Source of the DNA: Mycetohabitans endofungorum
GTDB lineage: Bacteria > Pseudomonadota > Gammaproteobacteria > Burkholderiales > Burkholderiaceae
DNA: 64,000 nucleotides
Reading direction: 5' to 3'
NCBI RefSeq assembly: GCF_037477895.1
Contig: NZ_CP132745.1
Coordinates: 124,001-188,000, forward strand
Shown: piece by piece, positions 1 through 64,000 of the stretch
How the letters are laid out: the number at the start of each line of letters is the position of its first letter
How positions within the stretch are numbered: the first letter of the stretch is position 1
Position numbers and translations under genes: made by a program
The notes under the pieces: model-generated
What the model was told of the DNA's origin: nothing
Seen by the model: the letters and a program-made list of their open reading frames with translations, nothing else
Database searches by the model: none

Positions 1-1
1 G

Positions 2-2500
2 TATCCGTTGCACTGGTGTGTGCATCAGCTATTCGAAGCGCAGGTCGAGCGCACGCCCGAGGCGCCGGCGCTGGTGTTTGAAGACCAAACGTTGAGCTAT
101 GCGCAGCTGAACGCACAAGCCAATCGTCTCGCGCACCAGTTGATCGAGTTAGGCGTCAAGCCCGATGTACGGGTGGCAATCTGCGTTCAGCGCAGTGCCG
201 CGCTGGTCGTGGGGCTGCTGGCAATTTTGAAAGCGGGTGGCGCGTATGTGCCGCTCGATCCGAGCTACCCAGGCGAGCGCTTGGTGCACATTCTCGCCGA
301 TGCGGCACCGAACATTGTGCTCGCGGATGCGGCCGGGCGTGCTGCATTGGGCGAGGCGGCGCTCGCGTCATGCACGGTGCTCGATCCAGCCACCCTGCCG
401 GCGTTGCCGGACACGAACCCGTCGGTGACGGGCCTGACGGCCCGGCATCTGGCGTATGTAATCTATACGTCGGGCTCCACCGGTACCCCGAAGGGCGTGA
501 TGGTCGAGCATCGGGGCGTGGTGAACCTTGCTCTGGCGCAGATTGCCTGTTTTGGGGTGCAGCCAGCCAGCCGCATTTTGCAGTTTGTCTCGTTCAGTTT
601 CGATGTAAGCGCCTCCGACATTTTTACAGCTTTAGGTTGCGGGGCAAGCTTGTATCTGTCTCCTGAGAGGGCTCGGCATGATCGAAACGGATTATGGAAC
701 TATTTGATCAGGCATCAGATCACGCATGCCGCCTTGCCCCCTACGCTGCTTCAAAATGGTGAGGGGCTGCCTTACCTGCATACCCCTTTAACTCTAATTG
801 TGGGAGGTGAAGCACCCAGTGCAACGTTGGTTCGAGACTTGGCCGATCAAGGCACGGTCTTTAATGCCTACGGCCCTACGGAGACGACCGTTTGTGCCAC
901 AGCATGGCGTGGTGCACGTGATTTCAGCGGTGAGGTTTTGATTGGTCGGCCGATTGCGAACACAAGGATCTATCTGCTCGATGCGTCTGGTCAGCCGGTG
1001 CCCCTGGGTGCGATCGGCGAGTTGTATATTGGTGGGTCGGGGGTCGCACGGGGTTACCTGAACCGCCCGGAGTTGACCGCTGAGCGCTTTGTGCCGGATC
1101 CGTTCTCCGATGACGCTGATGCACGGCTGTACAAAACCGGGGACTTGGCGCGTTATTTACCGGACGGTAATCTGGAGTTATTGGGGCGCAACGATGAGCA
1201 AGTGAAGATTCGCGGCTTTCGGATTGAACCGGGTGAGATCAAAGCATGCTTAACGGCGCATCCGCAAGTGCGTGATGCGGTGGTGCTCACATGCGGTGAG
1301 GGCTCGGCGAAGCGGCTGGTGGCGTATGTACAAGCCGAAGCGGATGAGCAATTAGCGAGCACACTGCGTGCACAGGTAGCGGCGAGCCTGCCCGAGTATA
1401 TGGTGCCCAGTGCGTTTGTGCGGCTGGACGCGTGGCCGCTGACACCGAACGGCAAGCTCGATCGGCGTGCGCTGCCCGCACCGGATGACGAGGCGCTCGC
1501 GCATCAAGCGTACGAAGCGCCACAAGGCGATCTTGAGACGACGCTGGCGACGATCTGGTCCGAGCTATTGGGTGTCGAACGTGTGGGCCGGCACGACAGC
1601 TTCTTTGCACTCGGGGGCCACTCGCTGCTGGCCATGCGCCTGATCAGTCGTGTACGCACAGCGTTAGGGGTTGACCTTGCTATTCGTACGCTGTTTGAGG
1701 CACCCACCCTCGCAGGCTTAGCACACCATTTACTTAAGCGTGACGGGATCCAGGAAAACTCGTTTTCCGTTCTGCTTCCTCTTAGGCCCACAGGCAGTCA
1801 TCCTGCTCTTTTCTGCATTCATCCCGCATTGGGTTTGAGCTGGAGCTATATGGAGCTGTCCAGTTACCTTCCCCCGAACCAGCCCCTTTATGGCCTGCAG
1901 GCTCGTGGGTTAGATGGAATAAGCCCGCTTGCATCGACCCTTGACGAGATGGTGTCAGACTATCTTGAACAAATGCGCCGGGTTCAGCCCAAAGGGCCTT
2001 ACTGCTTATTAGGATGGAGCTTCGGCGGCAATGTGGCGCATAGCATGGCTGTTCGACTCGAACACCAGGGCGAAAAAGTGGCGTTGCTGGCGTTACTGGA
2101 TAGTGCCCCTCTTGTAAGCAGCAACGCCTTTGCAGAGAAAGAAAATCAACTTGACCAGGCGATGATTAGAGAGGTGTTTGCCGCCCACTATGGCAATGAG
2201 TTAGTCTCGTCGATGGATGAGCGTTTATTGGAAAATACCGAGGAAATTGCAAAGAATAATGGGCGTATCGTGAGAGATTATTCTTTACCTCAGTATGGCG
2301 GTGATGCGCTATTGTTTCGAGCCACGGTAGCAGAGGCGGGACGTGAAACGCTCGTCACGCCTGATGCGTGGAAACCGTATGTGTTCGGGGAGATAGAGGT
2401 TCGTGACGTTCACTGTCGCCACGGAGAAATGCTTAGCCCAGGACCCACGGCGATTATTGGTCCCATCTTAGCCTGTAAGCTAGATGAGTGGGAAAGCTGA
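2..2500 (+). CDS. Nonribosomal peptide synthetase, C-terminal part (A-T-TE), 5' end outside window
   Basis: The reading frame is open from base 2, so the gene starts before the window. Visible domains are adenylation (A3 motif YTSGSTGTPKG near codon 153 counted from base 8; end motif NGKLDRR), a carrier domain (LGGHS, phosphopantetheine serine near codon 539) and a type I thioesterase (GWSFGG, Ser about 671; His in the CRHGEM segment about 805). This is the termination module of an NRPS line that loads one amino acid and releases the peptide. The specificity residues read by eye are D-V-S-A-I-G-A-V-C; I do not assign a substrate from them. The A-domain core (about 530-940) and the TE are less GC-rich than the flanks, and the flanks closely match the A domains of the minus-strand NRPS at the other end of the window. 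That suggests shared ancestry and core replacement. IS debris follows directly. Confidence 0.93.
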   Translation, partial: YPLHWCVHQLFEAQVERTPEAPALVFEDQTLSYAQLNAQANRLAHQLIELGVKPDVRVAICVQRSAALVVGLLAILKAGGAYVPLDPSYPGERLVHILADAAPNIVLADAAGRAALGEAALASCTVLDPATLPALPDTNPSVTGLTARHLAYVIYTSGSTGTPKGVMVEHRGVVNLALAQIACFGVQPASRILQFVSFSFDVSASDIFTALGCGASLYLSPERARHDRNGLWNYLIRHQITHAALPPTLLQNGEGLPYLHTPLTLIVGGEAPSATLVRDLADQGTVFNAYGPTETTVCATAWRGARDFSGEVLIGRPIANTRIYLLDASGQPVPLGAIGELYIGGSGVARGYLNRPELTAERFVPDPFSDDADARLYKTGDLARYLPDGNLELLGRNDEQVKIRGFRIEPGEIKACLTAHPQVRDAVVLTCGEGSAKRLVAYVQAEADEQLASTLRAQVAASLPEYMVPSAFVRLDAWPLTPNGKLDRRALPAPDDEALAHQAYEAPQGDLETTLATIWSELLGVERVGRHDSFFALGGHSLLAMRLISRVRTALGVDLAIRTLFEAPTLAGLAHHLLKRDGIQENSFSVLLPLRPTGSHPALFCIHPALGLSWSYMELSSYLPPNQPLYGLQARGLDGISPLASTLDEMVSDYLEQMRRVQPKGPYCLLGWSFGGNVAHSMAVRLEHQGEKVALLALLDSAPLVSSNAFAEKENQLDQAMIREVFAAHYGNELVSSMDERLLENTEEIAKNNGRIVRDYSLPQYGGDALLFRATVAEAGRETLVTPDAWKPYVFGEIEVRDVHCRHGEMLSPGPTAIIGPILACKLDEWES

Positions 2501-2570
2501 GGCACTGACCCGCCCTTTGCAAACAGGGCTAGCCAGCACCTAGTAAAGTTCGTTTTCGAAGAAGACGAAC

Positions 2571-2834
2571 ATGAAAAAGCGCTTTACGGAAGAACAGATC
2601 ATCGGGTTTCTGAAGAAAGCCGAGGCCGGCATGCTGGTCAAAGAGTTGTGCAGTCAGTACAGGTTCAGCGACGCGTCGTTCTACACGTGGCGCGCGAAGT
2701 TTGGCGGCATGGAGGTGTCGGAAGCACGCCGGCTCAAGGAGCTGGAAACCGAGAACGCGCGGCTGAAGAAGCTGCTGGCCGAGGCGATGCTCGATATGCA
2801 AGCGTTGAAGGTTGTCGTCAAGGCAAAGCCTTGA
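2571..2834 (+). CDS. IS3-family transposase OrfA
   Basis: This 87-residue protein begins MKKRFTEEQIIGFLKKAEAG, the conserved helix-turn-helix opening of IS407-group OrfA proteins, and its C-terminal half is a leucine-zipper-like heptad region (RLKELETENARLKKLL). In this family OrfA binds the IS ends, and the active OrfAB is made by frameshifting into orfB. Length and motifs are normal for OrfA. The downstream orfB is truncated, so the element cannot transpose on its own, though OrfA could still be made. Confidence 0.85.
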   Translation: MKKRFTEEQIIGFLKKAEAGMLVKELCSQYRFSDASFYTWRAKFGGMEVSEARRLKELETENARLKKLLAEAMLDMQALKVVVKAKP

Positions 2835-2996
2835 GCCGCAAGCCAAGCGCCAGGCAGTGGCGGCGATTCGGGAGAAGATGAACATCTCAGAGCGCCGCGC
2901 CTGCCGGCTTGTCGGGCTGTCTCGCAGCGTGTTGCATGACGAAGCGAAGCCGGACCATGAGAATGAAGCGCTGAGGGTGCACCTGGTAAAACTGGC
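2834..2996 (+). pseudogene. IS3-family transposase OrfB, N-terminal fragment
   Basis: The frame reads AAIREKMNISERRACRLVGL and on to HENEALRVHLVKLA, matching the N-terminus of IS407-group OrfB. After about 2996 the similarity stops (VLTHRKPAH...), so the whole DDE catalytic core is missing. The open frame runs on to 3255 through unrelated IS sequence and should not be read as one protein. Confidence 0.75.
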
Positions 2997-3064
2997 GCGT
3001 GTATTGACCCACCGGAAGCCTGCACACGTCATACTTCGGGAAAAGGAAGATGACGAGTACAAGG

Positions 3065-3270
3065 ATGGAAGAGGAAATCAAGCGTTAGACGGCCAAGCGC
3101 AAGAGCGCGCTGGTGCTGAACATCGTCCAGGGCAAGACGACGGTGGCCGAAGCCAGTGGAGCCTTTGGACTGTCGCTTTCGGAGATCGAGCACTGGGTTC
3201 GAGGGCGGCAAGCATGGCATGGAGAGCGCGCTACGGGCCAACACGCTCGACGTGAAGAAGCGATCGCGTA
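3065..3270 (+). pseudogene. IS3-family OrfA remnant (second element)
   Basis: Read from ATG 3065 the sequence gives MEEEIKR, a stop, then TAKRKSALVLNIVQGKTTVA and LSLSEIEHWV. A +1 shift is needed to continue into GGKHGMESALRANTLDVKKR. This is a recognisable IS3-family OrfA broken by one stop codon and one frameshift, with no orfB after it. It has no function as it stands. Confidence 0.65.
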
Positions 3271-3393
3271 GCCACTGGCCATTGAGAATATCCAATATAA
3301 ATGGCGGAACCATTGTTACGGCGTCTCGTAGCATAGAAGAGCGCCGTTGGGACTGCCGTTGCCGCTCGGTGTTTCAAGTCTGCGGAGGAAGCG

Positions 3394-3633
3394 ATGACGA
3401 TCTTTGATGATATCGTGAGTAAGTTGCTGCGTAGCGCTAGGCCAGATGCATGCATCGTTTCGCCGGAACCCGCGCCGGACCCGGCAGCGGCTACCGCGTC
3501 GACCGACGCGCCGATTCCGGTGCCGACACCGCTGAGTGGTGTCGATGTCGCCGCCGTGCTGGATGTCCGGGTGCGTGAAAGTGGACGTGCGCTGGATTGG
3601 CGGCGCGATGTTGCGAATAACGAAACCGATTGA
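3394..3633 (+). pseudogene. DUF3597-family protein, truncated at the C-terminus
   Basis: A good ribosome site (GGAGGAAGCG) precedes ATG 3394. The product MTIFDDIVSKLL, an Ala/Pro-rich linker, then VDVAAVLDVRVRESGRALDWRR resembles the N-terminal half of DUF3597 proteins, which are usually about 130-150 residues. Similarity ends at LDWRR and seven unrelated residues follow before the stop, for 79 residues in all. The conserved C-terminal half is absent, so I call it a truncated remnant. Family function is unknown. Confidence 0.5.
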
Positions 3634-3733
3634 CAATGCCAATGACACAATCCAACTGGATGTTGTCGATAGAATATCGGCTTCGCGCTGGCGGTCGGAG
3701 CGTCGCGCTTTCCTCCTTGTCACGATTTTCCAT

Positions 3734-4195
3734 ATGTATAAGAAAGGCGCTGTTGTCGAGATTCAATTCACCGCTAACCGGCTCAACGACCATGCAGGGG
3801 AGCCGTACTGGATCGACCTGGACCCAGACGAGGCGATGACTCTGTATCGGCAATTGCACGCCAGGTTGGCTAATGCAACGCCGCCGGCTCAACCGCTTAT
3901 CGTATCGCTGGATGCACCGGCGGCCAGACACGACTCGGCACGTGACGCACCACGTCAGGTGGGCCCCGCTGTAAGGCTCGATACCGCCGCAGCAGCCCAG
4001 CCGGCTTCGGCGGAGTCAGACGAGGTCGCGTTTCGGCAATGGGTCTGCGTGATCTGCGGCTGGGTCTATGACGAGGCGCACGGCGCGCCGGACGACGGGA
4101 TCCCGCCTGGGACCCGTTGGGACGACGTGCCGGCCGATTGGCGGTGCCCGCTTTGCGACGTCGGTAAGGCGGACTTCGCAATGGTCGAGTTCTGA
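3734..4195 (+). CDS. Rubredoxin-domain protein with N-terminal extension
   Basis: The C-terminal 50 residues form a rubredoxin: WVCVICGWVYDE, then DDVPADWRCPLC, giving the two CxxC pairs that hold one Fe(SCys)4 centre. Rubredoxins are small cytosolic one-electron carriers for alkane hydroxylases, oxygenases or reductases. Here the domain follows about 100 residues beginning MYKKGAVVEIQFTANRL, including YWIDLDPDEAMTLYRQLHARL and an Ala/Pro-rich linker that I do not recognise as a family. I chose ATG 3734 because upstream codons read through unrelated sequence. No strong ribosome site is visible there, so the start is uncertain. The gene lies between IS remnants with no partner reductase nearby. 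Confidence 0.7.
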   Translation: MYKKGAVVEIQFTANRLNDHAGEPYWIDLDPDEAMTLYRQLHARLANATPPAQPLIVSLDAPAARHDSARDAPRQVGPAVRLDTAAAAQPASAESDEVAFRQWVCVICGWVYDEAHGAPDDGIPPGTRWDDVPADWRCPLCDVGKADFAMVEF

Positions 4196-4420
4196 CCGAT
4201 ATCAATCGGTGTCACGGTTCACCGGCATGCGTCGGGGAGGCCCGGCAGGCTTGCATGGCATACTTTGCACAGCGCGGCTGAAGCCGGTCGTGGCCGATCG
4301 GCACGGTCGCATCCCGCGTTGTTTTCTTGTCACGAGGAGCAATTCGTCATGATCCGGTAATCCCCCCAAAAAACCGGTGGGAACAGAAGTGGAATTTTCT
4401 CGTTAAGGGAGTTCTACGCA

Positions 4421-5059
4421 ATGAAGAAGTCGAGATTCACGGACAGCCAGATCGTGGAGGCGCTCAAACGCGTGGAGGCAGGGCTGGCGGTACTGGATCT
4501 GTGCCGAGAGCTGGGCATTAGCACGGCGACGTTCTACAACGTGGCGCTCGAAGTACGGCGGCATGGACGTGTCGCTGATTGCGCGGATGAAGGAACTGGA
4601 GGCCGAGAATGCCCGGCTGCGCAAGATGGTCGTCGAGGAGAAGATCAAGGCCGAAATCGTTTCGGAGGCACTCGCAAAAAAGGACTGAGGCCATCTCGCC
4701 GGCGCGAGATGGCCATGCACGCGGTGTCCAGCCGAGGCATATCGATCCGGCTGGCATGTGAGGCGTTTGGGATCAGCCAGAGCTGCTATCGGTACGTTGG
4801 CCTGCGCAATGCCGAGAACGAGGAGATTGCGAACTGGCTGCTGCGTCTGACCGACAACCACCGGAACTGGGGCTTCGGGCTGTGCTTCCTGTACCTGCGC
4901 AATGTGAAGGGTTTGGGCTGGAATCACAAGCGCGTGTACCGGATCTATCGCGAACTGGAGTTGAACCTGCGGATCAAGCCACGCAAGCGGCTGGTCCGGC
5001 AGGTTCCGGAACCGCTGTCGGTGCCCACTGCCGTCAACCAGCTCTGGTCGATGGACTTT
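4421..5059 (+). pseudogene. IS3-family transposase OrfA/OrfB, 5' portion
   Basis: ATG 4421 starts MKKSRFTDSQIVEALKRVEAG, a typical OrfA. After ATFYN the frame is lost (expected KWRxKYGG; VALEVRRHGR is read instead), and IS-type sequence is recovered in another frame from about 4690 as RPSRRREMAMHAV and RLTDNHRNWGFGLCFLYLRN. The catalytic-domain opening VNQLWSMDF is cut at 5059 by the IS1111-type element. The continuation lies at 6411-6880. Confidence 0.7.
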
Positions 5060-6410
5060 CTATGGTCCACCCGCAAACCGCAAGCGCAGACTGGTGGCGG
5101 TTAACGACTCGCGTTTATCTATTCGGCCTGTGGTGATCCGGGCATTTCCAGATCTGGCCTGCATGATGTAGTCGCACGCTTCCTTCCCAATGAGTGGCGC
5201 GGCATGGTCGATGCCGGAAGTCCAGACGGGTTTGAGGGAGCGACGAATGGTCGTTTGCGCCATGCTGATTGGCTGCGCGAGTTGCGCAAGATAATAACGA
5301 CAACGCAGACAGCGTTAGTAGGTTATCTGCAGTGATGCAACTGGAAGTCTGCCCCAGTTCGCAAGACGGCCCACGCGATGCGTACGAGTTTGTTTGCCAG
5401 CGTGCAGACTGCAACATGCACATGCCGACGCTGTGCAAGCTGCACGAGCCAGCGCTGCAGGGGAGCGTCGGGATGCTTGTCCTTCCATACCCATAGCGCA
5501 CGAGCGCCCTGGACAAACAGACGCCGCAAATAGCAGTTTCCCCGTTTGGTGATACCCCGTAGGCGCGGTTTGCCACCCGTTGTATGTTGCTGTGGCACAA
5601 GACCCACCCAGGCAGCAAGGTCACGTGCCCGGTTGAAGGTTGATGCGTCTGCAATGGCTGAGACTATCGCGCTCGAGAGCAAGACGCCGACACCCGCAAT
5701 GGTCTGGAGCCGTCGGCAAAGCTCGCTCTCGCGTGCCAAGCGCTTGAGCCGTTCGTTCATCTGTTCAATGGTTGCTTCCGTGCGCTTCCACATGTCAAGT
5801 AACATGTGCCCAAGATTACGCATTATTGGACTTGAGGCCGGACTGTTCGTCCTCCAACAACGTAGGCAGGACGGTACGCAGCGCATAAAAGCCCTGGGCA
5901 ATCTCGATGCCTCTGTCCAGTAGCAGCCCGCGAATCTGATTGGTCAGCACAAGGCGTTGCTGTAGCATCCGCTCCCGGGCGCGATGCAGTGCCTGAACGT
6001 CCATTTGGTCTTCCGTCTTGATTGGCACAAAGTGCATCGTTGGCAATCTGACTGCTTCGGCGATCGCCTGTGCATCATTGAAGTCGTTCTTCTGTGACTT
6101 GACGAATGGTTTGACGTATTGGGCGGGTAGAAGCTTAACGTTATGCCCGAAGCTTTGAAATTTACGGGCCAGATACTGAGAGCCACAGCATGTCTCGATT
6201 CCTACCAGACAGGCCGAATGCTGGGCCATAAATTGCAGAAGCTGATTGCGATTGAGTTTCTCGCGCAAGACAGTATGTCCCGATGCGTCGCATCTAACAA
6301 CATGAAACCAGCGCTTACCGAGGTCGATACCCAGTGTAGTCGCGTTCATGACTACCTCCATTTGAGCAATGTACCACTACGATAGAAGAAGCGGGTGGAC
6401 AATACCATTA
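5060..6410 (-). mobile_element. IS110-family (IS1111-group-like) insertion sequence
   Basis: The element is 1351 bp and its boundaries are defined by the interrupted IS3 gene (GACTTT at 5054-5059, GTCAGCGACG at 6411-6420). Subterminal inverted repeats are visible: ATGGTCCACCCGC at 5062-5074 against GCGGGTGGACAATACCAT at 6391-6408. Subterminal repeats are the hallmark of the IS1111 subgroup. The transposase lies on the minus strand and is frameshifted. Confidence 0.8.
5323..6349 (-). pseudogene. IS110/IS1111-type DEDD transposase, frameshifted
   Basis: The start at 6349 has a clear ribosome site (GGAGGTAGTC before ATG). The N-terminal RuvC-like DEDD domain is seen as TTLGIDLGKRWFHVV, VGIETCCGSQYL and QKNDFNDAQAIAEAVR. 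The frame shifts near 5820-5840, after which the C-terminal Tnp20 part is read: IAGVGVLLSSAIVSAI, AWVGLVPQQHTTGGK and LRGITKRGNCYLR. Both halves match the family, so a single indel inactivated an otherwise full-length transposase. Confidence 0.8.
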
Positions 6411-6880
6411 GTCAGCGACGGGTTGGCCTCTGGTCGGCGCTTTCGTTGCCTGAACGTGGTTGACGATTACACGCGTGAGTGCCTGGCTATCGAGGTCGAT
6501 ACCTCGTTGCCAGGCCTGCGAGTGAAGCAGGTGCTTGAACGGTTACGAGAGAGACGAGACTTGCCCGCCTCCATCACGCTGGACAACGGTCCGGAGTTCG
6601 CTGGTAAAGTGCTGGATGCATGGGCTTACGAAGTAGGTGTCATGCTCTCGTTCATCCGTCCCGTCAAGCCAGTGGAAAACGCCTACATCTAGCGCTTCAA
6701 TGCTCGATTCCGTGACGAATGTCTGAACGAGCACGGGTTCGTTTCCATGCACCATGCCAAGCGTTTGATTGAGCAGTGGCGTATCGAGTACAACACCGAG
6801 CGGCCTCACAGCTCGCTCGGCTAGCTGGCGCCGGTGCAGTTCGCGCAGGCGCACGAAGCGAAGGAATTTTTAACCGCGGA
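6411..6880 (+). pseudogene. IS3-family transposase OrfB, 3' portion with stop codons
   Basis: This continues the OrfB catalytic core after the nested insertion: [17 protein letters not shown] and [14 protein letters not shown] carry the two catalytic Asp residues. A stop replaces the conserved Glu region just after KPVENAYI (6690-6692), and a second stop follows SSLG (about 6821). The tail RPHSSLG and AQAHEAKEFLTADS is typical of the group. The element is therefore multiply inactivated. Confidence 0.75.
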
Positions 6881-7145
6881 CTCTAACTGTGCTCCGTACT
6901 AAAACCGGGGGCAGGTCAGCCTGTATCGCTTTATCCGCTTTTTTTCTATATTTGTCGGTTTAAGCGAAGGGAATGGGCTTGAGAGCTGTCCACGCGTGCT
7001 CTATAGTGCTCTGTAGTGGTCGCCAATCCAATTGCTGAAGTCGCATAGGACAACGCAGCACGACGCTTTGGCGCGCGTTAAATGAAGCGCTTTCCTGATG
7101 CAGCAATGGATTAACGAGCGGGGCATGGCAATTGCCATTCGCTGA

Positions 7146-7535
7146 TTGATACCTGTGATGTCTGGAGGGAACAAAATGAAGAAGTACCCCAGTCTGAACC
7201 GAATGGCGCTGTACCTGTGCAATGCATCTGCTTGTCCCGTCTATTGCATACTGTTTCACACCTATATTGAGGCAAACCGAGCGTTTATTCCCAACTACGG
7301 TGATCGCTACCGGCGCCACGAAACAATCTCAACGGCGTTTGTCGAATCGACCGTCAATTATTTGGTCAGCAAGTGCTTTGTGAAGAAACAACAAATGCGT
7401 TGGAACCGGCGTGGCGCGTATCTGCTGCTGCAAACCCGCGTGCAAGTGCTCAACGGTGATTTGCGCAAAACCTTTTGTCGCTGGTTCTACGCAATGAAAG
7501 CGGACGAGCCGGTATTGTTAAAAGAGGCAGCTTAG
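7146..7535 (+). pseudogene. Transposase C-terminal fragment (copy 1)
   Basis: The last 75 residues (FIPNYGDRYRRHETISTAFV, then VSKCFVKKQQMRWNRRGAYL and LLQTRVQVLNGDLRKTF) resemble the C-terminus of ISKra4-type transposases, which read ESTVNQVVSKRFVKKQQMxW. The first half does not match, and the rest of the transposase is absent upstream. It is a remnant at the start of the duplicated unit and repeats at 10112-10501. Confidence 0.6.
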
Positions 7536-7651
7536 AAATTTTAGCTCCCGGTTTGGCAAACTCTCCTAAAATGAATTGTTTAGGGCCGACTACATAATTT
7601 CATGAATCGAGGCGCTGTAGAATATGACCTTTTAATTTAAAGGAAGGGGAA

Positions 7652-8737
7652 ATGAGCACAGTAACTGCGACTGCACCAACTTATGGCATCGACAACGGAG
7701 TACGCCACCTTATAACGACGCAAAATCTAGCGGAGCTCGGTCTTGACTGGCCCACGCTACAGACTTTTCTGGCGTCCCCCAGTTTGAAAATCAATGACCA
7801 ATCACCGGACGGCATCTCAATCAATGAGTCTACCTTCGGTAACTATTCTGGTCCAACCGCGTCGCAATTGGGTTGGTTGCTCTACATGAATGTCGGCCAA
7901 CCTGAGATTGAGCAGCGCGCTAACATTATTCAACCTCCAGCAGATGTCTTGTCTATTCGCACCTATGCGAATCGGTCCGGCGATACCAGAACCTTCAATG
8001 ACGAGATCGAATTTTCCATCGAAAATACTTTCAGTTGGTCTCTCGAGGGAACTGCGCAACTCACATTTGGTGGCAGTGCTACGGCATCGATGACTGAAGA
8101 ACTGCAAAAAAGCCTAGAAAGTAGTTTTGCGCTGATGAATTCGTCTACGCATACAACATCGAATACGCATATCAACCACAATCATAAAAACGATGTTGGT
8201 ACCCAAGACAACAGTCAAATATCGGATGAGACTAAAACTGAAAAAACCACGACGGCCACGGATACCATAACGGGAACTGGCTCCGCCACAGGCACCGGAA
8301 AGGTCGATGCCCAATTGATGCTTGGCATCACCGGCTCGATCAGTGGATCGTTGACCACATCGTGGACTTCAACTTCTTCGTTATCTGGTGACATCGTGGG
8401 GAATAGTCAGGTGCAGACGATAGCCACGCAACGGCGCCAGGTCCAGCAATACACTTATACCTTACCCGTCACGACAGCGGGGTTCGTCGCTTTGCATTAC
8501 CCCGAGCCAGTCCCCGTAGGAGACACCCCTCCGCAAGACCCGTCACAGGAAAAGGTCAATGTGATTGCTCGCAATGTTGCCTACCTCAACAACCTGCAGC
8601 CTACTGGCCAACCCTTTTTAGTAAAAGGGTTGGCGGAAACGGTGTCGGCCCTCGAAGTGGACCACACCGTCTTCGCAGCAGATCCGATTAATGCAGCGAA
8701 CAGCGCCCTCAACATAAAACAGCCCCGCTATCTGTAA
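7652..8737 (+). CDS. Putative aerolysin/ETX-MTX2-like pore-forming toxin, copy 1
   Basis: This 361-residue protein has no signal peptide. Ribosome site AAGGAAGGGG lies seven bases before ATG. Residues about 100-270 are dominated by alternating Ser/Thr and hydrophobic residues: RTFNDEIEFSIENTFSWSLE, TAQLTFGGSATASM, a Ser/Thr/His-rich loop, then GTGSATGTGKV, LMLGITGSISGSLTTSW and QQYTYTLPVTTAGFVALHY. That pattern resembles the insertion and scaffold strands of beta-pore-forming toxins of the aerolysin/ETX-MTX2 superfamily. The assignment rests on composition and strand pattern, not on a recognised signature. A small partner gene follows 32 bp downstream. A paralogue with an altered central segment lies at 10618. 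It could instead be a structural or adhesive beta-protein. Confidence 0.6.
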   Translation: MSTVTATAPTYGIDNGVRHLITTQNLAELGLDWPTLQTFLASPSLKINDQSPDGISINESTFGNYSGPTASQLGWLLYMNVGQPEIEQRANIIQPPADVLSIRTYANRSGDTRTFNDEIEFSIENTFSWSLEGTAQLTFGGSATASMTEELQKSLESSFALMNSSTHTTSNTHINHNHKNDVGTQDNSQISDETKTEKTTTATDTITGTGSATGTGKVDAQLMLGITGSISGSLTTSWTSTSSLSGDIVGNSQVQTIATQRRQVQQYTYTLPVTTAGFVALHYPEPVPVGDTPPQDPSQEKVNVIARNVAYLNNLQPTGQPFLVKGLAETVSALEVDHTVFAADPINAANSALNIKQPRYL

Positions 8738-8769
8738 CCCACACCTAAGAAATAAACGAGGTAATTATC

Positions 8770-9174
8770 ATGGTCTTTGAAAATATTTTCCAAACCGCCC
8801 AAAGCGTCTCCCAAACAGGGACCGTCGCGGGAAATGGCGTCGACGGCTACATTCCGAATACGCCCGCTGAGTCCATCACCGTACCACCGCATGACCCATC
8901 GAAGCCGTTTACACCACCAGGATCACAGGATCCCAAAATTGTGCGTGAGACCTTACCCCAAGCTCAAGTCATGTTAAATTTTGTCAGCACATTGACTCAA
9001 ACCTTGGGACAGGCTGCTGCACAACAAAACACGGCCAACAACGACCCGGCTACAACGGTGAACACGGCCTCCTCGGTCATGAGCCAAGCCGAACAAACCA
9101 CGAGCAAGTACCCCGGCACCACTCCACAGCCGGATACCCCCACAGTGCCACCCAGCTCCTCCTCCTCTTCATGA
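8770..9174 (+). CDS. Small Pro/Ser-rich protein paired with toxin-like gene, copy 1
   Basis: A 134-residue protein begins MVFENIFQTAQSVSQTGTVA, 32 bp after the toxin-like gene and preceded by GAGG. The middle (TLPQAQVMLNFVSTLTQTLG, then AAQQNTANNDPATTVNTASS) looks helical. The tail is Pro/Thr-rich and ends in a run of serines. I do not recognise a family. Position and the tight pairing, kept in both repeat units, suggest co-transcription and an accessory, chaperone-like or second-component role. The two copies differ at only a few residues (Glu/Asp and the serine tail). Confidence 0.65.
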   Translation: MVFENIFQTAQSVSQTGTVAGNGVDGYIPNTPAESITVPPHDPSKPFTPPGSQDPKIVRETLPQAQVMLNFVSTLTQTLGQAAAQQNTANNDPATTVNTASSVMSQAEQTTSKYPGTTPQPDTPTVPPSSSSSS

Positions 9175-9188
9175 CGAGTGGGTTGTGG

Positions 9189-9240
9189 GATTGACCCTAC
9201 GATGACGCAATAGCCTCATTGCGTCATCGTAGGGTCAATC
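9189..9240 (+). terminator. Long perfect hairpin after copy 1, probable terminator
   Basis: Two 22-nt arms (9189-9210 and 9219-9240) are perfectly complementary around the 8-nt loop TAGCCTCA, starting 15 bp after the small gene's stop. There is no T tract. It may terminate transcription in both directions or stabilise the mRNA 3' end. The loop is the exact reverse complement of the copy 2 loop. Confidence 0.65.
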
Positions 9241-9257
9241 CATGGTGCAGATCTGGA

Positions 9258-9550
9258 CTGTTCGGTTTTATAGATAAATCGCTGCCTTCGGCGCCTGATT
9301 AGTGCGGTGCTGATGGAGCAGAACGAAGAGGGGCAGCTGCAGCATCGCTACATGCCGCAGCACACGATGGTGGAACCCGTTGAGGCTTGGGGTGTAGCGA
9401 CAACAAGCCGAGCCGGAGTACGATGCGGAAATTACACCATCTTGACGGACTCTATCTAGCCGATCCTGAACAATTCTGTAAGGCACCCGTAGCAAGACTG
9501 TGAGGTCGAAATGGCGTTGTGATTTTTGCAAGGAGCGTGCATATTGACGC
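9258..9550. other. Spacer between repeat copies, unassigned
   Basis: No convincing gene is seen. A minus-strand open frame (9268-9702) crosses this stretch but has no recognisable motif or ribosome site and overlaps an IS5-type fragment on the other strand. Confidence 0.4.
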
Positions 9551-9856
9551 ATGAAACCTGAGAATTCTGACGGGGTTTGGTTGGGGTTGAAGACGTTGTT
9601 GCCAGATGGAGATTTGTTCCGTGCGCCGCTACGCGAGCAGATCAATTTCAAGCATTCGTTGGTGCAATTAGCCAAACTGATCGACTGGGATCGGTTGGGC
9701 ATGGCGATGAGCGTGAGTTTCGTCTCACCGAGGTCGGCCGCAACGTCGAATCGGTCAGGTTCACCCGGAACGTCCGGTCACGTTGGGCTGGAATACCCAC
9801 TGCCCAATAGAGAGGGACGGATGCTCAGTATTGCGACTTATTTGACACCATCGTAA
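9551..9856 (+). pseudogene. IS5-family transposase N-terminal remnant
   Basis: The frame from ATG 9551 reads MKPENSDGVW, then GDLFRAPLREQINFKHSLVQ and LAKLIDWDRLG, which resembles the N-terminal DUF772-type segment of IS5-family transposases (LFRxRLxxxINxKHxLVxLAxxIDW). Similarity fades after about 9690. No catalytic domain is present. Confidence 0.5.
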
Positions 9857-10111
9857 ACTACGATAGATGCCTTTGCCAGTTACCGCCTGTATCGCTTTAT
9901 CCGCTTTTTTTCTATATTTGTCGGTTTAAGCGAAGGGAATGGGCTTGAGAGCTGTCCACGCGTGCTCTATAGTGCTCTGTAGTGGTCGCCAATCCAATTG
10001 CTGAAGTCGCATAGGACAACGCAGCACGACGCTTTGGCGCGCGTTAAATGAAGCGCTTTCCTGATGCAGCAATGGATTAACGAGCGGGGCATGGCAATTG
10101 CCATTCGCTGA

Positions 10112-10501
10112 TTGATACCTGTGATGTCTGGAGGGAACAAAATGAAGAAGTACCCCAGTCTGAACCGAATGGCGCTGTACCTGTGCAATGCATCTGCTTG
10201 TCCCATCTATTGCATACTGTTTCACACCTATATTGAGGCAAACCGAGCGTTTATTCCCAACTACGGTGATCGCTACCGGCACCACGAAACAATCTCAACG
10301 GCGTTTGTCGAATCGACCGTCAATTATGTGGTCAGCAAATGCTTTGTGAAGAAACAACAAATGCGTTGGAACCGGCGTGGCGCGCATCTGCTGCTGCAAA
10401 CCCGCGTGCAAGTGCTCAACGGTGATTTGCGCAAAACCTTTTGTCGCTGGTTCTACGCAATGAAAGCGGATGAGCCGGTATTGTTAAAAGAGGCAGCTTA
10501 G
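10112..10501 (+). pseudogene. Transposase C-terminal fragment (copy 2)
   Basis: This matches the fragment at 7146-7535 with a few substitutions (VNYVVSKCFVKK, RRGAHLLLQTR). Its residues at these positions are slightly closer to the ISKra4-type consensus than those of copy 1, which hints that copy 2 keeps the older state here. Confidence 0.6.
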
Positions 10502-10617
10502 AAATTTTAGCTCCCGGTTTGGCAAACTCTCCTAAAATGAATTGTTTAGGGCCGACTACATAATTTCATGAATCGAGGCGCTGTAGAATATGACCTTTTA
10601 ATTTAAAGGAAGGGGAA

Positions 10618-11703
10618 ATGAGCACAGTAACTGCGACTGCACCAACTTATGGCATCGACAACGGAGTACGCCACCTTATAACGACGCAAAATCTAGCGGA
10701 GCTCGGTCTTGACTGGCCCACGCTACAGACTTTTCTGGCGTCCCCCAGTTTGAAAATCAATGACCAATCACCGGACGGCATCTCAATCAATGAGTCTACC
10801 TTCGGTAACTATTCTGGTCCAACCGCGTCGCAATTGGGTTGGTTGCTCTACATGAATGTCGGCCAACCTGAGATTGAGCAGCGCGCTAACATTATTCAAC
10901 CTCCAGCAGATGTCTTGTCTATTCGTACCTATGCGAATCGGTCCGGCGATACCAGAACCTTCAATGAGTCGATAGGGTTCACTGTCTCCAATACGTTCAG
11001 CTGGTCTCTCCAGGGAACTGCGCAGCTCACATTTGGTGGTAGTGCTACGGCATCAATGACCGCACAGCTGCAAAAAAGCCTGGCAAGTAGTTTTGCGCTG
11101 ATGGATTCGTCTACGCATACAACATCGAATACGCATATCAACCACAATCACGAAGACAACATCGGTACCGAAGATCAGAGTCAAACCTCCGATGCGAGTC
11201 AAACCCAACAAACCACGACGGCCACGGATACCATAACGGGAACTGGCTCCGCCACAGGCACCGGAGAGGTCAATGCCCAATTGATGCTTGGCATCACCGG
11301 CTCGATCAGTGGATCGTTGACCACATCGTGGAAGTCGACTTCTTCGTTATCTGGTAACATCGGAGGGAATAGTCAGGTGCAGACGATAGCCACGCAACGG
11401 CGCCAGGTCCAGCAATACACTTATACCTTACCCGTCACGACGGCGGGGTTCGTCGCTTTGCATTACCCCGAGCCAGTCCCCGTAGGAGACACCCCTCCGC
11501 AAGACCCGTCACAGGAAAAGGTCAATGTGATTGCTCGCAATGTTGCCTACCTCAACAACCTGCGGCCTACTGGCCAACCCTTTTTAGTAAAAGGGTTGGC
11601 GGAAACGGTGTCGGCCCTCGAAGTGGACCACGCCGTCTTCGCAGCAGATCCGATTAATGCAGCGAACAGCGCCCTCAACATAAAACAGCCCCGCTATCTG
11701 TAA
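10618..11703 (+). CDS. Putative aerolysin/ETX-MTX2-like pore-forming toxin, copy 2
   Basis: This is a 361-residue paralogue of the protein at 7652, with the same start and ribosome site. The N-terminal 110 and C-terminal 90 residues are almost identical to copy 1. Differences cluster in the putative pore-forming segment: FNESIGFTVSNTFSWSLQ here against FNDEIEFSIENTFSWSLE, MTAQLQKSLASS against MTEELQKSLESS, and an uncharged Gln/Ser-rich loop where copy 1 has Lys/Glu. Several charged residues of copy 1 are thus neutral here. The same caution about family assignment applies. Confidence 0.6.
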   Translation: MSTVTATAPTYGIDNGVRHLITTQNLAELGLDWPTLQTFLASPSLKINDQSPDGISINESTFGNYSGPTASQLGWLLYMNVGQPEIEQRANIIQPPADVLSIRTYANRSGDTRTFNESIGFTVSNTFSWSLQGTAQLTFGGSATASMTAQLQKSLASSFALMDSSTHTTSNTHINHNHEDNIGTEDQSQTSDASQTQQTTTATDTITGTGSATGTGEVNAQLMLGITGSISGSLTTSWKSTSSLSGNIGGNSQVQTIATQRRQVQQYTYTLPVTTAGFVALHYPEPVPVGDTPPQDPSQEKVNVIARNVAYLNNLRPTGQPFLVKGLAETVSALEVDHAVFAADPINAANSALNIKQPRYL

Positions 11704-11735
11704 CCCACACCTAAGAAATAAACGAGGTAATTATC

Positions 11736-12137
11736 ATGGTCTTTGAAAATATTTTTCAAACCGCCCAAAGCGTCTCCCAAACAGGGACCGTCGCGGGAAA
11801 TGGCGTCGACGGCTACATCCCGAATACGCCCGCTGAGTCCATCACCGTACCACCGCATGACCCATCGAAGCCGTTTACACCACCAGGATCACAGGATCCC
11901 AAAATTGTGCGTGAGACCTTACCCCAAGCTCAAGTCATGTTAAATTTTGTCAGCACATTGACTCAAACCTTGGGACAGGCTGCTGCACAACAAAACACGG
12001 CCAACAACGACCCGGCTACAACGGTGAACACGGCCTCCTCGGTCATGAGCCAAGCCGATCAAACCACGAGCAAGTACCCCGGCACCACTCCACAGCCGGA
12101 TACCCCCACAGTGCCACCCACCTCCTCCTCTTCATGA
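11736..12137 (+). CDS. Small Pro/Ser-rich protein paired with toxin-like gene, copy 2
   Basis: This 133-residue protein is nearly identical to the one at 8770. It differs by an Asp for Glu in the SQADQTTSK segment and by the shorter TSSSS tail. It lies 32 bp after the toxin-like gene and 14 bp before the hairpin. I assign no family. Strong conservation of this small protein while the toxin-like partner diverges suggests one shared accessory function for both toxins. Confidence 0.65.
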   Translation: MVFENIFQTAQSVSQTGTVAGNGVDGYIPNTPAESITVPPHDPSKPFTPPGSQDPKIVRETLPQAQVMLNFVSTLTQTLGQAAAQQNTANNDPATTVNTASSVMSQADQTTSKYPGTTPQPDTPTVPPTSSSS

Positions 12138-12151
12138 CGAGTGGGTTGTGG

Positions 12152-12203
12152 GATTGGCCCTACGATGACGCAATGAGGCTATTGCGTCATCGTAGGGTCA
12201 ATC
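12152..12203 (+). terminator. Long hairpin after copy 2 with inverted loop
   Basis: Arms at 12152-12173 and 12182-12203 pair over 22 bp, with one G-T mismatch from a G in the left arm (TTGGCCC against TTGACCC in copy 1). The loop is TGAGGCTA, the reverse complement of copy 1's TAGCCTCA. It occupies the same position after the small gene as the copy 1 hairpin. Confidence 0.65.
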
Positions 12204-12220
12204 CATGGTGCAGATCTGGA

Positions 12221-13266
<1,046 letters not shown>

Positions 13267-13602
13267 GTAGCCTTTTTTAAAATGGCCTTCTCACGTTCGA
13301 GGCGTTCTATACGCGCCTCGAGTTCTTTAATGCGTTGCTGATCTGGCGTGATCGCCTTGCCTTGCGGCGTGATGCCCTGACGTTCCTGCTGAAGCTGGTG
13401 CACCCAGCGACGCAGTACCGTCTCGCCAACGCCCACCGAACGGCTCGCCTCCATATGGCTATAGCCCTGCTCGAGCACCAGACAGGCGGCTTGCTGTTTG
13501 AATTCCGGGGAAAACGTACGTCGCTGCTTCTTCATCAGACACCTCTTCATGGCGAGCATTTTCGCCTAGATCAGTGTCCGGTTTCATTAGACCACTACAA
13601 AC

Positions 13603-13647
13603 CTCGGACTCTAGCTGCAGACCGGTCTAAAACTGGGGCAGTTCACC
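13603..13647 (+). mobile_element. IS3-family right-end remnant
   Basis: CGGACTCTAGCTGCAG followed by TCTAAAACTGGGGCAGTTCA resembles the right end of the IS3 element at 6885-6919 (CGGACTCTAACTGTGCTCCG, then TAAAACCGGGGGCAGGTCA). No coding part remains. Confidence 0.5.
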
Positions 13648-13693
13648 GAAGGCCGCTTCACGCAGCGGCGGGTGCTCGCTCCGCCGGCGATTG

Positions 13694-14995
13694 TTAGGGT
13701 TCTTCACCCGGCAGCGCAGGCAACGTCATGACAAAGCGCGCGCCGCCGAGCGCACCCTGTTCGAGCCATACGCGGCCGCCGTGCAGCAGCGCGATGCGTC
13801 GCACGATCGCCAGTCCCAAGCCGAAGCCGCTGGTTTGCAGGTCGCGGCTGGAATGCGGCTGGTAGAACGGCTCGAATACCCGTTGCCGATCTTCAACGGG
13901 GATGCCCGGGCCGTCGTCCTCAACAACAAGCTGCAGCGCGCCATGCGCGTCAGTCGTCGCGCTCAGCGTGATGTTGCTGTTTGCATAGCGCAGGCCGTTG
14001 CGGACTAGGTTCAATAACGCGCGGGCAACCAGCTTTGGGTCACATACGTATCGTTGTGGCGAGCCCTGCATCGATACCGATAGCGTCAGCCCTCGGTCGC
14101 CGACGTCATGCGCGACGCTGCCGGCGACGCTGTAGAGCAGTTCGTCGACCGCCACGCACGTCGGCGTCTTATGCGGCGCCAGCTGCTCAAGACGGCATAG
14201 CGTTAGCAATTCGGTAATCAAATCATCGAGTTCCCGCACGTCGGCGTGCAGCGCGTCGTGGCGCTCGCGCTGGCGCTCAGGCGAGTCCGGCGATGCAAGC
14301 AGTGCCAGCCCAAACTTGAGCCTGGCCAGCGGCGTCTTCAGTTCGTGCGAAATACCGTACATCATGTCACGCTGTTGCAGGATCGAGGCCTCGATCTGCT
14401 CGGCCATCTCGTTGAATTGCCGCGACAGCGCATAGATGTTGGATTTGCTGGATACCTGGGCCCGCGTGGACAGTTTGCCTGCGCCGAATGCACGGACGGC
14501 GGCCTCGAGCTTGTGTAGATCGCGCCAGTGGTAATGAATCCATGTCCAGACGGCCAGCAGCGTGGCGAACGCGATAAATCCGTATGCGTAGATCTGGAGG
14601 TCCAGATGGGTCGGCTCCTCCGGACTGGCGTGCACAACCATGCCGTCTGGCATTGGCATGTCGTCATGCTTGGTACCCATGCTCAGCGCGATCTTGCCGG
14701 CACGTAGCTCGCTCGACTGCCGCGCCTCGAGCAACCGCTCGACGTCATGCCATGTCATGAAGCTGAGGCCCTCGTTGCCATGCTTGCTCAACTCGCGTAG
14801 CGCCGCGGTGCGCTGATCGCCGGCGTGCCGCTTGAGAAAGTCGGTCAGCACGAACGCGTAAGTGGTCAGCGAATTGCGCGCCTGCTCGCTGGCGCGCTCG
14901 TGAAAAATACGAACGAACGACACGTTGACCAATGTGATGGCAGCGCCCGCGACGACGATGATGGCCAAGTACAGACGGATCAGCGAACGAAGCAT
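13694..14995 (-). CDS. rstB: RstB-type membrane sensor histidine kinase
   Basis: I place the start at ATG 14995 (MLRSLIRLYLAIIVVAGAAI), giving 433 residues. The open frame extends further upstream, but only through the regulator gene in another frame. Architecture: TM1 (about 7-27), periplasmic sensor, TM2 (AYGFIAFATLLAVWTWI, about 145-162), HAMP, HisKA with phospho-acceptor His217 in ISHELKTPLARLK, and HATPase with NLVRNGLRYA, DDGPGIP, VFEPFYQ and GFGLGLAIVRR. All catalytic boxes are intact. It would sense an envelope signal and phosphorylate a partner regulator, but the regulator encoded just upstream is degenerate. The RstB label rests on overall similarity and the RstA-like neighbour. Confidence 0.85.
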   Translation of the reverse strand: MLRSLIRLYLAIIVVAGAAITLVNVSFVRIFHERASEQARNSLTTYAFVLTDFLKRHAGDQRTAALRELSKHGNEGLSFMTWHDVERLLEARQSSELRAGKIALSMGTKHDDMPMPDGMVVHASPEEPTHLDLQIYAYGFIAFATLLAVWTWIHYHWRDLHKLEAAVRAFGAGKLSTRAQVSSKSNIYALSRQFNEMAEQIEASILQQRDMMYGISHELKTPLARLKFGLALLASPDSPERQRERHDALHADVRELDDLITELLTLCRLEQLAPHKTPTCVAVDELLYSVAGSVAHDVGDRGLTLSVSMQGSPQRYVCDPKLVARALLNLVRNGLRYANSNITLSATTDAHGALQLVVEDDGPGIPVEDRQRVFEPFYQPHSSRDLQTSGFGLGLAIVRRIALLHGGRVWLEQGALGGARFVMTLPALPGEEP

Positions 14996-15648
14996 TGACT
15001 CCTCCCACGCAAACGGGCTGAATAGGTAGCCGCGTCCCAGATGGTCTTGAGCTTGCACGGCGCTGACGTAGCGTCTGCGAAGCGTCGCTTGAGTGGTGAG
15101 ATACTGGAACTGACGGAACGGTCCAGTGCGCCGAATTCGATACCGCGCAGTGCTTTCAGAATGTTGCCGCGCCATGTGACCTTGCGGTTCGGCGGCGAGA
15201 TCACGAGTTTGTCGGATTTCAGCGCGTCGCCGACCGGCGGGGCGCCAACTGCCGCCGGCGCCGGATGCATCCGGCACAGCAGCGCTCGTGCTCGCGCCCG
15301 CGCGATCAGCAGCCGCAGCTCGATGGGCTTGACCCTGTAGTCGTTTGCGCCGGTCTGCAGGCCGGCGACCTGAGCGTCGAGGTCCACGCGTGCGGTCAGG
15401 ACCAGCGCCGGCAAGCTGAGCAGCTTGCGGATGCAGCGGCACACGGCCATGTCGTTCAGATTTGGCAGCATCAGGTCCGGGATCATCAGCGCGAGATGGT
15501 GCTCGCGCAGTGCATCTAGCGCGACGTTCCCGCGCCGGACCCCATGGACCAAGAATTTGTCGCTGTCGAGGATCTCGCGCACCCACTGCGCGAGCGGGTC
15601 GTCATCCTCACTTAGCAGGACATTATGTTTAAGCAGTACGTCTTCCAT
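14980..15648 (-). pseudogene. rstA: RstA-type response regulator, degenerate
   Basis: The N-terminal receiver is recognisable: LLSEDDDPLAQWVREIL, PDLMLPNLNDM with the phospho-acceptor Asp, LTARVDLDAQVAGLQTGAND and the conserved Lys in RVKPIE. The OmpR-type DNA-binding domain is damaged. After NRKVTWRGNI about 30 residues are missing before LKALRGIEFGALDRSV, and the end is frameshifted (KTIWDAATYSARLR; another frame reads GRGYLFSPFAWEES). The ATG has no strong ribosome site. The gene overlaps rstB. DNA binding is unlikely to survive, leaving RstB an orphan kinase. Confidence 0.75.
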
Positions 15649-15839
15649 GGTCTTTTTTGTGTCGCACTAGCCGATTCTATCCGGCCTAGCGGTGCCATGG
15701 ATAGTGCGCAGACAACCCAGGACAACCAGTTAAACTTGGACACAAATCTGCACAACTTGAGAATAGAGGTGAAGTCGGCGGTCTTAGATTATTGTTTCCA
15801 CCACAACCTTTTTTCTGACTCGCGTACAAACGTCTGCTT
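15649..15839. other. Intergenic region upstream of rstA
   Basis: No gene is recognised. The stretch lies between the start of the rstA-like gene and a membrane-protein remnant reading the opposite way, so it should hold the rstAB promoter. I see no convincing -10/-35 pair or operator. Confidence 0.4.
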
Positions 15840-15945
15840 TCCCTGACGTTACCGCTGGCCACGCTGCCTGTCGTGCTACCGGCTCATGCCGAAACACTTA
15901 TACGATCATGGCCGGCGGCGGTGTAGGCTATTCACCGTTTCACGC
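15840..15945 (+). pseudogene. MipA/OmpV-family outer-membrane protein, N-terminal remnant
   Basis: One frame gives a signal-peptide-like LTLPLATLPVVLPAHAE and an adjacent frame gives TYTIMAGGGVGYSP, the conserved opening of mature MipA/OmpV proteins. A single indel separates them, and the remaining barrel is absent. mipA genes often neighbour rstAB in related genomes (from memory), which supports the reading. Very short, so tentative. Confidence 0.4.
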
Positions 15946-16240
15946 CGGCACGTACACCATCTGGGCGTTGTCGCCTATCAGAAACGCGTGGTTGGCGTCG
16001 GCGACCGCGCGCAGGTAAGTTCCACAGGGACGTGATGCGGCGTAGCTTGCGCAAATCCTTGCGGCAGCATAGCCAGAAGCGACGCGTGACGAATACTTCA
16101 TCTGCTAGCACAGGCATGATCGCCAGATCGGCCTCGCGCTTGGACAGGCTCACGAGATGCGGCACTGGCAGCAGGTCGATTGAGATGTCGGGGTGGTGCG
16201 CGCTGAAGCGCGCCAATTGCGGCGACAGGAAGAACAGCCG
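15932..16240 (-). pseudogene. LysR-type regulator, effector-domain remnant
   Basis: On the minus strand LFFLSPQLARFSAHHPDISI, then DLLPVPHLVSLSKREADLAI and VTRRFWLCCRKDLRK match the start of a LysR substrate-binding domain. The helix-turn-helix half is missing, replaced by the 3' end of the aminotransferase gene. The later part is frameshifted and ends against the MipA-like remnant. Confidence 0.6.
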
Positions 16241-17437
16241 TCACGCGCGCAGCACGCTCGCGATGGCGTCGGCGACCATGCCGACGTTCTGCTCGTTCAG
16301 GCCCGCGACGCACATTCTCCCGGAGCGAACCAGATATACGCCGTGCTCGGTGCGCAGCCGGTCCACCTGCGCGGCGCTCAGCCCGGTATAGGTGAACATA
16401 CCGCGCTGTTGGATATAGCGTGACAATGTATCGTCGACGACACGGCCCTGCAACCGCTGGTGGATTGCACGACGCATCGCGGCAATGCGCTTGCACATCG
16501 ACGCTAGCTCGGACTGCCACGACGCGCGTAGCGCTGGCGTGCAGAGCACCTTGTGGACCACCTTAGCGCCGTAGGTCGGCGGGTTACTGTAGTTAGCTCG
16601 TACTGCGCCGGTCAGCTGCCCGAGTACGCGCGTTGCCTCGTCAGCGGATTGGCACACGACGCTCAGGCCGCCGCAGCGTTCGCCATACAGCGAGAAGTTC
16701 TTTGAAAACGAGTTCGCGACCAGGCACGATAGGCCGCGCGCGGCCAGCTCTCGCACCGCGAAGGCGTCATCGTCCAGATCTGTGCCGAAACCCTGGTACG
16801 CCATGTCGACGAACGGCAACAGCTCGTTTTGCTCGATGAGCGAGATGACCTCGCGCCATTGGTCGCGGTCCAGGTCGACTCCGGTCGGGTTATGGCAGCA
16901 CGCGTGCAGTAGCACGATGTGGCGCTTCGGAATCGCGCGCAACGCATCGAGCATCGCGTCAAAGCGCAAGCCGCCGGTGGCGCCATCGTAGTACGGGTAG
17001 GTGTTCACCGTGAAGCCGGCGCGTTCGAATACCACGCGGTGGTTTTCCCAACTGGGGTCGCTGATCCACACCTGCGCGTCGGGGAAGGTGCGTTGCAGGA
17101 AGTCTGCGCCGACCTTCAACGCACCCGAGCCGCCCAGCGTCTGCAGCGTCGCGATGCGCCGATCGGCGCGCGCGCCGCATGCGTTGCCGAACACCAGCTG
17201 CTGTACTGCGTCGCGATAGGCAGGCAGTCCCGACATTGGCAGGTAGGGACGGGGTCCGATCTCGCCGGCCAGCGCATGCTCCGCATCGCGCACAGCAGCC
17301 ATCACTGGCAGCTTGCCGTGCGCGTCGAAATAGATGCCGATGCTCAGATTCACTTTGTCGGCTCGAGGATCGACTTGGAAATCCTCGTTGAGCGACAGGA
17401 TTGGATCACCGGGAAACGCTTCGACGTGTTCGAACAT
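16241..17437 (-). CDS. tyrB: Aromatic amino acid / aspartate aminotransferase, TyrB family
   Basis: This 398-residue PLP enzyme of fold type I, class I (about the usual 400), begins MFEHVEAFPGDPILSLNEDF. The PLP lysine is Lys246 in NSFSKNFSLYGERCG, and the Arg clamp lies in its GERCGGLSVV continuation. HACCHNPTGVDLDRDQW carries the conserved Asn-Pro-Thr-Gly. It transfers amino groups between aromatic amino acids or aspartate and 2-oxoglutarate in the cytosol. It lies 31 bp downstream of the aromatic amino acid permease on the same strand, so both are probably co-transcribed for uptake and turnover of aromatic amino acids. Specificity (tyrB against aspC) is inferred from this context. Confidence 0.88.
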   Translation of the reverse strand: MFEHVEAFPGDPILSLNEDFQVDPRADKVNLSIGIYFDAHGKLPVMAAVRDAEHALAGEIGPRPYLPMSGLPAYRDAVQQLVFGNACGARADRRIATLQTLGGSGALKVGADFLQRTFPDAQVWISDPSWENHRVVFERAGFTVNTYPYYDGATGGLRFDAMLDALRAIPKRHIVLLHACCHNPTGVDLDRDQWREVISLIEQNELLPFVDMAYQGFGTDLDDDAFAVRELAARGLSCLVANSFSKNFSLYGERCGGLSVVCQSADEATRVLGQLTGAVRANYSNPPTYGAKVVHKVLCTPALRASWQSELASMCKRIAAMRRAIHQRLQGRVVDDTLSRYIQQRGMFTYTGLSAAQVDRLRTEHGVYLVRSGRMCVAGLNEQNVGMVADAIASVLRA

Positions 17438-17468
17438 GGAATAGCCTGAAAAGGTAAGACGTTATCGC

Positions 17469-18848
17469 CTAGAGGTCCCCGGATATCGCCAACGGCGCAC
17501 CGGGCCGGCGAAAGCGATAGCTTATCGCCAACACCGCCAGCCAGGCAGGAATCAGGTAGACTGACAGGCGCAACGTCGGCGTGCAGTACATCACGACCAG
17601 GATCGCAGCAAGGAACGTCAGGCACAGATAGTTCGTGAACGGATGGCCGACGCTGGCGAAGTGGCTCGTTTGGCCAGTCCTGCGCTTGTGCTGCCGAAAA
17701 CGCAGGTGGATGATGCTAATCATGGCCCAGTTGATCAGCAGCGCTGATACCACCAATCCCATCAACAGTTCAAACGCCCGGGCCGGCATCACATAATTGA
17801 TGACCACGCACACGCCGGTGATCGCCGCCGATACCGCGAGGGCGGCGACCGGCACGCCGCGCCGGTTCACCGTGCCGAGCGCGCGCGGCGCGTTGCGTTG
17901 CCGAGCGAGCGAGTACAGCATCCGACTGTTGCTGTAGACCCCGCTGTTATAAACTGACAGCGCGGCGGTTAGTACCACGGCGTTGAGCACGGTGGCCACC
18001 ACGTTGCTGTTCATCGCGTGGAAGATCATCACGAACGGGCTGCCGCCGCTGGCGACATTCTGCCATGGATAGAGCGACAGCAGCACGGCGAGCGCGCCGA
18101 CATAGAAAATCAGGATTCGGTAGACGACCTGGTTGGTGGCGCGCGGGATACTGTTGTGCGGATCGTCGGCCTCGGCAGCCGTGATGCCGACCAACTCTAG
18201 GCCGCCAAACGAGAACATGATCACCGCCATCGACATTGCCAGACCATTGGCGCCGTTCGGGAAAAAACCACCGTGTTGCCACAGGTTGGCAATGCTCGCT
18301 TGCGGGCCCGCCGAGCCGGACAACAGCAAGTAGGCGCCGAATACGATCATGCCGGCGATCGCGGCCACCTTGACGATCGAGAACCAGAATTCCACCTCGC
18401 CGTATGATTTTACGCTGCCCAGGTTGATCGCGTTGATTAGCACGAAGAACGCCAGCGCTGAGGCCCACGTCGGCACGCCGGGCCACCAATATTGGATATA
18501 GATGCCGACCGCCGACAACTCGGCCATGCCCACGAGAATGTACAGTACCCAGTAGTTCCAACCGGACAGGAAGCCTGCGAAGCGGCCACAGTACTGGTCG
18601 GCGAAGTAACTGAACGAGCCGGCGACCGGCTCGTCGACCACCATCTCGCCGAGCTGCCGCATGATCAAAAAAGCGATGCCGCCGGCCAATGTGTAGCCTA
18701 GCAATACTGACGGTCCCGCCATTTGGATCGTCTGCGCGATGCCCAGGAACAAACCGGTGCCGATGGCGCCGCCTAGCGCAATTAACTGGATATGCCTGTT
18801 TTTCAATCCACGCTTGAGCGCGGTATCTGTATTGTCTGCTACTGCCAT
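17469..18848 (-). CDS. aroP: Amino acid permease, AroP-like
   Basis: ATG 18848 is preceded by AGAGGGA; the longer open frame to 18914 lacks a ribosome site. The 459-residue product has about 12 hydrophobic segments and APC-superfamily signatures: RHIQLIALGGAIGTGLFLGI at the N-terminus, then FLIMRQLGEMVVDEPVAGSF and FSFGGLELVGITAAEADDP. These are characteristic of the AAT family (AroP, PheP, GabP), inner-membrane proton symporters for amino acids. Pairing with the aminotransferase supports an aromatic substrate. The divergent Lrp/AsnC regulator 186 bp away is the likely controller. Confidence 0.87.
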   Translation of the reverse strand: MAVADNTDTALKRGLKNRHIQLIALGGAIGTGLFLGIAQTIQMAGPSVLLGYTLAGGIAFLIMRQLGEMVVDEPVAGSFSYFADQYCGRFAGFLSGWNYWVLYILVGMAELSAVGIYIQYWWPGVPTWASALAFFVLINAINLGSVKSYGEVEFWFSIVKVAAIAGMIVFGAYLLLSGSAGPQASIANLWQHGGFFPNGANGLAMSMAVIMFSFGGLELVGITAAEADDPHNSIPRATNQVVYRILIFYVGALAVLLSLYPWQNVASGGSPFVMIFHAMNSNVVATVLNAVVLTAALSVYNSGVYSNSRMLYSLARQRNAPRALGTVNRRGVPVAALAVSAAITGVCVVINYVMPARAFELLMGLVVSALLINWAMISIIHLRFRQHKRRTGQTSHFASVGHPFTNYLCLTFLAAILVVMYCTPTLRLSVYLIPAWLAVLAISYRFRRPGAPLAISGDL

Positions 18849-19034
18849 GTTTCCCTCTATTCTTGTGGAATGAGACGCGGTGCCGCGTCGATGGGGGTTG
18901 CCGGCCGGCCGCACGGCCCTTGAGTACAGGCTGAGTTTATCGAGTGTGCCGGGAAATAGTATTGTGCACTCCGCCGGGGCAAACCCTTGCTTATGCTATA
19001 AAGTTTTGTGTTTTGCAGCGAACGGGAAAGCCAA

Positions 19035-19505
19035 GTGCAGGTACTCAAGCTCGATCGTACAGACCGCCGGTTATTAACCGTACTACAGGAACAGGCGCGT
19101 GCTTCAAACTTGGAACTGGCTGAGGCGATACGGCTGTCGCCGGCGCAGACGCTGCGCCGCCATCGGCGCCTGGAGGAACTCGGCTTGATCAAACGGTACG
19201 AGGCCCGCCTCAATGCACCGCAACTGGGCATTGGCGTTGTCGCGTTTATCCATGTGACGATGGAGCGCGGACATATCCACAACATGGCGCGGTTTCGCGA
19301 ACTGGTTGCCGAACTGGCGCAGATACAAGAGTGCTTCTCGGTAACAGGGGACATCGACTACGTATTGAAGGTCGTGGCGCGGGACTTAAAGGCGTTGTCG
19401 GCGTTTCTACTCGATACGCTGCAGATCCCGGGCGTGAGCAAAGTGCGCTCAAGTGTATGTTTGGACGAGATCAAGTGCACGAGTGCGTTGCCGCTCGAGC
19501 TGTGA
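19035..19505 (+). CDS. Lrp/AsnC-family transcriptional regulator
   Basis: I prefer GTG 19035 (MQVLKLDRTDRRLLTVLQEQ) because GGGAAAG lies just upstream; the open frame extends to 19008. That gives about 156 residues. The N-terminal AsnC helix-turn-helix is seen in ASNLELAEAIRLSPAQTLRR and the C-terminal RAM ligand domain in GDIDYVLKVVARDLKALSAF. Members bind amino acids and regulate transport and catabolism genes. Its divergent position next to aroP-tyrB suggests that it controls them. Its 3' end overlaps the convergent alpha/beta hydrolase gene by 35 bp. Confidence 0.85.
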   Translation: MQVLKLDRTDRRLLTVLQEQARASNLELAEAIRLSPAQTLRRHRRLEELGLIKRYEARLNAPQLGIGVVAFIHVTMERGHIHNMARFRELVAELAQIQECFSVTGDIDYVLKVVARDLKALSAFLLDTLQIPGVSKVRSSVCLDEIKCTSALPLEL

Positions 19506-20415
19506 GCGTGGCGCAGCAAGGCGGCCGTGGTGGTCCGCTCAAGCTTGTGGCGGCGCAAACAAAATCCGCGATCACCCGATTGAGTTTGGCCGGCGCGTCT
19601 CGATGCGGCGAATGGCCGCAGGAGGGCAGCTTGGCCAGCCGCGCGTGACGGACATTGTGCTGGATCATATCGATTTGCGCCATCGTGCCGTACTTGTCGG
19701 CGTAGCCTTGGATCGCCAGCAGGTGGCATTGGATGCGCGGTAGCACGCCGGTGATGTTCCAGTTACGGAACGCCGGATCCAGCCAGATGTCGTTCCAGCC
19801 GTAGAATGCGGAATTGACATCGTCGTGGTAGCGCGCAAGCTTGTCGCGCAGGCTCTTGCACTCGTAGTCAATCTTCATTTGCGCGATGCTGTCCACCGAT
19901 ACCTGCTCAACCATCACGTGCGGCGCGATGACGACCACACCGGCCAGCGCGTTAGGAAACGCGCTGGCGTACAGCAACGCGATTGAGCCACCGTCGCTGT
20001 GCCCAATAAGCCACATCCGCGCTCGCGCGTCCGCGTCGATGCCTAGCGCATCGAGCAGTGACGGCAGCACGTCGTAAGCCTGCTCGTGCATGAACTGCAC
20101 GGGCCACTTAACGCCCGGCTCGCGCGGCGTGGAACGTCCGTAGCCGGGCCGCGAATAGACCAGTGCGCGCCAACCGAGCGCGTCGCACAGCGTTTGTGGC
20201 CAGTCCTTCCACATCGCCACGCTGCCCAGTCCCTCATGCAAGAATACCGCGATCGGTGCGTCGTAGCGCGTGCGGTTCAGCCAACGATACTCGATCTGCA
20301 GCGCGCCGTGCGTCGCGCCGGCGGGCAGCGTCGTTAGTCCACCATCGGCGGTGACTTGGCCTGGTGTGCTGGCTTCGGCGGTGTGCGCTTTTGCGGAACT
20401 TGCGCAATGATGCAT
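19471..20415 (-). CDS. Alpha/beta hydrolase of the box cluster
   Basis: Start ATG 20415 (MHHCASSAKAHTAE) follows the ligase stop by 7 bp; the longer frame to 20574 overlaps the ligase. The 314-residue product has an alpha/beta-hydrolase fold: FLHEGLGSVAMWKDWPQTL for the oxyanion region, GHSDGGSIALLYAS with the nucleophile serine, and CGHSPHRDAP with the catalytic His. Hydrolases are recurrent in aerobic benzoyl-CoA gene clusters, where they may hydrolyse dead-end CoA esters or lactones. The exact substrate is unknown. The last about 25 residues (rich in Pro, Cys and Ala) lie beyond the fold and overlap the convergent Lrp-type gene. Confidence 0.8.
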   Translation of the reverse strand: MHHCASSAKAHTAEASTPGQVTADGGLTTLPAGATHGALQIEYRWLNRTRYDAPIAVFLHEGLGSVAMWKDWPQTLCDALGWRALVYSRPGYGRSTPREPGVKWPVQFMHEQAYDVLPSLLDALGIDADARARMWLIGHSDGGSIALLYASAFPNALAGVVVIAPHVMVEQVSVDSIAQMKIDYECKSLRDKLARYHDDVNSAFYGWNDIWLDPAFRNWNITGVLPRIQCHLLAIQGYADKYGTMAQIDMIQHNVRHARLAKLPSCGHSPHRDAPAKLNRVIADFVCAATSLSGPPRPPCCATLTARAATHSCT

Positions 20416-20422
20416 GGAGACC

Positions 20423-22027
20423 TCAGGTTCGTGCTCGCAGCTTGAAGCGTTGGATTTTACCTGTTGCGGTCTTCGGCAACTCGTCGACGAACACGATTTC
20501 GCGCGGAGACTTGTGCGGTGCGAGCCGTTGCTTGACGAATGCCCGGATCTTGTTGGCCAACGCATCCGAGGCACTCACGTGAGCCTTGAGCACGATGAAC
20601 GCGCGCGTCTTCAACAAACCGTCGTGCTCGACGCCGACGACGGCGGCCTCCAGCACCGCGTCGTGATACACCAGCGACATCTCGATTTCGACGGGCGAGA
20701 CGTACTGGCCGCTGACCTTGAGCATGTCGTCGCTACGGCCCGCGTACACATAGCGGCCGTTGGACTGACGGCGGAATTTGTCGCCGCTGCGTAACCAATC
20801 GCCGAGGAACGTTGTACGGGATTTCTCGCGGTTACACCAGTACATCAGCGCCGCGCTGGGGCCCTTGATAAACAGGTCGCCGATCTCGCCGTCCGCGACG
20901 GGCGCGCCAGTTTCGTCGCGTAGTTCGACCTCGTAGCCGGGCACCGGCGTGCCGGTGGTGCCATATTCGACGTCGCCCGGCCGATTCGACAGGAAAATAT
21001 GCAGCATTTCCGTTGAGCCGATGCCATCCAGGATCTCGCAGCCGAAGTGCGCGCTGAATCGCTCGCCAATCGCCTTGGGCAGCGTTTCGCCGGCGGACGT
21101 GCAGATGCGCAGCGCCACCTGCTCGCGCGCGGGTAAGCGCGGGCAGGCAAGCATGTTCGCGTACAGCGTGGGCACGCCATAGAAAATCGTGACGCGATGC
21201 CGCACGAGTCGTGCGAACACCGCGTTTGCGTTGGGGCGTTCAGCCATCAACACGGTGGTCGCGCCGACCGAGAGTGGAAATGTCAGCGCGTTACCCAATC
21301 CGTAGGCAAAAAACAGCTTGGCCGCCGAGAATACGATGTCATGCTCGTTGATGGCTAGCACCGACTTGCCATACAGTTCCGCGGTCCAGTACAGGTTGGC
21401 GTGGGTATGCACGGTACCCTTCGGCTTGCCGGTCGAACCGGACGAATAGAGCCAGAACGCGATGTCGTCGCGGCTACTGCGGATCGACTCGGCCATGGGC
21501 ATCGCGGTGTCCAGCAAGTGTTGCAACACGGGCGCAGCATCATCGCGGGATGCTGGCATCGCACTGTGGTCGACGCCACTGACAATCAGCTCACACGAAT
21601 CGGCCTGTGCCTGATCCAGTGCCGGCAGGACAACGGGCAGCAGCGACGCGGAAGCCATGACGACGCGGGCGCGGCTGTGCTCGATCATGTACGCGTATTC
21701 GCCTGGGCCGAGCAGCGTGTTGGCAATGACCGGTACTACCCCAGCATAAAGCGCGCCGAGGAACGCGACCGGCAACTCGACGGTGTCCAGCATCACCAGC
21801 AGGATCCGCTCTTCCGGCCGCACTCCCCGCGCGCGCATGACGCTCGCGAAGCGGCGTGCATGCTCCTGTAGCGCCCCATAAGTTAGTGTACCGGCGTCGT
21901 CGATGTAGGCCAATCGCTGCGCGCGCTGGCGATTCAGATCGAATAGATGCGTGGCGAAGTTGAACTGGGCCGGCGGCGAGCTGGCCGAGATCGTCGCGCC
22001 AGCGTGGGACTCTCTTAAGGCTTGCAT
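20423..22027 (-). CDS. bclA: Benzoate-CoA ligase
   Basis: ATG 22027 has GGAGGAAAA just upstream, giving 534 residues, the normal length; the longer open frame is not supported. The AMP-binding motif YSSGSTGKPKGTVHTHANLY, the family segments LFFAYGLGNALTFPLSVGAT and GIGSTEMLHIFLSNRPG, and the catalytic C-terminal Lys in PKTATGKIQRFKLR identify an aryl-CoA synthetase of the benzoate-CoA ligase family. It activates benzoate with ATP and CoA, the first step of the box pathway. The gene sits between the DUF4863 gene (100 bp upstream) and the hydrolase (7 bp downstream), probably in one operon divergent from boxR. Confidence 0.93.
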   Translation of the reverse strand: MQALRESHAGATISASSPPAQFNFATHLFDLNRQRAQRLAYIDDAGTLTYGALQEHARRFASVMRARGVRPEERILLVMLDTVELPVAFLGALYAGVVPVIANTLLGPGEYAYMIEHSRARVVMASASLLPVVLPALDQAQADSCELIVSGVDHSAMPASRDDAAPVLQHLLDTAMPMAESIRSSRDDIAFWLYSSGSTGKPKGTVHTHANLYWTAELYGKSVLAINEHDIVFSAAKLFFAYGLGNALTFPLSVGATTVLMAERPNANAVFARLVRHRVTIFYGVPTLYANMLACPRLPAREQVALRICTSAGETLPKAIGERFSAHFGCEILDGIGSTEMLHIFLSNRPGDVEYGTTGTPVPGYEVELRDETGAPVADGEIGDLFIKGPSAALMYWCNREKSRTTFLGDWLRSGDKFRRQSNGRYVYAGRSDDMLKVSGQYVSPVEIEMSLVYHDAVLEAAVVGVEHDGLLKTRAFIVLKAHVSASDALANKIRAFVKQRLAPHKSPREIVFVDELPKTATGKIQRFKLRART

Positions 22028-22126
22028 TTTTCCTCCGACAATGACGCGAAAGAGGGCCATGACACGCCAACGCGCAGGCGCGCGAGCGGTGGGCCGCCGA
22101 GCATGCCGTGCAGCCTGGTGTGCCAA

Positions 22127-22594
22127 TCAGGCGGGGGAGAATTCGATTGCGCCGTGGGGCAGCAGATACATCACCAGCGCGCGGCCGTTCGAGACCGTTG
22201 GCCGATGCTCGCTGCCGGGACCGTAGACGCACCAACCGGCAGCGTGGCCGTCAAATGTTGCGTTCGGCGTAATCGGCATGATCAGGTCGATCTCGCCGTG
22301 CGGATGGATGTGATGTGGGCCGGCCACATCGGCCATGTCGACGACATCGACGGAAAAGCCGCTAGTGCTGGCGTCGGGTTCGAAAATTCGGCCATAACGG
22401 ATGCCTGCGTGTTCGCGGTTGCACATCCAACCCTGTGCGACGCCGGCCTGACAGGCTTGCGCCAGCTCGCGGTATTCGGCGCTCTGCGGCGACCAGCGGG
22501 CATTGAGCCAGTCAGCCAGCGCGCCGTCAAGTTCACGTCCGGCCAACGGTTCCGTTACACGCGCGATCATGCGGTGAAAGTCTTGTGGCGACAT
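22127..22594 (-). CDS. DUF4863-family protein (box-cluster associated)
   Basis: Preferred start ATG 22594 (MSPQDFHRMIARVTEPLAGR) has GGAG upstream, giving 155 residues; ATG 22636 is an alternative. The sequence contains a cupin-like core (AGPHHIHPHGEIDLIMPIT and WCVYGPGSEHRPTVSNG) with clustered His/Glu ligands. DUF4863 proteins occur in box clusters and include the hydroxylaminobenzoate lyase type from nitrobenzoate pathways (family knowledge). A role in detoxifying or processing benzoate derivatives is inferred. It is the first gene of the leftward operon, facing boxR across a 181-bp promoter region. Confidence 0.8.
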   Translation of the reverse strand: MSPQDFHRMIARVTEPLAGRELDGALADWLNARWSPQSAEYRELAQACQAGVAQGWMCNREHAGIRYGRIFEPDASTSGFSVDVVDMADVAGPHHIHPHGEIDLIMPITPNATFDGHAAGWCVYGPGSEHRPTVSNGRALVMYLLPHGAIEFSPA

Positions 22595-22729
22595 GCGGGT
22601 CTCCGGGATAGCGTTGCGGGCGTCGGTCAGCGGCATTGGTATGCCGCCGTGATGCGATGCCGGTGGCTGGCCACGGTTATCATTCAGTGCGATGGCGATG
22701 AAATTAGTCGTTGAGCATGCCATTGTCAA

Positions 22730-22747
22730 GCAATATAGTGCATATAA
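22730..22747 (+). promoter_or_regulatory. Candidate BoxR operator, divergent promoter region
   Basis: GCAATATA followed by GTGCATATAA occurs 29 bp before boxR, in the region shared with the leftward operon. A closely similar GTGCAATATAA lies upstream of boxC (23806-23816). BzdR/BoxR-type regulators bind TGCA-containing sites, so these are plausible operators. No experiment supports this. Confidence 0.4.
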
Positions 22748-22775
22748 AGTGACAGAGTGACAAACGTGGCTGAAG

Positions 22776-23741
22776 ATGAAGCACAGTGATACATCGCGGC
22801 TTGCCGATGCGTCCGTTGAGCGCGGTCCCGAGTTGCCGGCCAACGACGGTTCGGGCGCCGGACGTGATTCGCGCGATCCGTTTCTAACTGCCATGGGCGA
22901 GCGGGTGCGGTTGCTGCGGGCGCGCCGCGGGATGACGCGCAAGAGTCTGGCGGCTGAAACCGGCTTGTCAGAGCGGCATCTAGCGAATTTAGAGTCCGGC
23001 GTCGGTAACGCTTCGGTGCTGGTGCTGCGCCAGATCGCGCTGGCTTTGAACTGTCCGCTCGCGGAAGTGATTGGCGACGAGACCACATCGTCGGCCGAAT
23101 GGCTGTTGATTCGCCAGTTGCTGCACGGGCGTGATCCGGCGTCATTGCAGCGCGCACGCGTGGCGCTCGCTGACTTGTTCGAGCAGGTGCGGCGCGACCC
23201 CGACCGGAACCATAGGCTCGCGCTGATCGGCTTGCGAGGCGCCGGCAAGTCCACGCTTGGCCGGATGCTGGCGCAAGAGCGCAAGGTGCCGTTTATCGAG
23301 CTAAGCCGGGTGATCGAACAGTTAGCCGGGGGCTCCCCGTCCGACATTCACTCGCTATATGGCGCTAACGCGTATCGGCGCTACGAGCATCGCGCACTGG
23401 AGGCGGTGATCGCCGAACATCCGCGCGTGGTGATCGCGACAACGGGCGGCCTTGTGTCAGAGCCGGCCACGTTCAACGTGCTGCTCGCGCATTGCTTCAC
23501 GGTATGGCTGCAGGCTAGTCCGGATGAGCATATGCGTCGCGTCATCGCCCAAGGTGATCTGCGCCCAATGTCGGGCAGCAGCGAAGCCATGGAAGATTTA
23601 AAGCGGATTCTGGCGGGGCGCGGTGAGCTGTACGGCCGGGCCGACCTGAGCTTCGATACCAACGACAAGACGTTGGCCGATGCTTATTTGCAGTTGCGCG
23701 ATCGGCTGGCCGTACGGCTATCGGCGGATTATGAATCGTAA
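22776..23741 (+). CDS. boxR: BoxR-type transcriptional repressor (HTH plus shikimate-kinase-like domain)
   Basis: This 321-residue protein starts MKHSDTSRLADASVERGPEL. Residues about 38-95 form an XRE/Cro helix-turn-helix (RVRLLRARRGMTRKSLAAET, then GLSERHLANLESGVGNAS). The C-terminal half resembles shikimate kinase with Walker A GLRGAGKST at 152-160. This two-domain design is the signature of BzdR/BoxR, which sense benzoyl-CoA and release the box promoters. It lies between the divergent operons with TGCA-type sites on both sides. All family features are present. Confidence 0.93.
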   Translation: MKHSDTSRLADASVERGPELPANDGSGAGRDSRDPFLTAMGERVRLLRARRGMTRKSLAAETGLSERHLANLESGVGNASVLVLRQIALALNCPLAEVIGDETTSSAEWLLIRQLLHGRDPASLQRARVALADLFEQVRRDPDRNHRLALIGLRGAGKSTLGRMLAQERKVPFIELSRVIEQLAGGSPSDIHSLYGANAYRRYEHRALEAVIAEHPRVVIATTGGLVSEPATFNVLLAHCFTVWLQASPDEHMRRVIAQGDLRPMSGSSEAMEDLKRILAGRGELYGRADLSFDTNDKTLADAYLQLRDRLAVRLSADYES

Positions 23742-23805
23742 GCAGCTGAATAATAAATGGAAATATGAAATAGAATTCATTTTTCGTCTTTGAATTGATG
23801 TTGTT

Positions 23806-23816
23806 GTGCAATATAA
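23806..23816 (+). promoter_or_regulatory. Candidate BoxR operator upstream of boxC
   Basis: GTGCAATATAA lies in the 116-bp AT-rich gap between boxR and boxC, 42 bp before the boxC ATG. It matches the GCAATATA/GTGCATATAA pair upstream of boxR. The AT-rich gap suggests that boxCBA has its own promoter. Confidence 0.4.
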
Positions 23817-23857
23817 TTCAAAAAAACAATTGTGTGCTGCCTTGTTCGGAGACGCCT

Positions 23858-25528
23858 ATGGCCTCGCTGGAACCCGTTGCTGTTCCCGTCGACTTTCGTA
23901 CCGATCCGTCGCGCTACAAGCACTGGAAGCTGTGCTTCGACGGTCCAGTGGCGACGCTGGCGCTCGATGTGGATGAGGAGGGTGGCATTCGCAGCGGCTA
24001 TAAGCTCAAGCTCAATTCCTACGACCTGGGCGTGGACATCGAGCTGCACGATGCATTGCAGCGTATCCGCTTCGAGCACCCCGAGGTACGCGCCGTCGTG
24101 CTCACGAGCAGCAAAGAGCGGGTGTTTAGCTCCGGCGCGAACATTTTCATGCTCGGCATGTCATCGCATGCGTGGAAGGTCAACTTCTGCAAGTTCACCA
24201 ATGAAACCCGCAACGGCATTGAGGATGCATCGCGCCATTCGGGGCTGAAGTTTTTGGCCGCCGTGAATGGTGCGTGCGCCGGTGGTGGCTACGAGCTAGC
24301 GATGGCTTGCGATGAGATCTGGCTTGTTGATGACCGGTCATCGTCTGTCGCGTTGCCGGAGGTACCGCTGCTTGGCGTGCTGCCTGGCACCGGTGGCCTC
24401 ACGCGGCTGACCGACAAGCGCAAGGTCAGACACGACCGGGCTGATTTGTTCTGCACTGTGGTGGAGGGCATTCGAGGCGAGCGCGCGAAACAATGGCGGT
24501 TGGTCGACGAGGTGGTCAAGCCTAGCCAGTTTGCACAGGCAGTCCAGGCGCGCGCGCTTGAACTGGCGGCACAAAGCGATCGTCCCTGCGACGCGCGGGG
24601 CGTCGCGTTGACCCCGATCGAGCGCAGCACCCGCGACAACGGCATCGCGTACCAGACGCTCGCGGTCACGCTGGACCGGGCCGCGCGCATCGCGACGTTG
24701 ACCGCGAAGGCGCCGTGTGGGCCGCAGCCCGCGGACATTGATGCAATCGTTGCGGCCGGGGCCAACTGGTGGCCGCTGCGGTTCGGCCGCGAATTGGATG
24801 ATGCGATTCTGTCGCTGCGCACGAACGAAGGCGAGATTGGCACGTGGATTCTAAGGACATCGGGCGATGCGCGGGCTGTGCTCGACGTCGATGCCGCACT
24901 CGTGAGCCATCGCGATCACTGGTTCGTGCGCGAGACGATTGGCTTGCTGCGTCGCGCGCTGGCGCGCATCGACGTGTCATCGCGATCGTTGTTCGCGCTA
25001 ATTGAATCCGGGTCATGCTTTGTCGGCATACTCGCCGAACTCGCGTTCGCGGCGGACCGCTCCTACATGCAGGCGCTGCCGGACAACCCGTCGCAGCAGC
25101 CGGCGATCGTGCTGTCTGAGGCCAATTTCGGCCTGTACCCCATGGTCACGCGGCAGCCGCGGCTGGCGCGGCGCTTCTACGGCGACGACGCGTTGTTCGA
25201 GGCGCTGCGCGACAAGATCGGTATGCCGGTCGATCCGCTGGAGGCAGAACGACTGGGTCTAGTCACCGCCGCGCCTGACGACCTGGACTGGCCCGATGAG
25301 ATCCGCATCGCACTCGAGGAACGCGCCGCGATGTCGCCGGATGCGTTGACCGGCCTGGAGGCCAACCTGCGCTTTAACGGGCCCGAAACGATGGAGTCGC
25401 GGATCTTCGGACGCCTTAGTGCATGGCAGAACTGGATTTTCAATCGCCCGAACGCGGCCGGCGACAAAGGTGCGTTGAAGGCCTATGGTAAGGGCGCCAA
25501 GCCTCAGTTCGACGTCGCCCGCGTTTGA
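23858..25528 (+). CDS. boxC: BoxC, 2,3-epoxybenzoyl-CoA dihydrolase
   Basis: ATG 23858 (MASLEPVAVPVDFRTDPSRY) has GGAG upstream, giving 556 residues, as expected. BoxC is a double-length crotonase-fold enzyme that opens the epoxide ring to 3,4-dehydroadipyl-CoA semialdehyde plus formate. Visible landmarks are SSKERVFSSGANIFMLGMSS for the oxyanion segment, AAVNGACAGGGYELAMACDE, and the C-terminal FNGPETMESRIFGRLSAWQN, which is strongly conserved. The gene is followed by boxB after 50 bp and by boxA. The soluble homodimer acts in the cytosol. Confidence 0.94.
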   Translation: MASLEPVAVPVDFRTDPSRYKHWKLCFDGPVATLALDVDEEGGIRSGYKLKLNSYDLGVDIELHDALQRIRFEHPEVRAVVLTSSKERVFSSGANIFMLGMSSHAWKVNFCKFTNETRNGIEDASRHSGLKFLAAVNGACAGGGYELAMACDEIWLVDDRSSSVALPEVPLLGVLPGTGGLTRLTDKRKVRHDRADLFCTVVEGIRGERAKQWRLVDEVVKPSQFAQAVQARALELAAQSDRPCDARGVALTPIERSTRDNGIAYQTLAVTLDRAARIATLTAKAPCGPQPADIDAIVAAGANWWPLRFGRELDDAILSLRTNEGEIGTWILRTSGDARAVLDVDAALVSHRDHWFVRETIGLLRRALARIDVSSRSLFALIESGSCFVGILAELAFAADRSYMQALPDNPSQQPAIVLSEANFGLYPMVTRQPRLARRFYGDDALFEALRDKIGMPVDPLEAERLGLVTAAPDDLDWPDEIRIALEERAAMSPDALTGLEANLRFNGPETMESRIFGRLSAWQNWIFNRPNAAGDKGALKAYGKGAKPQFDVARV

Positions 25529-25578
25529 GGCGAGTTGCTGGCGCATGCATGCAACGTTTTGTGATCAAGGAATCGATC

Positions 25579-27006
25579 ATGTCTTCGATCAACTACAGCG
25601 ACAAGATCCCCAACAACGTCAACCTGGCCGATGACCGCGTGTTGCAGCGTGCGCTCGAGCAGTGGCAACCGAATTTCTTGTCGTGGTGGAATGACATGGG
25701 GCCATACGGTAGTCAACTCGACAACGTCTACCTACGCACCGCGGTGAGCGTCGAGCCCGGCGGTTGGGCCCATTTCGACTATGTCAGAATGCCAGATTAC
25801 CGGTGGGGCATCTTTTTGGCGCCTGGCGAGCCCGACCGTAAGATCCACTTCGGCGAGCACCGCGGCGAGGCGGCGTGGCAGGACGTGCCCGGCGAGCATC
25901 GCGCGCACCTGCGGCGCATTATCGTCACGCAGGGCGATACCGAGCCCGCGTCGGTCGAGCAGCAGCGGCACCTCGGGCTAACCGCGCCATCGCTGTACGA
26001 TTTGCGTAACCTGTTTCAGGTCAACGTCGAGGAAGGCCGGCACCTGTGGGCGATGGTGTACCTGCTACACCGCTATTTCGGTCGCGACGGCCGCGAGGAA
26101 GCGGGGGCGCTGCTGGAGCGCCGCTCCGGCGACGAAAATAATCCTCGCATCCTTAGCGCGTTCAACGAACGCACGCCGGACTGGCTGGCGTTTTTCATGT
26201 TCACGTACTTCACCGATCGCGACGGCAAGTTTCAACTGTCGGCGTTGGCCGAATCGGGCTTCGATCCGCTGGCCCGCACGACCCGCTTCATGCTGACGGA
26301 GGAGGCGCACCATATGTTCGTCGGCGAGTCTGGCGTGTCGCGGGTGATCCAGCGTACCGCTCAGGTCATGAACACGCTGCGTACAGACGATGTGAGTGCA
26401 CTGCGGGCGGCGGGCGTGATCGACTTGCCGACAATCCAGCGCTATCTGAACTTCCATTACTCGGTGACCATCGACCTATTCGGCGCAGACCAATCATCCA
26501 ATGCCGCGGCGTTCTACTCATTAGGTTTGAAGGGGCGTTTTGAGGAAAGCAAGCGGGATGACGATCATCGGCTCGATACACAGCACTACCGGCTACTCGA
26601 CGTGCACGACGCTCAACTGGTCGAGCGCGAGGTGCCGATGCTCAACGCGATAAACGAAGTGCTGCGTGACGACTATATCAAAGACTCGATGGCCGGCGTT
26701 AACCGTTGGAACAAGGTGTTGGAGAAGGCGGGCATCGAGTCGAGACTGAGCGTGCCGCACAAGGCATTCAACCGCAAAATCGGCGCGTTTGCCGGCATGC
26801 GCGTGTCGCCGGACGGTCGGGTGATCGACGAAGCCGAATGGACGGCCAACGAGGCGAGTTGGCTGCCGACGCCGGAGGATCGCGCGTTCGTGGCCTCGCT
26901 GATGGGCCGCGTGGTCGAGCCGGGCCGGTTCGCAAACTGGATCGCGCCGCCGGTGATGGGCATCAACCGGCAGCCCATCGACTTCGAATATGTCAGGTTT
27001 AATTGA
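25579..27006 (+). CDS. boxB: BoxB, benzoyl-CoA 2,3-epoxidase oxygenase component
   Basis: ATG 25579 (MSSINYSDKIPNNVNLADDR) follows AAGGA; 475 residues is normal. BoxB is a diiron oxygenase that epoxidises benzoyl-CoA with electrons from BoxA. The metal-binding helices are evident: QVNVEEGRHLWAMVYLL (Glu151/Glu152, His155) and MLTEEAHHMFVGESG (Glu241/242, His244/245). The C-terminal YIKDSMAGVNRWNKVLEKAG and PPVMGINRQPIDFEYVR are family hallmarks. It sits between boxC and boxA, 22 bp from the latter. Confidence 0.95.
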   Translation: MSSINYSDKIPNNVNLADDRVLQRALEQWQPNFLSWWNDMGPYGSQLDNVYLRTAVSVEPGGWAHFDYVRMPDYRWGIFLAPGEPDRKIHFGEHRGEAAWQDVPGEHRAHLRRIIVTQGDTEPASVEQQRHLGLTAPSLYDLRNLFQVNVEEGRHLWAMVYLLHRYFGRDGREEAGALLERRSGDENNPRILSAFNERTPDWLAFFMFTYFTDRDGKFQLSALAESGFDPLARTTRFMLTEEAHHMFVGESGVSRVIQRTAQVMNTLRTDDVSALRAAGVIDLPTIQRYLNFHYSVTIDLFGADQSSNAAAFYSLGLKGRFEESKRDDDHRLDTQHYRLLDVHDAQLVEREVPMLNAINEVLRDDYIKDSMAGVNRWNKVLEKAGIESRLSVPHKAFNRKIGAFAGMRVSPDGRVIDEAEWTANEASWLPTPEDRAFVASLMGRVVEPGRFANWIAPPVMGINRQPIDFEYVRFN

Positions 27007-27028
27007 CCGCTGAAATGCGCCGGCGCCG

Positions 27029-28249
27029 ATGGCTATGTTGAATCAACACTTGATCGATCCGCAGATTTGCATCCGTTGCAATACGTGCGAGGAGACGTGC
27101 CCGAATGATGCGATCACGCACGATGCGAACAACTATGTCGTGAAGGCGCAGGTCTGCAATGGCTGCATGGCGTGTGTGCCGCCGTGTCCGACCGGCGCGA
27201 TCGACAATTGGCGCCAGGTGTCCGAGGCCGATGCGTACAGTATCGACGCCCAGTTTGCCTGGGACGAACTCCCGTCTCAGCAGCCGATCGCCCAGCAGGG
27301 CGCCGGCGTGAGCGTCGCGAGCGTTTCGCACCGGTTGGAACATTTGTCGGATAGCGGCAGCGACGTGCTGCGGGGTGCCAGCGTGCCGCCGTGGTCGGCG
27401 GCCAGAGCGCATGTGAATTTATATAAACAGGAGGCGCCCGCTACGGCAGTTGTGGCGGGCAACTATCGCTTGACGGACGAGACTGCCGACAGCGACATCC
27501 ATCACATCGTGCTGGACTTTGGCACGACGTTCTTCCCCATACTCGAAGGCCAATCAATCGGTGTCGTGCCGCCGGGCGCTGCGCCCAATGGCAGGCCGTA
27601 CCACGCGCGCCAATATTCGCTGGCCAATCCGCGCGACGGAGAGCGACGCGGCTGCAACAATGTATCGCTCACGGTCAAGCGCGTGATGCGCGATCACGAT
27701 GGCAACCCTACCCGCGGCGTGTGTTCGAATTACTTGTGCGATCTGCGCAAAGGTGACCGGGTGGCGGTGATCGGTCCATTCGGCAGTACGTTCCTGATGC
27801 CGAACCACCCCGGTTCACACCTATTGATGATCTGCACCGGCACGGGCGCCGCGCCGATGCGTGCGATGACCGAATATCGCCGCCGACATCAATGCGACGG
27901 TGCGGCCGGCCAGCTGATGCTGTTCTTTGGCGCGCGCACGCCGCAGGAGTTGCCCTATTTCGGGCCACTGACGAATTTGCCCAAGGGTTTCATCGATGCC
28001 GACCTTGCATTCTCGCGCGTGCCGGGACGGCCGAAGCGGTACGTGCAGGATGCCCTGCGCGAAAGAGCGGCCGACGTGGGGCCATGGCTGGCGGACCGCA
28101 ATACCCATGTCTATGTGTGCGGCCTGAAGGGAATGGAAGAAGGGGTGCTGCTCGCGCTCAGGGACATTGCACAGTGCCATGGATTGGATTGGCAGCGGGT
28201 GTGGGCCGACCTCAGACGTGAAGGACGCCTGCATTTGGAAATCTATTGA
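27029..28249 (+). CDS. boxA: BoxA, benzoyl-CoA epoxidase reductase component
   Basis: The 406-residue product starts [23 protein letters not shown] 27035 is an alternative start, and the ribosome site is weak. The N-terminus carries two 4Fe-4S motifs, [12 protein letters not shown] and [12 protein letters not shown]. The rest is an FNR-type flavoprotein with [12 protein letters not shown] for FAD and [13 protein letters not shown] for NADPH binding. BoxA passes electrons from NADPH through FAD and the clusters to BoxB. It is the last gene of the boxRCBA group. Confidence 0.94.
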
Positions 28250-28511
28250 TCGGCGGCGACCGCGCTACGTTAGCGCGCGTTATGGAAGGAGACTCCGAGC
28301 GCGTGTCGGCATCCGGAACGCAACAGACTGACGCTATGGCGGGAGTGGACTCAGTAGATGCCGCGTGTGCCTTGCACCGGTCGCTCATTAACGGCGATAC
28401 CACCGCGGGAGCACCGCCGACCTCCTGGCCAACCGAGGTGCCACTGTCGCACGTGCGGCGCTCGATTCTACACGCAGTCGTGCCAGGTCGGATGGACAAG
28501 GTGCGATCATC
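28250..28511. other. Unassigned stretch after boxA
   Basis: An open frame (28246-28521) overlaps the boxA stop but shows no family motif or ribosome site. I see no terminator here. It runs into an HU remnant. Confidence 0.35.
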
Positions 28512-28694
28512 GGTACCGTGACCACGACGGTTGTCAACGGCGAAGCCGTGCAATTGATCGGATTCGGCACGGGCGCCCGGGCAGCGCGTATCGGCCGCAA
28601 TCCGGCAACGGGGGCGCAAATGCAGATCGACGCAGCCAAGACCGTCAAGTTCATCCCCGGCAAGGCGTTCAAGGACGCGGTGAACGCCGCGTGA
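28512..28694 (+). pseudogene. HU-type DNA-binding protein, C-terminal fragment
   Basis: From GTG 28518 the frame reads [37 protein letters not shown], then [20 protein letters not shown] and a stop. This is the DNA-binding arm and C-terminal helix of HU/IHF-family proteins (RxGRNPxTG, [16 protein letters not shown]). The N-terminal about 40 residues, including the dimerization helices, are absent, and no start with a ribosome site is visible. Confidence 0.65.
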
Positions 28695-28699
28695 CGCCG

Positions 28700-29246
28700 C
28701 GCCGTGCGCAGGCATGTCTACCTGCGCTCGATGTCAAAACAGCTGCTGACCCAGGCCGGACAGGTTGATCCATTTGACCGTGCTCCTCAACGTTCGCCCT
28801 GTTTCATCGATCGATTCGATCGTGCCAGCATGTGTTCCGAACACGGGCGCGAGGCGAGCATCGCGCCACGCGTCGCGCACCCTGGGAGGGAAAGTCCGTG
28901 GGGCAAGTATTCTAACTTTTCTCCGAAGGTTTTCTACCTGACAACCGAAAAACGCTCCTATAATTGCCCCAGCTTTGCCGGCCGCAGCTGGAACAACCTC
29001 CGGTGCGCGAGCGTGGTGAGCGGGGCAGGCGAATCGCTTGCGCAATACAAGACGCACGTTGTCTTTCCGAACCTAGGCCTCCAACTTGGAGGCGGTCGCA
29101 CGTCGGGTCCCGCGCAAGCTGTCTTCATCGCAGGCCCGAGTCCCATCGACGGACGCCAATCGCGTCCCGCTGCGGGTATTGTTCGATTGCGCAAGTCATT
29201 TCGTTTGCCGAATGACTGATACCTACAATCGAGGAGCGCCCTGAAC
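28700..29246. other. Intergenic region upstream of livK
   Basis: I see no gene here. It contains a 17-bp palindrome GCCTCCAACTTGGAGGC at 29077-29093 that could be an operator or part of a leader structure. A ribosome site (GAGGAGC) precedes livK. The promoter is not evident by eye. Confidence 0.4.
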
Positions 29247-30359
29247 ATGCTGTCACGTCTTTCCTCTATCTGCTTTGCGGTTACCTGTTTTGCTCTAAGC
29301 GCGGCGGCGCACGCGGAGACGGTGCAGATTGCCATTGCGGGACCGATGAGCGGTTCGGTGGCGCAGTACGGCGACATGGTCAAGGCCGGCGCGCTGACGG
29401 CGATTGAGCAGATCAACGCGGCGGGAGGAGCCGGGGGCAACAAGCTGGAGGCGGTGTTGCTGGACGACGCGTGTGAACCGAAGCAGGCGGTGGCGGTGGC
29501 CAACAAGGTGGTGAGCCAGCACATTAAGTACGTGATCGGGCACGTGTGCTCGGGTTCGACGATTCCAGCCTCGGATATCTATGAGAACGAGGGGACCGTG
29601 ATGGTGACGCCGTCGGCGACGGCGCCGCAGCTGACCGAGGGCAAGAAACGGCACTTCATTTTTCGCACGATCGGGCGGGACGACCAGCAGGGGCCGGTGG
29701 CGGCGCAGTACATCATCGGGCATGTAAAGCCGAAGAAGGTGGCGGTGCTGCACGACAAGCAGTCGTACGGGCAAGGGATCGCGACGTCGGTGAAGAAGGG
29801 CCTGGAGGTGGCCAAGATTCCAGTGATGATTTTCGAGGGGCTGAACGCGGGTGATTCGGATTACTCGGCGATCGTCACGAAACTCAAGTCGCAGGGGGTG
29901 GACTTCGTGTACTTTGGCGGGTACCACCCGGAGATGGGGCTGTTGTTGAGGCAGGCGCGCGAGCAGGGGGTGAAGGCTACGTTCATGGGACCGGAAGGGG
30001 TGGGGAACAAGGACGTGACGGCGATTGCGGGGCCGGCCTCGGAAGGGATGCTGGTGACGTTGCCGGCAGACTTCACGGCGGATCCGGCCAACGCGGCACT
30101 GGTCAAGGCGTTTGCGGACAAGAAGCGTGACGCGAACGGGCCGTTTCAGATGCCCGCCTACGCGGCGGTGCAGGTGATTGCCCAAGCGATCACGGGAAGC
30201 AAGTCGACGGATCCGGCGAAGGTGGCCGCGTACTTGCACCAGCATACGTTCAGCACGCCAATCGGCAAGGTGGCCTATGACGCGCAGGGCGACTTGAAGT
30301 CGTTCAAGTTCGTGGTCTACACCTGGCACAAGGATGCGAGCAAGACTGTCGCGAACTGA
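29247..30359 (+). CDS. livK: ABC transporter substrate-binding protein, LivK type
   Basis: A 370-residue periplasmic protein with a clear signal peptide (MLSRLSSICFAVTCFALSAA, cleavage after AHA at 23). The mature start VQIAIAGPMSGSVAQYGDMV and GHVCSGSTIPASDIYENEG are typical of LivK/LivJ branched-chain amino acid receptors (type I periplasmic fold). It captures Leu/Ile/Val for the LivHMGF system that follows. Liv-type systems near aromatic pathways sometimes carry aromatic acids, so a benzoate-related substrate cannot be excluded. Confidence 0.9.
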   Translation: MLSRLSSICFAVTCFALSAAAHAETVQIAIAGPMSGSVAQYGDMVKAGALTAIEQINAAGGAGGNKLEAVLLDDACEPKQAVAVANKVVSQHIKYVIGHVCSGSTIPASDIYENEGTVMVTPSATAPQLTEGKKRHFIFRTIGRDDQQGPVAAQYIIGHVKPKKVAVLHDKQSYGQGIATSVKKGLEVAKIPVMIFEGLNAGDSDYSAIVTKLKSQGVDFVYFGGYHPEMGLLLRQAREQGVKATFMGPEGVGNKDVTAIAGPASEGMLVTLPADFTADPANAALVKAFADKKRDANGPFQMPAYAAVQVIAQAITGSKSTDPAKVAAYLHQHTFSTPIGKVAYDAQGDLKSFKFVVYTWHKDASKTVAN

Positions 30360-30508
30360 TCCGCCTACGCCGCCTCGGGGCCCACACCGGCTGCATGCCG
30401 GCTCTGCGAGCGGCATACTTGCGCGTTAGCACGTGTCACTGCCGCACTGCGTCTGATGCGTGGCGCGATGTGGGGCAATGCCGTGCCGGCACCCACGGGG
30501 ACTCCCGC

Positions 30509-31431
<923 letters not shown>

Positions 31432-31435
<4 letters not shown>

Positions 31436-32694
31436 GGACGACCATGGGCGCATATCAAACGACGGTCGGCATGCAGACGGTCAAGCATGCCGCGCTTGCG
31501 GCGCTGCTCACAGCATTGCTGACGGTGCCGGTGCTGGGCCTGCGGCTGCGCCTTGAAGGCTATCAAGTGGTGCTTGAGCCTCACTGGCGGCCGGTGTGGC
31601 TCGCGGTGGGCGCGGTATTCGTGTTCCAGCTGTGCAAGCCGCTGCTCGCGCGCGCCACGCACGGCGTGCGGCTGCCGACGTTGCCGCCGCTCAGTGCACG
31701 GCACCAGCGGCGGCTGGTCTGGGCGCTGTTCGGCGTGGGGTTGGTCTGGCCGTTTTTCGGCTCGCGCGGTGCGGTAGACATCGCTACGCTGGCGCTCATC
31801 TACGTGATCCTGGGACTCGGGCTGAACATTGTGGTGGGCTTCGCGGGATTGCTCGACCTGGGCTATGTGGGCTTCTACGCGGTGGGTGGCTACACGTATG
31901 CGATGCTGAATCACTACTTCGGGTTGTCGTTCTGGCAATGTCTACCGCTGTCGGTCGGTGCATCGGCGATCATGGGCTTCCTGCTCGGCTTCCCAGTGCT
32001 GCGCTTGCGCGGTGACTATCTAGCGATTGTCACGCTGGGCTTTGGCGAGATCATCCGGTTGCTGGCCAATAACTTGACCAGCCTGACCGGTGGTCCGGAT
32101 GGTATCTCCGGTATGCCGAAGCCGACCGTGTTCGGCTTAGAGATGGCGCGCAGCGCCAGCGTGGAAGGCACGCGCACTTTTCATGAAGTGCTGGGCCTGG
32201 CGTACCGCGGCGAGCACATGGTGATCTTTCTGTACCTACTGGCGCTGCTGCTGGCGGGCCTCACGCTGTTCGTGACAAGCCGCCTGATCCGCATGCCGAT
32301 GGGGCGGGCATGGGAAGCCCTGCGTGAGGACGAGATTGCATGCCGCTCGCTCGGGCTGAATCCCACGCGCATCAAGCTGTCGGCTTTTACGCTCGGGGCG
32401 TCGTTCGCCGGGCTCGCCGGTGCGTTCTTCGCGGCGCGCCAAGGGCTGGTTAATCCGGAGTCGTTCACGTTCATCGAGTCCGCCCTGATCCTGGCGATCG
32501 TGGTGCTGGGCGGGATGGGCTCGCAACTTGGCGTGATCCTTGCCGCGATTGTGCTGACGGTGCTTCCGGAGCTCGCCCGTGGGCTGGCGGAATACCGGAT
32601 GCTGCTGTTCGGCCTGGTGATGGTGCTGATGATGATGTGGCGCCCTCAAGGATTGTTGCCGGCTAGCCGCGTACACGTGGAGTTGCCGCGATGA
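31432..32694 (+). CDS. livM: Branched-chain amino acid ABC permease LivM
   Basis: 420 residues, overlapping livH by 4 bp. The N-terminal about 110 residues carry extra hydrophobic segments, as in high-affinity LivM. The core has [20 protein letters not shown] and the coupling loop [20 protein letters not shown]. It pairs with LivH in the membrane and couples to LivG/LivF. Its stop overlaps the livG start (ATGA). Confidence 0.92.
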
Positions 32695-33458
32695 GCGCCG
32701 CGCTATTGGAAGTATCGGGCCTGCAAATGCGCTTTGGCGGGCTGCTCGCGGTCGATGGCGTCGCGTTCGACGTGCGGCGCGAGGAAGTGTTCGCGATCAT
32801 CGGGCCGAACGGCGCGGGTAAGACGACGGTGTTCAATTGTGTGGGCGGATTCTATCGGCCCTCGAGCGGGCGGATCGCGCTGGATGGCGAATCGATCGCG
32901 GGGCTCAGCAGTCACCTCATTGCGCAACGTGGGCTGGTGCGCACGTTCCAAAACATCCGACTGTTCCAGTCGTTGACGGTGGTCGAGAACTTGCTAGTCG
33001 CGCAGCACCGGTTGACACAAAGCGGACTGTTGCGCGGGTTGCTGGCCACGCCGGCATATCGGCGCGCGCAGCGCGATGCACTAGCGCGTGCGGCGCGCTG
33101 GCTCGAGCGCATGGGATTGAGTGCGGTGGCTAACCGGGCTGCGGGCACACTGTCGTACGGTCACCAGCGGCGCTTGGAGATTGCGCGCTGCATGATCACC
33201 GGGCCGCGCTTGCTGATGCTCGACGAGCCGGCTGCGGGGCTCAACCCGCAAGAGAAGATCGAATTGCAACAGCTGATAGACGGGCTGCGCCGGGAATTCG
33301 GCGTGGCGGTCCTACTCATTGAGCACGACATGGGGCTGGTGATGAACGTGTCGGACCGCATTTTGGTGATGGAGCACGGCCGGCCGATCGTGACCGGCCG
33401 CCCGGACGAAGTGCGCAATGACGAGCGCGTGATCAAGGCCTATCTGGGAGAGGAGTGA
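32691..33458 (+). CDS. livG: Branched-chain amino acid ABC ATPase LivG
   Basis: 255 residues. Walker [10 protein letters not shown] (about 39-47), signature [13 protein letters not shown], Walker [16 protein letters not shown] and switch His in [16 protein letters not shown]. The signature has SYGHQ rather than SGGQ, normal for LivG. It powers transport at the cytoplasmic face together with LivF, whose start overlaps the livG stop by 4 bp. Confidence 0.93.
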
Positions 33459-34159
33459 TGCTCAGGCTGGAGCAGGTGCACACGCACTACGGTGCAATCG
33501 AGGCGCTCTCGGGGGTGTCGCTGGAGGTCCGGCGCGGCGAGATCGTCACGCTGATCGGTAGCAACGGGGCGGGTAAGACAACGTTGATGATGACCGTATG
33601 CGGCACGCCACGGGCATCAAGTGGACGGGTGCTGTTCGATGGGCAGGATATCACGGCACTGCCCACGCACGAGATTATGCGTATGGGACTGGCGATTTCG
33701 CCAGAAGGAAGGCGCGTGTTTCCGAGCCTGACCGTCCTCGAAAATCTGAAGATGGGAGGCTTCTTCGCGAGTCGGCATGAGATCGACGCAGGGCTTGCGC
33801 ACGTGTACAAGCTCTTTCCACAACTGGAGCGCCGCATGCACCAGCGCGCGGGCACGATGTCGGGTGGCGAGCAGCAAATGCTGGCTATCGGGCGCGCGCT
33901 AATGAGCCGGCCCCGCTTGCTGTTACTGGATGAGCCCACGCTCGGGCTCGCGCCACTGGTGATCGCACAGATCTTCAATATTATTCGCGCGATTCGCGAC
34001 GAGGGCGTGACGGTGTTTCTGGTCGAGCAGAACGCGAACAAGGCACTGCAGGTGGCCGATCGCGGCTACGTATTGGAAACCGGCCGCGTGATACTGGCCG
34101 ATACCGGCGCGAATCTGCTGGTCAACGAACGCGTCAAAAACGCGTATCTCGGCGGCTGA
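33455..34159 (+). CDS. livF: Branched-chain amino acid ABC ATPase LivF
   Basis: 234 residues. Walker A GSNGAGKTT, signature MSGGEQQMLAIGRALMSRPR, Walker B LLLLDEPTLGLAPLV and switch segment VEQNANKALQVADRGYVLE are all canonical for LivF. It is the last gene of the livKHMGF operon, in which each junction from livH on overlaps by 4 bp. An 18-bp tandem repeat follows the stop codon. Confidence 0.93.
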   Translation: MMLRLEQVHTHYGAIEALSGVSLEVRRGEIVTLIGSNGAGKTTLMMTVCGTPRASSGRVLFDGQDITALPTHEIMRMGLAISPEGRRVFPSLTVLENLKMGGFFASRHEIDAGLAHVYKLFPQLERRMHQRAGTMSGGEQQMLAIGRALMSRPRLLLLDEPTLGLAPLVIAQIFNIIRAIRDEGVTVFLVEQNANKALQVADRGYVLETGRVILADTGANLLVNERVKNAYLGG

Positions 34160-34171
34160 CCGCACGGCGCG

Positions 34172-34264
34172 CCTGACGACGGCACGGTCACACCTGACGG
34201 CACGGCCACATCTGACGGCATGGTCACATCCGGCGGCATGGCCACACTCGGTGGCACGGCCACG
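34172..34264 (+). repeat. 18-bp imperfect tandem repeat (about 5 units)
   Basis: Units of the type CCTGACGGCACGGCCACA recur at 34193, 34211, 34229 and 34247, preceded by a 21-bp version at 34172. The tract fills the gap between the livF stop and the convergent rnk stop. It could form alternative hairpins acting as a terminator; otherwise it is a plain minisatellite. Confidence 0.75.
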
Positions 34265-34289
34265 CCGCCAGACCGGTGCGGCCATGTGG

Positions 34290-34691
34290 TCAAAGCCGAT
34301 AGTCGCCAGCCGCCTCGGGCTGGAACACGATCTGCTCGACCTTTAGCATTTGCGGTGCCCCGCTAGGGGGCGTTACGCGCAATTCGTCGCCCGGCCTCGC
34401 GCCGAGCAGCGCGAGGCCGACCGGCGAGAACACGTTCAACCGTCCTTGCGAGAAGTCGGCGTCTGGTGGGTAAACGACGGTCCACGTCATGTGTTCGCCG
34501 GACGACGGATTCGACAGCGTCACAGTCGAATTCATCGTGACGACGCTCGGGTCGATGTCGGTGGCCTCGACCACGGCCGCGCGCTCGAGCAGGGCATCGA
34601 GCATCGCCTGGTAGCCGGATTGTGAGCTCGCTTGTGCCGCATGGCGCTCGAGTCGGTCGACGTCGGTTTCTGTCAAATAGCAGGTCTTCAT
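34290..34691 (-). CDS. rnk: Rnk, regulator of nucleoside diphosphate kinase (GreA/GreB C-terminal family)
   Basis: ATG 34691 (MKTCYLTETDVDRLERHAAQ) has GGAGAAAC upstream, giving 133 residues. The N-terminal coiled coil and C-terminal FKBP-like domain are seen in MNSTVTLSNPSSGEHMTWTV, FSPVGLALLGARPGDELRV and PQMLKVEQIVFQPE, matching Rnk proteins. Rnk binds RNA polymerase near the secondary channel and competes with Gre factors. It is convergent with livF and appears intact. Confidence 0.88.
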   Translation of the reverse strand: MKTCYLTETDVDRLERHAAQASSQSGYQAMLDALLERAAVVEATDIDPSVVTMNSTVTLSNPSSGEHMTWTVVYPPDADFSQGRLNVFSPVGLALLGARPGDELRVTPPSGAPQMLKVEQIVFQPEAAGDYRL

Positions 34692-35008
34692 CTCGTTTCT
34701 CCAACACAACGAAAAGTTAAATAGTTGGGGGCGCCCGGTACCCGCCCAGACAGCGGCTGAAACAGGGGCCGCTCAGTGCGAGTGCCGGGCCGATGAAAGC
34801 GGTGCCGCAGCAATGTATCGGAGCAGGTCGGTACCGGGTCGGTCCGTCCGGATCGCGCGCGCGTCTGCCGCCACGCGCGCGGTGTGGCGACGTCGCAAAC
34901 GCATCGGGAACAGGAACACGCGCATGGCGGGGCTCGACCGGAGAACGGAGAATGAAGAAAATAACACGATGCTATCACAGCGTGCCGTATCAGGTCGCTG
35001 TGCAGACC

Positions 35009-35190
35009 ATGCGTACTGTGTCTATTTCAAAAACAATGCGAATCAGACGATCCGCATTCCCAAGGATATGCAAGTTGAGGGCGTCACGGAACTGGAAATC
35101 CGGCGGGAAGGAAGCACGATCTTGCTGCGTCCGGTGCGGGCAAATTGGACTTCGTTTGCCAATGAGGCCAAAGCCGAGAACTACTACTAG
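35009..35190 (+). pseudogene. VapB-type antitoxin, frameshifted
   Basis: From ATG 35009 the frame gives MRTVSI, then a missing T (CTATTTCAAAAAC) shifts it. In the restored frame it reads FKNNANQTIRIPKDMQVEGV, then ELEIRREGSTILLRPVRANW, the AbrB/SpoVT fold of chromosomal VapB antitoxins. It ends early at KAENYY. No VapC follows. An alternative start at ATG 34969 in the downstream frame would make 73 residues with an unusual N-terminus, so some product is possible. Confidence 0.6.
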
Positions 35191-35221
35191 CCTGGCCCTG
35201 TCTTGACGCAGCGCTTCCGGT

Positions 35222-35236
35222 ATCTTCATTGAAGAT
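35222..35236 (+). promoter_or_regulatory. Palindrome upstream of mazEF, candidate operator
   Basis: ATCTTCATTGAAGAT is a perfect 15-bp palindrome with a central T, 9 bp upstream of the -35 box of mazEF. MazE/MazEF complexes autoregulate by binding palindromes at their promoter, so this is a natural candidate site. Confidence 0.45.
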
Positions 35237-35245
35237 GCAAAGTGC

Positions 35246-35274
35246 TTGCCAATCTTGTTGCGTGTTTCTACAAT
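35246..35274 (+). promoter_or_regulatory. Sigma-70 promoter of mazEF
   Basis: TTGCCA (35246-35251) and TACAAT (35269-35274) are separated by exactly 17 bp, 22 bp before the mazE ATG, with AGGAGG between. Good agreement with the sigma-70 consensus. Confidence 0.6.
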
Positions 35275-35296
35275 GGATAAACATTAGGAGGTCGTG

Positions 35297-35548
35297 ATGG
35301 AACTCAAGATTCAAAAATGGGGCAATAGCGCTGCAGTTCGTTTGCCGAGTGTGCTGCTTGAACAGATCAACGCGTCGGTCGGCAGTTCGCTCAACGCCGA
35401 CGTGCGCCCGGATGGCGTGATGCTGACCCCGACCCGCCGCAAGTATTTGCTGGACGATCTTGTTGCCCAGTGCGACACGAAGGCGGTTTTTCCGGGCGAC
35501 ATGGCGGCATGGGGCGAGGTCAAATCGGTGGGACGTGAAGCATGGTGA
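35297..35548 (+). CDS. mazE: MazE-type antitoxin
   Basis: ATG 35297 follows AGGAGG by five bases; GTG 35294 is an alternative. The 83-residue product begins MELKIQKWGNSAAVRLPSVL, the AbrB-like swapped-hairpin DNA-binding fold typical of MazE/ChpAI/PemI. The acidic C-terminal part would wrap around the toxin. It neutralises the downstream MazF and probably represses its own promoter. The stop overlaps the toxin start. Confidence 0.9.
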   Translation: MELKIQKWGNSAAVRLPSVLLEQINASVGSSLNADVRPDGVMLTPTRRKYLLDDLVAQCDTKAVFPGDMAAWGEVKSVGREAW

Positions 35549-35892
35549 GGCGGGTCAAGTTCGAGCGCGGCGATATCGTGCGCGTGAGCCTGAATCCGAC
35601 TGTGGGGCGAGAGCAGCAAGGCGATTTTCGCCTGGCGCTCGTTCTATCTCCGGCGGCGTTCAACGCCTTAGGCGTGGCGCTCGTTGCCCCGATCACCCAG
35701 GGCGGCGAATTGGCTCGCTTTGCTGGCTTCGCCGTACCGCTTTGCGGTTCTGGAGCTGAGACGCAAGGTGTTGCGCTCGTCAACATGGCGCGTATGCTCG
35801 ACTTGGAGGCGCGCGGCGCGCGTAAGGTCGAACGCGCACCGGTTGAAGTGGTTGAGGACGCGCTGGCTCGGTTTCAGGCGATTATCGAGTGA
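35542..35892 (+). CDS. mazF: MazF/PemK-type endoribonuclease toxin
   Basis: The 116-residue product MVRRVKFERGDIVRVSLNPT, then GREQQGDFRLALVLSPAAFN, matches the PemK/MazF fold, including the conserved RGDI, the G-Q/Q-x-x-x-R segment and a buried Thr/Ser strand (ALVAPITQGGE). Such toxins cleave mRNA at short sequences. The start lies inside the mazE stop region, the usual translational coupling. Both genes look intact, so the module should work. Confidence 0.9.
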   Translation: MVRRVKFERGDIVRVSLNPTVGREQQGDFRLALVLSPAAFNALGVALVAPITQGGELARFAGFAVPLCGSGAETQGVALVNMARMLDLEARGARKVERAPVEVVEDALARFQAIIE

Positions 35893-36325
35893 GGAAAACG
35901 CGATGAGCAACGAGTTCTGGAACCGGATGTACGCGCTGGGCAACACGCAGCGGTAGGTCGGCGACGCGAACAATCCGCAAGCGCGCTAGTCTGCGATGTA
36001 AGGTGCTTCCGTCATCAACAAGAACGGCTGGCGTGCCTGGATCGAGCATCATAAGGCAGGCGAGCGGCTGTATGAGAGCGGGCGCGAAAACGCGTATCGC
36101 CAGGCGGCTCAGTGGTAATGGAAAATAGCAGCTCGTTACGCAATGTCAGTGCCGAGCAGGCCGAGGCGTCGCTTCGCGACTCGAACGTTAGACTCGCACT
36201 CAAGCCTTGACGTCAGAAGGAGCGAAGCCTGCGGCATTCATGTCATGGGTATGAAGCCCGTCGGCGCTACAAACTGTAAGATTTCGCGTGCAGGCGTGGC
36301 AGGTCAAAAATTGTGATGAGAGAAA
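35893..36325. other. Gene fragments between mazF and fic
   Basis: Short open pieces read MSNEFWNRMYALGNTQR (from 35903), INKNGWRAWIEHHKAGERLY (about 36012-36117) and LRNVSAEQAEASLRDSNVRL (about 36135-36209), each ended by a stop. They look like decayed small genes that I cannot assign. Confidence 0.35.
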
Positions 36326-36328
36326 GTG

Positions 36329-37123
36329 ATGGATTCGTCTCTACAGCCTATGCTGGAAGCTGTTAACGTCGCCAAGGCGGAGCTTGATGCGGCGCGTCCA
36401 CTGCCGCCGCATACGGTCGCATCGCTGCGCGAAAAGCTGATGTTGGAATGGACGTACCACTCGAACGCAATCGAAGGCAACACGCTAACATTGCGCGAGA
36501 CGAAAGTGGTACTGGAAGGCATTACGGTGGGGGGCAAGTCGCTGCGTGAGCACTTCGAGGCCACGAACCATCGCGACGCTATTCTCTACGTCGAGGAGAT
36601 CGTCGCGAAGAACGAGGCGCTGTCCGAATGGCAGATTCGCAACATTCACGGCCTAGTGCTGAAAGGGATCGATGACAAAGAGGCCGGCCAGTATCGCCAT
36701 GAGAACGTGGTAATCGCAGGCGCTAGCACGACGCCGCCGGACTTCCTGCATCTGCCGGCCGAAATGGCCGCGCTCATTGACTGGCACGCGCAAGCGCAGA
36801 CGGTGCATCCTGTCACGCGTGCGGCCGAGCTGCATACACGGTTTGTAAAGATCCACCCGTTTGTGGACGGTAACGGCAGAACGGGGCGACTGTTGCTAAA
36901 CTTCGAGTTGATGAAGTTTGGCTATCCACCTGCCGTTATCCGTAAAGAGGATCGCCTTGCTTACTACGACTCATTGGATGAGGCGTGCGTGACAGGCGAT
37001 TACAGTGGCATTACGCGGTTGGTCGCTGCGTCGGTTCAGCGTGCTCTCGACGCATACCTTGATGTGCTCGGTCTGCGTGGGGATCACCGGTCCGACGATA
37101 AGTCGCCGTCACCCGGTTTTTAG
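36329..37123 (+). CDS. Fic-domain protein (AMPylase), class II with N-terminal inhibitory helix
   Basis: The 264-residue product has the Fic core motif HPFVDGNGRTGR starting at His176, complete for adenylyl transfer. An N-terminal inhibitory helix motif, SNAIEG (Ser45-xxx-Glu49-Gly50), matches the S/T-xxx-E-G/N consensus of class II Fic proteins; its Glu blocks ATP gamma-phosphate binding. A cis-autoinhibited AMP transferase modifying an unknown host protein is expected. It lies in a toxin-antitoxin neighbourhood, but no separate antitoxin is needed for this class. ATG 36329 follows GAGAAA. Confidence 0.88.
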   Translation: MDSSLQPMLEAVNVAKAELDAARPLPPHTVASLREKLMLEWTYHSNAIEGNTLTLRETKVVLEGITVGGKSLREHFEATNHRDAILYVEEIVAKNEALSEWQIRNIHGLVLKGIDDKEAGQYRHENVVIAGASTTPPDFLHLPAEMAALIDWHAQAQTVHPVTRAAELHTRFVKIHPFVDGNGRTGRLLLNFELMKFGYPPAVIRKEDRLAYYDSLDEACVTGDYSGITRLVAASVQRALDAYLDVLGLRGDHRSDDKSPSPGF

Positions 37124-37374
37124 ATGTAAAGAAAACAATCGGATCGGAAAATGCGTGCTACGCGCGCGTCTGAATGCTGAAAGTCCACGCGCCGATTTTT
37201 ACAATGGCGTCTCGCAGTGTGGGCAGTTTTCCTGGATAAAAAGCCAAGAGCTTTGCCCAGGTCTTGGTCTGGCCGTGCTGAGTTTCTACTTCGAGCATCC
37301 GTTTAGCGTCGGCGCTGCGCACATCACTGGCGACTTCAGGCAGGTCACCATGCATCAGCTCTCTCAATCTTCTA
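37124..37374. other. Unassigned stretch between fic and vapC remnant
   Basis: A minus-strand open frame (37158-37367; MRELMHGDLPEVASDVRSAD) lies here. It has no motif I recognise and no clear ribosome site. I cannot decide whether it is a gene fragment. Confidence 0.3.
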
Positions 37375-37743
37375 TCATAAGGCTCGGTATACGCATGAAC
37401 TCTCGCATGTTACGTGTAATACGAGGTTTCGTGCGCGGGCCTGACCGGCGATTAACATATCGTAGGGGCCAATGGGGGGCTTGCGGCTGCAAGCTGTGCG
37501 CGAATTTCGCCGGCATGCTGCGCAATTCTCTCGATCAAACGCCAGCGTCTCTAACTGCAACGCTTCAATACGTGCGAGATTGGCATCGATATGCTGGCTT
37601 TTATAAGCACCGTAGAATAGTTCATGAGCGACGATTGGTGGTAAGCCAAAGTCCTTGGGGGTATGCGCTTGTAGTCGCGTCAGTAGGGTTGGTTTCCCTT
37701 TCAGAATTGCGATGATCGCATTCGCACCAAGCAAGTATTTCAT
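37375..37743 (-). pseudogene. vapC: VapC PIN-domain toxin, degenerate
   Basis: The sequence MKYLLGANAIIAILKGKPTL, LPPIVAHELFYGAYKSQHID and PPIGPYDMLIAGQARARN is a PIN-domain VapC, but the first catalytic Asp (normally MKYLLD) is Gly. Two compensating shifts scramble the middle (CAACRRNSRTACSRK, where another frame gives AQHAGEIRAQLAA). A further shift destroys the C-terminus (another frame reads TRNMREFMRIPSL). It overlaps vapB by ATGA. No RNase activity is expected. Confidence 0.8.
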
Positions 37744-37981
37744 TGGAACACATCTAAAGCTGCGCGTGTTTGCCCGATGGGCTGTTCGGTAGCAGCCCTC
37801 TCAAATTCGGTATCGAGCGGACCGATAAGCGGCGCGAGCCAGTCCCAACTGTTCGGTACTGGTTCTAGGATGACCTGTGCGCCGTGGCGACGGGTTCGAA
37901 CCTCGTAGCGTCAAATCGAAAGTTCTTGGGCAAGCGGATGGCCTGCGAGCGGCCGGTCCAAAACATTTTAGCTGTATCCAT
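37740..37981 (-). pseudogene. vapB: VapB antitoxin, frameshifted
   Basis: From ATG 37981 the product reads MDTAKMFWTGRSQAIRLPKN and FRFD, the AbrB-type opening of VapB. The frame then slips near 37900. In the correct frame RRHGAQVILEPVPNSWDWLA follows and ends at TGA 37740-37742, overlapping the vapC ATG. One indel therefore inactivated it. The operon structure is otherwise classic vapBC. Confidence 0.75.
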
Positions 37982-38076
37982 GATGTGCCTCGTATGATAG
38001 GTACCAATAGTATCTATCGCTATAGCGAAAAAGTTGGAATGGGAACCTTGGATGTTATCAGTCACAGCGTGAGGCA

Positions 38077-38286
38077 ATGACGATGGTAGTGCTTAAGCTC
38101 AACAGGTTGCTGGAGACGATCGCATGCGAACATCTGGACATTCCCACGCTCAAAACGCGCTACTTGGATCGCCTTGATTTTTACAACGTTGCTCTCTACT
38201 GTCTTCGGTCAGCGCTGCTTACGGCCTTCGAGGTCGAGCGTGCAGAAAGCGGAGGCTGCACACCGTACTTCGCCCTCGACAGTTAA
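38077..38286 (+). CDS. DUF6900-like small protein
   Basis: A 69-residue protein (MTMVVLKLNRLLETIACEHL, then LDRLDFYNVALYCLRSALLT) resembles small DUF6900-type proteins of Burkholderia plasmids and islands, with the pattern IAxEHLxIxTLxTRxxDxLDFxxVAxxxxxxAL. Function is unknown. It is divergent from the vapB remnant. ATG 38077 and 38083 are both possible; no strong ribosome site distinguishes them. Confidence 0.6.
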   Translation: MTMVVLKLNRLLETIACEHLDIPTLKTRYLDRLDFYNVALYCLRSALLTAFEVERAESGGCTPYFALDS

Positions 38287-38534
38287 GGCTGCTGGCATAG
38301 CATACTGCGTATTTCGGTGAACGTGATCAGTGGTCCCAATTGTACGGGTGCAATCTTTACCTCGCGTCGTCATCTACTGAGAGCTTGGCAAGCCGGGGGC
38401 GTTCATGTACGACAGTAACATCATCCCATGAGGCAACACGCCACCTACACTGATCGCATGATTCGGACGCAGTGAGGGCAAACATGGACAGGTCAATGGA
38501 GCAGCGCGCGGTGCGCAGCTGCTCCGCTGCGGCG

Positions 38535-40550
38535 TTAATGATCGGTCGAAGGACCAGATGCACCTGCCACGCTGGGCATCTTGCGATAGATCGTATTGCG
38601 CGATATCCCGAGCGAGCGGGCTGCGGCCGACACGTTGCCGCCATGGCGCGCAATAGCGGCGGCGATCGCACAGGCCTCGACGTCTTGCAGCCGTGCGTGC
38701 AGCGGCAATGGGGCGAGGCCGCCGAAAGAGACGGCATCCGGGCCGACAGCCACGGCACGCGCATCGCCTCGTGCCGGACGCAGGTCTTCGAAGAAATCGT
38801 CCGGCAGATGCTCGCGCCGGATCACGCCGTCATCTTCTACCATCGCGGCTGCCGTGCGCAGCAGATTGCCCAGTTGCCGGAAGTTGCCGGGCCACGTGCA
38901 TTGCTCGAACAGCTTCATCACATCACTGTCCACACTCAGCGGCGGTGCGCTGGCGGCGCCGTGCCCCGACTCCAGTTGCAGCATGCGTTGCACGACCGTT
39001 GCGAGGTCGGTGCGCTCACGCAGCGGCGGCAATTTGACGACCAGTCCATTGAGCCGGTAGTACAGGTCTTCACGGAAGCGGTTTTGCGCGATCATTTCCC
39101 GCAAGTCGCGATGGGTGGCGCAAACGATTGCGATATCGACCAGGATCGAGCGGCTCGATCCGAGGGGGTTGACGACGCGCTCTTGCAAGACACGCAATAA
39201 CCGGACTTGCAATGGATACGGCATGTCGCCGATCTCGTCGAGAAATAACGTGCCGCCGTTGGCCTGCAGCAGCTTGCCGATCGAGCCCTTGCGCCGGGCG
39301 CCAGTGAACGCGCCTTCCTCGTAGCCGAACAATTCCGACTCGATCAGTGTCTCCGGAATCGACGCACAGTTCACGGCAATAAACGGCCCATCACGGCGCG
39401 GCGAATCGTTGTGAATGGCTTGCGCGAGTAACTCCTTGCCGGTCCCCGTCTCGCCGTTGATCAAGACTGGGATGTCCTTGCCGAGTACCTTGCGGACCTT
39501 GGCGATCACCGACGCGACTTGCGGATCGCCGGTGTCGAGATGGCTTAGCCGCGATTGCGACGCCGGCGCCGGCGGGGCCAGGCGGACCGTGCTCCGCGCC
39601 GTGGCGCGCAACTCGGCGCCGGCCTCGTGCGGCGACGCGGTCGGCGTGACTGGCGCGCGTTTGAACTCGACGCGCGCGCACACCACCGCGCCGTTGTGCA
39701 GATTCATTGACACCGGCTGTCCATGGCAATGGCGTACCGTGTCCATCAGTTGCGCGCTGCTCACGCCGAACAGCGAGGACAATGTGTGTGCACGCAGCGC
39801 ACTGAGCGGCAGGTTCAGCTGAAACTGCGCGCTGCGGTTCGCGGACAGAAAGCGGCCATCGCTGGTGAACGCGGCGATGCCTTCCATCAGCGTGCCGAGG
39901 AACTCCTTGCGCGCATGGAAGGCGACCTGCAGCGTCTCGCGGAAGGTGCTGGTGAACAACTGGTTTTCGATCATTTGCACCGACATCCTGGCTAGCGCCA
40001 TCGTGTGCTGATGGTAGCTGCGATAGTCGCCGGTCACATCCAGCACGCCGATCAGATCGCCGTATGGGTCGAGGATCGGCACGCTGGAGCAGGTCAGGAA
40101 CCGATTGGCTGCCAGGTAGTGCTGCTTGCCATGCACGACGATCGGACAGCGCTCGGCGATCGCGGTGCCGATCGCATTGGTGCCCTGTCGGTCCTCGGCC
40201 CAATTTGCGCCAGGGCGCAGCGCGACTTTTTCGGCGCGCGCCAGGAAGTCGTCGTCGCCGATTGAGTGCAGGATTAGCCCGTGCGCGTCCGTCAGCACAA
40301 TCATGCTTTGCGTGTTGACGATTTGTTCATGCAACGTTTCCATCACCGGCATCGCGTGTGCGCACAGCATCCGGTTCTGTTCGCGCTTCAAGTTAAGTTC
40401 GGGGCTGCTCAGCACGTCGTAGTCCGGGCGCGCCAGTTCGCGCAATCCATAGGTTTCGGAGCGCTCGTGCGATTTCTGGATCGATGGGGTGAGCCAGCCG
40501 AACTCGCTCGATTGCGAGGCGGTAGCGGCATAACGGGCATCCTCTGCCAT
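38535..40550 (-). CDS. Sigma-54-dependent activator, AcoR-like (GAF-AAA+-Fis)
   Basis: ATG 40550 (MAEDARYAATASQSSEFGWL) has GGAGGAG just upstream; ATG 40562 is less likely. The 671-residue product has an N-terminal GAF sensory region (about 70-215; GANWAEDRQGTNAIGTAIAE), a PAS-like linker (ITAFTSDGRFLSANRSAQF-type segment), an AAA+ domain (Walker A GETGTGKE about 366; sigma-54-contacting GAFTGAR about 411; Walker B GGTLFLDEIGDM) and a C-terminal Fis helix-turn-helix (VSAAARSLGISRNTIYRKM). AcoR-type proteins activate acetoin, alcohol or aldehyde catabolic operons. No such operon is adjacent, so its target is elsewhere or lost. Confidence 0.88.
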   Translation of the reverse strand: MAEDARYAATASQSSEFGWLTPSIQKSHERSETYGLRELARPDYDVLSSPELNLKREQNRMLCAHAMPVMETLHEQIVNTQSMIVLTDAHGLILHSIGDDDFLARAEKVALRPGANWAEDRQGTNAIGTAIAERCPIVVHGKQHYLAANRFLTCSSVPILDPYGDLIGVLDVTGDYRSYHQHTMALARMSVQMIENQLFTSTFRETLQVAFHARKEFLGTLMEGIAAFTSDGRFLSANRSAQFQLNLPLSALRAHTLSSLFGVSSAQLMDTVRHCHGQPVSMNLHNGAVVCARVEFKRAPVTPTASPHEAGAELRATARSTVRLAPPAPASQSRLSHLDTGDPQVASVIAKVRKVLGKDIPVLINGETGTGKELLAQAIHNDSPRRDGPFIAVNCASIPETLIESELFGYEEGAFTGARRKGSIGKLLQANGGTLFLDEIGDMPYPLQVRLLRVLQERVVNPLGSSRSILVDIAIVCATHRDLREMIAQNRFREDLYYRLNGLVVKLPPLRERTDLATVVQRMLQLESGHGAASAPPLSVDSDVMKLFEQCTWPGNFRQLGNLLRTAAAMVEDDGVIRREHLPDDFFEDLRPARGDARAVAVGPDAVSFGGLAPLPLHARLQDVEACAIAAAIARHGGNVSAAARSLGISRNTIYRKMPSVAGASGPSTDH

Positions 40551-40562
40551 GATCTCCTCCAT

Positions 40563-41101
40563 GTGCGATTCTGGTTATATCGCCGGAACGCCGGGCCGGG
40601 GAATTTTGCAATTCCATGCCGAAAATTCGACTCGACATGGACCGCCGGATCACGTTCATCGTGGGCCCGGCAATGCGAAGTGTAAACAGTACCCTGGAAG
40701 TGGGGGCTGCGCCAGTGGCATGGGATTCGGTAAGACCATGATGTGTCCGTGCGTGTCGTGCGAGCCGTGTTTGACGCAATTAGCGCTCAGTTGGCGCGCA
40801 CGAGCGCGTCTACCAGTTCATGGCAGACGTAGTCGAGCTATTTCCCCGCCTCTCCTTCCCGAGCCGGACGCGGCGCTTGACACTCAGCTCGAACGAGCCG
40901 CCCTTCTATATGCTGGACGTCGATTGCGGATCGTTACTGACTAACGGATGAGACATAGTGATATTCAATTTCGGCTACGTGGTCGAGTTGGCGCTGATAT
41001 CGGTCATGGTCTCCACCACTCAACTGACCACGGCGGTGGCTTCGTGTGCCACTATGGCTTCTTTCTTGCGCGCCTGGATGGTAGAATGCACTCCGCCCTT
41101 T
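40563..41101. other. Intergenic region upstream of tRNA-Leu
   Basis: No gene is recognised. A TAGAAT box at 41082-41087 lies 15 bp before the tRNA 5' end and may be its -10 element; the -35 region is poor. Short open frames here (e.g. from 40958) show no family motif. Confidence 0.4.
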
Positions 41102-41449
41102 CCCGGGGTGATGAAATTGGTAAACATAGCGGACTTAACAATTTGAGTGCACGGCTGGAAACGGTCGATGTAGAACCCTTCAAATTCGGCGAACCCCCTG
41201 GCGCATGAGCCGAGGCAACGCCGAGCCAAGCCCGTGGGGCCCGCTGGGGCCTTGCAGGAAGGTGTAGAGACTAGACGGAGGGCGCCTAATGCGCGATACC
41301 GCGGTAATATGAGCGGCACCGCGCGATGGCGAAGGCATAGTCCAGCGCACGAACGTCGGCCATCGCGAGGCCGGCGGCGCCGAAAGGCGTAGTGTGAAGA
41401 AAATCCGCCGCTTCACGGCTTGCCGGTTCGAGTCCGGTCCCCGGGACCA
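41102..41449 (+). tRNA. tRNA-Leu(UAA), interrupted by a group I intron
   Basis: Exon 1 (41102-41136) folds as acceptor CCCGGGG, D arm ATG...CAT, anticodon 5' stem GCGGA and loop CUU. Exon 2 (41400-41449) supplies AAAA, anticodon 3' stem TCCGC, the long class II variable arm, T arm GCCGG-TTCGAGT-CCGGT, acceptor CCCCGGG, discriminator A and encoded CCA. Joined, they give an 85-nt tRNA-Leu with anticodon UAA. The acceptor strands pair perfectly. The gap lies between U34 and A35, the classic site of the tRNA-Leu(UAA) group I intron. An integrase fragment follows, suggesting that the 3' end also serves as an integration site. Confidence 0.93.
41137..41399 (+). ncRNA. Group I self-splicing intron in the tRNA-Leu(UAA) anticodon loop
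   Basis: This 263-nt intron begins AACAATTTGAGTGC and ends with the terminal G of GTGTGAAG. Core elements appear in order: P (AAATTCGGCGAACCC, 41182), Q (GCCGAGCCAAGC, 41220), R (GGTGTAGAGACTAGACGG, 41261) and S (AAGGCATAGTCC, 41332). P7 pairs GACTA with TAGTC. The internal guide GAGT (41145-41148) pairs with exon ACTT, leaving the conserved U-G pair at the 5' splice site. The element set and insertion site resemble the IC3 introns of cyanobacterial tRNA-Leu. There is no open frame for a homing endonuclease. Confidence 0.92.
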
Positions 41450-41524
41450 ACGCAAAAATCAAGAACTACACACGGTCGCAGACATGATGACTAGATACGC
41501 GTAAAGGTATTGCCGAATAAGAGC

Positions 41525-41675
41525 GATCCCCCTGCAGAAAAGCTGCGCTTCGAGGCGTTCGCACGCGACTTTCCTCAGCTTGCGGCTATGAAACTTGCCG
41601 ACTTCAGGACATCGCAGCTTCTCGAGTGGCGAGATGCGAGACTGAGGCACGTTGCGGCGTCTTCGGCGATTAGGG
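41525..41675 (+). pseudogene. Tyrosine recombinase (phage integrase) N-terminal fragment
   Basis: The segment KLRFEAFARDFPQLAAMKLA, then DFRTSQLLEWRDARLRHVAA and SSAIR, resembles the core-binding SAM-like domain of phage-type integrases. The catalytic domain is missing because IS5 sequence starts near 41676. It sits about 80 bp after the tRNA-Leu CCA, where an integrase of a tRNA-targeting island would be expected. Confidence 0.55.
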
Positions 41676-42006
41676 CGTACAAAAGCCGCAGCTTGCTGAG
41701 CATCATGCGCACGTTGTGCGCCAGCGCCGCCCAGCACTGCATGGATGGCATCTCCCAGCGCCCCTTTGTACCAGTTGCGCGATCGAGTTTACCGTTTGCT
41801 TTCATATGGCCAATGACCGGCCCGATTGCACTGCGTCGCCGGATCATTGCCCGCAAGCCGCGGATGATGCCACGACGCAAACCCGGGTGATAGATTTTCA
41901 CACCATCGATGGCTAAACTCTTGTAGCCGCGATCTGCGGTTGGACCTCGCTCAAGATTGACGCCTGTTGCAGCGCTTGGGCCAGCGTATGACCGCCATAA
42001 GGTGTT
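41676..42006 (-). pseudogene. IS5-family transposase C-terminal remnant
   Basis: On the minus strand NRTPYGGHTLAQALQQASIL, RRGIIRGLRAMIRRRSAIGP, VIGHMKANGKLDR and HNVRMMLSKLRLL match the C-terminal part of IS5-family DDE transposases. A shift between KLDR and HNVRMM and stops upstream make it non-functional. It truncates the integrase fragment and abuts the IS481 element. Confidence 0.7.
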
Positions 42007-43081
42007 CGATTCACGGACATCGTTTCACTTTTTAGAGGGCCGTTTTCGTGGCGTGTTGGAACTTGCATCGCCTATCGGAGCCACGAGTTCCAACACGCGC
42101 CGGTGATGTATAGCAAGGGCCTTGTCGATTCGCCATTCGCGGTGTTGGAGGCGCTCTTTCAGTTCATCGTAGGCACCAACTACCTCTTGCGCGAGAGGTG
42201 TCAGTTCGCCCAGTTCTGCGATGCGATCGACGGGCGTCTTGCCACCGAGTGATCCGTGCGGGCGGCGCCAGTTATAGTCGAACTGCCACTGTTCAATTTG
42301 CTCCTCGATCCCGCCTTCGGTCAGGCCATGACGTGACCAGCATTTGTTCAAGTCAGTGAGTTGCGAACGCTCGACCTTGCCATTGAGGTGTGGCGAGCGT
42401 GGTGGGATTGGTCGGAATTTGATGCACTCGCTCATCAGGCACCGCTGCACTGACTCGCTGCCCCGATCTGTCTGGATGCGTTGAATCGGAAACGGCGTTT
42501 CCTCGATGACGCGATCAAGAAAAAGCAACGTATTACGTGCATTTCTACGCGAATAGACGGCTAGTACGGGCAAGCGAGAACAATCGTCGCCGGCGGTGTA
42601 CTGATGACGCCCCGCGCAATCTTCATCGTGTCCATCTGGACGCAATCGCCCGGCACCGGACGGCTATAACGTTTGGGCTGCGCTGCTCGCCCGGGTCGAA
42701 TCAATGGCTTCACACGCGCCTGGCACAAGATCTTGTGAATGGTTGCGAGCGATAGTTCTCTTTGCTCGTGCAATCGCAACTCATTCTGGATCCGCCGCGC
42801 GCCTTTGTGCTCGGCACGCAGTCGGAGGATCGCTGCTCGATCGCTCTCAGAGACCTTCTGGTTTGGACTTCGGTGTGGACGGCGGCTTTGGGATGGCAGA
42901 CCTGCTTCGCCGGCTTCCTGATAGAGACGTAGCCATTTGCGAAGTGTCGGTCGGAAGATGCCACACCGAGCACACACGGGGCGGACGTTGCCGGCCTCAT
43001 GATACATGTACACCCAACGTAATCGCGTGGCGATCTCTCGATCCATTGCCTCATTTTAGTTGAAACGATGTCCATGAATCG
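42007..43081 (-). mobile_element. IS481-family insertion sequence
   Basis: 21-bp terminal inverted repeats bound the element: CGATTCACGGACATCGTTTCA in two parts at 42007-42027, and its complement with one mismatch at 43061-43081. The single transposase gene on the minus strand is frameshifted. I see no clear target-site duplication. Confidence 0.8.
42025..43046 (-). pseudogene. IS481-family transposase, frameshifted
   Basis: The first part (ATG 43046; MDREIATRLRWVYMYHEAGN, RPTLRKWLRLYQEAGEAGLP) is the HTH region, followed by VPGDCVQMDTMKI with the first catalytic Asp. The frame breaks near 42590. The second part resumes with QYTAGDDCSRLPVLAVYSRR, IQTDRGSESVQ (second Asp) and PPRSPHLNGKVERSQLTDLN (Glu). 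Termini and catalytic residues are otherwise complete, so the inactivation looks recent. Confidence 0.8.
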
Positions 43082-43284
43082 CGCAAATTACCTTTTGCCC
43101 GCAGAATTTGCAGCGAAACGTCGGACAATAACGGATGCTCCTGCCGCTTTCCAGGAGCTGGCTTAAAAGGACTTTGCTAGAAGCCGGCTGGTACTAACGA
43201 AGAGGGGCGGGTCAGCGTACAGCGCCTGTTCAAGTGCATCCAGAACGAATTCCGTGGTCATCGACGAACTGACGCGCTAGCGTA
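43082..43284. other. IS debris between IS481 and IS66 remnants
   Basis: It contains GAAGAGGGGCGGGTCA (about 43199-43213), resembling the right end of the IS407-group element whose left end is at 2507. No gene is seen. Confidence 0.4.
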
Positions 43285-43663
43285 AGTCAGTATGACTTTC
43301 CCTGAAGCAGTTGCATGCAGTGTTGCCGCATAGTGCGTTCGGCAAAGCGCTGCACTACCTGCAGGGCCAAAGGCCAAAACTAATCCGCTTCATCGAAAAC
43401 GGCGCCCGGCCTATCTCGAGCAACCCTTGCGAGAACGCGAGCAGGCCATTTACCGTCGGCCGAAAAAACTGGTTCTTCTACGACACGGTCGCTGGAGTGA
43501 ATGCCGCAGCCAACCTGTACTCATTGATCGAAACGTGTAAGGCAAATAGCGTCGAACCATACGGTTATCTCGTCTCGCTGTTCAAGGCATTGCCACTCGC
43601 AAACATTGCCGACGATTACGAGGCGCTGATGCCGTGGCGGCTCGCCACTTCAACAGACTGACG
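43285..43663 (+). pseudogene. IS66-family transposase TnpC, C-terminal remnant
   Basis: From about 43300 the frame reads LHAVLPHSAFGKALHYLQGQ, PKLIRFIENGARPISSNPCE, NASRPFTVGRKNWFFYDTVA and GYLVSLFKALPLANIADDYE, the conserved C-terminal part of IS66 TnpC. About three quarters of the protein and the accessory tnpA/tnpB genes are absent. Confidence 0.8.
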
Positions 43664-43998
43664 TACAACCGGCCGCGTCGCGCAAGCCACGTGGTTTATT
43701 GCGCGCTTACGCCCAAATATGGGCGCCAACGTCGCTTCGATGGACCCCTACGGCATGCTTGTAGCCAACACCGTCAGTGGGTGACGAAGCTCGATCATCG
43801 TGTCCAGACGGCTGCGGAAAGGTCGGGTATGCTCATCCGCGTGGCTCGCAAACTCCCAGGAAACCAACCAGATCAATAGCGATTCTGGGAGTTCCCTCAA
43901 TCATGATCGCCCTCCAGCGTCTTGCTGCGCTTGCCTCAGCTAACTTATGCAGGGCCGACTCTTTAGTGACGGTAATAAAAGAGATATTCGCCGGTTGC
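43664..43998. other. Unassigned stretch
   Basis: No gene, RNA or IS family is recognised. Short plus-strand open frames (43634-44031) lack motifs and ribosome sites. Confidence 0.35.
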
Positions 43999-44341
43999 TT
44001 ACCTCTGACTCAAGGTGGTAATAGTGTCTAGCAAGGCCTGAACATCTTTTTCTGCTATTCGAGAGTCGTCAATGTAAGGAGCATGGGATGCCAGTGAAGG
44101 TGCCATTTCAAGGGTTCGTCTACACTGTGATGATAGTGTTTTGTCAGTTAAAATTGCCGAACAAGCTGAGCGCAAATCATTTTGTAGATTGCTGAACGAG
44201 CGTTCGGATTTTCTGAAGGCATTGTGTTGACTATAGGCGCTATTTATATATTCATCTAGCGCTGTTAATGCAAAAATAGATGCCGCCCATTTCTTTTTGT
44301 TTTTTAATAAAATTTTTGAAAATTTGCAAAAATCAAGGTTA
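43999..44341 (-). other. Open extension of the cupin gene, reached by a -1 shift at the A9 tract
   Basis: If one base of the A9 run (T9 at 44342-44350 on the plus strand) is skipped, the cupin frame continues without a stop for about 114 codons to TAA at 43999. It reads NNLDFCKFSKILLKNKKKWA, SIFALTALDEYINSAYSQHN, FSNLQNDLRSACSAILTDKT and TLEMAPSLASHAPYIDDSRI. There is no upstream ATG of its own. The segment looks helical and coding-like. Confidence 0.55.
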
Positions 44342-45160
44342 TTTTTTTTTGAGTGTTTTTTCTTTAAAAGATGAAAATTTATCTTCTTTGTATAAGTTAT
44401 TGAGTGTTAGCATGGAATTTGGGCATTCCAAAAATTGTGATATTTCTTGCGGCCACCAGAAACTTACTGATATCGAAGTTCCAATTGCATTGACATGATG
44501 CCACCAGTAAGCCGGTAAAAATAATAATTCTCCGAAGTTCAATGTAAATTTGTAGGCTCGAGCTTTGCTGAAATTTGGATACTGTAATAAATTTGGATTA
44601 CTTGCGTCGACGTGCGAAATGTGCGAAAAAGCTAGATCATGGTGATAAGGGTATAGGTTGCATGTATCATGAGGCGAAAATATAGTGAATTTTTTGTTGC
44701 CATTAAGTTGAGCGAAAAAATTGTTTGCCATGTCGAAGTGTAATGGCGTGATAGTATTTTTTCCAAACCAAAGATTGATTATTGGATTGTGTGGGATGAT
44801 CAACTTTGGTATTATGATATTATTCATAATCTCCGGAAATTCCTCTGGTATGGATTTTTGCATTATGTATAGACATTGATTTTCGTCGCCCTCAATTATT
44901 TTTCTGCCGGCATCCCCAAAGGTCATTATTTTTTTATCATATTTTGTGGAATTTTTAAATTCATGTGCTGGGGTATAATCAAATTTTCCATTTTTTGAAA
45001 TATTGACAGCCAACACCTTATCCTTCAGCGTCGAAATTAAGTATTGTGGAGACCATAGTTTTTCAATGTGCCACTCGGTAAGTGCGTTTGTTATTATGGC
45101 TGGTTGATTTTTTTCAAAAAAATCAGTCATGAATTTGTTGAAATTAACTCGGGGGATCAT
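44339..45160 (-). CDS. Cupin_8/JmjC-type Fe(II)/2-oxoglutarate oxygenase
   Basis: The best start is ATG 45160 (MIPRVNFNKFMTDFFEKNQP), preceded by GGAGGTGA; the open frame to 45193 lacks a ribosome site. The 273 residues contain a JmjC/cupin_8 core: TPLHFDMANNFFAQLNG with the HxD pair (His141, Asp143), a Lys-rich strand KKFTIFSP, and PAYWWHHVNAIG with the distal His (221 or 222). Such enzymes hydroxylate amino acid side chains; the NRPS immediately upstream makes peptide or aminoacyl tailoring plausible. The gene is far more AT-rich than its surroundings, indicating transfer. It ends in KKK at an A9 run, beyond which the frame would remain open if shifted. Confidence 0.8.
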   Translation of the reverse strand: MIPRVNFNKFMTDFFEKNQPAIITNALTEWHIEKLWSPQYLISTLKDKVLAVNISKNGKFDYTPAHEFKNSTKYDKKIMTFGDAGRKIIEGDENQCLYIMQKSIPEEFPEIMNNIIIPKLIIPHNPIINLWFGKNTITPLHFDMANNFFAQLNGNKKFTIFSPHDTCNLYPYHHDLAFSHISHVDASNPNLLQYPNFSKARAYKFTLNFGELLFLPAYWWHHVNAIGTSISVSFWWPQEISQFLECPNSMLTLNNLYKEDKFSSFKEKTLKKK

Positions 45161-45244
45161 ATTGCTCACCTCCATGTATATAGAATAATTCAACTTGCTG
45201 TTAATTCAAAGTTACGAAAAATTTGGTAACTTTTTATTTGTAAT

Positions 45245-45394
45245 AGATGCCAGATGCCAGATGCCAGATGCCAGATGCCAGATGCAGATGCCAGATGCCA
45301 GATGCCAGATGCCAGATGCCAGATGCCAGATGCCAGATGCCAGATGCCAGATGCCAGATGCCAGATGCCAGATGCCAGATGCCAGATGCCAGAT
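45245..45394 (+). repeat. Heptanucleotide tandem repeat (AGATGCC), about 21 copies
   Basis: Uninterrupted AGATGCC units fill about 150 bp, with one unit shortened by a C (AGATGCAGATGCC near 45281-45293). It lies between the NRPS stop (45672) and the cupin start (45160), 84 bp before the latter. All frames of both strands are open through it, creating spurious ORFs. Copy number should vary by slipped-strand mispairing. Confidence 0.95.
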
Positions 45395-45671
45395 CTTAAG
45401 CCATCGCCAGACAATTTTTTCATCCGGCAGCTTGGGTACGTGCTGTATGTACAGTAATTCAGCCGCTGAGACAGCTCCGGCTGCCCTTTGTGCATTAATA
45501 ATGCTAATGTTCATTGCGACGTTCAATCAATTTAATTGATGAAATTGACTAGGAGAATAATTAAATTTAATCCGCTTGTGATGTGGCTGGCGAAATACAT
45601 CTCTTTCTGCTATTGACTTCTTCGGATCCATGCGTACCTCCTAATAATCTGTAGACTTCAAATGTAAATCA
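45395..45671. other. Spacer between NRPS stop and heptanucleotide tract
   Basis: AT-rich, without a recognisable gene or terminator. If the cupin gene is co-transcribed with the NRPS, the message must cross this stretch and the repeat. Confidence 0.4.

Positions 45672-64000
<18,329 letters not shown>

What the first reader, a model, noticed from the sequence alone, without database searches (positions are those of the whole stretch)
41102..41449. Group I intron inside tRNA-Leu(UAA) of a proteobacterium
Two halves of a class II tRNA-Leu are separated by 263 nt exactly between U34 and A35. The insert has P, Q, R and S elements in order, a guide sequence pairing with the 5' exon (U-G at the splice site) and a terminal G. 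This is the same site as the ancient cyanobacterial and plastid tRNA-Leu intron, whereas the beta-proteobacterial example I know best is in tRNA-Ile(CAU). It could be an old inheritance or lateral transfer. It is easily missed by annotation and produces spurious antisense ORFs.
Basis: partly seen in the sequence, partly recalled or inferred. Interest (0 to 1): 0.8.

Follow-up and report, generated by a model that had tools for sequence, protein, structure and literature searches.

The report
Self-splicing intron splits leucine tRNA gene
The gene for the leucine tRNA that reads the codon UUA in this fungus-associated bacterium is cut in two by a catalytic RNA intron that very probably has to splice itself out before the tRNA can work; the kind of intron is known, but close relatives of it also turn up in sequences catalogued as phages and on resistance plasmids.

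Summary
Confirmed. Window 41102-41449 (+) is a class II tRNA-Leu(UAA) gene interrupted by a 263-nt group I intron (41137-41399) exactly between U34 and A35, with P1 (U·G at the splice site), P10, P3-P8 including the P7 pseudoknot, and a terminal G. Rfam RF00028 matches at E 8.7e-7 but below its gathering score. In 29 related cores 11 of 28 pairs show two-sided changes. No intact tRNA-Leu(UAA) was found in the genome, so splicing is very probably needed. The gene lies on the second replicon of a Mycetohabitans-like genome. The only tRNA-Leu(CAA) gene found carries a related intron that must use a C-G splice site. Of 200 Burkholderiaceae genomes, 68 carry the window-type intron, 52 the uninterrupted gene, none both. 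The kind is known, so this is a new member. Single origin with, or transfer from, cyanobacterial introns is unresolved. Extras: the same intron family in tRNA genes of IMG/VR contigs, one with a T4-type capsid gene, and an intron-bearing tRNA-Leu gene on 1261 of 72,556 plasmids.

The parts
41102..41136 (+). 5' exon of tRNA-Leu(UAA), ends at U34
   Evidence: ARAGORN with introns; 100% identical (bases 2-37 of the query) to uninterrupted orthologs such as G010 and G159
41137..41399 (+). group I intron, 263 nt, last base G
   Evidence: model R1 137.4 bits (R1 was built with this sequence among 29)
41400..41449 (+). 3' exon of tRNA-Leu(UAA), begins at A35, CCA encoded
41133..41148 (+). P1: 41133-41136 (ACUU) with guide 41145-41148 (GAGU); U41136.G41145 at the 5' splice site
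41142..41402 (+). P10: 41142-41144 (UUU) with 41400-41402 (AAA)
41149..41171 (+). P2 hairpin with GAAA loop
   Evidence: ViennaRNA fold of the segment; not counted in the covariation test
41176..41282 (+). P3: 41176-41181 with 41277-41282
41185..41225 (+). P4: 41185-41190 with 41220-41225; P5 inside (41195-41202 with 41209-41215)
41226..41262 (+). P6 region (41226/41262, 41231/41258, 41232/41257); the next pair named is a mismatch here
41269..41342 (+). P7 pseudoknot: 41269-41273 (GACUA) with 41338-41342 (UAGUC), expected guanosine-binding helix
   Evidence: 3 of 5 pairs with two-sided changes, 100% of cells paired
41284..41330 (+). P8 base: 41284-41286 with 41328-41330
41346..41396 (+). P9 region with two hairpins, the second GAAA-capped (41377-41390)
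   Evidence: ViennaRNA fold of the segment; not counted in the covariation test

Best explanation
This is the only tRNA-Leu(UAA) gene found in the genome, interrupted by a group I ribozyme. After transcription the intron folds; a guanosine bound in P7 attacks after U34, which P1 holds by its U.G pair; the freed U34 end attacks after the intron's last G, with the 3' exon held by P10, giving a normal 85-nt tRNA that reads UUA. Shown here: exons, junction, conserved fold, no intact copy found, uninterrupted orthologs with exactly that join. Inferred: the chemistry, that it goes without protein help, and that the gene is essential. Within Burkholderiaceae the intron is inherited mostly within genera, with gain or loss in at least three of them; its deeper origin is open.
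For: RF00028 E 8.7e-7. Covariation over 29 cores, P7 included. P1, P10, terminal G. ARAGORN reads a proper tRNA-Leu(taa) across the intron. 48 tRNA matches over the cut-off in the own genome, leucine ones only GAG, UAG, CAG. UUA codons in use: 43, 3 and 8 in three window ORFs. Uninterrupted ortholog in 52 of 200 family genomes and window-type intron in 68, no genome with both. Introns kept, with paired changes, in AT-rich Candidatus Vallotia plasmids. Genus labels need 11 changes on the intron tree, least possible 10, shuffled mean 21.7.
Against: Rfam's gathering score is not reached. No RNA or splicing data. No sigma-70 consensus promoter found upstream. One weak tRNA match (L088, 30 bits, 74 nt) was not named by ARAGORN. 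The structure was drawn from the aligned sequences, which favours it over the slid controls. P2 and P9 rest on single-sequence folds.
Confidence: 0.95

Rival explanations
1. A pseudogene: the tRNA gene was killed by an inserted, decaying intron and another tRNA reads UUA.
For: Score under Rfam's cut-off; no consensus promoter found.
Against: No intact tRNA-Leu(UAA) found in a genome of 99.99% estimated completeness; conserved fold with paired changes; exons and intron kept in Mycetohabitans and Vallotia records and in 68 of 200 family genomes.
Confidence: 0.03
2. Deep origin A: the intron and the cyanobacterial tRNA-Leu(UAA) intron descend from one ancient insertion, inherited vertically with losses in most lineages.
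For: Same site and same tRNA; holding all 78 leucine rows of the set together is not rejected (p-AU 0.194); inside the family introns follow genus.
Against: Related introns also sit in Ser, Thr, Ile and Arg tRNAs; the free tree puts cyanobacterial, gammaproteobacterial and Burkholderiaceae introns in separate clades, supports 97, 97 and 88; holding the leucine rows together costs 34 log-likelihood units; 53 of 369 genomes of the class match, scattered.
Confidence: 0.3
3. Deep origin B: the Burkholderiaceae introns were acquired laterally from a mobile pool of tRNA introns (other tRNAs, phages, plasmids), and again gained or lost within the family.
For: Relatives in several tRNAs, on plasmids and in IMG/VR contigs. 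A tree of 103 rows joins the Burkholderiaceae introns, the plasmid gene, L127, L128, Ser(UGA) and five phage rows with support 97. Genera g10, g15 and g20 hold both states: 2 with and 19 without, 1 and 2, 12 and 9.
Against: Only 116 alignment columns; the viral loci were fetched with patterns modelled on Burkholderia cores, which biases them to similarity; most phage rows fall outside that clade; no single recent transfer was shown; no homing endonuclease gene fits in the 263-nt intron.
Confidence: 0.55

Closest known systems
[quoted passage not shown]
   Different: Own clade in the tree, support 97 for cyanobacteria plus one Tatlockia MAG; different P7 neighbourhood and loops. Common descent of the two is not settled.
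Gammaproteobacterial tRNA-Leu(UAA) introns (Beggiatoa, Thiomargarita: PMC4853749, passages; Vepritskiy et al. 2002, recalled)
   Same: Group I intron in tRNA-Leu(UAA) of a proteobacterium; annotators miss the tRNA.
   Different: Those papers' sequences were not compared here. The gammaproteobacterial-type leucine introns I fetched (15 rows) form a separate clade, support 97.
Betaproteobacterial tRNA-Ile(CAU) introns (Azoarcus, recalled; Acidovorax and Burkholderia, PMC8450103, passage)
   Same: Small group I intron in a proteobacterial anticodon loop.
   Different: Other tRNA. Model R1 finds only two significant introns in this genome, both in tRNA-Leu; the third match has E 1.5.
Alphaproteobacterial tRNA-Arg(CCU) introns (recalled)
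   Same: Group I intron in an anticodon loop; one such locus, L138, matches R1.
   Different: Other tRNA and position; place in the tree unsure.

Membership tests
Group I introns | P3/P7 pseudoknotted core with P4-P6 and P8 in order | tested here: met
   97.4% of cells paired, two-sided changes in P3, P5, P6, P7, P8; in the window one P6 pair is a mismatch
Group I introns | P1 guide pairing with the 5' exon, U.G (rarely C-G) at the cut | tested here: met
   Window: four pairs, U.G. Of 63 tRNA-Leu(UAA) searches have U with guide G; two have U but the script chose guide A; one is a senseless join. 10 of 10 tRNA-Leu(CAA) calls have C with guide G
Group I introns | Terminal guanosine and P10 with the 3' exon | tested here: met
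   Terminal G in 72 of 74 leucine calls, window included; three P10 pairs in the window
Group I introns | Guanosine-dependent self-splicing | not testable with these tools
   needs an in vitro assay
Rfam RF00028 Intron_gpI | Curated gathering score of 50 bits | tested here: not met
   34.5 bits, E 8.7e-7. I treat this as a library cut-off, not as a biological criterion. The own chromosomal CAA intron (L002) and the Cupriavidus locus L006 gave no RF00028 match at E 0.01; the plasmid gene L005 gave 36.8 bits
tRNA-Leu(UAA) U34|A35 intron family (cyanobacteria and plastids) | Insertion between U34 and A35 of tRNA-Leu(UAA) | tested here: met
tRNA-Leu(UAA) U34|A35 intron family (cyanobacteria and plastids) | Common descent with the cyanobacterial intron | tested here: inconclusive
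   p-AU 0.194, 0.433, 0.625 for three groupings
Subgroup IC3 (recalled as the class of Azoarcus and Anabaena tRNA introns) | IC3 subgroup profile | not tested
   no subgroup models at hand

The most novel reading that the evidence does not exclude
The window's intron belongs to a family of tRNA introns that travels on phage tRNA arrays and plasmid-borne tRNA genes and moves between anticodon loops. Because its splice-site base is the wobble base itself, a resident intron restricts base 34 to U or C, and a U-to-C change lets an intron-bearing tRNA-Leu switch from UAA to CAA while still splicing, through a C-G pair.
Probability: 0.35. Interest if true: 0.7.

Novelty: new member of a known kind. 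Interest (0 to 1): 0.45.

Why it matters
If read correctly, every cell of this lineage must run a ribozyme to read UUA and a second one to make its only tRNA-Leu(CAA), also in endosymbionts with genomes of about 1.1-1.2 Mb. Close relatives differ in having or lacking the intron at an unchanged site, so its cost, gain and loss can be studied directly. The ten C-G splice sites are natural tests of the U.G rule. If phages and plasmids carry working copies, they would be vehicles for tRNA introns; the 2014 review passage seen here says that the phage introns known then were all in protein-coding genes (PMC3984707).

Tried and rejected
Pseudogene reading: rejected, since no intact copy was found and the fold is conserved. 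Deep origin by trees and AU tests: three groupings tried, none rejected (p 0.194, 0.433, 0.625; for cyanobacteria plus gammaproteobacterial leucine introns the held tree was even better than the free quick tree), so I make no firm claim. Sigma-70 promoter scan: 0 found; one terminator-like site on the other strand against 0.6 expected. Synteny of empty and filled sites: of four empty-site loci, L117 shares 21-43 bases directly upstream with many filled loci, L119 shares 54-104 bases further upstream, L120 has one 69-base upstream match and short downstream ones, L116 nothing. Public annotation of the tRNA could not be judged from the plasmid collection, whose tables hold no RNA genes. Terminase_6N: 3 of 18 viral records, those of L287, L292 and L299, where the motif lies near a contig end. 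Gp23 capsid: 1 of 10. A call that gave nothing useful: three 100-base placeholder stretches, L115, L118, L121. The script printed its rows and then stopped on a parsing error at the last line.

Full report
What is there. Window 41102-41449 on the + strand holds the two halves of a class II tRNA-Leu with anticodon UAA and an encoded CCA, separated by 263 nt. ARAGORN without introns reports no tRNA in the window. With introns allowed it reports tRNA-Leu(taa), intron 263 nt, junction gactt|aaaat.

Is the insert a group I intron? Rfam at gathering thresholds lists nothing. With an E-value threshold on 1301 bases the one match is Intron_gpI, 34.5 bits against a gathering score of 50, E 8.7e-7, over the whole model. 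I aligned the cores of 29 introns, the window's among them (A1), and named a structure with P3, P4, P5, P6, P8 and the P7 pseudoknot. Of 812 cells 97.4% pair; 11 of 28 pairs show changes on both sides; the covariation score is 0.283 against 0.121 in shuffles; 0 of 500 shuffles reach these values. One measure, further pair types, was ordinary (472 of 500 as high). Sliding partners by one to three columns drops pairing to 32-49%. The structure was drawn from these sequences, which favours it over slid versions. P7 reads GACUA/UAGUC in one type and GAGCA/UGCUC in the other, with all cells paired. P1 (ACUU with GAGU, U.G at the cut), P10 (UUU with AAA) and the terminal G are there; P2 and P9, each with a GAAA-capped hairpin, come from single-sequence folds.

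Must it splice? The own genome has two contigs of 2.76 and 0.79 Mb and an estimated completeness of 99.99. It gives 49 matches to the tRNA family, 48 over the cut-off, all on the large contig. All 49 places were run through ARAGORN on fetched loci: 47 were named, the weakest over the cut-off (L088, 74 nt) and the one under it (L089) were not. The intact leucine tRNAs are GAG, UAG and CAG. A leucine D-arm pattern finds those three and the two intron-bearing genes exactly; four one-mismatch sites gave no tRNA. UUA codons are in use: 43 in the ORF at 45672-63980, 3 and 8 in two other ORFs. That UUA needs a tRNA with U34 is textbook knowledge. So the gene is very probably essential and spliced; that is inference, not a measurement.

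The second intron. The large contig carries a relative at C1:2186519-2186837, 69% identical, which ARAGORN reads as tRNA-Leu(CAA) with an intron of 235 nt. Rfam gave no match for it at E 0.01; its identity rests on the alignment and on model R1, which was built with it among the 29. Since its 3' exon begins at A35, the cut must follow C34. In one search, which made 74 leucine calls over the loci given to it, 60 of 63 tRNA-Leu(UAA) calls have U with guide G at the cut, two have U with a guide letter A chosen by the script, one is a senseless join; 10 of 10 tRNA-Leu(CAA) calls have C with guide G; one further call (cag) is a mis-join in another tRNA. I read 13 family genomes with this second intron type: nine have it in a CAA gene, four (L104, L107, L108, L109) in a UAA gene with very similar exons. 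That suggests anticodon changes under a resident intron, which is inference. R1 finds no third significant intron in the genome (best other E 1.5).

Distribution. The window gene matches 172 of 200 family genomes. Counting rows that span the intron, 68 genomes have the window type (G029 by two partial matches, G004 in a different tRNA backbone) and at least 20 the second type (G007, G046 and G060 by partial matches later read in full; the match list was cut off). I read 41 of the 68 and 13 of the 20. With an uninterrupted ortholog as query, 52 of 200 genomes have it at 89-100% identity over at least 83 of 85 bases; none has both this and the window-type intron. The other 80 genomes were not sorted. 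Genera g10, g15 and g20 are mixed: 2 with and 19 without, 1 and 2, 12 and 9. A tree of 40 window-type introns needs 11 changes of genus label, the least possible being 10, shuffled mean 21.7, as low in 0 of 200 shuffles: mostly inheritance within genera. g11 and g20 are not one group each on that tree.

Where the gene lies. The eight Mycetohabitans records that match in the plasmid collection hold it on replicons of 716-857 kb, and four Candidatus Vallotia records on plasmids of 61-72 kb. In the own genome it is on the 0.79 Mb contig, where the tRNA family search found no intact tRNA. If it is the sole UUA reader, such a replicon cannot be lost. The organism's name is inferred from these matches; the genome itself is given without a name.

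Wider relatives. R1 matches 53 of 369 genomes of the class at E 0.001, under stricter filters. I fetched 40 of the 61 match places listed. ARAGORN's readings include many tRNA-Leu(UAA), one Ser(UGA) (L125), Thr, Arg(CCU) and Arg(UCU), and by my reading of the exons Ile(CAU). Several of its names (Gln, His, Phe, Asp, Stop) come from ambiguous junctions and are not to be trusted. Of 100 loci given to R1, 100 matched; four partial or weak rows (L156, L213, L214, L226) were dropped and 96 rows of 134 columns made a tree. Cyanobacteria plus one Tatlockia MAG form a clade (97), 15 gammaproteobacterial-type leucine introns another (97), the Burkholderiaceae-type introns with the Ser(UGA) one another (88). 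AU tests on a quick tree reject none of three groupings. So old inheritance or transfer cannot be settled with these data.

Phages and plasmids. Of the 128 loci held, 58 have an ARAGORN call of tRNA-Leu(UAA) with an intron of 185-263 nt around the motif, 16 of these beside five or more intact tRNAs; 36 have no intron-bearing call, the rest other names (which extends from 91 to 128 loci). Some loci look like host DNA at prophage ends. For one, the 96.7-kb contig of L285 (22 intact tRNAs in the 13.9 kb read), a T4-type Gp23 capsid protein was found at E 1.8e-99, control 0 of 14 genomes; the other nine records tested gave none. Proteins near the arrays match phage families such as homing and HNH endonucleases. 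A tree of 103 rows and 116 columns joins the Burkholderiaceae-type introns, the plasmid gene, L127, L128, the Ser(UGA) intron and five phage rows (support 97), while most phage rows fall elsewhere. Separately, the intron-bearing tRNA gene of Klebsiella plasmid p6Inc is matched over at least 80% by 1261 of 72,556 plasmid records and by 624 of 5426 complete E. coli genomes. In the two records whose surroundings I read it lies near aac(3)-IId; in the RefSeq-annotated one no feature covers it, and R1 scores it 112.6 bits. ARAGORN labels its anticodon oddly; UAA is my reading of the exons.

What is in print. Passages seen: PMC8450103 (introns in tRNA-Ile2 of Acidovorax and Burkholderia), PMC4033280, PMC3984707 (phage introns then known all in protein-coding genes), PMC11835236, PMC2729099, PMC4853749 (interrupted tRNA-Leu-TAA and tRNA-Arg-TCT in Thiomargarita and Beggiatoa), PMC6125680. 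In the main texts of PMC7162821 and PMC10264068 the word intron does not occur. In the listed rows of ten library searches (some listings were cut at 20) I saw no paper on tRNA-Leu introns of Burkholderiaceae or on introns in phage tRNA genes. The library holds open-licence papers only, so this is weak evidence of absence. Vepritskiy et al. 2002, the Azoarcus work, the IC3 label and the chemistry of group I introns are recalled.

Verdict. The finding is real and correctly read. The kind is known; this is a new, well-supported member, with a second intron in the other tRNA that reads UUG as a bonus. The thread that could matter most, mobility on phages and plasmids, is only opened here.

Noticed in passing
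[quoted passage not shown]
   Followed up: yes
L005:5990-6290; L302:2501-2799: An intron-bearing tRNA-Leu gene beside aac(3)-IId in the two records read; matched over at least 80% on 1261 of 72,556 plasmids and in 624 of 5426 complete E. coli genomes; no feature annotated over it in the RefSeq record read.
   Followed up: partly
L285:6414-6711 and other loci: tRNA-Leu(UAA) genes with group I introns in IMG/VR contigs, 58 of 128 loci held, 16 of them beside five or more intact tRNAs; one contig has a T4-type capsid gene.
   Followed up: partly
L125, L136, L150, L129, L138, L151-L153: Related introns in other tRNAs of the class: Ser(UGA), Thr, Ile(CAU), Arg(CCU), Arg(UCU) by ARAGORN or by my reading of the exons.
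   Followed up: partly
L175:2590-2731: A MAG labelled Tatlockia carries an intron that falls inside the cyanobacterial clade; binning error or transfer, not decided.
   Followed up: no
G000:C2 and the Vallotia plasmids: The only UUA-reading tRNA gene found lies on the second replicon, where no intact tRNA was found; in Vallotia it sits on plasmids of 61-72 kb.
   Followed up: partly
window 45190-45539: Overlapping ORFs made of a repeated peptide (GIWHLAS and its antisense PDARCQM), so a short DNA repeat array beside a 6102-aa ORF that looks like a nonribosomal peptide synthetase.
   Followed up: no
window 42025-43046: Two overlapping minus-strand ORFs that look like a split transposase/integrase just downstream of the tRNA gene.
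   Followed up: no
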